Assembly: GCF_013752535.1 (NCBI RefSeq)
Contig: NZ_CP058348.1
Span: 2,356,001-2,420,000 of the forward strand
Direction: 5' to 3'
From: Bdellovibrio sp. KM01
GTDB taxonomy: Bacteria; Bdellovibrionota; Bdellovibrionia; Bdellovibrionales; Bdellovibrionaceae
DNA length: 64,000 nt
The translations under genes and the position numbers were made by a program. The notes below the pieces were generated by a model. The model searched no databases and was not told the origin of the DNA. It saw only the letters and a program-made list of their open reading frames with translations. This document shows positions 1 to 64,000 of this stretch, piece by piece (position 1 is the stretch's first letter; each line of letters begins with the position of its first letter).

Positions 1-834
1 ACGAAGAGAAACGATGTTACCCAATGACTTCGACATCTTCTGACCGCCGAAGTTAAGCATATTGTTATGCATCCAGTATTTTACGAAATGCTTACCCGTG
101 CAGCCTTCCGACTGCGCGATTTCATTTTCATGATGTGGGAAAATCAAATCCATACCACCACCGTGAATGTCGATCTGATCACCAAAGATATTTTTAATCA
201 TCGCCGAACACTCGATGTGCCAGCCGGGACGACCCGGGCCCCATGGAGACGGCCAGGAGATTTCCCCTGGTTTAGCGGCCTTCCACAAAGCAAAATCCAT
301 CGGAGAACGTTTCTTTTCGTCCACCTCAACACGAGCACCGGCAAGCAATTCGTCCGTGTGGCGACCGCTTAGTTTGCCGTAGTCTTTGAAAGTTTCGATC
401 GAGTAAAGAACGTCACCCTGCGCTTCGTAAGCGACTTTTTTATCAATCAATGTACCGACCATTGAAAGGATGTCTTCCATATGCTCAGTCACTTTTGGAT
501 TCATATCATGCGGACGAAGGCCCAAACTTGCAAAGTCAGTTTTGTATTCGGCAATGTACTTTTCAGAAAGCTCGCCAGGAGCCATTCCCAATTCATTCGC
601 TTTCGCGATGATTTTGTCGTCGACATCCGTAAAATTCAAAGCATAGGAAACTTTGAAGCCCAAATACTCCAACCAATTGCGAACCATATTAAACACGACT
701 GGTCCACGGAAGTTACCGACATGAAGGAAGTTGTAAACCGTCGGACCACACACGTACATTTTCACATGCTTCGGATCGTAAGGAACAAATTCCTCGGACT
801 GACGGGATTGAGAGTTGTAAATCTTCAATGACAT
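1..834 (-). CDS. cysS: cysteinyl-tRNA synthetase, 3' end outside the window
   Basis: Charges tRNA-Cys with cysteine in the cytosol. The frame is open from an ATG at 834 to the window edge, giving 278 N-terminal residues. They carry the class I signature CGPTVYNFLHVGN near residue 28 (HIGH motif), the zinc/cysteine pocket segment GWHIECSAM, the block FPHHENEIAQSE and, just before the edge, the KMSKSLGN loop. These together are specific for CysS. The missing part is the C-terminal anticodon-binding region. The start lies 8 bases after the gltX stop, so the two synthetase genes are probably co-transcribed. The identification is firm; only the length is unknown. Confidence 0.95.
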   Translation of the reverse strand, partial: MSLKIYNSQSRQSEEFVPYDPKHVKMYVCGPTVYNFLHVGNFRGPVVFNMVRNWLEYLGFKVSYALNFTDVDDKIIAKANELGMAPGELSEKYIAEYKTDFASLGLRPHDMNPKVTEHMEDILSMVGTLIDKKVAYEAQGDVLYSIETFKDYGKLSGRHTDELLAGARVEVDEKKRSPMDFALWKAAKPGEISWPSPWGPGRPGWHIECSAMIKNIFGDQIDIHGGGMDLIFPHHENEIAQSEGCTGKHFVKYWMHNNMLNFGGQKMSKSLGNIVSLR

Positions 835-842
835 AAATTTCC

Positions 843-2327
843 TTACAGAGTCGCTAGTGCTTTTTCTGCACGAGTCACCAGGGATTGCTTTTTCATTAGC
901 GGAACCAGGATTTTTAGCTCTGCTCCGTGAGGTTGACCGATCACAGCCACGCGAATTGGCTGGAACAAGTTCTTACCTTTCGCACCCGTTTTGTTTTTTA
1001 CTTCGTCTTGGATTTTAAGGAATTCTTCCTCTGTCATGTATTCAGCACCGTGGGCTTGAACCAATTCCTTCCAAGTCGTCAAAACGGCTTTCGTCGTTTC
1101 TAGCTTCATCACTTCTTCTGCGTCTGGTTGAATCACGTAAGAGTTGTCATTCAACGGACGGTACAAAGTAATCGCATCAGCCAAAACTTCCATGTACGGC
1201 TTAAACAAGTTCAAAGACTTATCCTGCCATACGGGATCTGACGGCAATTCCATTTTCTCGCGAGCCAGGAACGGCTGAATCGCCTTCCACAACTCTGTAT
1301 TGGGCAAAGCACGCAAGTGCTGCGCATTCATCCATTTGAATTTCACGCGGTCAAAGATCGCCCCCGAAGGATTCAAACGAGAGATATCGAAGGCAGCAAC
1401 CATGTCGTCAACCGACATGATCTCCTTACCTTCCGGATGTGACCAACCAAGAAGTGCGATGAAATTCAATACTGCCGACGCCAGATAGCCTTCGTCTTTC
1501 AACTGACCACAAGCCACGGCACCTTTACGTTTAGAAAGTTTTTGACGGTCTTCATCCAAGATCAAAGCCATGTGACCGAACTCAGGTGCTTTCCATCCCA
1601 TCGCTTCGTAAATCATCAACTGACGGAGAGTGTTCGGAAGATGCTCTTCCGCACGGAATACGTGGGTCATTTTCATCAAATGATCATCCACCACACAGCA
1701 GAAGTTATAAACCGGCATACCGCCGCCACGAAGCAGAACGAAATCCCCAACCATGTCGGATGGGAACTTTACTTCGCCGCGAACGATGTCGTTAAAGATA
1801 TAGTCTTTTTTAAGGTGCTTCGTTTTAAAACGAACAACTGGGGGAGTTCCGCCCTCTGCCATTTTTGCTTTGGCTTGATCCAAAGTCCAATCAGCGTAAG
1901 GAGATTGAATATGCGGCTGACCGCCCGCCTTCATTTGAGCCTCACGCTGCACTTCAATTTCAGCGTCCGTCAAAAAGCAGTAGTAAGCTTTGCCGTCAGC
2001 CAAAAGCTGCTCAGCAATTTTCTTATAGATGCCCATGCGCTCGCTTTGTTTGTAAGGACCATTGGGACCGACGTCTTTCAAAGTAACCGGGTCAACGCCT
2101 TCAGCCCACAAAAGATTCAACCAAACCAGGTCGTCAACAACTCCACGCAAAGATTCTTGAGTGGAACGTGCTTCGTCCGTGTCTTCGATACGAAGGATGA
2201 ATTCACCGCCATTTTTCTTGGCGAAAAGATAGTTGTACAAGGCAGTTCGAGCGCCACCAACGTGCAAATATCCCGTTGGAGAAGGGGCAAAACGAACGCG
2301 AACTTTAGAAGAGTTTTGTGAAGACAT
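843..2327 (-). CDS. gltX: glutamyl-tRNA synthetase
   Basis: Attaches glutamate to tRNA-Glu (possibly also tRNA-Gln if the organism uses the transamidation route, which cannot be judged here). The 494 residues match the normal bacterial length. The HIGH region PSPTGYLHVGG is at 15-25, the block RAEEHLPNT near 225, and the KMSKS equivalent KLSKR at 263-267. A GGAG lies 7 bases before the ATG. Upstream there is only a terminator-like hairpin separating it from cdnL, with no room for a promoter after the hairpin; downstream cysS follows after 8 bases. Transcription therefore probably enters from the cdnL side. Confidence 0.97.
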   Translation of the reverse strand: MSSQNSSKVRVRFAPSPTGYLHVGGARTALYNYLFAKKNGGEFILRIEDTDEARSTQESLRGVVDDLVWLNLLWAEGVDPVTLKDVGPNGPYKQSERMGIYKKIAEQLLADGKAYYCFLTDAEIEVQREAQMKAGGQPHIQSPYADWTLDQAKAKMAEGGTPPVVRFKTKHLKKDYIFNDIVRGEVKFPSDMVGDFVLLRGGGMPVYNFCCVVDDHLMKMTHVFRAEEHLPNTLRQLMIYEAMGWKAPEFGHMALILDEDRQKLSKRKGAVACGQLKDEGYLASAVLNFIALLGWSHPEGKEIMSVDDMVAAFDISRLNPSGAIFDRVKFKWMNAQHLRALPNTELWKAIQPFLAREKMELPSDPVWQDKSLNLFKPYMEVLADAITLYRPLNDNSYVIQPDAEEVMKLETTKAVLTTWKELVQAHGAEYMTEEEFLKIQDEVKNKTGAKGKNLFQPIRVAVIGQPHGAELKILVPLMKKQSLVTRAEKALATL

Positions 2328-2342
2328 CGAACGGCTCCGAAA

Positions 2343-2372
2343 AATAAAAAAGGCCTGGAAAATCCAAGCCTT
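2343..2372 (-). terminator. terminator or attenuator between cdnL and gltX
   Basis: On the minus strand the sequence reads AAGGCTTGGA, a short loop, TCCAGGCCTT, then a T-rich run. The stem has one bulged base. It ends only a few bases before the gltX ribosome binding site at 2335-2338, so it could end cdnL transcripts or act as a read-through control point for gltX-cysS. Confidence 0.75.
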
Positions 2373-2405
2373 GAACTTATTATGTTTTTTCGAAGTCGTC
2401 CAGAA

Positions 2406-2900
2406 TTAACCAGTGATGCCGAAGATCGCTTTTACTTCCTCTTCGTTGAACAATTCTGCTTCGCTTGTCGCCAAAGTCAGCTCTTTCAACAAAAGGGAAC
2501 GTGCAGAATCAAGCATCTTGCGTTCGCCGAAAGAAAGCTCTTTATCTGCTTTCAAAAGGAACAAATCGCGTAAAACTTCAGCGATTTCGAATACAGATCC
2601 AGTTTTGATCTTTTCCATGTACTCGCGGTAACGGCGATTCCATGTTTGATTGTCGATTTTAACGTCTTTTTCTTTCAGAATACTAACAACACGAGCCGCT
2701 TCATCTTTAGAGATGATGGGGCGAAGGCCCGCAGACTTAACGTTTGTTGTAGGGATCATGATTTTAAGGCCCGTATCTACCAACTGCATGTTGTAGAAAG
2801 AGATCTTTGCGCCGAGCATTTCTTTTGTCTCGATCGCGACGACCTTTACCACACCATAGCCGGGATAAACTGCATTATCGCCGATATTGAACGTCAGCAT
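2406..2900 (-). CDS. cdnL: CarD/CdnL-type RNA polymerase-binding transcription regulator
   Basis: Proteins of this family bind the RNA polymerase beta subunit and stabilise open complexes at rRNA and other growth promoters. The 164 residues have the family's start (MLTFNIGDNAVYPGYGVV, the Tudor-like polymerase-binding domain, about 1-65) and a C-terminal helical DNA-binding part containing NRRYREYMEKI and SFGERKMLDSA. I place the start at 2900 because GGAGG lies 7 bases upstream and family members begin there; the frame stays open 8 codons further upstream. A promoter-like pair lies about 40-65 bases upstream. Essential in related groups such as myxobacteria. Confidence 0.93.
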   Translation of the reverse strand: MLTFNIGDNAVYPGYGVVKVVAIETKEMLGAKISFYNMQLVDTGLKIMIPTTNVKSAGLRPIISKDEAARVVSILKEKDVKIDNQTWNRRYREYMEKIKTGSVFEIAEVLRDLFLLKADKELSFGERKMLDSARSLLLKELTLATSEAELFNEEEVKAIFGITG

Positions 2901-2938
2901 CAGGAAACCTCCACTTATAGCCACTTATAACCGTGCTA

Positions 2939-2967
2939 GTTCTATCAAATTTGACACGAGTTATCAA
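2939..2967 (-). promoter_or_regulatory. candidate sigma-70 promoter of cdnL
   Basis: On the minus strand TTGATA (2962-2967) and TAGAAC (2939-2944) are separated by 17 bases, upstream of the cdnL ribosome binding site. The -35 is good and the -10 is imperfect. A direct repeat of TATAAGTGG lies between it and the start codon. Confidence 0.4.
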
Positions 2968-3012
2968 ATCTGAGCGGCGCATTGGAAAAGATTTCCAAGG
3001 TTTTCAAACAAA

Positions 3013-3039
3013 AAAAGCCCCATCATAAATGGGGCTTTT
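3013..3039 (-). terminator. terminator of the subtilase gene
   Basis: Perfect AAAAGCCCC / GGGGCTTTT stem with a 9-base loop, followed on the minus strand by a T-rich run. It lies about 50 bases after the subtilase stop and before the cdnL promoter region. Confidence 0.85.
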
Positions 3040-3091
3040 GCTCAATTATTTCAATTACTTAATCAATAATCGATTAATTACTAAACAGTCA

Positions 3092-5200
3092 CTACTGAAC
3101 GCTGAAAACAAGGGCGTATGGCTGACGGCCACCGTTTTTGCCCGCAGGAACGTTGTTACCTTTAACAGTTAGCTTGTAAGAGCCCGCTGGCAAAGTCGTT
3201 TCGATCATCTCAGCGTTGTTCACGTGATCGTTCATTGAAACTGTTCCGTTTGGACCAGTTAGGATCAAATCAAGGTCGTTCACCAATGCTTTAGATGCAT
3301 TCGCAGAACCCGGAGCGTCCGTCCAAACCAAGTTTGCATACAGTTTGCCTGGAGCATTTAGATTGAACTCATAAGTTTCAGATTGGTTTGTCGCCACACC
3401 GTCACGGTCATCAGCAACGATAGTGTTGCTCATCATTTTAACCATGTTATCCATGTTCACGCGGCCGTAACCCTCATCAGAGTTAGGTCTACGAGTCAAA
3501 AGCTCTTGGCCTTTCGCTGCACCGACTTCACCGAACTGACCTGGGTACAAATCATCTGCAGAGTGCATGATCATTGCTTTTAGCACAGCTGCAGAAGGAT
3601 TTTGCACGCCCCATTTTTCAACCAACATTTGGCGAGTAACAGTCACGGCCCCTGCTGTTAGAGGAGTCGCCATAGAAGTACCACCCGACCAAGCATAGTC
3701 ATCATTGTATGCGCCCCAAAGTGGAGAAGCATTTTTGATGTGAGAACGGTTAGAAAGGATGTTTGTACCTGGAGCTACGATTTCTGGTTTCACACGGCCA
3801 TCCAAAGTAGGACCACGGGAAGAGAACATCGCGATACCATCATCACGGTCAGACAACATCGATGAAAAGATCGGCTCTGCAGACCAAGCTTCAGCAGCTG
3901 CACGAAGCTTGCTGACTGGAACCTGGATACCACCTGTCGCAGTTTTATTTTTAGAAGCACCAACAGTTAGAACGTTTTTCGCAGTCCCTGGAGTTCCGAT
4001 AGAACCGCCATCGATGCGACCGTCTTTGTTCATGTCGACACCGCTGTTACCAGCTGCGAAGATCACAAGCATATCTTGGTTGTTGTTCATCCACTCGTCG
4101 ACTTGAACAGCCATAGAGTCGTAAGCCCCGAAGTTCTTAACGGCACCCCATGAATTGGAGTGAACGCGCGCACCGTCTGCGTTTGCTTTTTCAAACAAAT
4201 CTGCAAGCTTAGAAGGAACACTTAAACCGTTAAGCATTGGAGACCACATGCCTTCAGCAACCATCGTTGCATCGTAGGCGCCACCTTTAAGACGACCACC
4301 AGAAGCTGTACCGCGAGACAGGATAGAACCCGCCACGTGAGTTCCGTGCCCCATTGGATCTTCCCAAGTTTTAGCCCACAAACCGAAAGCGTAACCCGAT
4401 TTAACTGCGCCCGAGAAGTCAGATGCGATTTGGTTGATATTACCAGAATCCAAACCTGTATCTGCCATAGCCGCGATCTGACCACGACCCGTTAGACCCA
4501 AAGACCAAACAGAATCAAACTTCATTGTTTTAGTTCCTGTTTCGTCACCTTTGATATCTGAGTAATCGCCAGCACCTTTAACAACTGGATCCATTTTTTG
4601 ATCCAATGGGAAATCCATAGTTGTGATTTCCGGAGTACTTTGCACGTGCTCAACGCCCGTCAAGTTTGCGATGTTGTAGATTTGCGAACGAGACACGACT
4701 ACCACGATGGATTTACCATTCACCACTTGAAGTTGTGCATTCATTTTTTTCAATGAAGCCACAACCGCTTTTGCATCAGAAGATTTGAAAAGCTGGATCA
4801 AAAGACTTTGAGATTGATCTTTATTAAATACGCTTACAGGAGCGATATCACTGCTGATTTTGTATTGAGCTTGGTATTTTACGATCGCGTAAACACCTGG
4901 GTGGGATTGACGGAATGAATTCAAATCCGACAATGTCCCGCGCACAACCAAAGCGTCGTCTGGCAAATAGCCAAACACCTCAAAGCGTGCTTGAAGAGCC
5001 GAGCGATCCTTCGCTGTGATCTTGTTAGAAAATTGAACGATATAGTCTGAAGCGACTTTATCAGAGAAAGTAAGAGCTTGAGCTTGCAAACCAGGATTTA
5101 CTGTTCCTGAGTTGAATCTCAATAGGCTTCCTGCGTATGCAGGACTAGCAGTCGTAACCGCAAGTGCTGACGTAATAAATAGACGAGTCCATTTTTGCAT
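3092..5200 (-). CDS. secreted subtilisin-like serine protease (S8, KP-43-like)
   Basis: A 702-residue exported endopeptidase. A signal peptide (1-23, ending AYA) is followed by a long propeptide-like region to about 200, then the S8 catalytic domain with Asp247 (ADTGLD), His288 (GHGTHVAG), oxyanion Asn385 (AAGNSG) and Ser509 (GGTSMATP). The last ~100 residues (VWTDAPGS, LVNDLDLIL, NNAEMIE) match the C-terminal beta-barrel of KP-43-type subtilases. I chose the ATG at 5200 because GGAGGG sits 4 bases upstream; the frame runs 15 codons further up. A predator would use such an enzyme on prey proteins, but that role is inference. The small secreted gene at 5270 lies 69 bases upstream in the same direction. 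Confidence 0.92.
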   Translation of the reverse strand: MQKWTRLFITSALAVTTASPAYAGSLLRFNSGTVNPGLQAQALTFSDKVASDYIVQFSNKITAKDRSALQARFEVFGYLPDDALVVRGTLSDLNSFRQSHPGVYAIVKYQAQYKISSDIAPVSVFNKDQSQSLLIQLFKSSDAKAVVASLKKMNAQLQVVNGKSIVVVVSRSQIYNIANLTGVEHVQSTPEITTMDFPLDQKMDPVVKGAGDYSDIKGDETGTKTMKFDSVWSLGLTGRGQIAAMADTGLDSGNINQIASDFSGAVKSGYAFGLWAKTWEDPMGHGTHVAGSILSRGTASGGRLKGGAYDATMVAEGMWSPMLNGLSVPSKLADLFEKANADGARVHSNSWGAVKNFGAYDSMAVQVDEWMNNNQDMLVIFAAGNSGVDMNKDGRIDGGSIGTPGTAKNVLTVGASKNKTATGGIQVPVSKLRAAAEAWSAEPIFSSMLSDRDDGIAMFSSRGPTLDGRVKPEIVAPGTNILSNRSHIKNASPLWGAYNDDYAWSGGTSMATPLTAGAVTVTRQMLVEKWGVQNPSAAVLKAMIMHSADDLYPGQFGEVGAAKGQELLTRRPNSDEGYGRVNMDNMVKMMSNTIVADDRDGVATNQSETYEFNLNAPGKLYANLVWTDAPGSANASKALVNDLDLILTGPNGTVSMNDHVNNAEMIETTLPAGSYKLTVKGNNVPAGKNGGRQPYALVFSVQ

Positions 5201-5269
5201 AATTCCCTCCATGCGAGAAAAATTGCAACATGATGAACCCACCAAAGCAAAGGAACTTCACAATTTTTA

Positions 5270-5677
5270 TTAAAGTTGATGCGCCATGACGGCAAGCGAA
5301 AGATTGCCAGCCATCTTACCTTTATTGCTCACGCCGAATTCTGTTTCTTGATTTTCAGGAGCGAAAACTTGAGTGCGCTCAGAGATTTTCTTCTGCCCAC
5401 GCACCCGTTTTGTCACTGTCACATCCATATATAAGCCCGCTTTGTTATTTTGCTGGGACTTACGTGCCATCACTTCAACGATCGTTTCATTTTGTCCGTC
5501 GTCAGAAAATTCGCTGATGTATGCTTTTTTGCCGGATTTAGTAACTGTGTTAATCGAAATAGGAGCAGAACCCTTAAGGCCCACGCGCATATTCACTTTG
5601 TATTGAGGAACCGCTGCGAAAGCAGAGGTAGAAAATAAAATAGAAGCGGCCGCCATGCCGACTAGAAACTTTTTCAT
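5270..5677 (-). CDS. small secreted protein of unknown function
   Basis: 135 residues with a clear signal peptide (MKKFLVGMAAAS to FAA, about 1-21). The mature part is basic, lacks cysteines, and alternates short polar and hydrophobic stretches like a small beta-sandwich or barrel. No family recognised. The ATG at 5677 has AAGGA about 9 bases upstream and starts the signal peptide cleanly; the open frame extends 13 codons further. It directly precedes the subtilase on the same strand with no terminator between, so co-transcription is likely. A role as partner or inhibitor of the protease is possible but only by position. Confidence 0.75.
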   Translation of the reverse strand: MKKFLVGMAAASILFSTSAFAAVPQYKVNMRVGLKGSAPISINTVTKSGKKAYISEFSDDGQNETIVEVMARKSQQNNKAGLYMDVTVTKRVRGQKKISERTQVFAPENQETEFGVSNKGKMAGNLSLAVMAHQL

Positions 5678-5789
5678 GAAGAACACATCCTTGTGTACGT
5701 AGAAGTCACTATCCAAGCGACTCCTAACAAAAGCATGAGGGAGTTTGTTTCCTAAGGCAAGTTCGAAAAAATTATTTTTTCAATAATAA

Positions 5790-5818
5790 AAACGCCGATC
5801 TTTTCGGGATCGGCGTTT
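5790..5818 (-). terminator. terminator of the 5850-7295 gene
   Basis: Perfect 11-bp stem AAACGCCGATC / GATCGGCGTTT with a 7-base loop; on the minus strand it runs into T-rich sequence. It lies 32 bases after the stop codon. Confidence 0.9.
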
Positions 5819-5849
5819 GACGCTGGACGGACAAGTTAGAAAATTGCTT

Positions 5850-7295
5850 TTAGAAATTGGAAACTGTGATCGGCGCCGACAAAACCACAGGTTCTTGATC
5901 TTCCCCATCGTCACTTTGAGTGTAACCATAAACTTTTACAGTCCCCGTCGCCGTGTAAGGGCCATCCATAGAAAACCCACCACAGATAACCGGGCAATCC
6001 GTACCGAACGCGGTGGTGCCCTTGGAAATAAGAGCATCGTTGTTTTTATTTACCCACCACTGATCACTTAAAGCTGCCAATTGATCTCCGCCAAAGGCAC
6101 ACGTACTTTCATGCCCATCCACATCAGAAACATAGACCTTCACCGCGCTTATATATAAGTCACGGTTGGGATTTGTTTGCTTGAACAGCAACTTTGGAAT
6201 GTTAGTATAGGCACCCTCAACATCAAGTTCTGGAACGGTTCCATTGGCTGCCGCAATTTTTCGTGAATAACAACTACTGGTATTGGCAGGAATAACAAAG
6301 CGAGTAGATTTAGTTACTTCCAATTGAACGACATTATCATCAGAACCAGGATAGCAGTTCAGCGTGTGCTTACCGACGGCATCTTCAATGTAAAACATTT
6401 CTCTGTTAAATGCCCCATCTTTAAAGACCCCACGAGAAACCTGAACCGAACCTACGCCTTCAAATTTAGAGGCCACGGCTCCCTCAGTAACTTTGCATTC
6501 AGGATTTCCGTTGCAGCGACTTGGCAGACTGCTTAGCCAAGGTAAGGCGATTGGAAAGGTGGCCGTTTTTTTGGTAAAAACGGGCTTCCCGCCAAACCAC
6601 TCAAATTGCATGACGGTCTTCTTTCCATCAGTGGATGGATAGTAGTTAAACTGGTAAGTCATGCGCCCATTCACTGAAGCGGTACAACTTTTCGCCCCTT
6701 TCGGCATGTCGCCATTGACCTCTTCAAAAGCGAAGTCAGAAAACAAATGGGCCACGATACGGCGTGCTCTTCGAGAATCTTTCGCCCCGAAAGCACGATC
6801 CACACGATAAACGGCTTCGTGAGAAATCAATGCAGCTTTTTCAGTGTTGGACAGATGGCTCCAAATTTCCTGACTTACCAACAGCGTTTCATCGTCCACA
6901 TAATGCGCTAACTGCTCAAGTTGACAGTTTTTTGGCAAGACCACTTCAGCTGCATCATCGATTGGTTTAATCACTGCGCTGGCTGGGACGAATTTCATGA
7001 TTCTATTCACGCGTACATAGAAGGGATTGTAATCATAGCCGGAACCAATCGAGTCCTTGAGCTTAGCTTGAACCTTAGCCGAAATTTGTTCTGCACTTCC
7101 GCTAAATTGTACCAACTTTAAATTATAGACGTTCTTAGCTTCAAACAAATCCAATGTTTGAGCTGAAGTGATTTGGCCTTTGGAGTTGCGACAAACGACA
7201 CTCTTACCTCCGCCGCCATCAACGCCGCCTTGTGGTTTCGCGTGACTTTGCAAAGCCAAGAAAAGCAATCCTGCTGTTACCAATGCTGATTTCAT
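5850..7295 (-). CDS. secreted protein with GGVDGGGG motif, unknown function
   Basis: 481 residues with a signal peptide (about 1-19, ending SHA) followed by a glycine-rich GGVDGGGG stretch and a region with a helix ISHEAVYRVDR (around residues 160-175) followed by RRARRIVAHLF. I believe similar HE-containing secreted proteins occur widely in Bdellovibrio-type genomes, but I cannot name a family. The C-terminal half is cysteine-containing and beta-rich. The ATG at 7295 has GGAGG 4 bases upstream. It is divergent from the TIGR02147 gene at 7437, which makes it a candidate target of that regulator. A perfect terminator follows. Confidence 0.8.
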   Translation of the reverse strand: MKSALVTAGLLFLALQSHAKPQGGVDGGGGKSVVCRNSKGQITSAQTLDLFEAKNVYNLKLVQFSGSAEQISAKVQAKLKDSIGSGYDYNPFYVRVNRIMKFVPASAVIKPIDDAAEVVLPKNCQLEQLAHYVDDETLLVSQEIWSHLSNTEKAALISHEAVYRVDRAFGAKDSRRARRIVAHLFSDFAFEEVNGDMPKGAKSCTASVNGRMTYQFNYYPSTDGKKTVMQFEWFGGKPVFTKKTATFPIALPWLSSLPSRCNGNPECKVTEGAVASKFEGVGSVQVSRGVFKDGAFNREMFYIEDAVGKHTLNCYPGSDDNVVQLEVTKSTRFVIPANTSSCYSRKIAAANGTVPELDVEGAYTNIPKLLFKQTNPNRDLYISAVKVYVSDVDGHESTCAFGGDQLAALSDQWWVNKNNDALISKGTTAFGTDCPVICGGFSMDGPYTATGTVKVYGYTQSDDGEDQEPVVLSAPITVSNF

Positions 7296-7436
7296 TAAAC
7301 CTCCGTGTTTATTCAATCGTTGAACAAACTCAGTATCGCCCTGTCGAAATTTGCATTCTACATCTATTAATTTAATTGTTATCTATAAACTTAACATTTA
7401 CGCTAACTTTAAATTCCGGCTTAAAGGAAGCATTCC

Positions 7437-8249
7437 ATGAACATTTTTGACTTTCACGACTATAAACACTGCATCAACGAATGGATCGCAAGCCAACCGC
7501 GCAATGGACATGGCCAGCTTCGTCAGATGGCTTTGCATTTAAACGTGAACTCAGTGGTGATGAGTCAGATTTTTCGCGGGGATCGTGATTTGACGGTGGA
7601 GCAAGGACTCGCCATTTCATCATTCATCGGCTTCACGGATTTAGAGCGCGATTACTTTATGTTGCTGATCCAAAAAAGTCGCGCTGGGAACAGGGATTTA
7701 CAAGCTTACTTTGACAGGCAATTGGAACAAATTCGCACAGCTGCGACCGCTTTAAAAAATCGTGTGAAACACCAAAAATTTACCGACGAAGACAAAGCGA
7801 CGTTCTATTCCCAATGGTATTACAGTGCTGTTCGCCTGGGAGTTTCGATTCCTCAGCTTGATAACGCCACTGCTGTCGCCCAATATTTGAATTTAGATCG
7901 CGCTTTGGTCAGTAAGGTCATGGACTTTTTAAAAGGCCACGAGTTGATCGTCGAAAAAAAGGGTCGTTTAGATATTGGCCCTCAGGTAACTCACGTGGGG
8001 CACGACTCCCCGTTCGTCAATCGTCATCATTCCAATTGGCGCTTGAAAGGCCTGCAGGCGATGGAGAGTCCTTCAGAAAAGAACTTGTTTTATTCCGGCC
8101 CCATGGCTTTGTCTCAGGAGGCGGCGAACGATATCAGAAAAATTTTGGTTGAGACCGTCGAAAAGGCAACAAAAAAAGCAGCACCTTCCGATTCAGAAGT
8201 TTTACGCTGCTTGAACATCGATTGGTTCGAAGTGGGATCAAAAAAGTAA
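7437..8249 (+). CDS. TIGR02147-family regulator-like protein
   Basis: 270 residues starting MNIFDFHDYKHCINEWI, the typical opening of the TIGR02147 family found in Fibrobacter and Bdellovibrio groups. The first ~70 residues contain a helix-turn-helix-like segment (QLRQMALHLNVNSVVMSQIF), and the C-terminal ~150 residues form the DUF4423-type part with a second winged-helix-like stretch (LDRALVSKVMDFLKGHELI). Probably a cytosolic transcription factor; no member has a firmly known ligand that I can name. AAGGAAG lies 7 bases upstream of the ATG. It is divergent from a secreted protein gene with 141 bases between them. Confidence 0.85.
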   Translation: MNIFDFHDYKHCINEWIASQPRNGHGQLRQMALHLNVNSVVMSQIFRGDRDLTVEQGLAISSFIGFTDLERDYFMLLIQKSRAGNRDLQAYFDRQLEQIRTAATALKNRVKHQKFTDEDKATFYSQWYYSAVRLGVSIPQLDNATAVAQYLNLDRALVSKVMDFLKGHELIVEKKGRLDIGPQVTHVGHDSPFVNRHHSNWRLKGLQAMESPSEKNLFYSGPMALSQEAANDIRKILVETVEKATKKAAPSDSEVLRCLNIDWFEVGSKK

Positions 8250-8258
8250 ATCCCACTT
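8230..8258 (+). terminator. hairpin over the stop codon of the TIGR02147 gene
   Basis: Perfect 9-bp inverted repeat AAGTGGGAT / ATCCCACTT with an 11-base loop that contains the TAA stop codon. No strong T-run follows at once on the plus strand, so it may be an intrinsic terminator of modest strength or an mRNA-stabilising 3' hairpin. Confidence 0.5.
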
Positions 8259-8280
8259 GCAGACAGAATGGTAATTTTCA

Positions 8281-8300
8281 TTTCCGCTGCGGTTCCGCAA
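8281..8300. repeat. copy 1 of a 20-base palindromic repeat
   Basis: TTTCCGCTGCGGTTCCGCAA lies between two convergent genes. The same sequence with one changed base occurs at 39358-39377. It contains overlapping small palindromes (CCGCTGCGG, GCGGTTCCGC), as expected for a dispersed intergenic element. Confidence 0.6.
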
Positions 8301-8304
8301 GAAG

Positions 8305-9504
8305 TCAATGACACTTGCTCGCATACCCCTCTAACAAAACTTCCATCGCGGAGACGTCGGCGCGCAATGGGATCAGGTGCTTTCTTAATTCGTCATACTC
8401 GCTTTGTTTTAATGAATCGTAACTTCGGCGGCTGGAAAACTTCCACGCTGGATGTTGAGTACACTGAGCGATACTTTTCTTTAAAGACTCGAGTTCTGTT
8501 TCGAAAAGATCCGAGCACTGAGAAATCTCTTCGGTGGTGAGATCATTCAACTGCCCTAATTCAGCCAGACACAGTAATTCAAGACGCTTTAACGCTGCGA
8601 CATCTCCATCCTGATAGGCTGCTTGAGTTCGTTGCCACTTTACTGAGGCCCACTGTTGGTATTCCAAAGACTGCCCGACAAGTTTATCGGGATGAAGCAA
8701 GCGCACGAGTTTGTGATAAGTTGTCCGCAATACAGTGTCAGCATCCGTTCGGCTTTCCTCCAGGGCTTCGTCGCGTTCGTTGTCAGAAATAACTTTTTGC
8801 CAGAATTTCTTAAGATGCATTGGCATATTGTGCAGGTATCGTTGGCGATAGCTGGGATCGGCACTTTTCCAGACTCTGCCTAAAAGATGCCAGTCGCCGC
8901 ACTTGATAGTGATTTGCAGGCTTTCTTTAAATAAACGATAGCCTGCAGTCGGATCTGCCAGATGCTGCTCTATTTTCTGGTTATCGATGTCACTCAGATA
9001 ATGATAGACCGAGCGCGCCGTGCGCTTGAGCCCACTTAAGGCCGAATCGTCCCTGAAAAATATTTCGGCAAAGTCCACGCGTTCGGCAGATTCCACCGCA
9101 GGATTTTGAGCTCTCGGTAGTGATTGCGTTGCGGATTCGTATCGCGTTTTTCGCAAGTTATCGATGACGTACTTCCACATATCATCGCCACACTGATACT
9201 GCCCTTCCTCTTCTTTCAGCATGGCATAGGCTTGTGCTGGCGATACATTGGAGGTCGTTGCGACGTAATTAAGATGCACTTGAAAGGTGTTCAAAATCTT
9301 TTGGCGCCTTTCGAGTGCTTCAATTTCTTGCAACTCCTCCCGGAAAGTGAGCTTACGCCAGTCGTGATACATCATCTGATCACACAACAGAAAATCGGCA
9401 TGATCTTTTTCAAGTTTGCGGATTTTTTTAATAAGTTGGCTCGAAGTCGAAAACAATTCAGTGCGAATTTTTTGATCATCCGCTTTTTGTAAATCATGTT
9501 GCAT
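8305..9504 (-). CDS. J-domain-like protein of unknown function
   Basis: 399 residues, charged and largely helical, with no signal peptide or membrane segment. The N-terminal 80 residues look coiled-coil (QLIKKIRKLEKDHADF, QEIEALERRQKI). Around 262-274 the stretch YHKLVRLLHPDK has the helix II-HPD layout of DnaJ J-domains (HPD at 271-273), followed by a helix consistent with helix III. The family resembles DnaJ-like proteins in which the J-domain sits away from the N-terminus. It would be expected to stimulate a DnaK-type ATPase, but the rest is unrecognised. It is convergent with the TIGR02147 gene and has no operon partner. Confidence 0.75.
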   Translation of the reverse strand: MQHDLQKADDQKIRTELFSTSSQLIKKIRKLEKDHADFLLCDQMMYHDWRKLTFREELQEIEALERRQKILNTFQVHLNYVATTSNVSPAQAYAMLKEEEGQYQCGDDMWKYVIDNLRKTRYESATQSLPRAQNPAVESAERVDFAEIFFRDDSALSGLKRTARSVYHYLSDIDNQKIEQHLADPTAGYRLFKESLQITIKCGDWHLLGRVWKSADPSYRQRYLHNMPMHLKKFWQKVISDNERDEALEESRTDADTVLRTTYHKLVRLLHPDKLVGQSLEYQQWASVKWQRTQAAYQDGDVAALKRLELLCLAELGQLNDLTTEEISQCSDLFETELESLKKSIAQCTQHPAWKFSSRRSYDSLKQSEYDELRKHLIPLRADVSAMEVLLEGYASKCH

Positions 9505-9690
9505 AAGGGACGAGCTTTTATCACGTCAGAGGATCACTCAGAATCAAAAAGCAGTTTCTGCCAAATCAATCCGCAGCGAGCGCTTAATGCGTGTGCAGTT
9601 TTTGTGAGCGAGACTTTGTTGTGCTGAAGAACTGTGCGAGTGCAGATTATAAAATAGGCACCAGGATTTTGTGGTTTAAAAAATGCAAAA

Positions 9691-9715
9691 GCGACTCTTG
9701 CTTTCGCAAGGTCGC
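9691..9715. terminator. bidirectional terminator-like hairpin
   Basis: GCGAC, a bulged T, CTTG, loop CTTTCG, CAAG, GTCGC, flanked by AAAA on the left and a CTTTT on the right. On the minus strand it is followed by TTTTGCATTTTTT, on the plus strand by CTTTTGG. The right part of the hairpin is also one arm of the inverted repeat 9700-9713. Confidence 0.55.
9700..9713. repeat. left arm of a 14-base inverted repeat
   Basis: GCTTTCGCAAGGTC here is exactly the reverse complement of 9966-9979. The two arms bracket the 34-codon ORF and the hairpin-rich sequence after it. Confidence 0.7.
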
Positions 9716-9720
9716 CTTTT

Positions 9721-9756
9721 GGACGGCCTCTCTTCCGAATTTCGCGAAGGAGGTCC
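9721..9756 (+). promoter_or_regulatory. hairpin covering the ribosome binding site of the 34-codon ORF
   Basis: GGAC (9721-9724) pairs with GTCC (9753-9756), CTC (9728-9730) with GAG (9750-9752), and CTTC (9732-9735) with GAAG (9746-9749; one G shared at the edge). The paired 3' side contains the full AAGGAGG. This would hold translation down unless the hairpin is opened, as in several type I toxin mRNAs. Confidence 0.5.
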
Positions 9757-9758
9757 GA

Positions 9759-9863
9759 ATGAATAACCACAACTGTTGTTCTTATCGGCAGATTTTAAAA
9801 CTAATAAAGCAGATTCTCCTGGTACTTTTGGTTTTAATCAGAATAATCAAAGAACTGCTGTAA
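9759..9863 (+). CDS. 34-residue hydrophobic peptide (possible type I toxin-like small protein)
   Basis: ATG at 9759 to TAA at 9863. A consensus AAGGAGG lies 5 bases upstream, far better than most starts nearby. The peptide starts polar (MNNHNCCSYRQ) and continues as one helix of isoleucine, leucine and valine broken by lysine and arginine (QILLVLLVLIRIIKELL), so it could be an amphipathic or membrane peptide. Its ribosome binding site is in a hairpin and a 14-base inverted repeat flanks the unit. These traits resemble type I toxins, but I see no sequence match to a named family and have not identified an antisense RNA promoter. It may also be a chance ORF with a good start site. Confidence 0.5.
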   Translation: MNNHNCCSYRQILKLIKQILLVLLVLIRIIKELL

Positions 9864-9965
9864 AGTTCGAATCTTATACCTCTGGAACGTTTCTGTTTGT
9901 TCCCTAGCTGGATTTCCAGCCAGGACCAAGGATGGGACTGAAAATCCCGCGGATGAGAGCGCCAT
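9864..9965. other. hairpin-rich non-coding stretch, possible small RNA
   Basis: Within about 100 bases there are three local hairpins: GGAAC/GTTCC, GCTGG-ATTT-CCAGC and GGGA-CTGAAAA-TCCC. Downstream a GC-GAAA-GC tetraloop falls inside the right repeat arm. No known riboswitch or housekeeping RNA fits. It may be the 3' untranslated part of the small ORF mRNA or an RNA of its own on either strand. Confidence 0.3.
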
Positions 9966-9979
9966 GACCTTGCGAAAGC
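9966..9979. repeat. right arm of the 14-base inverted repeat
   Basis: GACCTTGCGAAAGC, exact reverse complement of 9700-9713. It lies 9 bases beyond the recG stop codon. Confidence 0.7.
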
Positions 9980-9988
9980 GCCAATGTG

Positions 9989-12076
9989 CTACGCAATAGA
10001 AGCTAGAGCCGCGGGACCATGCTCGCGCAGCAGTTCTTGTTTCATGGGACGGTTGTCAGGCCAAACGAGAGTTGGATCTTTTTTAAGGACCTCGAAGGCA
10101 GCTTCGCGGGCTTGTTGCAACAACTCCATGTCACGCACTAGGTTCGCCATTTTAAAGCCAGCAAGTCCTGATTGACGAGTTCCCATGAACTCCCCCGGGC
10201 CGCGCATTTCTAAATCGAATTCAGAAATTTTAAAGCCGTCGTTGGTTTTCTCCATGAACTCGGTACGCTGTTTACCCTCTTCGGAAACGGCGTAGCCCAT
10301 GATCAAAATACAGAAGGACTTGTGCTCGCCCCGACCCACACGACCGCGAAGCTGATGCAGCTGGGACAAACCAAAACGCTCGGCATGTTCGATAATCATG
10401 ATGTTGGCATTCGGGACGTCGACACCGACTTCGATTACGGTTGTGGAAACCAGAACTTGAATTTCATGACGACGGAATTGATCCATCACCTGATCCTTTT
10501 CATCGGGCTTCATTTTTCCATGCAGCAAACCGAATTTAACCTTCGGGAATTGAGCTTTCAATTTTTCAAACTCTTCCACGGCATTTTTCAGATCAATTTT
10601 TTCAGATTCTTCCACCAGTGGATAAACGAAATAGGCCTGACGACCTTTTTGCAATTGCTCAAGCATGAACTGCAAGGCCTGCGAGCGTTTGTTTTCAAAA
10701 ATCGCACGGGTTTGAATTGGACTGCGACCTGGAGGCATTTCGTCAATGATCGAAACATCCAAGTCTCCATACACTGTCATCGCCAAAGTTCTCGGGATAG
10801 GTGTTGCTGTCATGACCAAAAAGTGTGGTGAGTTGCCTTTTCTTTTTAAAATGCCCCGCTGTTCAACACCGAAACGATGTTGCTCGTCGATGATGGCAAG
10901 CCCCAGATTTTCAAATTCCACTTCGTCTTCGATCAAAGCGTGAGTTCCGATGATCAAATCTGTATCACCCGTTTTAAGGTCGAAAAGAATCTGCTTTCTT
11001 TCGGCGGCTTTGGTTTTTCCGACCAACAAAGACAGACGAATCCCCAAAGGTTCCAAAACTTTTTTAGCATTTTTAAAATGTTGCTCGGCCAGAATCTCGG
11101 TTGGCGCCATCAGGCAAGATTGGAAACCGCTTTCAGCTGCGTACACTGCCGCCATAAAGCTTACCAAAGTTTTACCGCTCCCCACATCGCCTTGAACCAG
11201 ACGATGCATGGGGTGACCGGCTTCCAAGTCAGCTTTGATTTCACCAAAGACGCGCTTTTGCGCGCTCGTTAATGGAAATGGCAATGACTTTTCCAAGGCC
11301 GCGACTTTTGCACCATCGTTATTAATCAGTGGCGCAGTTTCCTTCTGAAAACCTGATTTTTTAGCAGCCAAGAAAAGCTCCAACCAAAAGAACTCTTCGA
11401 AAATCAAACGACGTTGAGCTGCACTTTTAAACTCTACATATTCTTGCGCACGATCCGGCAACGGATGATGGATTTCCATCAAGGCATCTTTGCGGGATTT
11501 CAAATTATACTTTTCGCGCATCCATTTTGGCAGAGTCTCTTCGGGCCATTCTTCGATTTGCGCGAAAGCGGCACGCACCAGCTTCATGATTTTCGCGGTC
11601 GCAAGGCCTTCGATCTCTGTGTACAACGGAATCAAGGCATCCTGATTTTCTTCATCGCCTTCGATGTCACGAATGTCGGGATGATGAAATTCTAAACGAC
11701 CACGGTATTCGGTCACTTTGCCGACAACACGCACTTCGGAAAAAGGTTTGAAGCGTTCAAAGTAGCCTTTGTAAGGCACACGAAAATATTTGCAGTGAAT
11801 TTGTCCAGAGGCATCGCGAACTACGACATCATACATTTTGCGAGTTGAGCGCCCCATATTGACACTGTGGACAGCTTGCACCGTGGCCTTGATACTGACA
11901 ATATCGTCCGGTTTGAGACTGGCAATGTTACGAGCCGCCCTTTGATCTTCGAAGGCTCGCGGATAAAACTCAAAGAGGTCCCTTAAGGTTTTCAAGCCCT
12001 TGCGCGCGAACAGGTCTCCCAGTTTGGGACCCACCCCTTTTAAGTACATAATTTGCGTATCTAGACGAAGGGCCAT
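9989..12076 (-). CDS. recG: ATP-dependent DNA helicase RecG
   Basis: Branch-migrating helicase that remodels stalled forks and recombination intermediates. The 695 residues are full length. An N-terminal wedge/OB region (about 1-250, with YPRAFEDQR) is followed by helicase motifs: Walker A GDVGSGKTLV, the DEQH box in DEQHRFGVEQR, motif III MTATPIPRTLAMT and motif VI QLRGRVGRGEHKS. The C-terminal RecG signature FKMANLVRD is present. It is divergent from the HD-GYP gene, sharing a short intergenic region, and its 3' end abuts the inverted-repeat cassette. Confidence 0.97.
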   Translation of the reverse strand: MALRLDTQIMYLKGVGPKLGDLFARKGLKTLRDLFEFYPRAFEDQRAARNIASLKPDDIVSIKATVQAVHSVNMGRSTRKMYDVVVRDASGQIHCKYFRVPYKGYFERFKPFSEVRVVGKVTEYRGRLEFHHPDIRDIEGDEENQDALIPLYTEIEGLATAKIMKLVRAAFAQIEEWPEETLPKWMREKYNLKSRKDALMEIHHPLPDRAQEYVEFKSAAQRRLIFEEFFWLELFLAAKKSGFQKETAPLINNDGAKVAALEKSLPFPLTSAQKRVFGEIKADLEAGHPMHRLVQGDVGSGKTLVSFMAAVYAAESGFQSCLMAPTEILAEQHFKNAKKVLEPLGIRLSLLVGKTKAAERKQILFDLKTGDTDLIIGTHALIEDEVEFENLGLAIIDEQHRFGVEQRGILKRKGNSPHFLVMTATPIPRTLAMTVYGDLDVSIIDEMPPGRSPIQTRAIFENKRSQALQFMLEQLQKGRQAYFVYPLVEESEKIDLKNAVEEFEKLKAQFPKVKFGLLHGKMKPDEKDQVMDQFRRHEIQVLVSTTVIEVGVDVPNANIMIIEHAERFGLSQLHQLRGRVGRGEHKSFCILIMGYAVSEEGKQRTEFMEKTNDGFKISEFDLEMRGPGEFMGTRQSGLAGFKMANLVRDMELLQQAREAAFEVLKKDPTLVWPDNRPMKQELLREHGPAALASIA

Positions 12077-12135
12077 AGTTAGTCAGTATTGCGGATTTTA
12101 TTTCTAAGTCAATGTATTCATGGCAGAATTTCCCT

Positions 12136-13080
12136 ATGACCGATGCTCAATATTTCAGAATTCGCCTCAGTACTATCCGTCCTGATAAAGTCACTAGCTT
12201 TGACATCTTTTTGCAGGTGGACGGCAAGTACATCATGTACCTCCGCGCTGGAGATAAGCTCTCCGACGGGAAAATCGAGCGTCTGCATGCTCGTGACACA
12301 GGGGATTCATTCTTTGTGCGCACGGAAGACAAACAGACTTACCGCGACTGGGTTAAAGAGGAAATGAACTCTGATAAGCTGGATCCTTTTGCGAAAGCAA
12401 AGATCCTGCGCGAATCGTCAGTGGCGTTGATGGAAGATCTTTTTGAAAATCCAGATGTGAACAAAGCCTTAGATGAGTCCCGACCGATCATCACGGATTT
12501 TATCGACTTGATGGAAAATGCCCCGGAAGCGATGGGCTTCATGATCTCTCTATCAGGGCATGACTTTTATACCTACAATCACTCCCTGGATGTATCCATC
12601 TATTCCCTGGGTTTAGGTAAAGCCATGGGCTATAACCCCAAAGAGCTGGAAGAGCTGGGCGTGGGAGCACTTTTTCATGACATTGGTAAACGCAATGTAA
12701 GCCTTGATATTCTCTGCAAAAAAGGCGGACTGACGGATGCTGAATGGGAGCAAATGAAAATGCATCCCCAGTATGGTCTAGTCATCCTGAACAACCACCC
12801 GAACATCTCAGATGCAATTAAAGCGGCCTGTTTTGAGCACCATGAGTCTTGGTCTGGGAACGGTTACCCCCAACAATTGATGGGTGACGAGATCCACCCG
12901 TTCGCTCGTATCGTGGCCATCACGGATACCTATGATGCTATGACAACTCAGCGCTCATATAATGTCCCACTTACGCCGATAGATGCAGTAACGATGATGA
13001 AAGAGAAATTGGCGGGTCGCTATGATCCCGACATGTTGAAAGCTCTTTATTCGGTACTCTTCAAAATTAAGGTTGCGTAG
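12136..13080 (+). CDS. HD-GYP domain protein, probable cyclic-di-GMP phosphodiesterase
   Basis: 314 residues. The first ~75 form a small beta-rich domain like the DUF3391-type N-terminus of HD-GYP proteins; the rest is an HD-GYP domain with HSLDVS, the metal-binding FHDIGKR, MHPQYG, and HHESWSGNGYP in place of the usual HHE..DG.GYP. All metal-binding histidines and aspartates I can check are present, so activity is likely, giving pGpG or GMP from cyclic-di-GMP. Start choice is open: an in-frame ATG at 12112 adds 8 residues; neither has a strong ribosome binding site. The next gene starts 4 bases after the stop. Cyclic-di-GMP controls the predatory cycle in Bdellovibrio, but this member's role is not known from sequence. 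Confidence 0.88.
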   Translation: MTDAQYFRIRLSTIRPDKVTSFDIFLQVDGKYIMYLRAGDKLSDGKIERLHARDTGDSFFVRTEDKQTYRDWVKEEMNSDKLDPFAKAKILRESSVALMEDLFENPDVNKALDESRPIITDFIDLMENAPEAMGFMISLSGHDFYTYNHSLDVSIYSLGLGKAMGYNPKELEELGVGALFHDIGKRNVSLDILCKKGGLTDAEWEQMKMHPQYGLVILNNHPNISDAIKAACFEHHESWSGNGYPQQLMGDEIHPFARIVAITDTYDAMTTQRSYNVPLTPIDAVTMMKEKLAGRYDPDMLKALYSVLFKIKVA

Positions 13081-13084
13081 GACA

Positions 13085-13474
13085 ATGAAAAACATTTTGC
13101 ACTCTATCGTTTTGATCGCATTAATTCCTCTGATTGCTCTGGCTTTAGAGCCGACGAACCCACCGGGAATTTGTGACCGCTTCGTTGGCGAAAAAGATGC
13201 AGAGCTATGCCGCGAAAAAGTACAAAAAAACGAAAACGTCGATTGGTACGCGGTGACAGTTTGCAACCTGCAAAAAGACGACGCTCAATTCTGGAAATGC
13301 TGGGATTCTATTCAGGGGCAAAGTTACAATCCCCAAGCCTTGGATAAATGCGGCGAGGAAAAAGAGCTCTCCGACGTTCAACGCTTCGAGTGCATAAACA
13401 CAGCTCGCAGCGATCGCAAACCGGCATCGCACCAAGCGAACTTTCAGTCTCTGCAGATCAAAAAGTCCAAGTAA
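13085..13474 (+). CDS. small cysteine-rich secreted protein
   Basis: 129 residues with a signal peptide (MKNILHSIVLIALIPLIALA, about 1-20). The mature part is polar with six cysteines in a spaced pattern (CDRF, LCREK, VCNLQ, CWDS, CGEE, CINTA), suggesting disulfides in the periplasm. No family recognised. ATG 13085 is 4 bases after the HD-GYP stop, with AGGA just upstream, so it is in the same transcript. A terminator follows. Confidence 0.75.
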   Translation: MKNILHSIVLIALIPLIALALEPTNPPGICDRFVGEKDAELCREKVQKNENVDWYAVTVCNLQKDDAQFWKCWDSIQGQSYNPQALDKCGEEKELSDVQRFECINTARSDRKPASHQANFQSLQIKKSK

Positions 13475-13494
13475 ATCCAGTTATTTAAAACTTT

Positions 13495-13529
13495 AAAGCT
13501 CAGAGCCAACTCTGGGCTTTTTTTTTATT
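13495..13529 (+). terminator. terminator of the HD-GYP operon
   Basis: AAAGCTCAGAG / CTCTGGGCTTT stem with a CCAA loop and one mismatch, followed by a long T-run on the plus strand, 20 bases after the stop codon. Confidence 0.92.
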
Positions 13530-13546
13530 CTTAGAGTGACCCTTCC

Positions 13547-13567
13547 AGTGTCAAAATTTGTGACACT
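13547..13567. promoter_or_regulatory. palindromic operator-like site upstream of the dihaem lipoprotein
   Basis: AGTGTCA, 7 central bases, TGACACT: a perfect 7-bp inverted repeat of the size used by dimeric regulators. It lies 70-90 bases upstream of a c-type cytochrome gene. The half-site TGACAC vaguely resembles FNR/CRP-class sites but does not match either consensus. Confidence 0.35.
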
Positions 13568-13636
13568 TCAGCAAGTTTTTCTTTAAGGGATTCTTCCTCT
13601 CCCAAGCCGCCGTTTCCTTTGGTAAAACTGCGAGTG

Positions 13637-14563
13637 ATGAAAACCTGGGTTCTTCTTTTACAAACAACATTAATCTCTTTGGCCCTTTCGGGGTGTGGCT
13701 ATGCCATGGAAGAGATGGGCTTGTTTAAGACCGGCGAGATCATTCTTAAAGCTCCCAAGGTGAATGAGTTCTCTGAATCATTGATCGACTATTACGTTGT
13801 AAGCAAAACTTCCTTGAAAACGTGCATGGACTGCCACTCTTCCAAAGCTCCGATCTTGGACACGGAAGAGCGCGTGTATAATGTGCGCGATGATATCATG
13901 GCGACCGTTGAGGCCGGTGATATGCCGCCTCGCCGCAAAGGCTATGAGCCACTGACTGCTTGCGAACTTAAAATTCTTCAATCGTATTTCGATAACAAAA
14001 CGAACAATCGCGCGGCTCAACGTGTGAAGGAAATCCCCGAGTGTAATACGGTTGCGAAACCGACACCGGCGCCGACAGCGGCTCCGACAGTGACACCGTC
14101 TCCAACGGGATCACCGCTGCCGCCACCTCCAGGAGCACCTCCTGCGCCGCCAAAACCGCCGGGTCCTCCGGGGCCACCGCCTCCACCTCCGCCAGGTGGT
14201 TCGCCGACTCCGACCCCACCTCCGACAAATCCACTTCCACAACCGGATTTGGGCCAGTTGGAATTGAGTTATAAAAATCTGCGCATGGCTTTTTTTGATG
14301 TCAAATGCCTAAGCTGCCACAGTGAATTGGCAAAACGCCCTAAGGATCCTCGCTTGGATTCCATCGCCCACATCCTGGATGCGAAGGACGCTTTTGACAA
14401 ACCGATCGTGGTTTCAGGTCAGGGTGCCGAGAGTTTCTTGTATAAAGTCACAGTGCCGGGCCTTACTGACAGCATCATGCCTCCTCCGCGAGTCAACATG
14501 CAGCTGTCGCCCGCTGAGGCTGACTATCTTAAACGTTGGATCGATGCAGGTATGCCGGAGTAA
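13637..14563 (+). CDS. dihaem c-type cytochrome lipoprotein with proline-rich linker
   Basis: 308 residues. A lipoprotein signal ends at LALSGC (Cys20). Two haem-binding sites are visible: CMDCH (63-67) and CLSCH (224-228), each with a likely Met ligand region (GDMPPR, SIMPPP). Between them lies a ~60-residue Pro/Thr/Gly linker (about 142-202) containing runs of proline. The fold of each half looks like a small cytochrome c or planctomycete-type cytochrome domain. It probably carries electrons in the periplasm while anchored to a membrane. The start could be GTG 13634 or ATG 13637; no strong ribosome binding site decides. The partner enzyme is not in this window. Confidence 0.85.
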   Translation: MKTWVLLLQTTLISLALSGCGYAMEEMGLFKTGEIILKAPKVNEFSESLIDYYVVSKTSLKTCMDCHSSKAPILDTEERVYNVRDDIMATVEAGDMPPRRKGYEPLTACELKILQSYFDNKTNNRAAQRVKEIPECNTVAKPTPAPTAAPTVTPSPTGSPLPPPPGAPPAPPKPPGPPGPPPPPPPGGSPTPTPPPTNPLPQPDLGQLELSYKNLRMAFFDVKCLSCHSELAKRPKDPRLDSIAHILDAKDAFDKPIVVSGQGAESFLYKVTVPGLTDSIMPPPRVNMQLSPAEADYLKRWIDAGMPE

Positions 14564-14641
14564 TGTCCGGCTTGTCTTTGTTCCTTCACACTTACCAAAA
14601 TCTTGAAGTGCGGCTTTTCAAATAGCTTCTAAAATGGAGAC

Positions 14642-16840
14642 ATGACGAAGAAGCATTTGCCGTGGTGGATTTGGGTTTTGTGCTTTGCAATCTTCCAGAT
14701 CAACACTCATCTCAGTTTAAATTATATCGCAACGACCGGGGCTTCCTATTTTAACTTCCCGGTTGCTCTCGCAATTCCCATGACTCTGTGGTGGGGACCG
14801 GGCGTTTTAATTCCACTTTTTTTAAATGCCACGATCTGTGCCCCCCTGTGGGGAGTTACAAATCCTTTGTTCTATCCCCTCGCGGCCCTTCCAGAAACTT
14901 TGCATGTGGCTTTATCTTGGATGCTGGTCAAAGAGCGCTTTAAAACTGATGGTTGGAGCCCTTCACCGAAAGGCATTTCTCTTTACGCGCTTTACGGAAT
15001 CATCATCCCATCAGTATTGCTGTCATTGGGAGTACAGGGAATACTGCTGGGCGCGGGTCAAATCAATCGCGACCAATTTATTTGGACGAGTATTTTAAAT
15101 TTAATCGGAAATTTCATGAGTGGTGTGATCTTGTCATTGCCGCTTTTGATTTTGCTGACACCATGGCTAGACAAAAAACTTTTGTCAAAATTCACATCCG
15201 CGGAAAATGTCGAGATGCGCTGGTTTCATCACCTGTCTCGTCGCGAAAAGCTGGTGATGGTTTCGTTGCTGGCGATCAGTTTGGGTATCAGCTTTAAACT
15301 TCCGATCTCTCAATCCTGGTACGCCTACGGCATCGTGGTTCTGTTCTGCGCAAGCTGGTACGGATTAAAAACGGCGATCTTTGTAAACACCTGGGTATCA
15401 TTTTTAGCTTTGGCCATGCCGATTCTGATGGGTAATCCCTGGCCCCAGGACTTTTCAGCGGTACAAACTCCCGCCACACTTTTAACTTTGTGCTTTTCCG
15501 CACTAATGGCCGGTGCCGCAGTTTCAGGACTAACGGATAAAATCGATCGCCTGCGCTATACAGAGCAAGAACTAAAAAGCGCAAAAGAACAGGCCGAGGA
15601 AGCTTCCCGTGCGAAATCAGAATTCCTGGCTCGTATGAGTCACGAAATTCGCACTCCGTTAAATTCCGTTTTAGGAATGTTGGAACTTTTGAAAGAGACC
15701 AATCTTTCAAAGGACCAGGAACGCTATCTGACTTTGTTCAGTCATGCAGGTGAAAACCTAAAAGCCCTGATCAATGACCTTTTAGACTTTTCAAAAATTG
15801 AAGCCAAAGCCCTCTCGATTGAAAACATCACTTACAACCTACACAGCACCGTGCGCTCGGTGTTTGAAATTCTGCAAATCAAAGCCGAAGAAAAGGGACT
15901 TAATTTTCAACTGCATATCGATGAAAAAGTTCCGCTTTATCAAAAAGGCGATCCCACTCGCCTGCGCCAAGTTCTATTCAATCTGATTGGAAATGCTTTG
16001 AAATTCACCGAAGAAGGTGAAGTCGACATTGCCGTGCAGATTGAAAATGAAAACACCGCCAAACCTGAACTCGTGCTCGAGATCCGCGATACCGGCATCG
16101 GTATTCCCAGAGAAAAACAAAGCAGTCTTTTCTCTCCGTTTTTTCAAGCGGAAGCCACCACAACCCGGCGCTATGGCGGCACGGGACTAGGGCTGGTCAT
16201 CTCCAAAAATCTGGTGGAAATCATGGGCGGCACACTGGAGCTTCGTAGTCTGGCAGGCCGGGGCACCACATTCCGAATCGTTCTGCCTCACCGACCAGAA
16301 GAGGTCAGTACAGCAGAAGTAAAACCAGCACCCCTTATAAATTGGGCCGAACAGTTTGCGGGAAGGACATTCTCATTACTATTAGTAGATGACTCTCAAG
16401 ACAACCGCCTGCTTTTGACTCACTATTTGAAAAATCAGCCATTCAAATTCACCGAGGCCGTAAATGGCAAAGAAGCCGTCGAGAAATTTAAAGAAGGTAA
16501 ATACGATCTGGTCTTTATGGATATGCAGATGCCGATCATGTCGGGCTATAAAGCCACGGAAATGATTCGCCACTATGAACGAGAGAACCGCAAGGGTCAC
16601 ACACCGATCGTAGCCCTCACCGCGACGGCAGTCCTTGAAGACCTTCAACGCGCGATCGTGGCTGGTTGTGATATGTATATGGTAAAGCCTGTGAAAAAGT
16701 CAGAGATCCTGACGACGCTTTCTCACATCCTGACGACGAAAGAACCCACTAAAGAAGCCCCCAAAGTTCCCGAAACGGGGGCTGACTCTGCCCCGGCCCC
16801 TAAGGACAGACCGTCTGAACCGCCGTCCTTAAATATTTGA
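14642..16840 (+). CDS. MASE1-like membrane hybrid histidine kinase
   Basis: 732 residues. About 1-295 hold many membrane helices and resemble a MASE1 sensor domain (opening WWIWVLCFAIFQINTHLSL). A short coiled coil leads to HisKA with phospho-acceptor His334 (MSHEIRTPLNS), an ATPase domain (NLIGNALKF, DTGIGI, GGTGLGL) and a receiver domain with phospho-acceptor Asp627 (VFMDMQMP). So phosphate can move from kinase to its own receiver. The last ~30 residues are a Pro/Glu/Ala tail. GGAGA lies just before the ATG. Its 3' end overlaps the convergent thioesterase gene by 118 bases. No output domain or partner regulator is next to it. Confidence 0.92.
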   Translation: MTKKHLPWWIWVLCFAIFQINTHLSLNYIATTGASYFNFPVALAIPMTLWWGPGVLIPLFLNATICAPLWGVTNPLFYPLAALPETLHVALSWMLVKERFKTDGWSPSPKGISLYALYGIIIPSVLLSLGVQGILLGAGQINRDQFIWTSILNLIGNFMSGVILSLPLLILLTPWLDKKLLSKFTSAENVEMRWFHHLSRREKLVMVSLLAISLGISFKLPISQSWYAYGIVVLFCASWYGLKTAIFVNTWVSFLALAMPILMGNPWPQDFSAVQTPATLLTLCFSALMAGAAVSGLTDKIDRLRYTEQELKSAKEQAEEASRAKSEFLARMSHEIRTPLNSVLGMLELLKETNLSKDQERYLTLFSHAGENLKALINDLLDFSKIEAKALSIENITYNLHSTVRSVFEILQIKAEEKGLNFQLHIDEKVPLYQKGDPTRLRQVLFNLIGNALKFTEEGEVDIAVQIENENTAKPELVLEIRDTGIGIPREKQSSLFSPFFQAEATTTRRYGGTGLGLVISKNLVEIMGGTLELRSLAGRGTTFRIVLPHRPEEVSTAEVKPAPLINWAEQFAGRTFSLLLVDDSQDNRLLLTHYLKNQPFKFTEAVNGKEAVEKFKEGKYDLVFMDMQMPIMSGYKATEMIRHYERENRKGHTPIVALTATAVLEDLQRAIVAGCDMYMVKPVKKSEILTTLSHILTTKEPTKEAPKVPETGADSAPAPKDRPSEPPSLNI

Positions 16841-17226
16841 ACTTTCAAATCGCGGCGCACGCGCTTCTTATCTTGAAGCTCCTGATAGAAGGACTTTTCT
16901 TCCTCGAGACTGGGAAATTCACAAAGAATTCTAAAATCAGAATCAATCGGTCGCAGGTATTCAATCACACCTTTTGCAATCACGATATTTTCTGTTTCGA
17001 TTTTATAGTATTTCAATCCCGCTAAAACCAAAGCATAGGCACTCATGACACCCGTCGCATAAAGGCTGCCACCAAAAGCCGTCCCTTTGTGATTCAGGTT
17101 TTTTTGCAGGTCGACTTTTAAAACAGCACGATGGGAATTTAACGTTTCAACGGTAATTCCCAGGTGCTCATACAGCTTGATATTGTCAGACAGGATTTGA
17201 ATCAGATCTTGAGAGTCTATTTCCAT
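16723..17226 (-). CDS. YiiD_C-type hotdog thioesterase
   Basis: 167 residues; the first ~135 match the single hotdog domain of YiiD C-terminal thioesterases (LYEHLGITVE, LNHKGTAFGGSLYATGVM, VIAKGVIEYLRPI), which hydrolyse acyl thioesters; substrate unknown. The final ~32 residues are a Gly/Ser/Ala tail encoded opposite the end of the hybrid kinase, so the gene has probably been extended past its former stop. The start overlaps the rhodanese-like gene's stop by 10 bases (ATGGAAATAG), indicating translational coupling. Confidence 0.85.
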   Translation of the reverse strand: MEIDSQDLIQILSDNIKLYEHLGITVETLNSHRAVLKVDLQKNLNHKGTAFGGSLYATGVMSAYALVLAGLKYYKIETENIVIAKGVIEYLRPIDSDFRILCEFPSLEEEKSFYQELQDKKRVRRDLKVQIFKDGGSDGLSLGAGAESAPVSGTLGASLVGSFVVRM

Positions 17227-18146
17227 TGCTCATAGCCTCCGGCAAAATTCACACTTTGACGGAAACCTGATTCACGAAGCGCATACGTCACGGCACCAGA
17301 ACGAACACCGTGATTGCTGATCACCATAACAATTTTGTCTTTGGTGATGCCTTTGGATTCTAATTTTTTCTCGATATCTTTCTTCACGGAATTGTCTTCG
17401 TTAAAAAACTCTTTCCATTCAAGCTGCACGACGGGAGCTTTGACGGTTTTATACTTCGTCAAATTATTGATTCCATACTCTGCCGCTGCACGCACATCCA
17501 AGATCACGACTTTGTTTTTCGCATCGTTAAAGTTCATGCCAAACAAAGAACTGACCGGCAGGTCCATGGCTTTTTTATGTTTCTTTTTCCCCGTCATTTT
17601 TAAAGGAGAAAGCTGCTGAGTCGCATAGGCCTTGAAATTACGAGCATCGATGAACAAAGACTCATCAACCACTGGCTTCCAGATGGATTTATTTTTAACC
17701 AAAGGCTCATCACCTTTAGGATTTGTCGCGCGGGCGACCGTATGAAGAGCCGTGTGAACATTCTTAACGCCCAGAACATTCAAAGTCCAAGCGATACGCC
17801 CCTCTTCACCATTCCCCAAAGAACCTTTACCCAAAATCACAACTTTGGAATCAGGATCAATACCAATCAAAGAAAGTCTGCGTGCAATCGCAAACAGATC
17901 ATCCTGCAAAACGCCACGGGAATTCGGATCCTGAGAAGAGAAGTCCTCCCAGCGAACATTGATCGCTCCCGGCACATGAGAAAGGTTAAACTCAAACGGA
18001 GCTCTGACATCAAGAATGACAGGACTACCTTCCATAAGTTTTTCAGGAGCACCCACAACACCTTGTTCAGACGTAACTTTGGTAGGTTTCGTTTGGCAGC
18101 CAACAAAGGCCAGAAGAAGAAACAAAGCACCAAAAACATTTCTCAT
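17217..18146 (-). CDS. tandem rhodanese-domain lipoprotein without catalytic cysteines
   Basis: 309 residues. A lipoprotein signal ends LAFVGC. Two rhodanese domains follow: the first with ILDVRAPFEFNLSHVPGAIN, the second with ILDVRAAAEYGINN. At the active-site loops, where a Cys is needed for sulfurtransfer, the protein has GKGSLGNGEEGR and SNHGVRSGA, so no catalytic Cys is seen in either. It is therefore likely a binding or structural protein rather than a sulfurtransferase. The start at 18146 has GGGGAGT 4 bases upstream. It is coupled to the thioesterase gene downstream. Confidence 0.85.
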   Translation of the reverse strand: MRNVFGALFLLLAFVGCQTKPTKVTSEQGVVGAPEKLMEGSPVILDVRAPFEFNLSHVPGAINVRWEDFSSQDPNSRGVLQDDLFAIARRLSLIGIDPDSKVVILGKGSLGNGEEGRIAWTLNVLGVKNVHTALHTVARATNPKGDEPLVKNKSIWKPVVDESLFIDARNFKAYATQQLSPLKMTGKKKHKKAMDLPVSSLFGMNFNDAKNKVVILDVRAAAEYGINNLTKYKTVKAPVVQLEWKEFFNEDNSVKKDIEKKLESKGITKDKIVMVISNHGVRSGAVTYALRESGFRQSVNFAGGYEQWK

Positions 18147-18183
18147 AAGTACTCCCCAAAAAAGACTCACTTCAAGTGGTCAT

Positions 18184-18265
18184 CAAGGTACCAGATGCAA
18201 GGCGCGAGGAGGAAGGCGTACTCCCTGTACGCCGACGACGAGCAACGCCGTCAGCTGGTGCCTTG
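18184..18265. repeat. large REP-like palindrome between lysS and the rhodanese gene
   Basis: An outer arm CAAGGTACCAG (18184-18194) pairs with CTGGTGCCTTG (18255-18265), with one G-U pair, and the centre is a perfect GGCGTAC-TCCCT-GTACGCC hairpin; further short complementary GC blocks lie between. The 82-base unit looks like a repetitive extragenic palindrome. In between, open frames give arginine-rich translations that are an artefact. It may also end transcripts coming from lysS. Confidence 0.65.
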
Positions 18266-18283
18266 AGGGCCGCTTCCCCTATT

Positions 18284-19762
18284 TTACTTAGTTATCCTCA
18301 TGGTAGGAAAGAATATAATATCACGGATCGAAGGACGATCTGTCAGGATCATCACGATACGCTCAATTCCGAGACCCACGCCACCTGTTGGTGGCATACC
18401 CGCATCGATAGCCAACAAGAAATCTTCATCCATTGGATGGGCTTCTTCGTCGTTACCGCGGTTTGCCTCTTGTTCTTTCAAACGTGCCAATTGATCTTCT
18501 GGATCGTTCAACTCGGAATAAGAGTTCCCGATTTCCATGCAAGCTGCAAATGGCTCGAAACGCTCTACCAGACGGTCATCACCTCTGTGAATTTTCGTCA
18601 ATGGAGAGATTTCTTTTGGATGATCCATAACAAATGTTGGCTGGAACAAGTGTTGTTCTGCAGTGAGCTCGAACAACTCCATGATCATTTCGCCGCGTTT
18701 ACCTGGAGCATCCAAGTCACCGCCCATTTTGTTAACGGCATCGAACAACTCTTGGTCCGTTGCTTTATCTGGATCGATTTTCGCGTATTCACGAACACCA
18801 TCATGAACAGTCAAACGTCTCCAAGGAGGCGTGAAATCGATTTCTTTACCTTGGTAAGAAACCTTCATGCTGCCCGTGATTTTCAAAGCCAACTGAGAAA
18901 CAAGTTCCTCGAATTGGTTCATTTGATAGTTGTAGTCCGTGTACGCTTCATAGAACTCTAGCAAAGAGAACTCAGGATTGTGAGTTCTGTCGATACCTTC
19001 ATTACGGAAGTTTTTAGAGATTTCGTAAACTTTTTCGAAGCCGCCCACCAAAAGACGTTTCAAGTAAAGCTCAGGGGAAATTCTCATGTACAACTTCATA
19101 TCCAAAGCTTTGTGGTGAGTTGTGAACGGAGTCGCCGCGGCACCACCATAGATAGGCTGAAGTGTGGGAGTTTCCACTTCCATGAAACCACGAGAATCCA
19201 AGAATCTGCGGATTTCAGAGATGATTTTAGAACGAGTTTCGAAAACTTTACGAGAATCCGCATCCGTCATCAGATCCAAATGTCTGTGACGGTATTTGAT
19301 TTCGATATCTTGCACGCCATGGAATTTCTCGGGCAATGGTTCGATAGACTTCGTCAAAATTTCGAAGTGTTTTAGGTAAATGGAGAATTCGCCTTTTTGC
19401 GATTTGAAAACGTAACCTTCAACACCCACGATGTCGCCCAGGTCCACAAGTTCAAATGCGGCTTTTTCTTTTTCTGCCAATTCTTCGGTTTTTACGTAAA
19501 CCTGAACTGTTCCAGACTGATCTTGAACGTTAAAGAAGCAGGCCTTACCCATCGCACGCAAAGTCATCAAACGACCTGCGATACGGTAAACTGATTCAGG
19601 CTTCTTCTCGCCCGCCTGCAATCCCGCTGCGTGTTTTTCAACGATCTCTGCGATCGCTGTTTTATTCTCGAAAGAATAAGGATAAGGATTAATGCCCTTC
19701 TCGCGAAGGGCGTGCAATTTTTTACGTTTCTCCGCGCGCAGCGGATTTTCTTGAATCGACAT
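18284..19762 (-). CDS. lysS: lysyl-tRNA synthetase, class II
   Basis: Charges tRNA-Lys. The 492 residues show the N-terminal OB-fold anticodon domain (about 50-160, with GRLMTLRAMGKA), class II motif 2 FRNEGIDRTHNPEF and motif 3 GVGLGIERIVMI. Length and motif order are normal. It lies 24 bases downstream of the aldolase gene on the same strand, so the two may share a transcript. The REP-like palindrome follows the stop. Confidence 0.97.
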   Translation of the reverse strand: MSIQENPLRAEKRKKLHALREKGINPYPYSFENKTAIAEIVEKHAAGLQAGEKKPESVYRIAGRLMTLRAMGKACFFNVQDQSGTVQVYVKTEELAEKEKAAFELVDLGDIVGVEGYVFKSQKGEFSIYLKHFEILTKSIEPLPEKFHGVQDIEIKYRHRHLDLMTDADSRKVFETRSKIISEIRRFLDSRGFMEVETPTLQPIYGGAAATPFTTHHKALDMKLYMRISPELYLKRLLVGGFEKVYEISKNFRNEGIDRTHNPEFSLLEFYEAYTDYNYQMNQFEELVSQLALKITGSMKVSYQGKEIDFTPPWRRLTVHDGVREYAKIDPDKATDQELFDAVNKMGGDLDAPGKRGEMIMELFELTAEQHLFQPTFVMDHPKEISPLTKIHRGDDRLVERFEPFAACMEIGNSYSELNDPEDQLARLKEQEANRGNDEEAHPMDEDFLLAIDAGMPPTGGVGLGIERIVMILTDRPSIRDIIFFPTMRITK

Positions 19763-19786
19763 AGTTACCAGATACCTAATTTATGA

Positions 19787-20710
19787 CTAAAGTTTTTTAC
19801 CAGCGAAGGCTTCCATAACACCATGAAGAAGAGCGATAGACTCTTTCTTAGGACGTTGGAAAGCATTACGGCCCATGATCGAACCAAAGCCGCCGCCTTG
19901 ACCCATTTCTTGAACTTCTTTCAGAAGCTCTTCAGTGCCTTTCGCTTCGCCACCAGAGAAGATCACGATGCGTTTGCCATTGAAGCAAGATTGAACAACG
20001 TGACGGATACGATCAGCCATTGTTGTTACTTTGATACCTTGTTCAGCGTAAACTTTTGCAGCCGCTGCTTGCTCGATGTGAGCTGTTGGCGGTTTAACTT
20101 TGATGATGTGTGCGCCCAATTGAGCTGCGATGTGAGCAGCATAAGCGATCACGTCGATAGCTTGTTCACCTTCTTTAGAAAGTTGCTCACCACGAGGGTA
20201 AGACCAGATCACAACCACAAGGCCCGCTTGTTTTGCAAGACGAGATGCTTCTGCAATTTCTTCGTACATTTGCTTACGTTCAGCAGAACCTGGGTAAACT
20301 GTGAAACCGATACCCACACAACCCAGTCTCAAAGCATCGTCAATGTAAGACGTCACTGCAGAGATCGGAGCTTTGCTGCCGTAAAGTGATTCAGAGTTAT
20401 TGATTTTCAAGATCAATGGGATTTCGCCAGCGTAGTCACGAGCGATCGCTTCGATGAAACCCAGTGGAGCCGCGTAAGCGTTGCAACCAGATTCAATCGC
20501 AAGTTCTACGTGGTAATTAGGATCGTAGCCATCTGGATTTTTCGCAAATGAACGTGCTGGACCGTGCTCAAAACCTTGATCCACAGGCAAGATAACCATC
20601 TTACCAGTACCCGCCAATTTACCGTGATTCATAATGCGAGCCAGGTTCGTCAAAACGCCTGGGTTGTCAGCTCCGTACCAGTTCAAAATCTCTCTAACTC
20701 TTGGTGTCAT
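19787..20710 (-). CDS. fbaB: class I fructose-bisphosphate aldolase, DhnA type
   Basis: Cleaves fructose 1,6-bisphosphate to triose phosphates (glycolysis) or runs in reverse. The 307 residues match DhnA-type archaeal/bacterial class I aldolases: MVILPVDQGFEHGP (about 38-51), KINNSESLYG, the Schiff-base region HIIKVKPP and the phosphate-binding IVIFSGGEAKG followed by GSIMGRNAFQRP. The activity call rests on family; related DhnA proteins act on other sugars. GGAG lies 7 bases before the ATG. lysS follows after 24 bases. Confidence 0.92.
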   Translation of the reverse strand: MTPRVREILNWYGADNPGVLTNLARIMNHGKLAGTGKMVILPVDQGFEHGPARSFAKNPDGYDPNYHVELAIESGCNAYAAPLGFIEAIARDYAGEIPLILKINNSESLYGSKAPISAVTSYIDDALRLGCVGIGFTVYPGSAERKQMYEEIAEASRLAKQAGLVVVIWSYPRGEQLSKEGEQAIDVIAYAAHIAAQLGAHIIKVKPPTAHIEQAAAAKVYAEQGIKVTTMADRIRHVVQSCFNGKRIVIFSGGEAKGTEELLKEVQEMGQGGGFGSIMGRNAFQRPKKESIALLHGVMEAFAGKKL

Positions 20711-20845
20711 GTGTACTCCAGAAAATGATGGAAAATGTGAATATCCAGTTAATTAGCGGGCTCAACGTTAGTGAACTTTCTAGGGATAATCAAGCGTGGA
20801 CATCATAGCGAGCAACGCAGCAATTTCCTTTCCAAAGCGGATTCT

Positions 20846-20854
20846 GTGGTATAC
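20846..20854 (+). promoter_or_regulatory. extended -10 promoter of the Nfu-like gene
   Basis: TGGTATACT is a good extended -10 element, 32 bases upstream of the ATG at 20886. I see no convincing -35 element at the expected distance, which is typical of this promoter class. Confidence 0.5.
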
Positions 20855-20885
20855 TGTGGGCATCGATTTTTCCCTCGAGGTAAAG

Positions 20886-21452
20886 ATGAGCACACAAACG
20901 CAAGCACAAAAGGTTTCTTTCGAAGCAACACCAAATCCGGCAACTATGAAGTTCCATTTGCATACGAAAGTAGCAGATGAAGGTTTTGATTGTCCTTCTG
21001 CGCAAGAAGCCGACCGCTCTCCTTTAGCCTCTAAAATCTTTGGCTTCCCTTGGACAAGCTCGGTTTATGTGGGAACTGATTTCATCACTGTGACCAAGCA
21101 AGACTGGGTTGATTGGGAACTATTGGCCCACCCATTAAGTAGCTTGATTCAGGAACATATGGACAGCAAAGAACCTGTGGTCGTGCAAATCGTGCAACAC
21201 ACAGATGTTGATGATCCCAACGACTCCCCCATGGTGCGCAATATTAAATCTGTCTTAAACCGCGAAATTCGTCCTGTTGTAGCTCTCGATGGCGGTGACA
21301 TTGTTTTCAATAAGTACGAGAACAACAAACTTTACATCCACATGCGTGGTGCGTGTGCGGGCTGCCCTTCTTCTCAAGCAACGCTTAAAGACGGTATCGA
21401 AGTTCGCATGAAAGAATTGTTCCCGGAAATCCATGAAGTTCTTGCGATCTGA
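20886..21452 (+). CDS. Nfu-type Fe-S cluster carrier protein
   Basis: 188 residues. The N-terminal ~90 residues are the Nfu N-terminal domain (FEATPNPATMKFHL, with SSVYVGTDFITVTK). The C-terminal ~75 residues are the NifU-like domain with the cluster-binding CAGCPSS motif near residue 165. The order is that of mitochondrial and many bacterial Nfu proteins, which carry 4Fe-4S clusters to target enzymes. GAGG lies 8 bases upstream; the open frame extends 30 codons further up without support. The stop overlaps the MATE gene start by 20 bases. Confidence 0.92.
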   Translation: MSTQTQAQKVSFEATPNPATMKFHLHTKVADEGFDCPSAQEADRSPLASKIFGFPWTSSVYVGTDFITVTKQDWVDWELLAHPLSSLIQEHMDSKEPVVVQIVQHTDVDDPNDSPMVRNIKSVLNREIRPVVALDGGDIVFNKYENNKLYIHMRGACAGCPSSQATLKDGIEVRMKELFPEIHEVLAI

Positions 21453-22779
21453 GACCGTACACGAGTCTAAACTTTTATTAAAACTTGCCGGCCCTATCAT
21501 CGTTGGACAGCTTGGTCAGAACTTGATCCAGCTGGCTGACACATTGATGGTCGGTCACTTGGGGCCGGTGGCCCTGGGCGCTTCTGCTTTTGCGAGCAGT
21601 GTTTTTATCGTATTTTTGATTTTCGGATTAGGAATGCTCGCCCCGATCACGGCGATGTTTGCCCATGCTCAAGGTCAGGAGGACCATCCTCGCGGCGGAG
21701 TTCTTCTGGGTCACAGTTTGATTGTGGCTTTAGGTATTGGCGTTATTATAACCGCAATCCTTTTAGGGTTGCTCCCCCACTTGCACATTTTTGGACAACG
21801 ACCTGAAGTCTTAGCCGAGGGCTCTGCGTTCTATAAAGTTATCACGTGGTCGATTGTGCCGTCTTTAATTTATCAAGCCTACAAACAGTTCACCGATGGA
21901 CTGGGCCGCACCAAAGTTGCGATGTACGTCATGCTGGGTGGTGTTTTGATTAACGTCGCCGGAAATTATCTTTTGATCAACGGTTATCACGGATTTCCAA
22001 AATTGGGTCTGGTGGGTGCTGCGTGGGCGTCCTTGGGTGCGCGTGTTTTGATGATGATAGCGATGATTGGTTATGTGCATCTTCATCCGCAATTCAAAAA
22101 ACATCTGACACTCCCGTGGATTCACTCTTACGATCAACAGATTTTAAAAAACATCATTCGCCTGGGAATTCCCAATGGCTTCACTTTCTTTTTCGAAGTG
22201 GGAGCGTTTGCTTCGTGCGCTGTGATGATGGGTTGGTTTGGTGCGATTCCTTTGGCTGCTCACCAAATTGCTTTAAGCCTGGCGAGTACAAGCTTCATGG
22301 TAACTTTGGGTATCGGCATTGCCTCCAGCATTCGCGTGGGCTTTGAACTGGGCCGAGGCGATTATAAACTGGCTCGCCATGCAGGCTTTACGGCCATTAT
22401 TTTGGGTGGCTCTTATATGAGTCTTTGCGGATTGGGCTTTTTGGTTTTCAGACATTGGTTCCCGACATTTTACGTGAATGACCCTGATGTGATCGCTTGG
22501 GCGGCGCAATTCTTTGTTGTGGTCGCACTGTTTGAAATCTTTGATGGCGTACAGGCGGTGGCCATTGGCGCTCTTCGTGGCATGAGCGATACGCAGTGGC
22601 CCAGTGTGATTGCGTTCTTTGCATACTGGATTATGGGCCTGCCCGGAGGCTATTTATTGGCTTTCCACCTGGGCGTAGGTCCCATCGGAATATGGATAGG
22701 ACTTTTGATAGGCCTCATATTTGCGTCGATCCTACTTACGTATCGCTTTCATCGTCTCAGTAAGAGATTCATTGCTTAG
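21433..22779 (+). CDS. MATE family multidrug/sodium antiporter
   Basis: 448 residues with the expected two bundles of six membrane helices. The opening KLAGPIIVGQLGQNLIQLADTLMVG is the family signature, and the second half repeats it around NIIRLGIPNGFTFFFEVGAF. NorM-like members export cationic drugs with Na+ or H+. The ATG lies inside the end of the Nfu-like gene, so the two are probably translated together. Substrate cannot be read from the sequence. Confidence 0.93.
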   Translation: MKFLRSETVHESKLLLKLAGPIIVGQLGQNLIQLADTLMVGHLGPVALGASAFASSVFIVFLIFGLGMLAPITAMFAHAQGQEDHPRGGVLLGHSLIVALGIGVIITAILLGLLPHLHIFGQRPEVLAEGSAFYKVITWSIVPSLIYQAYKQFTDGLGRTKVAMYVMLGGVLINVAGNYLLINGYHGFPKLGLVGAAWASLGARVLMMIAMIGYVHLHPQFKKHLTLPWIHSYDQQILKNIIRLGIPNGFTFFFEVGAFASCAVMMGWFGAIPLAAHQIALSLASTSFMVTLGIGIASSIRVGFELGRGDYKLARHAGFTAIILGGSYMSLCGLGFLVFRHWFPTFYVNDPDVIAWAAQFFVVVALFEIFDGVQAVAIGALRGMSDTQWPSVIAFFAYWIMGLPGGYLLAFHLGVGPIGIWIGLLIGLIFASILLTYRFHRLSKRFIA

Positions 22780-22822
22780 TAGTACTTCAGTAAGTATTGG
22801 ATTATTCCGATATTTCTAGTAG

Positions 22823-23389
22823 ATGCAAAAAAATATTGTTGGGTATTTGTTTACCCTGTTCAGCTTGTTTTTACTTATGGGATGTTCTGATGCAGATCCC
22901 AAGGTTTCATTTTTGCGTCCGATGGACACTTTTGAATTTAAACCAACAAATTCAGTTGTTACCTCAACACTTACGACAATTTCACTGAAAGCTGAATGTT
23001 CTCGCTTTATCAACAACGTCGACCTTTCGTTCGATGGCGGCACGACGTGGTTTAATTCCTCGACGTATGATGCGTCTTACGTGATTTGTTCGACAGATGG
23101 CGAATACAAAATCACTCTTTCAAACAGCAAACCGCCGATGAGCACGATGACGATCAATAACGGCGACAGCTTCACCGTGAAGTTTCGCGCAACATCCCGG
23201 TCGGGAAATCAAATCGTGAAGGATGTGAACATCCGCTTTGTGCCTCCTGCGCAAATCAAACAAGCCATCTTGGCGGGGGCAAGTGTTCAGACAGCTACCG
23301 GCCTAGTTTTACGAGGCAGAATCCTTTCGCACAAACAAGACACCGCTTCCGGTGGTGGCTACAAAATCTGGGGAAGGGTTGCTGAATGA
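22823..23389 (+). CDS. lipoprotein upstream of the fibre-like protein
   Basis: 188 residues with a lipoprotein signal ending FLLMGC. The mature part is beta-rich with Ser/Thr and a few cysteines (IKAEC-like, VICS), resembling an immunoglobulin- or Ig-like surface domain with FDGGTTWF, a motif often seen in such domains. No family recognised. The ATG has a weak ribosome binding site. The stop overlaps the start of the 1053-residue fibre-like protein as ATGA, so the two are made together. Confidence 0.75.
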   Translation: MQKNIVGYLFTLFSLFLLMGCSDADPKVSFLRPMDTFEFKPTNSVVTSTLTTISLKAECSRFINNVDLSFDGGTTWFNSSTYDASYVICSTDGEYKITLSNSKPPMSTMTINNGDSFTVKFRATSRSGNQIVKDVNIRFVPPAQIKQAILAGASVQTATGLVLRGRILSHKQDTASGGGYKIWGRVAE

Positions 23390-26300
23390 AAAAGATCCTT
23401 TCTATTTCAGCACTGCTGACTTTGTTGGTAAATACGGCCTTTGCCGTGTCGCCAGGGTCTTTGCTGACTTACGAAGGACTTTTGACCGACTCCACTGGCA
23501 CCCCCATCACGACCACTCAAACTGTGGGTTTTCAAATCCTTTACGGGGCTTGTGTGATGTATTCAGAAACACAATCCGTGGTCCCAGGATCCGCCGGTGA
23601 GTTTTCCGTGATTGTGGGAACAGGGACTCGCACAGATACAACGAACAACACTGCAGACCGCATCTTTGCTTCGGCAGGAAGTGTGAATTGTAATGGCTCT
23701 TCTGCTGCGACGATGACGGGATTTACGACTCGCGCTTTACGAATCACTGTGAACGGTGTGGATTTGACTCCTGATGTGCAAATCGGAAATATCCCCGTTG
23801 CGATCAACTCGCAAAAACTGGCTGATAAAGGGGCTTCTGAATTCCTACAAGTCAACTCCAGCCAAACGACGACTCAGGCGAATCTGGAAAGTATTCTTTC
23901 CCGTTATACGACTTTGAATAGTTTGATATCAGCTTATGCTGGCAACACACTGACTGCACAATCTGCACAGACAGCTGTGAATTTCACCGGCGCATTGGCG
24001 GGAGATGTTTCTGGTACGCAAACCGCGACTTCGGTTGATAAAATCAAAGGTGTTACTGTCGACACAACGGGCCTCGCATCCGGTAAAATTTTAAAATATG
24101 ACGGCAGCAAGTGGGCTGTGGCAGATGATAGCACGGGTACTTCACCTGGCGATGCAACTTACAGCACTAAAGGTCTCGTGCAACCGATGACTGATGCTGC
24201 GACTTCGGGTCTTCTGATTTCTTCCGGTGTCATCAAAGTCAATTATGGTACGGCTGCAAATCAGATTGTGAAACTTGATGCCAGTGCAAAACTTCCAGCG
24301 GTGGATGGTTCACAACTGACAGGCATCCTCCCGTCCGGCGCTACAGCTGGTCAGGTTCTTACTTCAAGCGGATCGACTCTGTCTTGGACGACTCCTTCGA
24401 CTACGGATACAACGAAACTTCCACTTGCAGGTGGAACGATGTCTGGTGCCATTAGTATGGGTGGCAACAACATTACTAATATCGGTTTCATTACGATGAA
24501 CACTGGCGGCCAGTTTCACCTTTCTAATAACTCTGTCGACCCTTCTCTTTCGACTGCCGACAAGGGTAAAGTTTGGTTCAACTCTACCAGCAATCAAATC
24601 AAATACTGGGACGGTTCTGCGACACAAACTGTGGGTGTTGCGGGTGCGGGACTTACAAGTTTGAATGGTCAATCAGGTTCCTCACAATCTTTTGGAACAC
24701 CGACAACAGCAGGAACGAGTTTGTCCTGGTCTTCCTCTTCTAATAGCCACGTTTTAAATATTCCGATGGCCTCTGGAGCTGGCGTTACCGCTGGTTTAAT
24801 TAGCAAAACTGATTACGATGCTTTCAACGCGAAACAAGCTGCCGGAAATTACATTTCATCATTAACGGGAGATGTAACTGCCACGGGCCCGGGTTCTGCT
24901 GCCGTAACTTTGGCAAACAGTGTAGTAACAAGCGCTAAAATTGCAGATGGCACTATCGTTGGCACCGATATGAACTTTACCGGTATGGTAAACGCCACGG
25001 CCGGCATCGTGATCCAAGATTCCACGGGCAAATTCGCCAGCTTTGCTTGCTCGACAGCGGGCCATGTTCCGACTTGGACAGTGACCGGCTGGATTTGCTC
25101 GGCACTGGATCCCGCGAACTTGTCTGCGGTGGTTCCAATCACTAAAGGTGGTACGGGAGCTTCCACTGCGAGTGCTGCCTTCGCTGCCCTATCTCCGATG
25201 ACAGCTAAGGGTGATTTGATTTCTCACTCAGGCTCTGCGCCTTCAGTGTTGAGTGTGGGTACTACGGGCCAGATTCTGACTGCTGATTCTGCACAAACAA
25301 CGGGTTTAAGATGGGCCACTCCAAATTACTTTGCAAATGGTGGTAATACATTCGGCGCTGATGCAACGTTAGGTCTTACAGATGGCTATGGTCTTAACAT
25401 TAAGACAAACAGCGCCACCCGCCTGCATATCAATGCCGCGGGTAACGTGGGAATTGGCTCCACCGCGAACACGAACGTCCCATTGACATTGTCTTCTGCT
25501 CTTGCGGGAGGCACGACTTTGCATATAGTTAATACAAATTCTTCAAGAAACTATTCATTGAACACTGGAAGTTTATCTTCAACTTATGGTGCGAGTGTAT
25601 TTGCTTTAAACGATGAGACCGCTGGAAAAACACGCTTCTTGATCGATACAAATGGTGCTGCGTCTTTAGGTGGAACGATCACAAATATGGTCGCGGCTGC
25701 GGGCCCAGGTGTTCTTACACTAAATGGACCCGGAACAACTACTTCCGACACTGGCGTACTCGAAATGAACAATAATATTGCCACAGTAGCTGCGGGCACT
25801 TCCGGTGGTAAAGTCACATTTAATGCTTACAACAATTTAGGCTCGAAGAACCTGGCAAGCATTCAGGTCCTTACCGATGGCTCCGGCGGTGCCAACGGTT
25901 ATGGCGGTCGTATTATGTTTACGACCAAAGCAGATAACTCCACGTCTCAGGGAATTAACTTCATTATGACGTCGACGGGCAATGTCGGAATCGGCACAGG
26001 CGTTCCAGCCTATCGCCTTGATGTCAGTGGTGATGCAAACTTATCAACAGGATCCGTCTACAGAATCGCTGGAACTCAGATTTGTACTATTTCTGGCTGT
26101 ACTTCTTCCTCTGACAGACGATTAAAAGAGAACATTCAGCCTCTGCAAAATTCTCTCGAAAATATTTTGAAGCTTGATGCAGTTTCTTATAATTACATCG
26201 ACACGGCCCGTTTCGGTGACAAACACCAAGTCGGTCTGATCGCTCAAGATGTTGAAAAGATCTATCCCGAAGTCGTCGTCACGGATGAAAAGACCGGCAT

Positions 26301-26547
26301 GAAAGCTGTGGCTTACGATCACTTAGTGGCTCCTCTGATCGAAGCAGTGAAATCACTCTATTATAAAGTCACGGCTTCTGAAGAAAAAATCACAGAGCAC
26401 GAACGTCGCCTTGCTTCGGTTGAGGAACAAAAGACTTTGGATCGCGCTGAGATTGAAAAACTTAAAGTTGAGAACGAAGCGCTTAGGAAACAAAACGAGA
26501 ACTTACAAAAAGATCTCAATTTGATAAAATCCAAGCTCGGTCTGTAA
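23386..26547 (+). CDS. fibre-like surface protein with C-terminal S74 chaperone domain
   Basis: 1053 residues with signal peptide (MKKILSISALLTLLVNTAFA). The N-terminal domain (GSLLTYEGLLTD, DVQIGNIPVAINSQ) and the long middle consist of Gly/Ser/Thr-rich repeated modules like those of phage tail fibres (LPLAGGTMSGAI, LTGDVTATGPG, ITKGGTGASTAS). From about 905 begins an S74 intramolecular chaperone domain: SDRRLKENI at 909-917 and AQDVEKIYPEVV, and the last ~55 residues form a coiled coil. S74 domains trimerise fibres and often self-cleave. Bdellovibrio makes chimeric trimeric fibres with such C-termini for prey recognition; this is a good candidate of that class. The previous lipoprotein gene overlaps by ATGA. 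Confidence 0.85.
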   Translation: MKKILSISALLTLLVNTAFAVSPGSLLTYEGLLTDSTGTPITTTQTVGFQILYGACVMYSETQSVVPGSAGEFSVIVGTGTRTDTTNNTADRIFASAGSVNCNGSSAATMTGFTTRALRITVNGVDLTPDVQIGNIPVAINSQKLADKGASEFLQVNSSQTTTQANLESILSRYTTLNSLISAYAGNTLTAQSAQTAVNFTGALAGDVSGTQTATSVDKIKGVTVDTTGLASGKILKYDGSKWAVADDSTGTSPGDATYSTKGLVQPMTDAATSGLLISSGVIKVNYGTAANQIVKLDASAKLPAVDGSQLTGILPSGATAGQVLTSSGSTLSWTTPSTTDTTKLPLAGGTMSGAISMGGNNITNIGFITMNTGGQFHLSNNSVDPSLSTADKGKVWFNSTSNQIKYWDGSATQTVGVAGAGLTSLNGQSGSSQSFGTPTTAGTSLSWSSSSNSHVLNIPMASGAGVTAGLISKTDYDAFNAKQAAGNYISSLTGDVTATGPGSAAVTLANSVVTSAKIADGTIVGTDMNFTGMVNATAGIVIQDSTGKFASFACSTAGHVPTWTVTGWICSALDPANLSAVVPITKGGTGASTASAAFAALSPMTAKGDLISHSGSAPSVLSVGTTGQILTADSAQTTGLRWATPNYFANGGNTFGADATLGLTDGYGLNIKTNSATRLHINAAGNVGIGSTANTNVPLTLSSALAGGTTLHIVNTNSSRNYSLNTGSLSSTYGASVFALNDETAGKTRFLIDTNGAASLGGTITNMVAAAGPGVLTLNGPGTTTSDTGVLEMNNNIATVAAGTSGGKVTFNAYNNLGSKNLASIQVLTDGSGGANGYGGRIMFTTKADNSTSQGINFIMTSTGNVGIGTGVPAYRLDVSGDANLSTGSVYRIAGTQICTISGCTSSSDRRLKENIQPLQNSLENILKLDAVSYNYIDTARFGDKHQVGLIAQDVEKIYPEVVVTDEKTGMKAVAYDHLVAPLIEAVKSLYYKVTASEEKITEHERRLASVEEQKTLDRAEIEKLKVENEALRKQNENLQKDLNLIKSKLGL

Positions 26548-26674
26548 AATAATATTGATCTTTGACTCCAAAACATTCCGCTGTTTGTCTCACTATAGTA
26601 TTAACAATTCGCAAAGCTTTTTTATCGTTCTATTCGTGGTAACATTTATTTATTCACGTAAGAGGTACGTAAAA

Positions 26675-27958
26675 ATGAAAAAAACTGCTGCTTTGCTTGT
26701 AGCTTCTTTAGCATGCTCCCCTGCTTACGCCATTTCACTTGGCGACATTCTCAAATCCATTTTTAGCGCCCCTGTAAAACAGGAAAGCCGTACGCCGGCT
26801 AGTTCAGGATCGAACTCTACTGCTAAATCCGAACAACAAAGCCTGGAAGAGTTACGTAAGACATTAGGCTTATTAAAAAAGATCAGCTGTACCTATCATG
26901 GTAACAACTATGGGGTGGATCCTAATGCGGTCTTTGAATTCCCGGATAATCCAGATCAAACAGTCTGTGATCCTTTATCTGGTACAGCTTCAGAATCCCG
27001 CACCAGCGGTCTGGCCGCGAAACTATATATTCGCAGTGAAGAGATGAAAACCGTCAATGGTGTGATGGATTACTATAGTAAAGGGATCCGTTTGGATCAG
27101 AATCTTTACTTTGCTTCGATCAATGTTCCAACTCGCATGTTCACGAAAGGTTTCACGACTGAAGGTGGCGCGACACTGGTTGACGGTTCAGGTAATAAAT
27201 TGATCGAAAACTTCGCGGTGGAGTACAATTCCATCCTTAAATTAGGTGCTGACGATAAAGAAGGTGAATACGAATTAGGTATCATCTCTGACGACGGTGC
27301 CCGCGTGTTCTTTAAAGAAAATGATCAATGGAAAGAATTGATTAACAATGACGGTAACCATCCTTCCCGCTTTGGTTGCACATTCAGAACTCTGACAATG
27401 AAAAAAGACACCGAAGTACCAATCAAGGTTCTTTACTATCAAGGTCCTCGTTATCACATCTCGAATGTGTTGATGTGGAAATACCATAAGGACGTAAAAG
27501 CCTTCCAGAAGTCCTACAAAGACAACTGGGTATGTGGTCAACGTGGCAATGAGCTTTTCTATTCGCCTAAAACTGAAAAACCGACAGCGGTTACGAAGTG
27601 GCTGGAACACACAGGTTGGAAAGTTATTGCTAACGCCAACTTTAAAATGCCAGAGCAAAAAACCAACCCTTGCGTAGAGGAAAAACTGCAGATTACTGAC
27701 CTGATCGCAACGTCTGTTGAAGCTCCACGCGCAACGATTGTTTGGAAAACAAATATCAAATCAACAAGCCAATTGAAGATTTCAAATTTCTTCACGGGTG
27801 AGGTTATTTACACTGAGTTAAACTCAGAGCTGGTAACAAACCATGAAGTTCAATTGGACGGTCTGGTTCGCGGCATCTACTATTTGATCAACGCAATCTC
27901 TGTGGATGAAAAAGGCAATCAAGTGATCAGCTCTCCGGATTACTTGATCACTCCGTAA
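26675..27958 (+). CDS. secreted PA14-like domain protein with FN3-like tail
   Basis: 427 residues with a clear signal peptide (MKKTAALLVASLACSPAYA). Residues about 120-330 resemble a PA14 carbohydrate-binding barrel (YYSKGIRLDQNLYFASINVP, LGIISDDGARVFF, VLYYQGPRYH), and the last ~90 residues look like a fibronectin-III-like domain (LIATSVEAPRATIVWKT). Probably binds a glycan or protein on a surface. ATG 26675 has AGAGG upstream and starts the signal peptide; the frame is open 40 codons further. It follows the fibre gene by 127 bases on the same strand, and a bidirectional terminator follows it. Confidence 0.75.
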   Translation: MKKTAALLVASLACSPAYAISLGDILKSIFSAPVKQESRTPASSGSNSTAKSEQQSLEELRKTLGLLKKISCTYHGNNYGVDPNAVFEFPDNPDQTVCDPLSGTASESRTSGLAAKLYIRSEEMKTVNGVMDYYSKGIRLDQNLYFASINVPTRMFTKGFTTEGGATLVDGSGNKLIENFAVEYNSILKLGADDKEGEYELGIISDDGARVFFKENDQWKELINNDGNHPSRFGCTFRTLTMKKDTEVPIKVLYYQGPRYHISNVLMWKYHKDVKAFQKSYKDNWVCGQRGNELFYSPKTEKPTAVTKWLEHTGWKVIANANFKMPEQKTNPCVEEKLQITDLIATSVEAPRATIVWKTNIKSTSQLKISNFFTGEVIYTELNSELVTNHEVQLDGLVRGIYYLINAISVDEKGNQVISSPDYLITP

Positions 27959-27980
27959 TCGAATCCTAAATAACAAAATG

Positions 27981-28009
27981 AAAAGGGCAGGTTTACCACC
28001 TGCCCTTTT
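27981..28009. terminator. bidirectional terminator between convergent genes
   Basis: AAAAGGGCAGG / CCTGCCCTTTTT stem with a 7-base loop, A-run on the left and T-run on the right; it serves both the PA14-like gene and the hybrid kinase. Confidence 0.92.
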
Positions 28010-29650
28010 TTATCTTACTGTGACCAGATTTCTTTGAATTGCCTGCTCGATTTGGGTTTTGTTGATCGGTTTGGTCAGATACTCCGCAAAGCCCAGCCCC
28101 AGGCAGCGCTCTTTTTCTTCTTTTAAGGCATTGGCGGTTAAGGCGATCACTGGAGTTCGGTAATGACGTCGCTTCATCTCTGTTGCGGTCGTGATGCCAT
28201 CCATGCGCGGCATCTGCAAATCCATCAGAACCAGATTCGGTTCAAAGACCGGAAGCTTTTCCAGACACTCGATACCGTCGCCAGCCGTCTCGACAACGTA
28301 GTGATTTTTTCTAAGCAGAATACTCAGGAGACGGCGGTTATCCGCATTGTCATCCACGACCAGAATCTTGGCAGCAATCTTATCTGTATTTGTGCCGTTA
28401 TAAACGGGAACTTCATCAACGGGTGCATTCTTATCGACGATCGGAATCGTTAAGACGAAAGTGGAACCTTCTTTAAGAGCACTCTTGGACAAATCCAGAT
28501 CCCCGCCCAACGCTTGCGCCAGACTGCGAGACAGCACCAACCCCAACCCTGTCCCACCGAATGATCTGGTGATGGAAGAATCTGCCTGCTGAAAAGGACT
28601 GAACAAGATTTGCTGCTGCTCCTCCGCGATACCGATTCCCGTATCCGTGATTGCGAAGCTTACAAATTCTTTGCCACGGGGATAAACCTTGATGGTCACA
28701 TTGCCGCTGTCAGTGAACTTGATCGCATTGCCAATTAGATTGTACAAAATCTGTTTTAAACGGACAGGATCCGTGACCAACGTTTCCGGCAATTCAGAGG
28801 CAAAAGACAAATCAAATCCAATGCCTTTAGTTCTGGAAGGAGAAGTGAAGGTTGCTGACAGCTCTTCTTTTAAATCATTAAAGCGTATGCGGGATTTTTC
28901 GATTTCCATTTTGTGCGCTTCGATTTTTGATAAATCCAAGACGTCATTAATCAAGTTCATCAACAGATGACCATTGCGCAGGATCGCTTCTTTAGCGGTT
29001 TCTTTTTCCTCGGGAGATGCGCCATCCTCGGTAATCATTTCCGAGAACCCCAGAATGGCCCCCAAAGGCGTGCGAATTTCATGACTCATGTTTGCCAGGA
29101 AAGTACTTTTAGCGGCGTTGGCTTTTTCGGCCTGGTCTTTTGCGAACTCAAGTTCGCGCTCTCTTAGCTCCAGTTGAGACGTTCTCTCCAAGACTCGCAG
29201 TTCAAGTTCTGAATTTAATTTTTTTTGCTGCTGTTCAGCGTTTTTGCGATCTGTGATATCTCGGGTAACTTTTAAAAAGCCTTTTACCTTATGATTCTTG
29301 TCATAAAGAGCCGTAAGAACCACGTTCGCCCAAAACATAGTGCCATCTTTACGAAGGCGCATGCCTTCCTCTTCAAATCTGCCTGTTTCCGCAGCCACTT
29401 TTAATTCATGTTCCGGGTGCCCAAGATCAATGGCCTCTTGAGAATAGAAGGTAGAGAAATGTTTTCCGAGAATTTCGTCAGCGGTGTAACCTTTGATCCG
29501 TTGAGCACCCGCGTTCCAAGTGCTCACAAATCCATTTCGATCCAAAGCAAAAATCGCATAATCAACAACACTTTGCACCAGAGCCTCAAAACTTTCGTTT
29601 TGAAGTACCTCAGCGTCTTCTCTATTTGACGTCGTTTTTCCTGTGCCCAT
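28010..29650 (-). CDS. PAS-domain hybrid histidine kinase with receiver domain
   Basis: 546 residues, cytosolic: no membrane helix. A PAS domain (about 15-135, DYAIFALDRNGFVSTWN and RDITDRK) is followed by a coiled coil, HisKA with His190 (MSHEIRTPLGA), an ATPase domain (NLIGNAIKF, DTGIGI, FGGTGLGL) and a receiver with Asp477 (VLMDLQMPRMDG). The ATG at 29650 has GGGGA 4 bases upstream; 12 more codons are open upstream without support. PAS domains of this kind sense redox or small ligands. No response regulator lies next to it. Confidence 0.92.
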   Translation of the reverse strand: MGTGKTTSNREDAEVLQNESFEALVQSVVDYAIFALDRNGFVSTWNAGAQRIKGYTADEILGKHFSTFYSQEAIDLGHPEHELKVAAETGRFEEEGMRLRKDGTMFWANVVLTALYDKNHKVKGFLKVTRDITDRKNAEQQQKKLNSELELRVLERTSQLELRERELEFAKDQAEKANAAKSTFLANMSHEIRTPLGAILGFSEMITEDGASPEEKETAKEAILRNGHLLMNLINDVLDLSKIEAHKMEIEKSRIRFNDLKEELSATFTSPSRTKGIGFDLSFASELPETLVTDPVRLKQILYNLIGNAIKFTDSGNVTIKVYPRGKEFVSFAITDTGIGIAEEQQQILFSPFQQADSSITRSFGGTGLGLVLSRSLAQALGGDLDLSKSALKEGSTFVLTIPIVDKNAPVDEVPVYNGTNTDKIAAKILVVDDNADNRRLLSILLRKNHYVVETAGDGIECLEKLPVFEPNLVLMDLQMPRMDGITTATEMKRRHYRTPVIALTANALKEEKERCLGLGFAEYLTKPINKTQIEQAIQRNLVTVR

Positions 29651-29827
29651 ATTGTCCCCTAACAGATTAAGAAGACAGCATTGCACACATCAAATCAAGA
29701 GAGTCGAAAAAACATGGCACAATTGAAATGTTCATCAACGAACGGTTGTTTTGCTGCGAGGCTTAATTTTAGCGACTTCAGTCGAGAACCCCGAGCATAT
29801 GAGGCACGGCTCGCTTTGTACTTCGAA

Positions 29828-30343
29828 TTACTTTTTCTGGGCTATAATCAGCTCACGTACTTTTTGCAAAAACTTATCATCATTTGTCTTCACGATCTCA
29901 AGACTCTTATACGTGTACGGTTGCTTAGGAAAAATAAGGTAGCGTGTGCCTTTGGTAAAAGTCGGCTGCACTTCACACGAAGGATCATTGATCAAACGAC
30001 CTGAAGTATTTTTGTTCCAAAAATTTTCATCCTTGTGACCATCAAAATCCGAAAGAGACTCCTTGTCTTTCGCGCGGTGACCTTCGATTTTCAACGTTGG
30101 AACGGATTTACCTTTTAAAGTTTCAACAACTTTGAATTTAAAAACCGGCAATCGGGCTGTGCGAGAAACATGGACCGCTTCTGCCACATAAATATTCTCG
30201 TTGGACTTGACCATTTCCTCCAAAGGTACCATCGCACTTTGAGGTGGAGCAAAACAGGCCCATGCTGAATTCAGATTTACAAACGCCAAAAAGATAAAGT
30301 TAAACATCAACGCCCCCGATGAAAAATATCTTATGTCATTCAT
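29828..30343 (-). CDS. secreted protein with NTR/TIMP-like features
   Basis: About 171 residues. The N-terminus is a signal peptide ending NSAWA, leaving a mature protein that starts with Cys (CFAPPQSAM) and continues VAEAVHVSR, FKVVETLKGK, a pattern seen in NTR/TIMP-like secreted domains where an N-terminal cysteine matters. This is a weak similarity. Two starts are possible: ATG 30343, overlapping the SRAP stop as ATGA (used here), or ATG 30307 with GGGGGC upstream. Either keeps the signal peptide core. Confidence 0.6.
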   Translation of the reverse strand: MNDIRYFSSGALMFNFIFLAFVNLNSAWACFAPPQSAMVPLEEMVKSNENIYVAEAVHVSRTARLPVFKFKVVETLKGKSVPTLKIEGHRAKDKESLSDFDGHKDENFWNKNTSGRLINDPSCEVQPTFTKGTRYLIFPKQPYTYKSLEIVKTNDDKFLQKVRELIIAQKK

Positions 30344-31010
30344 CTGAGTCGTCAAACAGATTCATCTGGCCAGTATAACCTTTAAGTTTTTCGCGGGATT
30401 CAAAATGCAGCTTGCGAAAGTCACGCTGCGTTTTCAAAAATTTCACCCACTCTGCACCGGATTTTTTATCCTGCAACCACTCATCAAAAGCATCTGCTTT
30501 TAAAAAGAGCGGCGAGCGATCGTGTCCCGCCGTCAGAATCTCTGGCGTGGGCTCCGTCGTGATGATCGCAAAAGAATCCACCACTTCCCCCGTCTGCTGA
30601 TCCTGCCATGTATCCCAAATTCCCGCCGCCGTTAGCAACTCATGATCGTGGCTTTTGATCGAAATCCAATTCCCGGCAAAAGTTCCCGTGTAGGCCGCTT
30701 CGTAAAATTCACGTATCGGAACGAGACAGTGTCTTGATTCGAACGGTTTTTTCCAGGAAGGCTTGTTTAAAACTTCTTCAACGCGGGCGTTGTAAGTCGC
30801 AAATTGGGGCTTTCTGACCTTTGACCACGAAGGCACCAGAGAATAACTCATCAGGTGAAGCTTTCGCTCCTGGTGCTCTTGTACGATGACTGGAGCCGGT
30901 GTGTGAGGATAAATGATTTGTTTTGGAACGAAATGAATAGGTGGAAGCTCTACCTTGTAGGTCTTATGTAACAGATTGAATTCGCTGGCCGCCCCATAAC
31001 TTGCACACAT
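30336..31010 (-). CDS. SRAP-domain protein (YedK/HMCES-like, abasic-site crosslinking)
   Basis: Binds abasic sites in single-stranded DNA by a covalent link through Cys2 and so shields them during replication. The 224 residues have the key marks: Met-Cys2 start (MCASYG), Asn in YNARVEEV, Glu in REFYEAAY and His in GHDRSPLF. The normal third residue Gly is Ala here, a mild deviation. Length is typical. It overlaps the next secreted protein gene by 8 bases. Confidence 0.92.
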   Translation of the reverse strand: MCASYGAASEFNLLHKTYKVELPPIHFVPKQIIYPHTPAPVIVQEHQERKLHLMSYSLVPSWSKVRKPQFATYNARVEEVLNKPSWKKPFESRHCLVPIREFYEAAYTGTFAGNWISIKSHDHELLTAAGIWDTWQDQQTGEVVDSFAIITTEPTPEILTAGHDRSPLFLKADAFDEWLQDKKSGAEWVKFLKTQRDFRKLHFESREKLKGYTGQMNLFDDSDE

Positions 31011-31170
31011 GGAATGAATTTTATGTGAATTCCCCGTCTCAAATCAAGAAAGCCTGCGAAAACACTATCAGTATTTTAGACGATGTTTCCTAGTTCAACA
31101 CTTGGAACGAATTTACGTGGAGTACGGCTGGCCCCCACCTTGCAATGTCTTATGGTGTGGGGGAATTCAA

Positions 31171-32232
31171 ATGAGAAATCTAAACGTTGCATACATCACA
31201 GCTATTACATCCGGCATGCTACTGAGTGCTTGCGCGCCTGACGTTAATTTCATGACGTCTGAGCAGAACCTTGCTTCCCTCGATGGCGGCGGTGGTGGCG
31301 TAAAGTATCAAAGCGTTTCTCAAAGCTTTGACGTTAAAGCGAACTCCGATATCGACGTGCTTTTCGTCGTCGATAACTCAGGCTCCATGGACGCCGAGCA
31401 AAAGGGTATTTCCGCAAAAATCAATGGGTTCATGAACATCATTAAAGATGCAAACTGGCATGTGGCATTGACCACAACAGATCCAAAAGTGAACACGATT
31501 GCTCCTGATAAATCATCCCGCGCATGGGGTGATGGACAATTCCGCCCGTTTGACTCTGATTCTGGCAGCCTTTTCGTATTGAAAGCGGGCCAAACTTCGC
31601 TGGCGGACGCTCAGAAAATGCTAGCTGCGGCGGTGAATGTAGGTCTTCTAGGTGATGGTAGCGAACGCTCTATCAACGCTTCTTACCGTGCTATCGAGCG
31701 CACTGCAAACACTCCGGCAAATCAAGATTTCTTCCGCGAAAAGTCGAAACTGATTGTGATCGCTATCTCTGACGAAGACGAATGTTCAAACGGCAAATGC
31801 GCTTCTGCTCCCGAGAAAAGCGTTCCCGAGAATCTGGTTAAACTAGTTCGCGAGCGCTTCGGAGCTGAAAAAGTCTTTATGTTTAACTCAATCGTTAAAG
31901 CACCTAGCGACACAGCGTGCACAACGGCGGCGGTTGCTCCAATTTATGAAGCAATGTCTAAACTGACTGGTGGCTTGATTGGTTCGATCTGTGCGACAGA
32001 TTACACTTCGATCTTAAGCAAAATGGGTACGAAAACTGTGGAGCTGGTGAAGTCGATCAATTTGAATTGCCAACCTGTTGATGCTAACGGTGACGGTGAT
32101 ATCGACTTCTCTTTGATCGACAGCAAAGGAAATAAAATTGCAGCCGGTTACTCTATCAGCGGTACGACAGTAAGTTTCGCGGCAAACCTAGAAGAGGGTT
32201 CCTACTCAGCAGCATACAGCTGCGTGCAATAA
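31171..32232 (+). CDS. lipoprotein with von Willebrand factor A domain
   Basis: 353 residues. Lipoprotein signal ends LLSAC. After a Gly-rich spacer (DGGGGG) a vWA domain runs from about 58 to 300 with the metal-binding site DNSGSMD, a threonine (SLADAQKML) and AISDEDECSN. Such domains bind proteins through a divalent metal. The last ~60 residues are beta-rich and contain DANGDGDIDFS, which looks like an EF-hand-type calcium loop. ATG 31171 has GGGGGAATTCAA upstream; earlier ATGs lack one. Followed by a terminator. Confidence 0.85.
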   Translation: MRNLNVAYITAITSGMLLSACAPDVNFMTSEQNLASLDGGGGGVKYQSVSQSFDVKANSDIDVLFVVDNSGSMDAEQKGISAKINGFMNIIKDANWHVALTTTDPKVNTIAPDKSSRAWGDGQFRPFDSDSGSLFVLKAGQTSLADAQKMLAAAVNVGLLGDGSERSINASYRAIERTANTPANQDFFREKSKLIVIAISDEDECSNGKCASAPEKSVPENLVKLVRERFGAEKVFMFNSIVKAPSDTACTTAAVAPIYEAMSKLTGGLIGSICATDYTSILSKMGTKTVELVKSINLNCQPVDANGDGDIDFSLIDSKGNKIAAGYSISGTTVSFAANLEEGSYSAAYSCVQ

Positions 32233-32259
32233 CCACTGAATACCACTTTAAAACCACTA

Positions 32260-32288
32260 AAGGGATCCGCAGGGATCCCTTTTTTTTA
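32260..32288 (+). terminator. terminator of the vWA lipoprotein gene
   Basis: Stem AAGGGATCC / GGATCCCTT with a short loop, followed by a T-run on the plus strand, 27 bases after the stop. Confidence 0.92.
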
Positions 32289-32302
32289 ATTGTATAACGA
32301 GA

Positions 32303-33094
32303 TCAGGAAAGAACTTCCACGGGGGAATCCATCAGGATCGTCCCCTCATTTTCAGGAATCCACAGAGTTCCAAAGTTCACCTTGGTGCCATCACGACGAT
32401 AGGCTGCAAGGGTCTTCAGCGGCTCTGGACCAGTGGAAACGCCCGTCTGCTGATCAATCGTAATGACGTTGCAGCGAGCACTTAGTTTTGGCTGGGATAA
32501 GATCACATTGCCGATTTTGATTCTTTTCCACTTATCCTCCTCAAATGCCTGGTTGCCTTGAACAACGATATTAGGACGAAAACGGTTCATGGGAATGGGA
32601 CTCGGCAGTTTTGAATTCAAATCTTCCAGACTTTTGGTATTTACCAACAGCAAGGGACGGCCATCGGCGAAGCGAACTTCGGGCTTCCACTCTTTTTGTG
32701 TTGAAAGAACACGGCGCTGAGAAAATGGCGCATAGCGGACAAGGCGAACATTCACACCCAGGTATTGAGACAGAGCTTGTGAATACAAATCTGGCTCAAG
32801 AGCTGCAGTGAAGGAATCATTCCACACCTGAACCTTGACCTCGCGGCTAAAGGAACTTTTGCGACCGATTTTAAAGAACATCTTTTCAAAAGCCAAAGTC
32901 AAAGACGTCGGATCAAAGACGGCATTAACTGTGGCAAGCTTAGGCAAAGTTCGTTGCGAAATAAACCTGCCACTTTCATCCACAAGCATCCACTCACGAT
33001 CCCCTTCGGGGCCTTCGTGAGTGATCTTCATTTCGGCCAAAGACTGGCCTCGTGCAGACTTTAATGGATAAATATTCAGCTCGGCAACCTGCAT
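32303..33094 (-). CDS. MOSC domain protein
   Basis: 263 residues with the MOSC N-terminal barrel (MQVAELNIYPLKSARG, about 1-120) and the MOSC domain (VNTKSLEDLN, PMNRFRPNIVV, then LSARCNVITIDQQTG with the conserved Cys). Related YcbX and mARC proteins reduce N-hydroxylated compounds with a molybdenum cofactor; redox partners are not encoded here. It starts only 2 bases after the stop of the DsbD-N-like gene, so it depends on it for translation. Confidence 0.88.
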   Translation of the reverse strand: MQVAELNIYPLKSARGQSLAEMKITHEGPEGDREWMLVDESGRFISQRTLPKLATVNAVFDPTSLTLAFEKMFFKIGRKSSFSREVKVQVWNDSFTAALEPDLYSQALSQYLGVNVRLVRYAPFSQRRVLSTQKEWKPEVRFADGRPLLLVNTKSLEDLNSKLPSPIPMNRFRPNIVVQGNQAFEEDKWKRIKIGNVILSQPKLSARCNVITIDQQTGVSTGPEPLKTLAAYRRDGTKVNFGTLWIPENEGTILMDSPVEVLS

Positions 33095-33096
33095 GA

Positions 33097-33528
33097 CTAT
33101 TGAACTGATTTTGGATCCGCAGGAGGAGCCACTGGCGCACCTGTTTCAGGCTTCACCATTTGTGGTTTTTCTTTATCAAGCTTAACCAGTTTTTTCTTTA
33201 CGATTTTCAAAGCCACTTCGTGAGATTCACAAACTGTCTTGGCATCATCACAAACATAGAAACTGATTGTGAAAGGTTTATCGCCTGCTTTCGTCGCATC
33301 GAATTGAATCAACTTTTCAGTTTTTTTAACTGGATCAATGGAACCCATTTCTCCATCGATATAAAGACCTGATGGAGATGGAACAGAGAAATGAAACCCT
33401 TTATCCAAAGTCGTGTTGATTTTTTTGCCCGACAACTTGATATGATCTTTCCCGTCGGACAAACGAGCGGCGAAAGAAAGTGAAGGAACAAGAACGGCTG
33501 CGATAATAAGTGCTTTTGAAATTCTCAT
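33097..33528 (-). CDS. secreted DsbD N-domain-like protein
   Basis: 143 residues with signal peptide (MRISKALIIAAVLVPSLSFA). The mature part ARLSDGKDHIKLSG, then FDATKAGDKPFTISFYVCDDAKTVC, resembles the N-terminal domain of DsbD: the two cysteines spaced by 6 residues fit its redox pair. It closely matches the first ~115 residues of the thioredoxin protein at 37564-39252, so they are paralogues. It sits in an operon between a sugar transporter and a MOSC protein. The tail is Pro/Lys-rich. The start has AGG three bases upstream. Confidence 0.75.
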   Translation of the reverse strand: MRISKALIIAAVLVPSLSFAARLSDGKDHIKLSGKKINTTLDKGFHFSVPSPSGLYIDGEMGSIDPVKKTEKLIQFDATKAGDKPFTISFYVCDDAKTVCESHEVALKIVKKKLVKLDKEKPQMVKPETGAPVAPPADPKSVQ

Positions 33529-33556
33529 AAACCTATTAGACGGCCCCGAGACCATC

Positions 33557-34825
33557 TCAGTCAACCCTAGTGACACGACGCCCCTCCTTGAATCCATAGA
33601 AAGAAATGAAAACGTAACAGATCATTGGTAACAGGAATGCGTGCTGCAGCCCCATTCGATCCGCAATCACCCCTTGGACGAGTGGGATCACCGCACCGCC
33701 GACGATGGCCATGATCAACAGACTGGAAGCTTTTTCAGTAGCAAATCCCAAACCGCGAATCCCCAGACTGAAAATCGTCGGAAACATGATGGAGTTAAAC
33801 AAGCCAACGGCAAGTAAAGTCCACGCCGCTGCGGGACCGGTTGCCATGACTGCACAGCCAACCAAAACAGTTGCAACACTTGCAGCTATTCCCAGCATCT
33901 TTGCAGCATTTAATTTCCTCATCAAAAATGAACCCACGAATCTTCCGACCAGGGCACCGCCCCAGTACAGAGGCACATAGCCCGCCGCCACACTTTCATT
34001 GACATTTAAAATATCTGCTTGAGACATGAAGTTGATCAAAAAACTTCCGATGGAAACTTCCGCCCCCACATACAGAAACAATGCGATCACGCCTAAAACC
34101 AGATTCGAATGTTTAAAGGCATCAGAAAACGTGGCCGTCCCCTTCACTTCCCCCTGTTTTTCTTCTTTCAAGTTTGGCAGGCGCAACAAATACATTCCGA
34201 TTGATAGCAACAAAAGAATAACTGTCAACACGGCATAGGGACCTTGAACGGATTGCGCTTGCTGAGTTTTATAAGCGACCTGCTCTGTCATGGAAAGGGC
34301 CGCCAGTTGATCAGCACTCATCACCACACCGGATAAAATAAATAAACCACCGATTTTTGGCGCCACCGTTGTGCCTAAGGAATTCAGCGCCTGCGCCAAA
34401 TTCAAACGACTGGACGAGGTTTCCTCTGACCCCAATAAGACCACATACGGATTTGCAGCAACCTGCAGGAGCGTAATTCCTGATGCCAAAACAAAGAGCG
34501 CAAATAAAAACAGCGGATAGGATTCCACTCGGGCTGCGGGTAAAAATAAAAGCGTTCCGATCGCAGCAACAAAAAGTCCTGCGCTGATACTGTTCTTATA
34601 ACCTATTTTTGCCACCACACTGCCCGCTGGCAGAGACATAATGAAATACGCGCCAAAGAAGGTGAATTGAATGAGGGCACTTTCTGTATAGGTTAAAGAG
34701 AACACTGACTTCAAGTGAGGAATCAGAATATCATTCAGGCAGGTTAGAAAACCCCACATAAAAAAGATGGTGGAAACAATCACTAACGCTCGGGTGCGCT
34801 TCGTTTCCTCAGGTGCTTGGTTCAT
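33557..34825 (-). CDS. FucP/GlcP-like sugar:proton symporter (MFS)
   Basis: 422 residues, twelve predicted membrane helices. The FHS family signature is visible: FFMWGFLTCLNDILIPHLK near the start, FGAYFIMSLPAGSVV and NPYVVLLGSEETSSSRLNLAQALNSLGT. These match fucose/glucose-galactose permeases. GGAGGAATC lies directly before the ATG. First gene of a three-gene operon with the DsbD-N-like and MOSC genes. Confidence 0.92.
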   Translation of the reverse strand: MNQAPEETKRTRALVIVSTIFFMWGFLTCLNDILIPHLKSVFSLTYTESALIQFTFFGAYFIMSLPAGSVVAKIGYKNSISAGLFVAAIGTLLFLPAARVESYPLFLFALFVLASGITLLQVAANPYVVLLGSEETSSSRLNLAQALNSLGTTVAPKIGGLFILSGVVMSADQLAALSMTEQVAYKTQQAQSVQGPYAVLTVILLLLSIGMYLLRLPNLKEEKQGEVKGTATFSDAFKHSNLVLGVIALFLYVGAEVSIGSFLINFMSQADILNVNESVAAGYVPLYWGGALVGRFVGSFLMRKLNAAKMLGIAASVATVLVGCAVMATGPAAAWTLLAVGLFNSIMFPTIFSLGIRGLGFATEKASSLLIMAIVGGAVIPLVQGVIADRMGLQHAFLLPMICYVFISFYGFKEGRRVTRVD

Positions 34826-35031
34826 GATTCCTCCAAATTAGTTAACCTCTAATAAATACTGCCGAATTTACAAACCAGCAGCAAACGATATCACAGTGCA
34901 TGCAAGTTCATTCCAACACAGGACCTTTGCCCCGCACAGACTTCGGTTCCGTTTTTTTTTCGGTTGCAGCCTCAAAGGCGTTTTTACATTAGCATAGACT
35001 TTTAGACCCCTTCACTCTTGGGAGCCTGCGA

Positions 35032-35955
35032 GTGCGTATTCTGTCTGTTCTTCTTTTCCTTTTGATTTCCAGCACGAGCGCATGGGCTCGCCCGGTCAAT
35101 TTGAAAGCGGAAGACTCTGAATGGGTAGAAACTAAACTGAAGCGCCTGGGGTTTTCAAACTCATTTTCCGAAGAATCTGCAAAGTACTACGAACCCAAAG
35201 GTTTTAAATCGGTTGTGAAGTTGAATCTTTTGGGCTTCTTGACCCCTTCAGGTGCCCATCTAACTGAGCTTGATCCAAAGGCCGTACAAAAATCCGCGAC
35301 ATTTATCAAAGCCAATTCCGATGCTTTTCAAGCGGCGCAAAAACAGTTCGGCGTCCCCGCAGAAGTGGTGTCGTCCCTATTGTACATTGAAACTCGTCAC
35401 GGAGCAGATATGGGGATTTTCCATATCGTGAGTGTCTATGTGCACCTGATGCAAGTGAACAGCCCGGAAAATTTGAAAGAGCTGACTCGTTTGGCGATTT
35501 TAAAGAACAAAGAAATCAAGAAGTACTCTACGACCAAAGAAGTTCGCGAAATCATGAAAAGGCGCGTGGAGAGCAAAGCAAAATGGGCTGAAGAGCAGTT
35601 GATAGCCCTGGCCGAGATCCGTAAAAAGAAACATCTGAATCTGAAGAAACTGCGGGGCTCTTATGCGGGAGCTTTTGGTTTACCACAGTTTATTCCTTCC
35701 AGTTATCGTGACTTTGCCGAGGCCTTGGTTCCAGAGAGCACTCCGGATATCACAAAGCCTGCGGATGCCATTATGAGTGTAGCCAACTACTTACAAAAAA
35801 GTGGTTGGAAGCAGAAAAACTTAGAAGCCCAAGTCACCGCACTGATGAAGTATAATAACAGCCGCGACTATGCGAATGGGATCTTAAACATCTCGCAACG
35901 AGTTCCTCCACTTCCGCGTCTAGATACCACAGCCACAATTCAACAGACCCAATAA
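35032..35955 (+). CDS. MltB-like lytic murein transglycosylase
   Basis: Cleaves peptidoglycan glycan strands, leaving 1,6-anhydroMurNAc ends. 307 residues with signal peptide (about 1-19, ending AWA). Catalytic Glu120 sits in LYIETRHGADMG, as in MltB (ETRYG), and the substrate-binding motif GSYAGAFGLPQFIPSSY and SVANYLQKSGW are present. No lipobox Cys follows the signal, so the protein is likely soluble in the periplasm. The start is a GTG with GGGAG 8 bases upstream. Enzymes like this could act on own or prey wall. A terminator follows. Confidence 0.88.
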   Translation: MRILSVLLFLLISSTSAWARPVNLKAEDSEWVETKLKRLGFSNSFSEESAKYYEPKGFKSVVKLNLLGFLTPSGAHLTELDPKAVQKSATFIKANSDAFQAAQKQFGVPAEVVSSLLYIETRHGADMGIFHIVSVYVHLMQVNSPENLKELTRLAILKNKEIKKYSTTKEVREIMKRRVESKAKWAEEQLIALAEIRKKKHLNLKKLRGSYAGAFGLPQFIPSSYRDFAEALVPESTPDITKPADAIMSVANYLQKSGWKQKNLEAQVTALMKYNNSRDYANGILNISQRVPPLPRLDTTATIQQTQ

Positions 35956-35956
35956 A

Positions 35957-35984
35957 AAAAAGGAGCCCTCGAGCTCCTTTTTTT
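35957..35984. terminator. bidirectional terminator
   Basis: AAAGGAGC / GCTCCTTT with a CCTCGA loop, A-run and T-run on either side; shared by the convergent transglycosylase and transporter genes. Confidence 0.88.
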
Positions 35985-36015
35985 TATTAGCTTTGGAGAA
36001 AGTAAGTCCGTACCT

Positions 36016-37386
36016 TTATCTGTGCCACTTAATATTGGTTGGCTCTTTCACCATGATCATCCCGACAAAGAAGGTCAATACCGCCACCGCAATAGGGTAG
36101 ATCAACCCCGCAACATGGTTGCCAGTTGCCGCCACCATCGCCGTCCCAATAAAGGGAACAAGACCACCGAAGACCCCATTTCCAATATGATATGGGAGTG
36201 ACATCGACGTGTAGCGGATATTGGTGGGGAACATCTCGACCAAAAAAGCCGCAATGGGTCCGTACACCATCGTCACAAAGATCACCTGCACCCACACCAA
36301 GAAAACCAACATCGGAATATCAGGATTCGCAGGACTTACCAGGGGCTCCAAGGAGTTCCAGCCAGATCGATACTCCATAGCCTTGTAAATGGGAACATAG
36401 CTGGCCGCTGCAATTGCACATCCAGTCATGATGATTTTCTTGCGCCCGATCCTGTCAGACAACCAGCCAAAGAAAATAAAGAACGGAGTTCCCAAAAGCA
36501 ACGCCATGGCGATAACTTTATTCGCTACTACAAAGTCGACCTTTAGAACTGTTTGCAGGAAATAAAGAGCATAAAACTGTCCCGTGTACCAGACCACTCC
36601 CTGCCCTGCGGTCGCACCAAACAAAGCAAGAATCACCAGTCGGCGGTTTTCTGGCTTCATGAAGCTGTCTCTTAAAGGACTGGTGGATGTTTTACCCTCT
36701 GCCTTCATTTGCAAAAAGACCGGAGACTCTTCCATTTTTCTACGGATCAAATAAGATGCAAAAACCAAAATCACAGAAAGTAAAAACGGAATACGCCAGC
36801 CCCAGGATTTGAATTCATCCTCGCCTAATCCCATACGTGTCGTTAAAATCACGCCCAAAGAAACAAAGAGTCCCAAAGTCGCCGTCGTCTGAATATAGCT
36901 AGTGTAATATCCACGTTTTCCATCGGGACTGTGCTCGGCCACATAAATTGCGGCGCCACCGTACTCGCCTCCCAGAGCAAGACCTTGAAGCAGACGAAGA
37001 ATCAATAAAAGTAATGGAGCAAAGACGCCAATCGTTTCATAACCAGGCAACAAACCAATGGCTGTGGTCGCAAGCCCCATGAGCAGCAATGTCACCATGA
37101 AAGCATATTTACGACCGACCACATCCCCGATACGACCGAACACCAAAGCTCCGAAAGGACGAACAATGAAGCCCGTCGCGAATGTCGCCAGAGTGCCTAA
37201 AAGAGCGGCTGTTTCATGTCCCTTTGGGAAAAAGTGTGCAGAGATAATTGTCGCAAGACTTCCGAAAATATAAAAGTCATACCATTCGATCAGTGTTCCC
37301 GCGCTGGATGCTGCAATCACTTTCCAAATCTTGCTTTTTTCAGAAGACGGTGCCGATGCGTTCGCAGACATAGTGCCCGTGGCCAT
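36016..37386 (-). CDS. MHS-family major facilitator transporter
   Basis: 456 residues with twelve membrane helices. The MHS (metabolite:H+ symporter, KgtP/ProP-like) signatures are clear: GTLIEWYDFYIFG near the N-terminus, TGFIVRPFGALVFGRIGDVVGRK, and LLQGLALGGEYGGAA. Substrates of the family are small dicarboxylates, betaines or shikimate; which one is not visible. GGAGG lies 7 bases before the ATG, but that GGAGG can be paired in two alternative hairpins (see 37391-37421). Confidence 0.92.
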   Translation of the reverse strand: MATGTMSANASAPSSEKSKIWKVIAASSAGTLIEWYDFYIFGSLATIISAHFFPKGHETAALLGTLATFATGFIVRPFGALVFGRIGDVVGRKYAFMVTLLLMGLATTAIGLLPGYETIGVFAPLLLLILRLLQGLALGGEYGGAAIYVAEHSPDGKRGYYTSYIQTTATLGLFVSLGVILTTRMGLGEDEFKSWGWRIPFLLSVILVFASYLIRRKMEESPVFLQMKAEGKTSTSPLRDSFMKPENRRLVILALFGATAGQGVVWYTGQFYALYFLQTVLKVDFVVANKVIAMALLLGTPFFIFFGWLSDRIGRKKIIMTGCAIAAASYVPIYKAMEYRSGWNSLEPLVSPANPDIPMLVFLVWVQVIFVTMVYGPIAAFLVEMFPTNIRYTSMSLPYHIGNGVFGGLVPFIGTAMVAATGNHVAGLIYPIAVAVLTFFVGMIMVKEPTNIKWHR

Positions 37387-37390
37387 AGAA

Positions 37391-37421
37391 TTTCCTCCGT
37401 AAGGAGGAAACTTTTACGGAG
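37391..37421 (-). promoter_or_regulatory. two mutually exclusive hairpins over the ribosome binding site of the MHS transporter
   Basis: On the minus strand, TTTCCTCC pairs with GGAGGAAA around a TTAC loop (37391-37410); alternatively CTCCGTAA pairs with TTACGGAG over an 11-base loop (37395-37421). Both are perfect 8-bp stems, both use the GGAG of the ribosome binding site, and they cannot form together. This suggests translational control (temperature, ligand or RNA), though no known riboswitch fits. Confidence 0.5.
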
Positions 37422-37490
37422 ACTTCACAAACGTTCAAACAAATAACAATATATTTCCAAGGTTTAATCAGAAATGAAAAAAGGAAGTCA

Positions 37491-37513
37491 TCCGGACTCC
37501 CTTCGTTCATTCC
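37491..37513 (-). terminator. terminator of the thioredoxin-domain gene
   Basis: On the minus strand: AAGGGAGTC, CGGAT loop, GACTTCCTT, then TTTTCATTTC. One mismatch in the stem. It lies about 50 bases after the stop at 37564. Confidence 0.6.
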
Positions 37514-37563
37514 TATTCGCGGGCAAAGGGGTCACTTTGTCCGGGCATTTTTGGTGGAAAACC

Positions 37564-39252
37564 TTACAGTGATTTTTTCAGATCCTGCAAGCCTGTCACA
37601 ACGGATTTATTGCTTTCAAGTTTCGCCTCTGGCATGGCAAGAGCTTTATTAATGACGTCCATTGCTTTCTCTTTTTGCTTAAGCTCTTTAAGAACATCCG
37701 CCAAAATTCTTTGATAGTACAAGGCCGAGTCCGACTTCATCACCGCTACTTTTTCTGCATAAGGCAGCGCTTGAGTAAATTGTTTCTCGCGCATGTGGAA
37801 ACCCACCAATTTCATCAGGTAAACATCAGAGTCAGGATTGGCTTTCAATAGTTTCTCTAGCCATTCTTGAGCATCTTTTTTCATATTCGCTGCCTTAATA
37901 TAGGGAAGAGCCACCAATACTTGACCGGGACGCTCCACGGATAAATCAAACGTAGCGACTTCTTTAGCCAAAACTGCTGCTGACTCTTCTGATTTTTTCG
38001 TCTCGTTCATTAGTTTATAAGTCTCGACCTGTTGCGATAGCAATTCTGCCTTTTCGAATCCCGTCATGTCGCCGAATTTATTGACGGCAAAGGTTTCTGC
38101 GCGAGCTTTTTCATTGCCCAAAAGGTTTTGAATCTCGGCAATATTTTCGGCCCCGATCTTTTTCACCTCAGCGGAGACTTCTTTACTTTCCCCCTTCATC
38201 AACTTCATCAAATCCGGGCGCCACTCAATCGCATCTATAGAGTGAGGGAAAATAGCGATCCATTTTTCAAAAGTCTTTTTGTAATCAGCCGCATTCTTTT
38301 TATCTTTATCAAAAGCACTCTCAGCGACTCTGATTTCACTGTTGGCCAGAAGCAGGCTTTGCTCACCTGTTGGCACAAGCCACTTAACCACGTCTTCAAA
38401 TTTAAGAGCGGCGTAGGATTGATCAGCCAAAACTTTACGAGCATCCAGATCTCCCGCATCTGCTTTTTTGCGAAGTTCAGTTAGAGTTGCTTTGTTGGAT
38501 GCCTGAAAGATTGCGATCTCTTTTGCAAGTACCGGAGCTGGTTTAAAATCCAAGATGCGAGTGAGTTCTTCACCTTTAGCATTCATCACGATCATTGTGG
38601 GAATGCCCTTAATGCCGTACTTTTTACTGATATCTTTCAAAGCGGGTTTATCGACATTCAAACTCAGTTTAATGAATTTTTCCGTCGCTTGAATAAACTC
38701 AGGTTCGCCAAAAGCCTCACTTTCCAGACGAATGCACGATGGACACCAAGGCGCATTAAAATCTACCAACAAAAGCTTCTTTTCTTTCGCTGCGAGCTTT
38801 AATGCCGCGTGAAAGCTGTCTTCGTAAAAACCGTGTTTGTTCTTTTTTAAAGGGGCTTCGACTACTTTAGCATCGCTTGCTGCTTTTGCTGCCACAGTCG
38901 CAGTCGCACCGGAAGGAGCCACCAATTTTCCATTGGTGATCTGAAACTTCTCTTCATGAGCTTCACACACAGTGTTTTTGTCATCACAAACATAGTAATT
39001 CACGGTGAAAGTTTTTTTCTGAGCTTTTGTGGCATCAAAAACAAACTCTTTCGCATCTTTCTTAACAGCATCAATGGACTCCTCGCCCATCACCAAAGCT
39101 GCAGGCGCATCTTTATTAAAGTGAAACCCATCATCAACAGAAGCCACAATCTGCGAACCCTTCAATTTCAAATGGGCCTTCCCATCAGATAGACGAGCAA
39201 ACGAGAAAGAACAAACCACCAACAAAGATAAAGCTAAAACGATTGTTTTCAT
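37564..39252 (-). CDS. secreted DsbD-N/thioredoxin fusion with helical-repeat C-terminus
   Basis: 562 residues. Signal peptide 1-19; a DsbD N-terminal-like domain (20-110) with Cys89 and Cys96 (YVCDDKNTVC); a thioredoxin domain (about 140-255) with the active site WCPSC (Cys170, Cys173); then ~300 residues of helices like TPR or HEAT repeats. So it links a DsbD-type reductase input domain with a thioredoxin output domain in one periplasmic protein and adds a protein-binding arm. The membrane part of DsbD is absent, so another protein must supply electrons. Its first domain is a paralogue of 33097-33528. Terminator at 37491-37513. Confidence 0.82.
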   Translation of the reverse strand: MKTIVLALSLLVVCSFSFARLSDGKAHLKLKGSQIVASVDDGFHFNKDAPAALVMGEESIDAVKKDAKEFVFDATKAQKKTFTVNYYVCDDKNTVCEAHEEKFQITNGKLVAPSGATATVAAKAASDAKVVEAPLKKNKHGFYEDSFHAALKLAAKEKKLLLVDFNAPWCPSCIRLESEAFGEPEFIQATEKFIKLSLNVDKPALKDISKKYGIKGIPTMIVMNAKGEELTRILDFKPAPVLAKEIAIFQASNKATLTELRKKADAGDLDARKVLADQSYAALKFEDVVKWLVPTGEQSLLLANSEIRVAESAFDKDKKNAADYKKTFEKWIAIFPHSIDAIEWRPDLMKLMKGESKEVSAEVKKIGAENIAEIQNLLGNEKARAETFAVNKFGDMTGFEKAELLSQQVETYKLMNETKKSEESAAVLAKEVATFDLSVERPGQVLVALPYIKAANMKKDAQEWLEKLLKANPDSDVYLMKLVGFHMREKQFTQALPYAEKVAVMKSDSALYYQRILADVLKELKQKEKAMDVINKALAMPEAKLESNKSVVTGLQDLKKSL

Positions 39253-39420
39253 GGGAATATTAGAGTCCCGCCAAAGCCCCTTGTCCAGAAAAACCGCCGC
39301 CTAAACAAGTCACCGCCACTATGGCGGTAGTTTACTAAACCGCTATCATAGAAGTAATTTCCGCAGCGGTTCCGCAATGAGCTATTTGAACATTCTAAAA
39401 ACACTCCACCAAAAAACAAA
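39253..39420. other. non-coding gap with palindromes
   Basis: No gene between the start of the thioredoxin protein gene and the terminator after the deoxyhypusine-synthase-like gene. It holds an ACCGCC-ACTAT-GGCGGT palindrome at 39312-39328 and the 20-base repeat copy at 39358-39377, and probably the promoter of the thioredoxin gene. Confidence 0.5.
39358..39377. repeat. copy 2 of a 20-base palindromic repeat
   Basis: TTTCCGCAGCGGTTCCGCAA differs from the copy at 8281-8300 at one base. It lies in a non-coding gap near a gene's 3' end, as the first copy does. Confidence 0.6.
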
Positions 39421-39443
39421 ACCCCAGCCTTGTGAGCTGGGGT
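39421..39443 (-). terminator. terminator of the deoxyhypusine-synthase-like gene
   Basis: ACCCCAGC / GCTGGGGT stem with a 7-base loop; on the minus strand followed by TTTGTTTTTTGG. About 30 bases after the stop. Confidence 0.88.
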
Positions 39444-39471
39444 CTTGATTCATTCAGATTTTAAATCTTAA

Positions 39472-40443
39472 TTACTGACCTAGAACATATGCGAAGATCA
39501 GTGGTGCAACGATAGTTGCATCTGATTCAACGATGTATGACGGTGTCGTTGGTGCCAATTTACCCCAAGTGATTTTCTCATTTGGAATCGCGCCAGAGTA
39601 TGAACCGTAAGAAGTAGTCGAGTCAGAGATTTGCGCGAAGTAGCTCCACAATGGAATGTCTTCGTGACCCAAGTCTTGTTCAAGCATTGGAACGACGCAA
39701 ATTGGGAAGTCACCGGCGATACCACCACCGATTTGGAAGAAGCCCACTGGAGCTTTTTTAGAAGCACCCATGTACCACTCTGCCCAAGTTTTCATGTATT
39801 CGATACCACCTTTAACAGTCGTCGATTTTTTGATGTCACCTTTGATGATGTGACCAGTGAAGATGTTACCCAAAGTAGAGTCTTCCCAACCTGGAACAAC
39901 CATCGGAAGGTTCTTTTCAGCAGCAGCCAACAACCAAGAATTTTTTGGATCGATTTGGTAGTACTGTTCCAACTTTCCAGAAAGAAGGATTTTGTACATG
40001 AATTCGTGTGGGAAGTAGGACTCGCCTTTTTTATCAGCGTCTTGCCAGTATTCCAGTACAACATTTTCAATACGACGGATGGCTTCTTCTTCCGGGATGC
40101 AAGTGTCAGTTACGCGGTTCAAGTGACGTTCCAAAAGTTTTTGTTCGTCAGCTGGAGTTAGATCGCGGTAGTTCGGAATACGCTCGTAGTGATTGTGAGC
40201 TACCAAGTTGAATACGTCTTCTTCAAGGTTCGCACCTGTGCAAGAGATCGCGTGAACTTTACCTTGGCGGATCATTTCAGCCAAAGAAAGACCCAATTCA
40301 GCTGTAGACATTGCACCTGCAAGTGTCACAAGCATTTGGCCTTTGTTATCGATGTGTTTTTTGTAACCAACAGCAGCATCTTTCAATGCAGCAGCGTTAA
40401 AATGACGGTAGTTGTGTTCGATAAACTTAGAAATCGGTCCCAT
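39472..40443 (-). CDS. deoxyhypusine synthase-like enzyme
   Basis: 323 residues clearly of the deoxyhypusine synthase fold: SCTGANLEEDVFN for NAD binding, FQIGGGIAGDFP, YGSYSGAIPNEKITWGKL with Lys295 at the position of the active-site lysine of eukaryotic DHS, and SDATIVAPLIFAYVLG at the end. Bacteria have no hypusine on EF-P, and bacterial DHS-like proteins instead make homospermidine or related polyamines, so a polyamine role is more likely; this is inference. AGGAG lies before the ATG. It ends a minus-strand cluster with tatD, tcdA, a small membrane peptide and a methyltransferase. Confidence 0.88.
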   Translation of the reverse strand: MGPISKFIEHNYRHFNAAALKDAAVGYKKHIDNKGQMLVTLAGAMSTAELGLSLAEMIRQGKVHAISCTGANLEEDVFNLVAHNHYERIPNYRDLTPADEQKLLERHLNRVTDTCIPEEEAIRRIENVVLEYWQDADKKGESYFPHEFMYKILLSGKLEQYYQIDPKNSWLLAAAEKNLPMVVPGWEDSTLGNIFTGHIIKGDIKKSTTVKGGIEYMKTWAEWYMGASKKAPVGFFQIGGGIAGDFPICVVPMLEQDLGHEDIPLWSYFAQISDSTTSYGSYSGAIPNEKITWGKLAPTTPSYIVESDATIVAPLIFAYVLGQ

Positions 40444-40496
40444 TACATGCTCCTGTTATGCGAAGAGGCGCAAAAGTAGCATGTTTAAGCAAAAAC

Positions 40497-41549
40497 TCAA
40501 GCAGAGAATGGCTTTTGTGCAAGAACCGCTTTACTGAAAAATCCTGTGTCTTTTCGGAGATCTAAAAAGCCCACGTCTTTCAGTAAGTTCTCAACGGGAT
40601 GCAGGCTATAGTTCTTGTAAAAAGGCTCGTGAAAGTCCTTGGGGAATTGCTCCAGGGCCCAATTGAGGTCCTTGGCTTCGTCCTTTTGCACAGAGTCGAC
40701 CAGGCCGTAATAACCCCCAGGTTTTAAAACCCGCATGCCTTCTAAAACAGCAGCATCCCGAACATCTGCTGGGAGCTCGTGGAAAAGAAAGCAGGAATAG
40801 ACGAAATCAAAGTGGCCTTCCTTAAAAGGCAGCTCTTCTGCCGCCCCCTGCACGAAATCAAGACCGCGGAAGTTTATCAGGTTTTTGCGGGCCTGTTTTA
40901 AATAGGGCTCACTTAAATCCAACACCGTGATGTGCGCCTTAGGGAAAGCAAGCTTCATAAACCGTGTGAGTCGCCCAGTGCCCGCTCCCACTTCCAAAAA
41001 TCGCAATCCCGCCCCTTCGTTTAGGAAAACATCTTTGGCGAGGGGGATGATCAGGCGGCGCATGGCATCTGCGGCGCCGGCGAACAAAATTTCCACCTGA
41101 TGTTCGTAAAGTTCCGCGGATTTTTCAGTCAGGTAACCGCCACTTTGATAGTGGAAGTTGCGCTGATAGTACTCGGGCAAATCCGCCAGATATTCGCGCG
41201 CTTCCTGATTGAATTCCTTGGCATCGTGTTCGTGACGGCGACGGGAAATATGGAAACCATCCACTAAAATTTTCGGATAGCGAAGAGCGTGCTTGGCCAG
41301 ATTTTCGGGATACAAAACTTCCAGAGGATAAAGACCTTTATCGATATTATCGCTGTCTTTTTTCAGTAGTTTATAAAGTTCAGTATAGGATATTTTGATA
41401 TTTTTGATTTCAACTGAAGGGCGGTCTTTAACGGACTGCCCGACCAGTCGTTCTAACAAAGGCAATGTGAACTGTTGTGCTGTGAAGTGCACAGAACGGG
41501 CTAACGAGTAGCCCAAGCGTAATTTACTTTTCAACTGTTTTCGCGCCAT
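40497..41549 (-). CDS. SAM-dependent class I methyltransferase
   Basis: 350 residues. The first ~150 are helical and unrecognised. From about 170 a UbiE-like Rossmann fold starts: motif I LEVGAGTGRLTRF, acidic residue in TVLDLSEPYL, motif III AEELPFKEGHFDFVYSC and LKPGGYYGLVDS. Substrate unknown (quinone, lipid or small molecule are all possible). The ATG lies inside the last codons of the 43-residue membrane peptide gene, indicating coupled translation in an operon with tcdA and tatD. Confidence 0.85.
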   Translation of the reverse strand: MARKQLKSKLRLGYSLARSVHFTAQQFTLPLLERLVGQSVKDRPSVEIKNIKISYTELYKLLKKDSDNIDKGLYPLEVLYPENLAKHALRYPKILVDGFHISRRRHEHDAKEFNQEAREYLADLPEYYQRNFHYQSGGYLTEKSAELYEHQVEILFAGAADAMRRLIIPLAKDVFLNEGAGLRFLEVGAGTGRLTRFMKLAFPKAHITVLDLSEPYLKQARKNLINFRGLDFVQGAAEELPFKEGHFDFVYSCFLFHELPADVRDAAVLEGMRVLKPGGYYGLVDSVQKDEAKDLNWALEQFPKDFHEPFYKNYSLHPVENLLKDVGFLDLRKDTGFFSKAVLAQKPFSA

Positions 41550-41655
41550 TGGTCACCTTCTTTTGTTGTGCCCAATGTCTTAATGTTAAACCCACCATTG
41601 CGAAGCCCGCAATAATCACCAAACCAACCATGGTAAACCACATAGCTACGATCAT
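41524..41655 (-). CDS. 43-residue single-span membrane peptide
   Basis: Not previously obvious because of its size. ATG at 41655 overlaps the tcdA TGA as ATGA; AAGGAG lies 7 bases upstream. The peptide begins MIVAMWFTMVGLVIIAG and continues hydrophobic to about residue 25, then has RHW and a lysine-rich tail (QQKKVTNGAK), giving one membrane helix with a positive cytosolic end. Its TAA lies 26 bases inside the methyltransferase frame. The strict coupling on both sides supports it being translated. Function unknown. Confidence 0.65.
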   Translation of the reverse strand: MIVAMWFTMVGLVIIAGFAMVGLTLRHWAQQKKVTNGAKTVEK

Positions 41656-42527
41656 GCTTTTGCTCCTTGTAAATTCGCTGCCACAGAAGCTCTGACTTCA
41701 TTCACAATGTGCGAAGCCATTACCAGACCAAAAGTCCCTGTGATGTAACTTGCCGATCCATAAATCATATTACGATTATCACATCCGTGGAAGTCATTCG
41801 TTTTCGGGCACACGCATTTAAAGCCCATGCCTTTATCGTAAGTCAATTCCTCGGGCATCATCACCGGTTCATCCGAGAACACGCAAGGAATTCCGAATTC
41901 TTTTTCCGGGAAATCGTATTTTTGACGAAGAATTTTACGCAACTGATGAGCTAAAGGACAGGTATGAGTCACGCCCAGGTCTTTTTTCTGAATACGCAGT
42001 GGATCCATTTTCGCAGCCGAACCCGCAGAGGTGATCACATGAATATTTTCTTTCACACACGTCGCCAGCAAATGCGCTTTCGCCGTCAAATTGTCGATTG
42101 CATCAATCAGGTAATCAGGTTTGATCGCAAGCATTCTGTCAGAATTTTCTGCATTATAGAATTCAGGGATCACAGTAACTTTCATTTGCGGGTTGATTTT
42201 GCGCAAGCGCTCGCCCATCACTTCGGCTTTTTTCTTACCGACCATGCCTTGAACGGCATGCAATTGACGATTGGTGTTTGTGATACAAACTTCATCGAAA
42301 TCGATGATCGTGATGTGGCCTACACCCGAACGCGCCAAAGATTCAGCGGCCCAAGAACCCACTCCACCGATACCCACAACCATCACGTGTGTGTTCATCA
42401 ACTTTTTCATCGTTGCATCGCCAACCAGGCGCCCCATGCGATCAAAGCGACGGTGCAGAACGTATTCCGTTTCTGGCGGTTGTTGTGGTTGAGTAGGATT
42501 TGTATTTTCGACGGTCGTTGTATCCAT
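41652..42527 (-). CDS. tcdA: tRNA threonylcarbamoyladenosine dehydratase (TcdA/CsdL)
   Basis: E1-like ATP-using enzyme that cyclises N6-threonylcarbamoyladenosine at tRNA position 37. 291 residues: FDRMGRLVGDATMKKL, the nucleotide site VVGIGGVGSWAAESLARSG, DEVCITNTNRQ, DAIDNLTAKA and the CsdL-type HTCPLAHQLRKILR and PCVFSDEP. The ATG at 42527 with AGGGTGC upstream fits better than further-upstream codons that would overlap the tatD gene. Its stop overlaps the small membrane peptide start as ATGA. Confidence 0.92.
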   Translation of the reverse strand: MDTTTVENTNPTQPQQPPETEYVLHRRFDRMGRLVGDATMKKLMNTHVMVVGIGGVGSWAAESLARSGVGHITIIDFDEVCITNTNRQLHAVQGMVGKKKAEVMGERLRKINPQMKVTVIPEFYNAENSDRMLAIKPDYLIDAIDNLTAKAHLLATCVKENIHVITSAGSAAKMDPLRIQKKDLGVTHTCPLAHQLRKILRQKYDFPEKEFGIPCVFSDEPVMMPEELTYDKGMGFKCVCPKTNDFHGCDNRNMIYGSASYITGTFGLVMASHIVNEVRASVAANLQGAKA

Positions 42528-42558
42528 GCACCCTGCTAACGCACCGACCGAAAAAAGG

Positions 42559-43392
42559 TCAATGCAGACTGTCCTTGGGGTCGACCAGATGCACATCTGT
42601 CGAGCCAAAAAGACGGTGAAAATTCCCTGTAGTGATATCTAATATTTCCAAAGGATCAAGGGATTTTAGCTTCCCTATAGTCTTTGCCACCTCCCAAATG
42701 GATTCAGGTGGATTTAGCTGTCCTTTAAACGCCGGCGGAGCCTGATCCGGGCTGTCACTTTCGATCAATAAAAACTCCATAGGAATCTCTTTAACAGCCT
42801 GGTGGAGCTTTTGATTATCTTCGCGGCAAACAGGGCCCCCCACAGACAAGTGCAAACCTCGTTTTAGGAAATCCTGAGCCTTATGCGCACTCCCGTTAAA
42901 GGAATGAACCATGCCTTTTTGCGGAGGGAGTCCAAACAGATCCATGATCATCAAGCTTTCGTCATGGGCCTGTACGATGTGCAAAACCACGGGACGATTT
43001 CCGATGTGACTGATTTCCAGTTGTTCTTCAAAAGCGGTGATCTGGCGGTCCCTGGAGTCCTTCATGATATGCGGCCGGAAATCCAACCCGACTTCTCCAA
43101 GCCCCATGGCTTCAGGAAGTTCCTGGGCAAGTAAGTTTAAGGCCTCTTCCAATTCTTCATCGGAATGATCCGCCACCCAGTACGGATGAACTCCATAACA
43201 AAGACCGATGTGATGAGGAAAACGTGCCTTCAAGCGGCGTTGACGTTCCCAGTCTTCAGGCCCTACTCCCCCCTGCATAAAGAAATGAATGCCCTTCGCC
43301 TGAGCTGCTTCAATGATCTCCGCTTGCTTGCCATCCCAGCGAACATCAGCCAAATGTCCGTGAGCATCAATCCATCGTCCAAACGCAGTCAT
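42559..43392 (-). CDS. TatD-family metal-dependent hydrolase
   Basis: 277 residues. Amidohydrolase-type barrel with the metal-binding DAHGHL near the start, MGLGEVGLDF, VVLHIVQAHD and LLIESDSPDQAP; all are TatD family sites (3'-exonuclease or D-aminoacyl/quality-control roles have been proposed). The ATG at 43392 has AGGAG about 9 bases upstream and lies 10 residues before the metal motif; the open frame extends 58 codons up without homology. The tcdA gene follows 31 bases after. Confidence 0.9.
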   Translation of the reverse strand: MTAFGRWIDAHGHLADVRWDGKQAEIIEAAQAKGIHFFMQGGVGPEDWERQRRLKARFPHHIGLCYGVHPYWVADHSDEELEEALNLLAQELPEAMGLGEVGLDFRPHIMKDSRDRQITAFEEQLEISHIGNRPVVLHIVQAHDESLMIMDLFGLPPQKGMVHSFNGSAHKAQDFLKRGLHLSVGGPVCREDNQKLHQAVKEIPMEFLLIESDSPDQAPPAFKGQLNPPESIWEVAKTIGKLKSLDPLEILDITTGNFHRLFGSTDVHLVDPKDSLH

Positions 43393-43495
43393 ACCATCAC
43401 TCCTACCTGGAAAAACCCCGACTTTAGGTTTGCATAGTTTCAGGACTCTAACAAGTTCTGTCTTGGACCGATACGGATGATGCGAAGGAGTGTGT

Positions 43496-44554
43496 ATGAA
43501 GCACAAGGGTCTACGTTTGGGTTTTGATGTTTCTATGGCTAAGGGAGCGACATTGAAGCCGCTCAAGGTTCAATTTTGGAGCGATGAATCTGCTTTCCAA
43601 AAATTCAAACCACATGCACCGTTCAAGTATATGAGTGACGCCTTAGTGGGATTGTCACTTGTCAAATTAAACTCCTATATCAAATCTCCACTGACGACGA
43701 AGCACATGGACTATCCATTTGCTTTGGATGCTTGGAAAACATTGGATCCCCATGTGGAGATCTATGAACGCTCTCAAGAGCGCGTTCGCTCCCTGCAATC
43801 TCATATCGCCGTCGTTGATCCGCAGCTTTGCGCTCTGTTTGAAGAACACTTCAACGAGACATTCGACACAGCGATGACTCCGTCTGGCTTTGATCTGACA
43901 GCCATGGGGCCTTTGCTTGAAACCTTCGCCTGGTTTGAAAATAAAATGTCTTCTCCATTGCTTTACAATTTCGGTTTGAATTTTTCCAAACCGTTTATGG
44001 ATAAGCTGCACACGCTATACTCCTTCCTTTATAATTTGCGCAGCCTGGTTGCGATCGATCACAATGCCCACGTGGCGGATGCTTCTCATGAAGCGGTGAA
44101 AGTCGACGCGGTAACGGACTATTTGCCACGCGTGGAATACGTGGTGAACGATGCTTTGCTTTACTGGAACTTTAAACGTTTTTCAGAGCCTTTCACGGGG
44201 CGTGGTACTCCTGATCAACGTGTTGAAAAGCTTTTCGCAAACCCAATGGAAAAAGCTTTCCAAAAGTATTCTCACAACGCTTGTCACTTGGTGCACAACT
44301 TACCGAAGTCTTTCATCTCGTCTCTGAATCCGGTAGAGCTGGAAGAAGCTTTCTATCTGGTGCAAATCGACTGGTTGCTGGGCTCCCCTGCAGGTTTGCT
44401 ATTCAAGATCCGCGAAGAGATCTTTGCTTTGCAGAACGGTTACGAAAAAATCTTCTGGAAAGATATTGAGCCTAAAAGCCATAACAAACCGGTGGCTTTG
44501 CATTTGTCATGTGAAGTGACTGAAGAGTTAGTTCATGGAGTAAAGGCGGCTTAG
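43496..44554 (+). CDS. conserved-looking protein of unknown function
   Basis: 352 residues, no signal peptide, no membrane helix, mostly helical with many aromatic residues (PFKYMSDALVGLS, LETFAWFENKM, HTLYSFLYNLRSL, HNACHLVHNL). No domain recognised. AAGGAG lies 5 bases before the ATG at 43496 (GTG 43490 is an alternative). It is alone on the plus strand between tatD and a convergent secreted protein gene, with a strong shared terminator. Confidence 0.75.
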   Translation: MKHKGLRLGFDVSMAKGATLKPLKVQFWSDESAFQKFKPHAPFKYMSDALVGLSLVKLNSYIKSPLTTKHMDYPFALDAWKTLDPHVEIYERSQERVRSLQSHIAVVDPQLCALFEEHFNETFDTAMTPSGFDLTAMGPLLETFAWFENKMSSPLLYNFGLNFSKPFMDKLHTLYSFLYNLRSLVAIDHNAHVADASHEAVKVDAVTDYLPRVEYVVNDALLYWNFKRFSEPFTGRGTPDQRVEKLFANPMEKAFQKYSHNACHLVHNLPKSFISSLNPVELEEAFYLVQIDWLLGSPAGLLFKIREEIFALQNGYEKIFWKDIEPKSHNKPVALHLSCEVTEELVHGVKAA

Positions 44555-44598
44555 GAGCCGGTTTGCGAAAATTGAAAATCGAAAATGGAAGTTATAGA

Positions 44599-44632
44599 AA
44601 AGGCGCCTTATGGGCGCCTTTGTTTTTTTATT
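44599..44632. terminator. bidirectional terminator
   Basis: AAAGGCGCC / GGCGCCTTT stem with a TTATG loop, T-run on the plus strand and A-run on the left; shared by convergent genes. Confidence 0.9.
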
Positions 44633-45563
44633 TGGGTGGGATCGCTACGATACCGGAACGGTACTTTTCGATCTTGGTCCATTGTGGCGCTCCGCCAACA
44701 GCGAGTGGATTGAATTGGCCCTTTTCTAGATTGTCGATGGAATCTAGTCTGCGCATGCTGTGGGCTTCGATCACTTGACCAAAGCTGCCGGGGAATACGT
44801 GGTAGCCCGCATGGGCGACTCCGACAAAGAAGGCATTGTCGATGAAAGCTTGAGGCAATTCGATATCGAAATTAACCAATGTCGTTTTGTCGTCGACCTT
44901 TACGTTGTAGTAAACGTCTTTCTTCATCACTTGGTTGTATCTCATGCCGTGCATGCCCCACGCTGGATGATAGATAAATTGGCCCTGACTGTTACGAATA
45001 CCTGAATCCCAGGACACTGGCTTGCCAGCCAGAATCATCGGATCTTCGGCATCCCATTCCCCATTCAAATCCGGACGAGGATTCCAATACAGAATCTTCC
45101 ATCCCAATTTCTGCAAATGCTGAGTCAGCACCAAGCCATCTGTCCCGCGCGAGATCAGATTTTGATCAAGACGACTCCACAACGCAGACATCTGCGGATT
45201 TTGAGTGGCATCAAAGCCCTGCTTTAAACATTTACGAGTCAAGCCAATACAACTGATGCCTTCCAACTGATCGACGATGGAAGTCGGTGCTCCGACAGAT
45301 TTAATCACTGCCAGACGCTTTTCACGTGTGTTCAAAGATGGATTGCGATCTCCATAGTATTTGGAAATACCGTACTTGTTAAAGAACGCGATATGGGTTT
45401 TGTAAGTTTCCTGAATGCATCGGCTTGCAACATCAACCACAGTTTGGTTGTGCTCAAGGTACATAGCTTTTTCCTGTGGCGTGACCACCAAGTCCGCCGG
45501 CTTTTCCTGGCTCCAGCCCAGGACTGGAGAAACGAGAATCAAAAGAGCACCCGTTAACGACAT
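44628..45563 (-). CDS. secreted protein of unknown function
   Basis: 311 residues with a signal peptide (MSLTGALLILVSPVLGWS). The mature part has paired cysteines (GISCIGLTRKCLKQGF; CIQET earlier), suggesting a disulfide, and a C-terminal compact region WGMHGMRYN and VGVAHAGYHVF rich in His and aromatic residues that could form an enzyme site. No family recognised. The start at 45563 has GAGG 7 bases upstream; earlier ATGs are open but lack support. It is convergent with the 43496 gene. Confidence 0.78.
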   Translation of the reverse strand: MSLTGALLILVSPVLGWSQEKPADLVVTPQEKAMYLEHNQTVVDVASRCIQETYKTHIAFFNKYGISKYYGDRNPSLNTREKRLAVIKSVGAPTSIVDQLEGISCIGLTRKCLKQGFDATQNPQMSALWSRLDQNLISRGTDGLVLTQHLQKLGWKILYWNPRPDLNGEWDAEDPMILAGKPVSWDSGIRNSQGQFIYHPAWGMHGMRYNQVMKKDVYYNVKVDDKTTLVNFDIELPQAFIDNAFFVGVAHAGYHVFPGSFGQVIEAHSMRRLDSIDNLEKGQFNPLAVGGAPQWTKIEKYRSGIVAIPPK

Positions 45564-45678
45564 CGTACACCTCATGTTAATCATGCTTAGAAGTACAAAA
45601 AGCATTCCCTGACGAGATCTCATATACTGAATATCCCGACAATTAATATGTGTATAAATTAAGCAGACTTGTAAATTT

Positions 45679-45700
45679 TAGGAGCGAGGAAGCGCTCCTA
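45679..45700 (-). terminator. hairpin at the end of the dedA-like gene
   Basis: TAGGAGCG / CGCTCCTA stem with a 6-base loop; the stop codon TAG is its first part. On the minus strand followed by AAAATTT, so a weak intrinsic terminator. Confidence 0.6.
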
Positions 45701-46369
45701 GGCGGTTCTCTTTTTTTGGAGCATCTTTTCGCGAATCTTGCGGAACACGAAATAGATCAACAGCAAACCGATGATACCGAACACCACCAATTTGAACTGA
45801 CGAAGCTTCATCAAGATAGGTTCACCGTAATGAGCTAACAAATAGATTTGAGTCGGTACACTGATGGCAGCGGCCAAGCCGTCGATCAACAAAAACTTCC
45901 ACACCGGAAAGTGTAACATCCCACAAGCCAAGTGACCTGGAAAACGAATGCCCGGTGTGAAACGGAAAATCCCGCAGGCGTAAGCACCATATTTATGAGT
46001 CCACTCCTCCACTCGTTTCATCAAGTGAGGTGGAAACATTTTATGAACACGCGGATGATAAAGAAGCTTTCGCCCAAAAACTCTGCCAACTCCATATATG
46101 AGGAAGTCACTGAGAAAGACGGCAAAGAAAGCAATGACGGCAGCGGTATGAACGTTTACGACAGGAGCACCAGGAAAAGGCGGCGGAAAATGTTCTGGGT
46201 GAGATCCCATGAACGCCAGAATACCAACGCTAATCAGAGTCACTTCTTCAGGCAACGGCAAGCCAACTGCTGATAACAACATCATACCGACCAACGCGAA
46301 GTAGACCGTATAAGGTTGGTAAGCAAACTGCGACATCCACTGAAATATCGGCTCGTTGGCAAATTCCAA
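45698..46369 (-). CDS. DedA family membrane protein
   Basis: About 223 residues. DedA/SNARE-associated family signature: GLPLPEEVTLISVG with the key acidic pair, then GRVFGRKLLYHPRVHK, and FRFTPGIRFPGHLACGM with the conserved Arg residues. Members are lipid scramblase-like or proton-dependent transporters that move undecaprenyl phosphate or phospholipids and support envelope integrity. I set the start at TTG 46369, which has GGAG 7 bases upstream; the frame remains open to an ATG at 46429. Lys/Arg-rich C-terminus. Confidence 0.85.
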   Translation of the reverse strand: MEFANEPIFQWMSQFAYQPYTVYFALVGMMLLSAVGLPLPEEVTLISVGILAFMGSHPEHFPPPFPGAPVVNVHTAAVIAFFAVFLSDFLIYGVGRVFGRKLLYHPRVHKMFPPHLMKRVEEWTHKYGAYACGIFRFTPGIRFPGHLACGMLHFPVWKFLLIDGLAAAISVPTQIYLLAHYGEPILMKLRQFKLVVFGIIGLLLIYFVFRKIREKMLQKKRTA

Positions 46370-46465
46370 AAGTAATCTCCTAGGTCCCCTACTATGCAGG
46401 GAACTGTCCCACTTGAACACCCACGTCACACTGTGCTATGTTCACTTTCCGCTATAAGGAATAGT

Positions 46466-47314
46466 ATGCAGAGCGAAAGAGGATTTGAATACGGTGTAAA
46501 ACACATTATCAGCCCGATGTCCGGGTCGGTGCGTGATGTTTTATTAAGCATTCTTGAACTTAGCGCTGACCAAGTGGACTTTTTAATACACCTTGGCTCC
46601 ATCTATCTCAACCATAGTCGCATTGCTAATAATGTTACGGTTTCGAATGGTGACTACTTACGAGTCCATACTAAGCCGCGAAGATTCCCAAAAGGTAACG
46701 TCGACTTCACAAAGCGTATTGTTTTTGAAAATGATCACTTCGTGGTGGTTAACAAGGTCTCGGGAATTCCCGTTCATGGCAGCGTCGATAACATCCAAGA
46801 AAATCTGCAATCCTACATGGAAGAAGTTTTAAAGCAGAAGTTGTATGTCACTCACCGCTTGGATGTTCCCACAAATGGTCTGATCGTTTATGCAAAAACT
46901 GTCGAATTCCAAACAGCCTTCAATAAATTATTGATCGCCCGAGAAATCAAAAAAATCTATCGCGCTAAAATCGAAGGCCACGCCCCGACACTGAAAATTC
47001 TGACTCATTATATGGAGCCATCCCCGCGCGCTCCGAAAGTAGTAAGTCACGAGCAAAAAGATAAATGGCAAGAATGTGTTCTGGAAATTTTGGAAGTAAA
47101 AGAACAAACCGCGCACACCGAATTAAGAATTCACCTGCACACCGGTCGAACTCATCAGATCCGCGCACAACTGGGATATGAAAAATCCCCAATCATCGGC
47201 GATCACGCCTATGGGGCGGAAAAAAGATGGGACGAGGAAAGAATCGAACTGACCGCCTGCGAGTTGCAATTTATCAATCCCATAACAGGCGAATCACATC
47301 ACTTCACTATTTAA
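46466..47314 (+). CDS. RluA-family pseudouridine synthase
   Basis: 282 residues. An S4-like RNA-binding part (about 25-70, LIHLGSIYLNHSRI) is followed by the synthase domain with catalytic Asp133 in HRLDVPTNG and LHTGRTHQIRAQL. This class makes pseudouridine in 23S rRNA or tRNA; the exact site cannot be told. The ATG at 46466 has AAGGA upstream. It is divergent from dedA and convergent with an outer-membrane protein. Confidence 0.9.
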   Translation: MQSERGFEYGVKHIISPMSGSVRDVLLSILELSADQVDFLIHLGSIYLNHSRIANNVTVSNGDYLRVHTKPRRFPKGNVDFTKRIVFENDHFVVVNKVSGIPVHGSVDNIQENLQSYMEEVLKQKLYVTHRLDVPTNGLIVYAKTVEFQTAFNKLLIAREIKKIYRAKIEGHAPTLKILTHYMEPSPRAPKVVSHEQKDKWQECVLEILEVKEQTAHTELRIHLHTGRTHQIRAQLGYEKSPIIGDHAYGAEKRWDEERIELTACELQFINPITGESHHFTI

Positions 47315-47320
47315 AACAGC

Positions 47321-47341
47321 GCAGAGCCAAAGAGGTTCTGC
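47321..47341. terminator. hairpin between convergent genes
   Basis: GCAGAGCC / GGTTCTGC stem (one G-U pair) with a 5-base loop between the pseudouridine synthase and the outer-membrane protein gene; no clear T-run, so only a weak terminator call. Confidence 0.4.
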
Positions 47342-47368
47342 ACTGCATTCCTAAAAGGGAACTGTTAC

Positions 47369-48295
47369 CTACAGTACGTAGATATTTGTCATTAAAGAGT
47401 ACTGTGTATTGAAAGGTTGCCAGATTTTCGTGTCTTCGCCTTTGTAGCTTCCCAACATTGAATCGTTACCTACGCCCAGCGTGAATGAAAATCCACGCGC
47501 TGGTTTAATCCACAAGCTTGCCCCCAAACGAAGTGCCGTCGTGTGATCACCATCCAAACCTTCTACGGCAGAGGAATGGTACCAGTTTTCTACGAAACCA
47601 GTTTTAGTCGTGATTTGGAAAATCGAATTGATGTAGTATTGAAACTGAACGTAGTGCTCAAGACCGAATTGTTTGTTTGTCTGACGAGGATCTGTCACGT
47701 ACATGCCATCGTCAAATGTGGGAATAGATGTGTTGATGCTTGCTGTTTGGCTCTGCCAGTAAATATCTGGTTTTGCCACATAAGCGACAGACCAAGAGCG
47801 ATTGAAGTTATAGTCAGCGTAACCTTCCAAACGGATTTTTGTGATCAAGCCATTCTCTTGAGAAACTTTGCTTGAAGGAAGGTAAGCTTTTACTTTACCG
47901 GAAAGATCGATATCACCGAAGTAACCCAAGTCATAGTTCGAGTAAACGAAATGGATGTCTTGCATTGAAAAGTTGGAAGTTTGCTTTTCACCGTACTCGT
48001 CCATGCCGGCCGTGTTGTAATTGAAGGGCAAGCGCAATGCTGCTTTTTGATCAGCACCCAATTTATAATTGATTGAGAAGTAATCGTAAGTATCAACTGA
48101 GCGCGCTTCAGATGTTGATTTACCCGGCTTCATGTTCGCTTGTGAAGCGATAGAAAAGAAAGTCAGTGACCAGTCGTTTGCACGACCACTTACTGAAGTT
48201 GCGGAAACGAAGTCGTCACCATCCAATACGGCTGCGAAAGAAGACGTCGAAACCAACAAACTTGCGATCAATAAACCGGTCGCTTTTCTTAACAT
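47369..48295 (-). CDS. probable outer-membrane beta-barrel protein
   Basis: 308 residues with a signal peptide (MLRKATGLLIASLLVSTSSFA). The mature part has regular alternation of polar and aromatic residues and glycine turns (FSINYKLGADQKAALRLPF, LEGYADYNFNRSWSVAYV), as in barrels of 10-14 strands. It ends YSLMTNIYVL, without the typical terminal aromatic. No family recognised. Its promoter region is shared with the divergent EEP hydrolase gene (135 bases). Confidence 0.72.
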   Translation of the reverse strand: MLRKATGLLIASLLVSTSSFAAVLDGDDFVSATSVSGRANDWSLTFFSIASQANMKPGKSTSEARSVDTYDYFSINYKLGADQKAALRLPFNYNTAGMDEYGEKQTSNFSMQDIHFVYSNYDLGYFGDIDLSGKVKAYLPSSKVSQENGLITKIRLEGYADYNFNRSWSVAYVAKPDIYWQSQTASINTSIPTFDDGMYVTDPRQTNKQFGLEHYVQFQYYINSIFQITTKTGFVENWYHSSAVEGLDGDHTTALRLGASLWIKPARGFSFTLGVGNDSMLGSYKGEDTKIWQPFNTQYSLMTNIYVL

Positions 48296-48430
48296 TTTTC
48301 ACTCCTAATTACGGATGCTTACGACAAAGACTTGGAAGTTATGCCATAGCGCCTTGCATTAAACAATAGTCAAAAATTAGACAGTCTTTTGACTTGAGCA
48401 GACGCGCAAGAACGCCTACTGTGAGTGCCT

Positions 48431-49615
48431 ATGAAAAAGCACACATTCCTTAAGAACCTGATTCTGTCTCTGGTATTGGCCCTTGCAACGGGTTGTGCCG
48501 TCTCCTTCTCGAAAAAACACTGGGATCTTCCACCGAAAGCGGACAATGAGATCAGCGTTATGTCATTCAATGTCGAAAACTTGTTCGACACTGTAAAGAC
48601 TCCAGGCCATGACGACGAAACATTCTTGCCCGCATATATGAAAAAAGGCGACGCAAAATTACGTACTGCTTGTGTCAAAAATAACGACAGTTCTTATCGC
48701 CAAAATGAGTGTCTGACGACGGACTGGAATCCAGATGCATTGGATACGAAACTTAATAACATCTCTAAAGTTGTTTTAGGCGTTGATAGCAACGGTCCCG
48801 ACAACTTGATGCTGATCGAGATCGAAAGCGACGTTGTTCTTAAGCAATTAAATGAAAAATTGGCGGCAGCAAATTATATCACGCAGGTGATTATCGATGG
48901 ACCTGACAAGCGCGGTATTAACGTCGCATTCTTGTCGCGCTTCCCTCTTGTCGGTAAGCCGGTGTTGCACCCGATCCCATGGAAGCCTGAAAATGAAAAA
49001 GATGGCGAGTGGATGGAACGTTCCCGTCGCATCCTGGAAGTAACTGTAAAGGCACCTAATGGCGATCCTATCACGTTCATGGTGGGTCACTTCCCTTCTC
49101 AAGCGAATCCTACTTACTGGCGTCAACAGATTGCTCAATTCACGGTGGAGTTAATCAAACAAAAAGGCCCGAATGCGATGGTCGTATTCGGTGGAGACTT
49201 GAATATCTCCGCCGAGGAAGAAGACAGAGTTCATATCTTCCGCGACATTCTGGCAAAAGGTGGCGCGGTTTCTCACTTTGTCGGTTGCAAAGACTGTCCG
49301 GGAACTCATAACTACCGCGGCAATTGGTCTTTCCTGGATGCGCAAGTTTACAGCCCAGCCCTTTTGGGTGATGGATCTGGTAGCTATCAAATGATGCCAA
49401 ATACAATCGACGTGATTCGCTACAACCCGATTCATCTTAAAAAAGGTAAATACCCAAAACGTTGGGATTACGATGAGCAAAATGGTATTTCAGATCACTT
49501 CCCGCTTTATGTTCGTTTGAAACAAAGAAGTGAAGCGAAGGCTCCGGTGAAAGATGAAAAACCGGCAGCAACGGATAAGAAAAAAGCTCCTGCTAAAAAG
49601 AGCAAAAAGAAATAG
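48431..49615 (+). CDS. secreted lipoprotein of the endonuclease/exonuclease/phosphatase family
   Basis: 394 residues. Lipoprotein signal ending ALATGC. The EEP domain shows MSFNVENLFDT, LMLIEIESDVVL, FMVGHFPSQ, VFGGDLNISAE and ISDHFPLYV, covering the metal-binding Asn, Glu, Asp and the catalytic His. Targets of such enzymes are nucleic acids, phosphodiesters or phospholipids; for a predator DNA or lipid of prey is possible but unproved. The last ~25 residues are very lysine-rich (KAPAKKSKKK), perhaps for surface or nucleic-acid binding. ATG 48431 chosen; GTG 48425 is an alternative. Confidence 0.88.
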   Translation: MKKHTFLKNLILSLVLALATGCAVSFSKKHWDLPPKADNEISVMSFNVENLFDTVKTPGHDDETFLPAYMKKGDAKLRTACVKNNDSSYRQNECLTTDWNPDALDTKLNNISKVVLGVDSNGPDNLMLIEIESDVVLKQLNEKLAAANYITQVIIDGPDKRGINVAFLSRFPLVGKPVLHPIPWKPENEKDGEWMERSRRILEVTVKAPNGDPITFMVGHFPSQANPTYWRQQIAQFTVELIKQKGPNAMVVFGGDLNISAEEEDRVHIFRDILAKGGAVSHFVGCKDCPGTHNYRGNWSFLDAQVYSPALLGDGSGSYQMMPNTIDVIRYNPIHLKKGKYPKRWDYDEQNGISDHFPLYVRLKQRSEAKAPVKDEKPAATDKKKAPAKKSKKK

Positions 49616-49635
49616 CACCTGATGCTGAAAGTAAA

Positions 49636-49668
49636 AAAAGCCGCGTTTTAAACCGCGGCTTTTTTTAT
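49636..49668. terminator. bidirectional terminator
   Basis: AAAGCCGCG / CCGCGGCTTT with a 7-base loop, A-run left and T-run right; serves the EEP gene and the convergent lipoprotein gene. Confidence 0.92.
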
Positions 49669-49716
49669 AACCCTGGTCAGTTGCCCGACCACCCTTGCAT
49701 TTCGCTTTCTAAATTC

Positions 49717-50652
49717 CTAGTAAACCAGCAATCGACCGATATCAACCGTTGGACGGTGACCGCAAGTCGCAAGATCTTGCTTCCATTTGTTACCTACAGA
49801 AACTGAAGAGCTGTCGAAAGTAACACTGTTTTTGCGCTTGTCTGATTCGATCACACCGGCACCCACAAGCTCATTGCAACGGCCTTCAACTTTCACAGTC
49901 AAATCCTTTGCAGAAACCGCATATTGATCCTTACCCAAAACCATAGCCATGTCAGAATTAAGAATCGCAACAGCAGGTGCTGTCAAACTTGCGCGATCAA
50001 TCTGCATTTTCATAATATAAGAAAACGACTCTTCTCTAACACCGCTCGCGGAAGAAGCTTTAAACTTACCGCTGGATTCAACTGCGAGACCCAATTTCGA
50101 AGGATCGTCTTTCAATGTAACCAGAACCATTTTGTAAGAATCCTCAAACACGTTCACATAGGTCTTTTTCAAATCCACCACATCAGCGAAAGATTTAACC
50201 GGCTGACCCAGAATCTCCACGCCAAATTCACCGTCTTCGGTGCTAGCAATAGTGACGTTGAAGGTTTTGTTCATTTTACTTTTGATGGCACCCAATCCGT
50301 TTGAATAGTTCAGATCTTCTTTCAAAGAAGTGATCTTTAACGTTGTGACACCTTTTTCATCAGTCGCTTTGTCGCTGATAGAGTACAAAGATTTTGCGAC
50401 ATCTGCGTGGCCCAAAGCCAATTGCGCAAGCTCCAATGCTTCAATTTGTTTTTCCATCATCACGGTTGAAGCCGCATAAGCTCCGATTTTCAAACCGGAA
50501 GAAGTGCCAACGTTGCCGCCTTTATTACCTTTTGGCTTACGGATTTTCGCCATAACCTCAGGAGTTCCAACTTGCTTGTCTTGTGGAGTACAAGCAGTCG
50601 TTAAAAGTGCGGATGAAATAAATAGAGCGGAAAGTACTTTTAGGCTTTTCAT
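49717..50652 (-). CDS. lipoprotein of unknown function
   Basis: 311 residues with a lipoprotein signal ending LLTTAC. The mature part starts with a basic Gly-rich segment (RKPKGNKGGNVG) and continues helical then beta-rich, with a repeated LTVKVEG-like pattern and few cysteines near the C-terminus (RCNEL, ATCGH). No family recognised. It lies 52 bases after the THUMP methyltransferase stop on the same strand. Confidence 0.72.
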   Translation of the reverse strand: MKSLKVLSALFISSALLTTACTPQDKQVGTPEVMAKIRKPKGNKGGNVGTSSGLKIGAYAASTVMMEKQIEALELAQLALGHADVAKSLYSISDKATDEKGVTTLKITSLKEDLNYSNGLGAIKSKMNKTFNVTIASTEDGEFGVEILGQPVKSFADVVDLKKTYVNVFEDSYKMVLVTLKDDPSKLGLAVESSGKFKASSASGVREESFSYIMKMQIDRASLTAPAVAILNSDMAMVLGKDQYAVSAKDLTVKVEGRCNELVGAGVIESDKRKNSVTFDSSSVSVGNKWKQDLATCGHRPTVDIGRLLVY

Positions 50653-50704
50653 AAGGGCAGAATCTAACCTGATCGGTTCGATTCCGCCAGAGGCAAATCC
50701 TCTT

Positions 50705-51886
50705 TTACAGGGGTGTCAAAATCGTAAACAGACAGCGGATCCCGCCATTGTTGATTTTGAGCTCCTTTTCGATTTGGTAGCCATTAGGAGCCGGCTGAAC
50801 TCTGTCCTTGTCCGGATACAGGATCCCAAGCTTCTGGGGCTTATATAAACGGCACAGTTCGGCCGCCAGGGTCTTTAGGCCCCCTTTGCCCGCAACCGGC
50901 AAACGCTCCCCATAGGGAGGGTTTACGACCATCCACAGTGGACCTCGTAAGTCCACACCTTGAAGGGCGTCCTGAACCCAGAATTTGTGTTCCTGAGATT
51001 TAAACTCGTACCGTTGATAGGCCTTTAACTGAGCTTCGACTTCGTTAAAGTTTTTAAGTCCGATTCCAGGCATCTCGGGATTGATGTCCATTCCCAAGAC
51101 CGCTTTAAACGGCGCACGTGCGGGAATTTCATAATTCAAGGCAAAGCTTGGTGATAAGAAAAGCTTTGGGCATTTCTTCCACTGCTTAAAAGCATAGTCT
51201 CGTTGGAATTGACCTGACCACAACCCACGGGCCTCCGTCAGGAAAGTTCCAGAGCCCATCATTGGATCACACAGGGTCACCGAAGAAACTTCTGCAGGAG
51301 TTGCATCCCCGATCATTTCTCTTAAAAGTTCCGCAGCGATGGTTTCACGCATCGGAGCTTCACCTTTCAAAACCGACCACCCACGTTTGTGCAGATGTTC
51401 GCCGGTGGCATCCAGACTGATCGTGCACAGATCGTCTTCCATGCGGATGTAAATCGCAGCACAGGTGCTGTCGCCGTTTTGGCCTGCGAAAATTTCCTGC
51501 AGGGCTTTTTCAGCACTTTCCTGCAGACGCTTTTCATTGTTCAAACGACTTTTTTGCGCAGCCACTTCCCAGTCGACATTCGCGTGAGGAAGGTATTCCT
51601 TCCATGGGAGTGATTTAAATTTCTGATAAAATTTAGGCAGATCTTTGGTGCGAAACGAAGTCATTCTTAGCAACAAACGGTTTGCCGTTTTCAAAAAGAA
51701 ATTTAACTGCAAAGCCTGAAACAGCTCCGTTTCAAACTCCAACCCACCCATCAGCACAGAAACTTCCGGGAATGGCAGAGAATGAGTTTTTGCATCTTTC
51801 CCTAAAAGATAGGGCCAGATCTCTTTCATTTCTTGAAGAGCGGTATTTTCGAAACCAAGAGGTGTGGAAATAAAAAAACGATTCAC
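50705..51886 (-). CDS. THUMP-domain RNA methyltransferase (RlmL-like)
   Basis: 393 residues. N-terminal ferredoxin-like and THUMP domain (about 1-160: RMTSFRTKDLPKFYQKFK) followed by an N6/N2-type Rossmann methyltransferase with LCDPMMGSGTFLTEA (SAM site) and the catalytic VVNPPYGERL. Related enzymes methylate guanine in 23S rRNA or tRNA. It lacks the second methyltransferase half of E. coli RlmKL. The GTG start at 51886 has GGAG 9 bases upstream; the TTG at 51901 would also be open. It overlaps the preceding gene by a few bases. Confidence 0.88.
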   Translation of the reverse strand: MNRFFISTPLGFENTALQEMKEIWPYLLGKDAKTHSLPFPEVSVLMGGLEFETELFQALQLNFFLKTANRLLLRMTSFRTKDLPKFYQKFKSLPWKEYLPHANVDWEVAAQKSRLNNEKRLQESAEKALQEIFAGQNGDSTCAAIYIRMEDDLCTISLDATGEHLHKRGWSVLKGEAPMRETIAAELLREMIGDATPAEVSSVTLCDPMMGSGTFLTEARGLWSGQFQRDYAFKQWKKCPKLFLSPSFALNYEIPARAPFKAVLGMDINPEMPGIGLKNFNEVEAQLKAYQRYEFKSQEHKFWVQDALQGVDLRGPLWMVVNPPYGERLPVAGKGGLKTLAAELCRLYKPQKLGILYPDKDRVQPAPNGYQIEKELKINNGGIRCLFTILTPL

Positions 51887-51888
51887 AG

Positions 51889-52968
51889 TTAGAATCTCCA
51901 ATACGCATCAAACAAAACGTAATAACCATCCGTCGCCGAAAGCTTAAAGGAGGAAACATCCGTTGAATTGAGCGATAAACTGAAATGGAAGCGATCCCAA
52001 ATCTTGACGTAAGTTAAATAACCACCGAGCGCTTTGGTTTCAAAGTTATAACTCGGCCCCAAAAGGATGCGATCCCAGTTATCACCAATAAACTCATAAC
52101 CCGTTTGGAAAGATGTCGTACCAAGAGTTTTTACCGCAGTCACATCCGCTGCATTTGCAAAAGACATCGCGGCCACTGTGAACATCGTATGCGAGATCAC
52201 GCTTTCTGAAGAAATCGAATCCCAGTACACCGTAAAATTGAGAGTGTTGGAATTATCACTCGGCACATGTGCCGTATTGGCGCCGATGGAAAATGTATTA
52301 GAATCAGAAGCAAACACACGGTATTTACCAGAGCCATTGTAAGCTCCGGCGATATCCCCGGGGATAATTGTTCCCACTGAAAGTTTATCGGTGATGCCAT
52401 AATTGATCTGACCGTACCAACTCATGACATATTCATTTTCCCACAAGGTCTCGGCGGTCTCGCCGACCGACACACCCTGGGTGAACAAAGGTTTGTATTT
52501 CGCAGAAATATTTTTGCCACGACGTCTGATAATTAAGTCCGTCGTCCCTTTGTACTTGATATTATCCGAAGATAAATTGATATGATAAATCTGATCACCC
52601 AGTTGGATGAAATGCATGCGTGACTGACGTTGAAGCTCCGCTGTCACTTGAAACGTGCCGTCTTCGTTATTGGAAACACCGATGATTTCTAAAAACCCGA
52701 TGATGCCGACGCCACTTTTTTGAGATTCAACGGCGACTGTCTCGCCCACGCGCCAATCATTAAAGGCTGTGGTTGCTTTGACGGTCTTATCATCCAGGAT
52801 ATGATCAATGCGGGCACTGGCATCTTGATTGGCGTAATAGGCCGGTTCTGAAGCAGGTTCGCGCATCACGATGGGAACTTCTTCGTCCATTGCAAGGGCG
52901 CTGGCCATCACCACCGGTGACACCAAAAACAACCCCAAGAATGCGACCCAAAACTTAGTCCCCAACAT
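51889..52968 (-). CDS. probable outer-membrane or periplasmic beta-rich protein
   Basis: 359 residues with signal peptide (about 1-26, ending ALA). The mature protein first has a domain with DDKTVKATTAFNDWRVGE and GVSNNEDGTFQV, like a small SH3-like barrel, then ~200 residues of alternating beta strands (YGQINYGITDKLSVGT, FSIGANTAHV, FHFSLSLNS) ending in YWRF with a terminal Phe, as outer-membrane barrels do. No family recognised. It belongs to the operon running from 56767 down to 50705. Confidence 0.75.
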   Translation of the reverse strand: MLGTKFWVAFLGLFLVSPVVMASALAMDEEVPIVMREPASEPAYYANQDASARIDHILDDKTVKATTAFNDWRVGETVAVESQKSGVGIIGFLEIIGVSNNEDGTFQVTAELQRQSRMHFIQLGDQIYHINLSSDNIKYKGTTDLIIRRRGKNISAKYKPLFTQGVSVGETAETLWENEYVMSWYGQINYGITDKLSVGTIIPGDIAGAYNGSGKYRVFASDSNTFSIGANTAHVPSDNSNTLNFTVYWDSISSESVISHTMFTVAAMSFANAADVTAVKTLGTTSFQTGYEFIGDNWDRILLGPSYNFETKALGGYLTYVKIWDRFHFSLSLNSTDVSSFKLSATDGYYVLFDAYWRF

Positions 52969-53016
52969 CCGGGAAACCTTAACTTAGTTTGGGGACGGGT
53001 TCAATTTCCGATGTGG

Positions 53017-55416
53017 CTATTTCTGGCTATTTTTAGCTTTATTTTGCATCACGGCGGCATCAGCTGCTTTTTTTTGCAGCTTCTTAGCGGCAGCTCTAAG
53101 CTGCATGTCCTTGATCGCTTTCATGGCGCGCATCAAATTCAGACGATCCGCTTCGTCCAACCAGATTTTTTGCGCTTGAAACCAGGCAATTTCCGCAGCC
53201 GAACCTTCTTTGCCATAGAACACCATATACGCAAAACCTTGGTTTAATAGCGTATCAAATGGAATATCTTTCTTCATTTCCTTAATATACGGCAGGAATC
53301 TTGGTGATGCCGCATACACCTCATCAAGCGAAAGTGTCTGATTGCGATTTCCATCGTAAATCAACATCACTGATTCCATATAATGAAGCACTGTCACCAT
53401 CGTACGGATATTGGCAACTTCCACAAAACCTTGATCTTCTTTTGGCGACACATAGGCCAAATAGCGAAGAGTCGTATAGAACTCTTTCCACTGCTCTGGT
53501 TTTAGGTTCGCTACGAATTTTGCCATCTCCGGCAAATTATCAAAGTACTTACTGAAGTTCAGACGGAAGTTCGTTTGGAAACACTGCTCGTTCAGATAAT
53601 AGAAACCCAAAGGATCCACGTCGTCCGCCAAAGACTTCCCGTTCGCTTTACCGCAACCCGCCAGAAGCATGTCGTTATAAACGGAACCTGACGAAGACAG
53701 ACCGGCACTGAACAACAAGCTCACGAATTCAAAAGTTTCCCTTTGATTCATGTACGAGTCGCCATTACCGCTGAAAGTAAAGAAATTCGCTTCCTGGAAG
53801 CTACGCTCACCGGTATTTCCTGTGCGAGGATCAAAGGCTTTAAGATCGAACATCAACTCTTTAAAGTCTTCGTACCAAGTCACCAAACCGCTGGTTTGCA
53901 TTGCAGCCTTGGTCAATTCGCCACTGGTGTTGCTGCCATAAGCTAAAAGCAAACCGCGAGACATGGTTCTCATCAAATTGGATGTCGTAAGACTTTTCCA
54001 AGTTGTCGTCGAAGCGTGAGCGTCGTTGAATTCCTCGATACGGCCTTTGGCATTATAGGAAATCAGCACGGCAGAATTTAAAAGATCTCCGTAGTCCTTC
54101 CAGGCATTTTCCAAAGCCATGTGCTCGTACGGATCCGTGGAAAGCCCCGCCTTGATATACCCAACAGCATTGAATTTCGCGTATTTTTCCAATAGATCAT
54201 CTTTTGCAATCAAAGCATCCGCAGAACGTCCAGCGACCAGTTGTGAGTCGACGAAATTCTGCACCAGTCGCCACACATTGTATTCACGTCTAAGGGCCAC
54301 GATATGTTTTTTCTCTAAGCCTAAAATACCGCGCGAGTCGCCATTACGACCTGGCTCAAGCAGGCGCAAGATCGCCGCACGATACAATGTTTGAATAGAA
54401 ATCGGTCGGATTTTCGCGATCGCCTGGATTTGGGGTAGACCGAGGATCGTAGTGATCAAATTGTCGATGTCTTCCAAAGGAATCATGCCACGAGTGGTGA
54501 TCTGAGGCGCACCCTCGATCAAGTCGATGGCTTGACCGATAAATTGACTCACCTCACGCACTTTAGGCTGCGTGCTCATGTCGAAATTATGAATGATATA
54601 GTGATATTTTAGAACCAAGCCATACAGATCAATCAGACTGTTCAAGCTGCCCTTCCACTGAGTGTAAGTCGCCAGCTGGGCTTCTTGACCCATCAGAACA
54701 TTTTTGACCACTTCCACCACGGGCAACCACTGAGTCACGTTTTTGTCAGTGTCTTCGTCTTTAATAAATTCTTTGAAACCTTTAAGAGCGCGCTTGCCGT
54801 CTTCGAATGAATAGTCCGACCGAGATGTCTCCGTTTTTTCCAAAAGGCGCTGCAAGCCCACACGCAATTGCTCGACCGCTGCGGAAACCTGTTGCCAGTT
54901 TGCTTGATCAACGGGAACGCCTAACAGAAGCAACTTGATATGTGGAGCCAAATCCACAGCCTCATCGCGAACGATAGCGAGAACATCAATCAGACGTGTG
55001 ATTTCTTCTTTGGTCAAATTGTTGCTGGAGCCACCCAAGATCGCTTTCTTGATTTTCATCAATTCCAAAGCGAATTCCGGCGTCACGACGTTTTCTTTTA
55101 AGAAGTATTTCGAGAAAAAGCGGCGCATTTCTTCGACCGTATAGGCGTTGCCCTGCGCCCCGTAGGTTTTCTTTTGGAAATACATCAAGGCCTGGCGCAG
55201 GCAATCGACGGAAGTACGGATTTCTTCTTTCTCGCCATCGCCGTTTGTTAAGCGTTTCAAAGTCTCGGGAACGCCTTGCAAACAAGCCAACTTTTCATTC
55301 GAGAAATGCAGTTCTTCCTCTTTGGTTTCCTGGCCATTGATAAAGTCACTGCAACCCACCGAAGAGATCATCAAAACTGATGCAAACAGTAAAGAGAACT
55401 TACGCTTAAAAGACAT
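53017..55416 (-). CDS. large lipoprotein with EF-hand-like loops
   Basis: 799 residues with lipoprotein signal ending ISSVGC. Almost all helical. Two calcium-loop-like stretches are visible: SGNGDSYMNQRETFEF near residue 550 and DGNRNQTLSLDEVYAAS near 687, with acidic and polar residues in the right spacing. I recognise no family. The start overlaps the preceding outer-membrane gene stop by 11 bases, so the two are coupled; 48 bases separate it from the next gene. Such pairing suggests a lipoprotein attached to a barrel. Confidence 0.75.
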   Translation of the reverse strand: MSFKRKFSLLFASVLMISSVGCSDFINGQETKEEELHFSNEKLACLQGVPETLKRLTNGDGEKEEIRTSVDCLRQALMYFQKKTYGAQGNAYTVEEMRRFFSKYFLKENVVTPEFALELMKIKKAILGGSSNNLTKEEITRLIDVLAIVRDEAVDLAPHIKLLLLGVPVDQANWQQVSAAVEQLRVGLQRLLEKTETSRSDYSFEDGKRALKGFKEFIKDEDTDKNVTQWLPVVEVVKNVLMGQEAQLATYTQWKGSLNSLIDLYGLVLKYHYIIHNFDMSTQPKVREVSQFIGQAIDLIEGAPQITTRGMIPLEDIDNLITTILGLPQIQAIAKIRPISIQTLYRAAILRLLEPGRNGDSRGILGLEKKHIVALRREYNVWRLVQNFVDSQLVAGRSADALIAKDDLLEKYAKFNAVGYIKAGLSTDPYEHMALENAWKDYGDLLNSAVLISYNAKGRIEEFNDAHASTTTWKSLTTSNLMRTMSRGLLLAYGSNTSGELTKAAMQTSGLVTWYEDFKELMFDLKAFDPRTGNTGERSFQEANFFTFSGNGDSYMNQRETFEFVSLLFSAGLSSSGSVYNDMLLAGCGKANGKSLADDVDPLGFYYLNEQCFQTNFRLNFSKYFDNLPEMAKFVANLKPEQWKEFYTTLRYLAYVSPKEDQGFVEVANIRTMVTVLHYMESVMLIYDGNRNQTLSLDEVYAASPRFLPYIKEMKKDIPFDTLLNQGFAYMVFYGKEGSAAEIAWFQAQKIWLDEADRLNLMRAMKAIKDMQLRAAAKKLQKKAADAAVMQNKAKNSQK

Positions 55417-56767
55417 AAGCAGCTCCTAACATCAATCGGTCGTTATTGGCAAATTGAGCCAAGTCATTTTGATTGCTTTGCGATGTCGGCCCCGCTTTTA
55501 GCATCTGCATTTCACCAAAGAACGACCACAAGCCTGAAATACGCAAGCGCGCGTTCATGCGGAACAATTGAAAATCATTTTCGTCAGATTGAGTAAAGCT
55601 AACTTTCGTAATCAAGCGACGGGCTTTCCCCAATGAAAAACTGGTTAAAAGCGAAGCTTGGTTGGCGTGATAAAACGGATACAAATTCGTCAAAGGTTCG
55701 TTGGCGCGGTCTGCCCCCACCTCTGTCACTTGGCCACCGTGAATATCTAAACGCATCAAATTTACTGCCCACCAGCCATTGTCCCACTCAATGAAGGGGC
55801 TTACTAGCAATGCGTCTTCAAATACGGGTTGAGTCCAATCAGGATCTTCGAAAACTTTTTCTTTTGTCGGGCGGTCGAGAATTGTGCTTACACCCATACG
55901 CAAATGCTTCACTTTGTAAGTCACATCCGCACCGGTTAAGGAGTGATAGAAAACTTGCGGACGAAGCTCCACGTTACCCTTTAATGTGCTTAAATCCAGA
56001 CTGCCCTGATAACCAATGGCCAGCGTGTTATCCGGCTTATAAATATAGCTTAGCTGTGCTTTAAATCCGTTGGGATCGCCCACGGCGATTTTCGCACCAT
56101 AGGAGTTTTGCACGACTACTTCGGTCGTTGACGGCTGATTCATGTTGTATTGCATTTCAGTGGCTTCATCCCAGATACGCACGCTTTGAGGCGGCTGGTG
56201 AAACCAGGGATTTCCTCTGACAAAATCCCCGTCTTCGATTTCAAAACTGGGGCCTTGGCTGGGAATATAAATCGGAGATGCAAACAGTGTGAAATTGTAA
56301 GTCGGCCCCTCGGTTTGCCAGAAAATACCTGACAAGCCCTGACGATCAGGTGACAGCGGATTCCATTTAAATAGCGGCTCCCACACGCCTAAATCCCAGC
56401 GTGCATCGAGCTCACTCCACAGCATTTTCTTACGGCCGATATAAAATGTTTCGGTCTCACTTTGCTTGGTTTGTACATAGAGTTCAGAAATATTCAGGTA
56501 ATTTAACAAGGGCGAGCCAATCGCCACACCGCCCGAGATATCCATGCGCAACGCGGAGTCAGAAAAGGGTTCTGTCTTGATCGCAGCGCCGACAAATTGG
56601 TAGTTGGTTTTCTGCGTAGCTTCAAATTCAGGGCTGATGAAGGAGTCGGAGAATAGCTTCATTTCTGTGCGGACTTGCGCCATAGCGAGACCTGGGAGTG
56701 CCAGCACTGCCCAAATAATCATCAAATGAAATATAGAAGCCCCTTTGGGGGGACACCTAAATAGCAT
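55406..56767 (-). CDS. probable outer-membrane beta-barrel protein
   Basis: 453 residues with a signal peptide (around 16-30, ending LAMA, after a short basic N-terminus). The mature part has many amphipathic strands (GYQGSLDLSTLKGNVEL, VNLMRLDIHGGQV) and ends LMLGAAYVF, with a terminal Phe as in barrel proteins recognised by BAM. Length and spacing fit a 14-18-strand barrel. GGGAG lies 5 bases before the ATG. First gene of the four-gene operon; it overlaps the EF-hand lipoprotein gene by 11 bases. Confidence 0.78.
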   Translation of the reverse strand: MLFRCPPKGASIFHLMIIWAVLALPGLAMAQVRTEMKLFSDSFISPEFEATQKTNYQFVGAAIKTEPFSDSALRMDISGGVAIGSPLLNYLNISELYVQTKQSETETFYIGRKKMLWSELDARWDLGVWEPLFKWNPLSPDRQGLSGIFWQTEGPTYNFTLFASPIYIPSQGPSFEIEDGDFVRGNPWFHQPPQSVRIWDEATEMQYNMNQPSTTEVVVQNSYGAKIAVGDPNGFKAQLSYIYKPDNTLAIGYQGSLDLSTLKGNVELRPQVFYHSLTGADVTYKVKHLRMGVSTILDRPTKEKVFEDPDWTQPVFEDALLVSPFIEWDNGWWAVNLMRLDIHGGQVTEVGADRANEPLTNLYPFYHANQASLLTSFSLGKARRLITKVSFTQSDENDFQLFRMNARLRISGLWSFFGEMQMLKAGPTSQSNQNDLAQFANNDRLMLGAAYVF

Positions 56768-56890
56768 AGTTCTCCCTATCTTCCCCTAACACATCAAAGG
56801 TTGTGCCCTGGTGAGGGGGAAATTAGGGGGTATTGCCGTGGAACGTTTTAAACAAGTGACCTTTTTGGGCGCCCTTGCTAGGATTCCCTC

Positions 56891-57937
56891 ATGTCTCAAA
56901 TTGAGACCCGTAAGGGTGCTAAAATTTTAATCATTCGCTTTTCAGCGTTTGGCGATGTCGTGCAGACATTGAGCGTTCCTTCTGCGATTGCACAAGCATT
57001 TCCAGAGGCCGAGATCCATTGGATCACCCGCAAGGACATGGCACCTTTACTGCGCAATCATCCGCACATTCACAAGGTGTGGGAGTTTGATCGCAAAGCT
57101 GGTGCAGTGGGTTTGATGAAACTTGTCTGGTCGATGCGACCCGAGAAATTCACGCATATTTACGACGCCCATAACAACAGCCGTTCACGCATTATTTCTT
57201 TCATCCTTCGGCCTTTTGGTTTCTTGGGCTTAGGACCCAAGTTCATTCGTCGTTCGATTCGTCGCTGGAAAAGATTTTTACTTTTCAGATTCCGCATCAA
57301 TAAATTCGAACAGCCCTTCAACGGTCAGCGCGATTTGCTGGAGCCTTTGCAAAAATGGGGCGTGAGTAAAGCGGCCCCGGCGGCTCCGCAGATTTTTCCA
57401 AGTTCTGAGGTAGTTGAAAAGGCCCGGGGGATTTTGGGTGATTACGTCAATGCTGTTTCATTGGCACCATCAGCGGCATACTTTTTAAAACGTTGGCCGA
57501 AGGAGTACTGGGGACAGTTGATTCAGCTGATGCCGGATCAGAAGTTTGTTTTACTGGGTGGCCCTGAAGACTCATTTATCGAAGACATTCATGCCGTGGC
57601 TCCAGGGCGAGTCATGAACCTGGCTGGGAAAACTTCGTTGCAAGTGAGTTCTGCGGTGGTGGAACTTTCTCGTGCGGTGATCAGTAACGACACGGGCCTT
57701 TTGCACGTGGCCGAGCAATTGGGAAAAAGAACGATTGCTTTGATGGGCCCGGCTCCTTTTGGATTTCCTTCACGCCCGACAACGAAAATCATGGAACTTG
57801 ATTTGTACTGCCGTCCTTGCAGCAAGCACGGTCAAGGGCCATGCGTAAACAAAGAAAAATTCCATAAGTGCCTGGTGGATATCACTCCAGTACAAGTAGC
57901 AGAACAGTTGCGCCACATCCTTGAGGAAACAAAATGA
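56891..57937 (+). CDS. glycosyltransferase family 9 (heptosyltransferase-like)
   Basis: 348 residues. GT9 layout: N-terminal ILIIRFSAFGDVVQTLSVPSAI, the ADP-heptose-binding C-terminal region VSLAPSAAYFLKRWP and SNDTGLLHVAEQLGKRTIALMGP. Likely adds heptose to the LPS core. A cysteine-rich insertion DLYCRPCSKHGQGPC near the C-terminus is seen in related proteins. Its stop overlaps the waaA start as ATGA, so LPS-core genes are coupled here. Confidence 0.9.
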   Translation: MSQIETRKGAKILIIRFSAFGDVVQTLSVPSAIAQAFPEAEIHWITRKDMAPLLRNHPHIHKVWEFDRKAGAVGLMKLVWSMRPEKFTHIYDAHNNSRSRIISFILRPFGFLGLGPKFIRRSIRRWKRFLLFRFRINKFEQPFNGQRDLLEPLQKWGVSKAAPAAPQIFPSSEVVEKARGILGDYVNAVSLAPSAAYFLKRWPKEYWGQLIQLMPDQKFVLLGGPEDSFIEDIHAVAPGRVMNLAGKTSLQVSSAVVELSRAVISNDTGLLHVAEQLGKRTIALMGPAPFGFPSRPTTKIMELDLYCRPCSKHGQGPCVNKEKFHKCLVDITPVQVAEQLRHILEETK

Positions 57938-59214
57938 GTCTGTTGGTGTTTTGGTTTTATAAATTCGTATTGGTGCCCTTTGCCTGGATCGTGTTGCAGC
58001 TTCTGCGTCCGTTTATCAGCGGCAAGTTGCGCGAGATGATCGAGGATAAAAACCATAGCTTTTATAAAATGACTCACCCAGGGACTGAGAAATTGATTCC
58101 TTTGCATCGTCCATTGTGGATTCATGCAGCCAGTGGCGAAATTGAATACGCGCGCCCCGTGATTCGGGAGTTTAAAAAAGCTCACCCCGATATCCCGGTG
58201 ATTGTGACCTATTCATCCCCGTCTGCTAAAAAGATTTTGGAAAGCATGCACGACATCGATATGTGGGCAGCGTTGCCATGGGATTTTGATATTTCGATCG
58301 CGTCTTTTATTGAAAAATGGAATCCCCGCGCTCTGCTTTTCTCGCGCACAGACGTGTGGCCGGTTTTAGCTCGCGTTGCCAAGAAAAAGCGCCTGACGAC
58401 GGGTCTCTTTTCAGCAACTTTTGCTGACAACTCTTCCCGCCTCAAAGGTTTTTCAAGATTTGTGACGAAGTATGCGATGAACCAGTTGGATGAAATCCAT
58501 TGTGTGACTGAAGAAGATCGTCGCAATTTATATAACCTGGGTATCAAAACCAAAATCGAAGTCAGCGGCGACACCCGTTTTGATCAGGTTTTCCATCGCC
58601 TGGAAAACCCCAAACAATTGAAAAATGAATTGATGCCTTCGACGGATGATTTCGTTTTTATCGCGGGTTCCACTTGGCCCGAAGACGAAGAAGTTTTGGT
58701 CCAGGCTTTAAGCAAAATCAAACGCGATAATTTGAAAATGATCATCGCACCCCATGAAACAACTGCTGCGCACTTGGAAAAGTTGGAAAAGCAATTCAGC
58801 GATGCGGGATTACCGTATGTGCTCTATTCAAAATCCACGCATTGGCCTTTGGGAAGCATTCTACTGGTTGATAAAGTGGGCATCCTGGCGGAGCTTTACA
58901 CCTGGGCTGATATCGCCTTCATCGGCGGCAGTTTTAAGAAACAAGTGCACTCCGTGATGGAAGCCCTGGCAGCAGGATTGCCCGTGATGGTGGGCCCCCA
59001 CCACCAAAACAACCGCGAGGCTTTGTTCTATCAAAAGAAGAACTTTTCTTCAGGCATGATTGTACAAGTCGTGCATAACTCTGAAGATGTGATGGTTTTG
59101 ATCGATCGCATGCGTAAGAAGTCCTTTGCCTTCCCTCACATCAAAGAGGAAATTCGCTCTGAGATTGGTAAGAATAAAAACTCCACTCAAAGGGTTCTAA
59201 GCAGCTTTTTTTAA
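57934..59214 (+). CDS. waaA: 3-deoxy-D-manno-octulosonic acid transferase
   Basis: Transfers Kdo from CMP-Kdo to lipid A at the inner face of the cytoplasmic membrane. 426 residues: a membrane anchor (LLVFWFYKFVLVPFAWIVL), the acceptor-site WIHAASGEIEYARPVI with the catalytic Glu, YSSPSAKKIL, the sugar-nucleotide part FIAGSTWPEDEEV and AGLPVMVGPHHQNNREA. The order and length match WaaA. Coupled to the heptosyltransferase-like gene by ATGA. Confidence 0.93.
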   Translation: MSLLVFWFYKFVLVPFAWIVLQLLRPFISGKLREMIEDKNHSFYKMTHPGTEKLIPLHRPLWIHAASGEIEYARPVIREFKKAHPDIPVIVTYSSPSAKKILESMHDIDMWAALPWDFDISIASFIEKWNPRALLFSRTDVWPVLARVAKKKRLTTGLFSATFADNSSRLKGFSRFVTKYAMNQLDEIHCVTEEDRRNLYNLGIKTKIEVSGDTRFDQVFHRLENPKQLKNELMPSTDDFVFIAGSTWPEDEEVLVQALSKIKRDNLKMIIAPHETTAAHLEKLEKQFSDAGLPYVLYSKSTHWPLGSILLVDKVGILAELYTWADIAFIGGSFKKQVHSVMEALAAGLPVMVGPHHQNNREALFYQKKNFSSGMIVQVVHNSEDVMVLIDRMRKKSFAFPHIKEEIRSEIGKNKNSTQRVLSSFF

Positions 59215-59298
59215 GGGTGTTTCAACTTAAAACCCAGCGAAGAAAACTCATGTTGTCGGACCGTATTGGCAGGGCCGCTTCGATACCCTGTCCGGAAA

Positions 59299-59319
59299 GT
59301 GACAAGCCTTTTTTGTCAC
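59299..59319. promoter_or_regulatory. palindrome upstream of the outer-membrane/lipoprotein pair
   Basis: GTGACAA, 7 bases, TTGTCAC: perfect 7-bp inverted repeat about 100 bases upstream of the gene at 59415. The half-site is close to that of the palindrome at 13547-13567 (same spacing of 7, shared GTGACA/TGTCAC core), so both could be sites for one regulator; it might also be a hairpin after waaA. Confidence 0.35.
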
Positions 59320-59414
59320 CGGGTGCTCCGGCAGTATCCTATTTGTAATATATAAGAATAGGCCCCCCAACTTGTGTGCACAGAACTTGAAGTGAACAGA
59401 GGTACTGGGGTTTT

Positions 59415-60548
59415 ATGAAAAAGGCCGCTATTACATCACTTTGTCTCATTTTGATACTGTCATTGAGGGTCTTCGCTCAAGGCACGTCTGTGACCAGCGT
59501 ATCAACCGACACTGAGAAGAAAAAGTTCTCGGCGGAGTGGCGTTTATCTATGAAGGGCGCGGATGAAGGCGATGAGCAAACTCAAGCGACTTACGTGGAC
59601 CTGCGTTTAGAGGTTAAATCCAAGTATATCTTAAGCAATTCTCTTTATATTGATCTTCAACCTGCGATCCGTTTGGTTTCTGGCCAAGCTCAGACATTGG
59701 ACGGCGCCGATAGCATGAAAAACTCGATACTTTTAAATCAAGCAGGCTTGATGTTTAAACCTGCGAGCTTCTTCCAATTGGCCGCCGGCGCTTTGGATCA
59801 GCACTATAACCATACGTCTTTACTGGTAGATTCTATCGCCTTCCCTTCTGCGCGCATGCAAAGCCTTTTTAGAGTGGGTTCTGTCGTTTCTGGAATCGTG
59901 ATTGAATCAGCTATTCCAACTTCGACTTCTTTAAGCTCGAACACTCAGGAAAAAGAGCCTACTCCAAGTCTTAATTCCGCGTCCTTGCGTTTAAATTTTA
60001 ACGCTTCCAAAAATGCTTTCTGGAAGAACAAAGTGGGTTATTTCATCTACAACAACCTACCCTCAGCGGTGGCTCAACAGTCGATGCTTTTGGGTAATGA
60101 AGTGAACACAGTTTCTGATGCTCACTATGAATTTGTAAATAAATATGCCGGAGTCGAAGCCAGCACGGATTTGCAAATTCCCTTGGGCACTTTGCTCGAC
60201 ATCACTTTGGAATCTGAATACGTTAAAAACACTCAAGCTAAAGAAGACGTGAACACGGCCTATAACGTGGCTTTGGGTAGCATCCTGCACGTGTCCTCGG
60301 CTTTGGACATAACTTTAAAAGCCAAATACTACTCTGTAGCACCAGAAGCAGCAGTTTCTTACTTCAATGCCCGCGGCTATGAAACAAATCGTATTGGCTA
60401 TGAAGTGAGCGGTTATTTGAATTTCTTAAAACAGGGATACAACTTGGGTGCCTCTTATAAAGACGCTGAAGTTATGTTCACAAACACTGTTCAATCACGC
60501 GAGAAGACAATTATGATTAAGCTGGAGACTTCTTATGCCAACATCTAA
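59415..60548 (+). CDS. probable outer-membrane protein paired with a giant lipoprotein
   Basis: 377 residues with signal peptide (MKKAAITSLCLILILSLRVFA). The mature part has strands typical of a barrel (LRLEVKSKYILSNSLYIDLQP, VALGSILHVSSALDITLKAKYYSV, YEVSGYLNFLKQGYNLGASY). It ends TIMIKLETSYANI, not with an aromatic. No family recognised. The stop overlaps the next gene's start by 14 bases, so the pair is made together. The upstream 200 bases hold a palindrome and a possible AT-rich -10 region (TAATATATAAG). Confidence 0.75.
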   Translation: MKKAAITSLCLILILSLRVFAQGTSVTSVSTDTEKKKFSAEWRLSMKGADEGDEQTQATYVDLRLEVKSKYILSNSLYIDLQPAIRLVSGQAQTLDGADSMKNSILLNQAGLMFKPASFFQLAAGALDQHYNHTSLLVDSIAFPSARMQSLFRVGSVVSGIVIESAIPTSTSLSSNTQEKEPTPSLNSASLRLNFNASKNAFWKNKVGYFIYNNLPSAVAQQSMLLGNEVNTVSDAHYEFVNKYAGVEASTDLQIPLGTLLDITLESEYVKNTQAKEDVNTAYNVALGSILHVSSALDITLKAKYYSVAPEAAVSYFNARGYETNRIGYEVSGYLNFLKQGYNLGASYKDAEVMFTNTVQSREKTIMIKLETSYANI

Positions 60549-63500
60549 AATGTTTTTCTTAAAACTCATTTTAGGATTGAACCTTTTAACGCTGGCAGCG
60601 TGTAACCTGCCATCACCGAAAGACAAGACTGAAGGCAGCTCTGAAGCTGCAACCTTCACTATCGATAGTATCAAAGGATCTGCTGCCTCTGAACAAACAG
60701 CCGGCGCTTTTGCGTTGCCTGAATCTAAAGTATTCAACTTCTCTGTTTGCGTAAAAGATGTCGCATACAACAAAACGATCGCGGGCCATAAATTTAAAGT
60801 AACTGAAGTTGACCAAACAGTGACGTCCGATGCTGCTGGATGCATCAACTGGTCTGAAAAAATCAAATATAACTACCTAGCGAACTCTCAATACATTGAA
60901 GTGACTCGTCATATTCAAGGCATGGGCTTGCAAAAAGGCACTCGTGAAATTGATCTTGCGATCAACCCGTGGTCTCACGGTGAAACTTTGCCCGCAGTGG
61001 TTGATTTGCGTAAAGAGCAAGTAGACCAATTGGTTTCGGATAAAAAAGCCATCCAACAAGCACTTAAAGGATTTGGTACAGACGATAAACTGCGCACGCG
61101 TAAATTGTGGGTGGAAGACGGCCGTCTGTTCGTGAACGAACAAAAGATGACTTCTGACGGAGTGACTTTGATCGCAGAATTCCGTGGCGCTCCTTCTGTG
61201 CAGTTAACGAAAATGAATGGCGAGTTCATTCTAAAAACTCTGGCGTCTGGAACTTTCAAAGCGCGCATGAGCCTGATCCATATCTACACTGAAAAGAACC
61301 AGGAAATTCACCGCCTGTTAGCTCAGTCCGAAGTCATCACCAGCACGATGGCGAACGGTACTTTAAGCTTAAAAGCTCCCATTGCTTTAAATGCGGTGCC
61401 GACTCGTGGTCAAGTGGCTTTTGGTTTGGAACTGGCTCCCCTTGATGGCCCGGAAGGTCTGACGCCTTTCCAAGGCTTTTTCATGATGAGCGAGTACGAC
61501 CAAATTAAAGGTACGAATATGTTGAAGGTCAGCTCTCAAGTGGCGCAGTCTAAAGACTTTAAATTGTCTGAGTTCGTAAATGCGCAAATGATTCAACCGT
61601 CAAAAACAGGCGCTAACACTGTTGACGATGAGACGTACCAAAAACCTAAAATCGAAGTTTCACAATTGGAATATAAATTCATTCGCGTGGGCGAAGAAAC
61701 CACGGCGACACGTGAAGTGATCTATAGCGTAAAAGCTTGTGTGAAGAGTGGTCTGGACCAAAAAACGACTCGTGCGCACACGTTCACGATCACTAAATTC
61801 CGTCAAAACACGACGGAACCAGCACAGACGGTCAATATCAAAACAGACAACAACTCTTGCATTACTTGGGATGAAAGCATCAAGTTTAAGTACTTTGATT
61901 GCCAACGTTTCCTTAAGGGTTCTGTGATGATTTCCAATAAGGAATTGGGAATGAACGAAACGGTTCCGATGTTGGTAAACCCTTGGGAAACTTGGGGTCC
62001 TATGGGCCGTGACGCTCGTTACATCGATCCAACTGAAAAATTGATCTTGGATTGTAAGCAAGAAAACCGTCCACGCACGCAAGTAATGTTGGATGCTTAC
62101 AGCTACAACACGGTTTCTTATAACTACTCTGTGGATTCTTTGTTCAACTTGAATGTGACTAAGAAAATCCAAGTTCGTATGGATCCACATTTGCTGGTGT
62201 ATTCAAGCCTTTCTAACGGTCGTTCCGAAGTTCAAAAACTTCGTGATGGTACTTACTTGCTAAAAATGGCCGTGGTTAAAAATGCGGACTATGATTCTAA
62301 AAGAACTGTAGTTTCCTATGCACAAAAACTTGTGACGGTTCTGACAGGTCAAATCAACACGGAAATTCAATTCCAAACTCAGGATTTGAAGGCTTTGGGG
62401 AACCGTAACAACATGCTAATCGAGATCTACCCTGTTGATGAATCTAAAGTTCAAGTGGGTCAAGATGGTCAGCTTGCGATGAAGGATGCGAAAGCTTCCT
62501 TGGATTCAGCTATCGACAAAACAAGCCAGCTTGAAACTCCGACATTCATGGGCCCCGTGGTTCTGAATGTGGATGAGGCTGGTCGTAATGTGCGTGTGGC
62601 AGACGCCTCTGCCATCAATAAATTCTTGCTTGAAGGCAAAGGCGAAAACGTACAAAAACCGACGATCCAACAGATCATCAATCAAGGTCAGATTGAGCAA
62701 TCTGAGCGCGTGAAAAACCAAGTGGCTTTGGCGAAACCTGCTACTTATGCGATGAACAACAACTTGGATTTGATCACTTTGAACACGGCTGTGAACCACA
62801 ATACCTTGGGTGCTTTGGTACCATCTATGGTGGGTCGCAACCCTCGCCTTTTGACGACGAAAAAAGATCTTGCTGATATCGTGACGACGGGCAAATTGAC
62901 GGCAGAAACCGCACAAAAACTTTGTGCCTTCTGGGCGCAAGACTACTTGCCGCGTATGAACCGCGAAAAAGGTGGAGCAATCCAAACTCAATTCGCGACT
63001 TTGTTCGGTGGCGATTGCATGAGCACGGTTAAGAAAAACCCGGAATCGTTCTTCCAAATTGAACGCCGCATGAACGTTAAAAAGGTTATGGGTAGCCGTT
63101 ACTTGCAAGGTTACAATCAAGGTTTGCAAGTCGGTACAAGCTTTGGATTGAGCCACTCTAAATCCAGAACGTTCTCGCAAAGCGTGGGTGCTAAAGCAGG
63201 CCTCAGCTTTAAGTTTTTGGAGTTCTTCTCGGTGGGTGCCGATGCTGGCGTATCTTTGTCATGGGCAGAGTCTCAAGCAACAGCAAACGGTATCGGTGTG
63301 AACACGTCGACAACAATGACGGTTCAGCAAAGCAAAATCAAAGTGCGCGTGGGTCAATACGAACAGTGTGCGATCGTAAAATTGAATCCCGCATTGTTTA
63401 TCAAAAGTCAGAAATCTTGGTATGACATCCGTCGCTCTGATTATGTGAACATCTTGAATCCGGCTTTAAGCGAAAACGAAACGGCAGCCGCTGTAACTCG

Positions 63501-63807
63501 TGGCTTGATGTTGTGTGAAGGTACGGACCGCACGTTGCCAGTGGATGTAACTGAAAACTTCTATTTGATCGCCCAAGAAACTTCCAGCACGCAAATGCAG
63601 GATAATGGTGATGATCGCAACCGTAACTTCTTCCTGGCTTTGCGCTCGACAGCGGATTTCAATAAGTTCGTGGCGGCTATCAAAGGGAATGTGATTATGC
63701 CTGCGACGGCGCAAGCGAAAGAAGCGACTGTGACGGATGCCACAGATATGATCACTAAAATGTTCGCAACGGGCTTACCAATCAGCCCAGGTATGTTCAG
63801 GAATTAA
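60535..63807 (+). CDS. 1090-residue lipoprotein with internal duplication
   Basis: Lipoprotein signal ending LTLAAC (Cys23). A ~85-residue module occurs twice: residues about 66-150 (VFNFSVCVKDVAYNK, GCINWSEKIKY, INPWSHG) and about 396-490 (VIYSVKACVKSGLDQK, SCITWDESIKF, VNPWETW). Each has a Cys pair (72/103 and 402/442) likely to form a disulfide, and the same INW/ITW and NPW landmarks. The C-terminal ~200 residues are Gly/Ser-rich with alternating strands (LSHSKSRTFSQSVGAKAG, VSLSWAESQATANG). No family recognised. Coupled to the outer-membrane gene upstream; overlaps the Nudix gene by 11 bases. Could be the lipid-anchored part of an envelope complex. Confidence 0.8.
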   Translation: MPTSKMFFLKLILGLNLLTLAACNLPSPKDKTEGSSEAATFTIDSIKGSAASEQTAGAFALPESKVFNFSVCVKDVAYNKTIAGHKFKVTEVDQTVTSDAAGCINWSEKIKYNYLANSQYIEVTRHIQGMGLQKGTREIDLAINPWSHGETLPAVVDLRKEQVDQLVSDKKAIQQALKGFGTDDKLRTRKLWVEDGRLFVNEQKMTSDGVTLIAEFRGAPSVQLTKMNGEFILKTLASGTFKARMSLIHIYTEKNQEIHRLLAQSEVITSTMANGTLSLKAPIALNAVPTRGQVAFGLELAPLDGPEGLTPFQGFFMMSEYDQIKGTNMLKVSSQVAQSKDFKLSEFVNAQMIQPSKTGANTVDDETYQKPKIEVSQLEYKFIRVGEETTATREVIYSVKACVKSGLDQKTTRAHTFTITKFRQNTTEPAQTVNIKTDNNSCITWDESIKFKYFDCQRFLKGSVMISNKELGMNETVPMLVNPWETWGPMGRDARYIDPTEKLILDCKQENRPRTQVMLDAYSYNTVSYNYSVDSLFNLNVTKKIQVRMDPHLLVYSSLSNGRSEVQKLRDGTYLLKMAVVKNADYDSKRTVVSYAQKLVTVLTGQINTEIQFQTQDLKALGNRNNMLIEIYPVDESKVQVGQDGQLAMKDAKASLDSAIDKTSQLETPTFMGPVVLNVDEAGRNVRVADASAINKFLLEGKGENVQKPTIQQIINQGQIEQSERVKNQVALAKPATYAMNNNLDLITLNTAVNHNTLGALVPSMVGRNPRLLTTKKDLADIVTTGKLTAETAQKLCAFWAQDYLPRMNREKGGAIQTQFATLFGGDCMSTVKKNPESFFQIERRMNVKKVMGSRYLQGYNQGLQVGTSFGLSHSKSRTFSQSVGAKAGLSFKFLEFFSVGADAGVSLSWAESQATANGIGVNTSTTMTVQQSKIKVRVGQYEQCAIVKLNPALFIKSQKSWYDIRRSDYVNILNPALSENETAAAVTRGLMLCEGTDRTLPVDVTENFYLIAQETSSTQMQDNGDDRNRNFFLALRSTADFNKFVAAIKGNVIMPATAQAKEATVTDATDMITKMFATGLPISPGMFRN

Positions 63808-64000
63808 TTTTCTCTAAGGCCCAAGTTAAAACTCGATTGAGTCTTGGGCCAAATAAATACTTACACTCATCCGCCGAAGCCCAACGATACTCGTGATGTT
63901 CGGGCTCCCCTAAAACTTCACTGATGGGCATTTCAATTTCCGGAGTGCCTTCGACCAATCCGATATAATAGCGTGCGACCTTCCCCTGCCCATAACGTTC
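63797..64000 (-). CDS. Nudix hydrolase, N-terminal part outside the window
   Basis: The minus frame is open from the window edge to a TGA at 63797-63799, encoding 68 C-terminal residues: ERYGQGKVARYYIGLVEG, then EHHEYRWASADECKYLF. This is the C-terminal strand-helix region of Nudix proteins of the diadenosine-polyphosphate/mutT kind (EY.W.. motif). The Nudix box itself would lie in the missing part. Its 3' end overlaps the convergent lipoprotein gene by 11 bases. Confidence 0.75.
   Translation of the reverse strand, partial: ERYGQGKVARYYIGLVEGTPEIEMPISEVLGEPEHHEYRWASADECKYLFGPRLNRVLTWALEKINS

Follow-up and report, generated by a model that had tools for sequence, protein, structure and literature searches.

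The window analyzed here, i.e., the whole stretch of 64,000 nucleotides of Bdellovibrio sp. KM01 DNA, belongs to a closed 3.96-Mb genome in which a single copy of the unit considered below is present. The unit is flanked by recG (9989-12076, minus strand) and by a further minus-strand gene (8305-9504) whose match is only weakly DnaJ-like (E 0.022, below the cut-off). Between the two lies an ORF on the plus strand (9759-9863), which opens with ATG and encodes a basic, hydrophobic peptide of 34 aa, as the preliminary description had stated. The Shine-Dalgarno (SD) sequence AAGGAGG is read in the sequence at 9747-9753 of the same strand, and an exact inverted repeat of 14 nt (9700-9713 and 9966-9979), with 252 nt separating its arms, lies around the ORF. 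In the predicted fold of the strand from 9670 to 9990 (321 nt) these arms pair together, with an energy of -108.1 kcal/mol versus -81.6 for shuffled sequences (z -5.0). The inverted-repeat pattern is unique in the window even on allowing two mismatches, in agreement with the earlier observation that no similar arrangement is seen elsewhere in it.

The unit had additionally been described as bracketed by this repeat. The exactness of the repeat stands, whereas a symmetric bracketing does not, as the alignment has the element beginning ~45 bp to the left of the left arm and stopping a few bases to the right of the right arm. The left arm also contributes one strand to a local hairpin (9686-9718), which belongs to a terminator of the antisense strand (see below), and for this reason, too, the bracketing is not symmetric. 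A second, 11-nt exact inverted repeat (9850-9860 and 10028-10038), which links the ends of the peptide ORF and recG, may be due to chance, and a 78-aa GTG-start ORF running antisense across the leader (9534-9770, minus strand) is without a family match and is probably spurious.

An insertion polymorphism and a peptide family of Bdellovibrionales

Comparison with related genomes delimits a whole cassette at 9655-9988 (BLAST and alignment, with edges uncertain by several bases), which is missing in two relatives. In the sister genome G012, the BLAST match ends at 9654 and restarts at 9989, such that 7 bases replace ~330 bp between flanks that are 90% (left) and 87% identical; in G022, the match ends at 9639 and restarts at 9990. 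This presence/absence pattern could reflect either a gain here or losses in G012 and G022, no test of polarity having been made. Tandem or near copies are found on G017 contig 10, G004 contigs 24 and 33, and G074 contig 12. No clear target duplication was seen at the junction, which was read by eye at one site, and no mobility gene was seen with the cassette. The left arm starts ~45 bp inside the insert, so that the inverted repeats do not lie at both of its ends.

The same small ORF, set behind the same leader, recurs among relatives, and a DNA search of 99 of these gave matches in 18, some of them multi-copy. In the order, a profile derived from 11 peptides found matches in 58 of 140 genomes (E<=0.1). 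A 62-member profile, applied to 368 genomes of the phylum, found them in 47 (E<=0.001), all in Bdellovibrionales and with several copies in some genomes; within the genus, the peptide profile matched 17 of 24 genomes (E<=0.01). After further loci were fetched and two alternative starts removed, 77 units were assembled, in all of which (77/77) an SD is present by selection, as the scan required it. The exclusion of nine damaged or odd loci left 68 intact peptides of 31-44 aa, with a mean net charge of about +5.7, which like the window peptide are basic and hydrophobic. The conserved features of this family are an R-R/Q-x-L motif, a K and a hydrophobic run; the Leu positions are encoded by five codons, which indicates that selection acts on the peptide. 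AlphaFold2 predicts a single helix for the 34-aa peptide (residues 4-33, mean pLDDT 85.8), and the peptide is amphipathic (moment 0.53-0.58). At L004, L031, L010 and L064, truncated ORFs stand behind intact leaders, and these look like instances of toxin decay.

A known peptide family was ruled out by database searches: none of the 62 family members matches Pfam, one matches NCBIfam at E 0.04 only, and two PHROGs families are each matched by one member (E 0.016 and 0.084). A known RNA family was similarly ruled out, Rfam giving no match at the gathering threshold and, in an E-value search, three matches with scores far below gathering. A tblastn search of plasmids and phages with the window peptide (E 0.1) found no match, a 34-aa query being insensitive. 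Further, a pattern search of genome contigs returned 42 stretches, among which only those of Bdellovibrio (L123, L126, L135, L149 and L159) look real, and the remaining ones look as expected by chance.

A search of 138 genomes with a covariance model restricted to the leader (from -27 up to the start codon) produced 139 matches in 43 of them; for 103 of these matches, a peptide-profile match follows directly on the same strand. When only genomes left out of both models are counted, the leader is found directly upstream of 22 of the 24 peptide matches. Overall, 140 peptide matches and 139 leader matches, with 103 in common, amount to ~170 loci. Of the 36 leader-only matches, 20 were read by eye: in ~16 the encoded peptide is diverged but of the family's type, the others being short or degenerate. 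A leader model based on sequence alone (R1) mixed two registers, so that RNAalifold detected no pair in it, and was dropped for a version (R2) with the stem entered by hand.

Folding of the predicted mRNA

The predicted toxin-like mRNA is ~280 nt in length (9698-9981, plus strand), its bounds being the predicted +1 and the 3' arm, with the true 3' end unknown. By its predicted fold, covariation and duplex energies, the inverted repeat is the long-distance helix of this mRNA, with the left repeat arm as its 5' arm and the right repeat arm as its 3' arm, both on the plus strand. After removal of four units lacking a C in the -12 column, the first 24 nt of the predicted transcript were paired with the 3' region in 73 units, giving a mean of -25.8 kcal/mol for a unit's own 3' region and -18.65 for swapped partners. 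The own pairing falls in the best 10% for 53 of the 73 units and is unremarkable (rank >0.10) in 20, which are partly truncated or rearranged copies. The corresponding values were obtained for 20 further units that had not been used before, taken from 22 held-out paired units (-28.7 versus -18.5 kcal/mol, 17/20 in the best 10%), and for 20 of the 36 leader-only units (-24.8 versus -18.8 kcal/mol, 10/20 in the best 10%); L234, which is cut by a contig end, was omitted.

Fifteen units in which pairing is weak or distant were set aside. The remaining 58 have 5'UTRs of 55-65 nt and 3'UTRs of 63-164 nt, and the helix is present in the predicted fold of 57 of these, which are a selected set. In an alignment of 30 of the 58 transcripts, RNAalifold found both the helix and the SD hairpin unprompted. 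Pairing in the helix extends to 90.3% of the alignment cells, as compared with at most 58% in slid-partner controls, and there are 68 two-sided changes against 23.1 in shuffled alignments (0/500). The arms are wholly different in sequence among copies with their complementarity retained, and this covariation rules out a chance repeat. Arm pairing, SD hairpin and peptide are all kept across divergent relatives and are more than chance. The preliminary description would have been refuted by a lack of conservation of the peptide in relatives or by a repeat found only here; both points are answered by the search of relatives, in which the peptide is conserved and the repeat design is not confined to the window.

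The proposal that AAGGAGG is hidden by pairing within its own 5' hairpin is supported by a predicted local hairpin (9724-9757, plus strand), in which the SD pairs with an upstream anti-SD. This hairpin is retained in the alignment, with 86.2% of its cells paired. In the full-length mRNA of the window (L001), the SD has a computed probability of 0.04 of being unpaired, and the computed means over the 58 units are 0.18 for full-length, 0.14 for 3'-trimmed and 0.14 for nascent forms. As the SD is equally hidden without the 3' arm, the long-distance helix by itself is not what closes it, and a function of that helix as an SD switch is ruled out.

Alignments of the 3' region reveal two conserved 3'UTR elements on the plus strand, ACCTCTGGAACGTTTCT (9878-9894) and GGACCAAGGATGGGACTGAAAATCCC (9923-9948), the role of which is unknown. 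The conserved element at 9923-9948, GGACCAAGGAYGGGACTNAAAATCCC, occupies the same place in most units and forms a hairpin with a 7-nt loop, CUNAAAA, which may resemble a tRNA anticodon arm; MRK-type units have a different but related fold in place of this hairpin. The segment just past the stop codon, at 9878-9894 in the window and in units generally, contains a CCTCC-like stretch that could be a second anti-SD for the Shine-Dalgarno sequence. Only 22 of the 58 units have a sense terminator immediately past the 3' arm, versus 18% of shuffles, and this leaves the 3' end of the mRNA unexplained. In L003 (~1810-1870), a leader-like hairpin lies directly past the 3' arm and is perhaps the remnant of a second unit.

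Promoter-like elements of the two strands

The plus strand carries a sigma54-like element, GG (9673-9674)-N10-GC (9685-9686), which is recognized as conserved sequence only, any promoter activity being inferred. Column counts in the 77 units are G 62 and G 67 for the GG, and G 73 and C 73 for the GC; the bases between them are variable, and the sequence further upstream is without conservation. An intact GG in a strict alignment column, a count which runs below the single-column ones, is found in 51 of 73 units, the other 22 being without it, and in 36 of another 40. Promoters of the sigma54 type have the -24/-12 spacing of GG-N10-GC and start 12 nt after the C. The start predicted for the window, 9698, is 12 nt past the C and 2 bases ahead of the helix, and a sigma54 gene is present in the genome. 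No sigma70 promoter was found on the plus strand between 9400 and 10200.

On the minus strand, an intrinsic terminator (9678-9718), comprising a hairpin (9718-9686) and a T run (9683-9678), overlaps the sigma54-like element. Such antisense terminators (<= -15 kcal/mol) are a recurrent feature of the family, being found in 63 of the 77 units; the sense strand has one in 19 of 77, and the rate in shuffled sequences is 0.9%. Within the ORF, there is a FliA-like promoter (9783-9808, minus strand) with a -10 CCGATA (9788-9783) and a weak -35 TTTAT (9808-9804), whose activity is again inferred. The interval from this promoter-like element to the terminator defines a predicted antisense RNA of ~95 nt (9680-9775, minus strand; ends approximate, no transcript data), which spans the entire leader, the SD and the start codon and is a candidate antitoxin.

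The base preceding the conserved Arg codon is a T in all 77 units, and the codon itself is CGG in 60, CGA in 14, CGT in 3 and CGC in none; among 132 Arg codons of six window genes, CGC is the commonest (56) and CGG the rarest (4). This invariance at synonymous sites points to a further signal overlapping the ORF. The minus strand at this codon reads CCGA followed by A or T, with TTTA(G/A) ~16 nt upstream. In Bdellovibrio bacteriovorus, an attack-phase promoter consensus of TTAAG-N16-CCGATA has been mapped in 92 of 140 promoters (PMC3627812). The ORFs match this consensus at 8.57 of 11, versus 7.76 and 7.92 for synonymous recodings (0/20 sets each), an excess that is modest, and the spacer is 15 or 16 nt in 64 of 68 ORFs. 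About half of the units have CCGAAT instead of CCGATA, and the window's own -35 is poor.

The flagellin upstream regions of the genome showed no clear shared FliA motif and were unusable as a local FliA standard. A stretch upstream of a flagellin gene, L094, reads CTTTAG..CCGATC with nearly the spacing of the units' antisense element, other flagellin upstream regions being without a clear arrangement of this kind. In the whole genome G000, GCCGATAA occurs 162 times versus 66 for the backwards pattern, which fits a large FliA regulon.

A probable toxin-antitoxin-like module and its alternatives

The preliminary description had named two possibilities, a type I toxin gene or a small mobile cassette. 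Both together are supported by the comparison of genomes, with toxicity inferred rather than demonstrated. The toxin-like side is represented by the basic hydrophobic peptide family, the sequestered SD, the covarying 5'/3' helix and the overlapping antisense signals, and the cassette side by the ~330-bp insert missing at this site in G012 and G022 and by copies at unrelated places, some of them in tandem. We consider it likely that the unit combines the two, as a ~330-bp insertion cassette of Bdellovibrionales which carries a type I toxin-antitoxin-like module.

In such a module, a sigma54-type promoter, if it works as inferred, would give rise to an mRNA of ~280 nt, itself inferred, the first ~16 nt of which would pair with the last ~16 nt to form a closed, stable and nuclease-shielded RNA. 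A separate local hairpin would conceal the SD and render the mRNA untranslatable when made, and the end-to-end helix would protect and store it in this inert state. The antisense RNA, whose existence is likewise an inference, would start at the FliA-like promoter in the ORF and end at the terminator over the sense promoter; lying over the leader and start codon, it would, by an inferred neutralization, block or destroy any opened mRNA. An unknown and equally hypothetical opening step (trimming or refolding) would make the mRNA translatable. Should the antisense RNA be absent and the mRNA opened, the 34-aa helix would be made, enter the cell's own membrane and stop growth. This toxicity is inferred from the character of the peptide, the layered silencing and the occurrence of truncated ORFs whose leaders have been kept.

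Alternatively, the antisense RNA and the folded mRNA could control a small membrane peptide that is regulated but has no self-toxic action, such as one tuning a membrane enzyme under stress or in the life cycle. Toxicity data are lacking, the genome has just one copy, the unit is missing from sister genomes and therefore not essential, and the amphipathicity of the peptide also suits a regulatory role. However, layered silencing, many paralogues, tandem copies and truncated ORFs with kept leaders make up the usual picture of toxin genes, and we regard this alternative as unlikely. Far less credence is due to a MITE-like non-autonomous transposable element, in which the repeat would be a transposase binding site and the ORF incidental. 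Such an element would agree with a discrete ~330-bp insertion and multiple copies per genome, but it is at odds with a left repeat arm that is not terminal, a target duplication that is not clearly visible and a peptide conserved with varied Leu codons. Further, a transposon end would not require the complementarity that the arms retain while differing fully among copies. It can also hardly be the case that the antisense RNA, or a trans-acting dual-function RNA, is the main product and the peptide secondary: the highly conserved 3'UTR elements, which a toxin model leaves unexplained, would speak for such an RNA, but the conservation of the peptide is strong and independent of the leader.

In its design, the toxin-antitoxin-like module favored here comes closest to aapA/IsoA, a type I toxin-antitoxin family of Helicobacter. 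In its predicted form, it shares with this family a small peptide ORF with several chromosomal copies, a stable mRNA whose 5' and 3' ends are joined by a long-distance interaction, a cis-overlapping antisense RNA with its -10 box inside the toxin ORF, and SD-sequestering hairpins (PMC6733600). The 5'-3' interaction is conserved among copies of the module, as one aapA/IsoA criterion asks; another, an SD sequestered within the long-distance form, is not met, as it is a local hairpin that hides the SD of the module. Unlike aapA/IsoA, the module combines a sense promoter of sigma54-type appearance with an antisense promoter of FliA-type appearance and comes from a different phylum, and no sequence relation was found in Pfam, NCBIfam and Rfam searches, a direct comparison with AapA not being included. 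The mRNA is made translatable by 3' trimming in aapA/IsoA (PMC6733600) and opened by a structural rearrangement in timPR (PMC11228461). Among the features of a type I system, a hydrophobic peptide of fewer than 60 aa is present, and a primary mRNA with an occluded SD is obtained by computation. The module would thus behave as such systems do, but it is not assigned to them here, given that toxicity and neutralization are only inferred and that it is not the long-distance helix which gates the SD.

With hok/Sok, the module as predicted has in common paired mRNA ends, a translationally inert full-length form and an antisense RNA over the leader (PMC6733600). It differs in that no overlapping leader ORF was seen and no Pfam similarity of the peptide was found; further, hok/Sok is plasmid-borne, whereas the module consists of chromosomal cassettes. 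The tisB/istR-1 and zorO/orzO systems resemble the module as predicted in having chromosomal hydrophobic peptides of ~30 aa, a hidden ribosome binding site and an RNA antitoxin; they differ from it in that their antitoxins are divergent trans-acting sRNAs. An end-to-end helix of the module's kind is not claimed for these systems.

The family is large and apparently undescribed. For B. bacteriovorus HD100, eight attack-phase intergenic sRNAs have been reported, and the accessible text of this FliA regulon study does not mention a type I module (PMC3627812). No title or abstract found on toxin-antitoxin systems or small RNAs of Bdellovibrio or Bdellovibrionota describes such a module, subscription journals being thinly covered, and the same applies to the titles and abstracts found on type I systems with sigma54/RpoN. 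An account from 2025 confines the known type I systems to Proteobacteria, Firmicutes, Tenericutes and, as a new addition, cyanobacteria (PMC12390103). With a large family in Bdellovibrionales, their range would come to include predatory bacteria, and an independent case of the closed-mRNA design would be provided, with facing sigma54- and FliA-like promoters. Additionally, the ORFs at the ~170 loci are not covered by the family libraries that were searched.

The antisense element resembles the HD100 FliA attack-phase consensus TTAAG-N16-CCGATA in having a 15-16 nt spacing (PMC3627812). It is possible, though only tentatively put forward, that the antitoxin RNA is transcribed by FliA, the attack-phase sigma factor, and the toxin mRNA by sigma54, with the module thereby wired to the predator life cycle. 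The two promoters would then converge on ~45 bp holding the sense promoter, the antisense terminator and the 5' arm of the helix. Were this wiring true, exit from the attack phase would stop the supply of antitoxin, and the cassette would consequently be a life-cycle checkpoint or an addiction device. Whether an RNA-based toxin module obeys the switch between attack and growth can be put to a concrete test with this module.

Three units, L037, L068 and L070, adjoin on their upstream side another short repeat, TTTTTTCGCG..AGCCCCGAAGGGG..GGCAGGA..GCC, exactly at the position expected for the sigma54-like element; as the repeat occupies this site, these units look promoter-less or re-promoted. 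A stretch similar to the TTTTTTCGCG..AGCCCCGAAGGGG repeat occurs in the 3' region of L018. Finally, L081 and L082 (G004 contigs 24 and 33) are tandem arrays of a diverged subfamily, which is without the GG-N10-GC element and the antisense terminator and which has kept the end-to-end helix.
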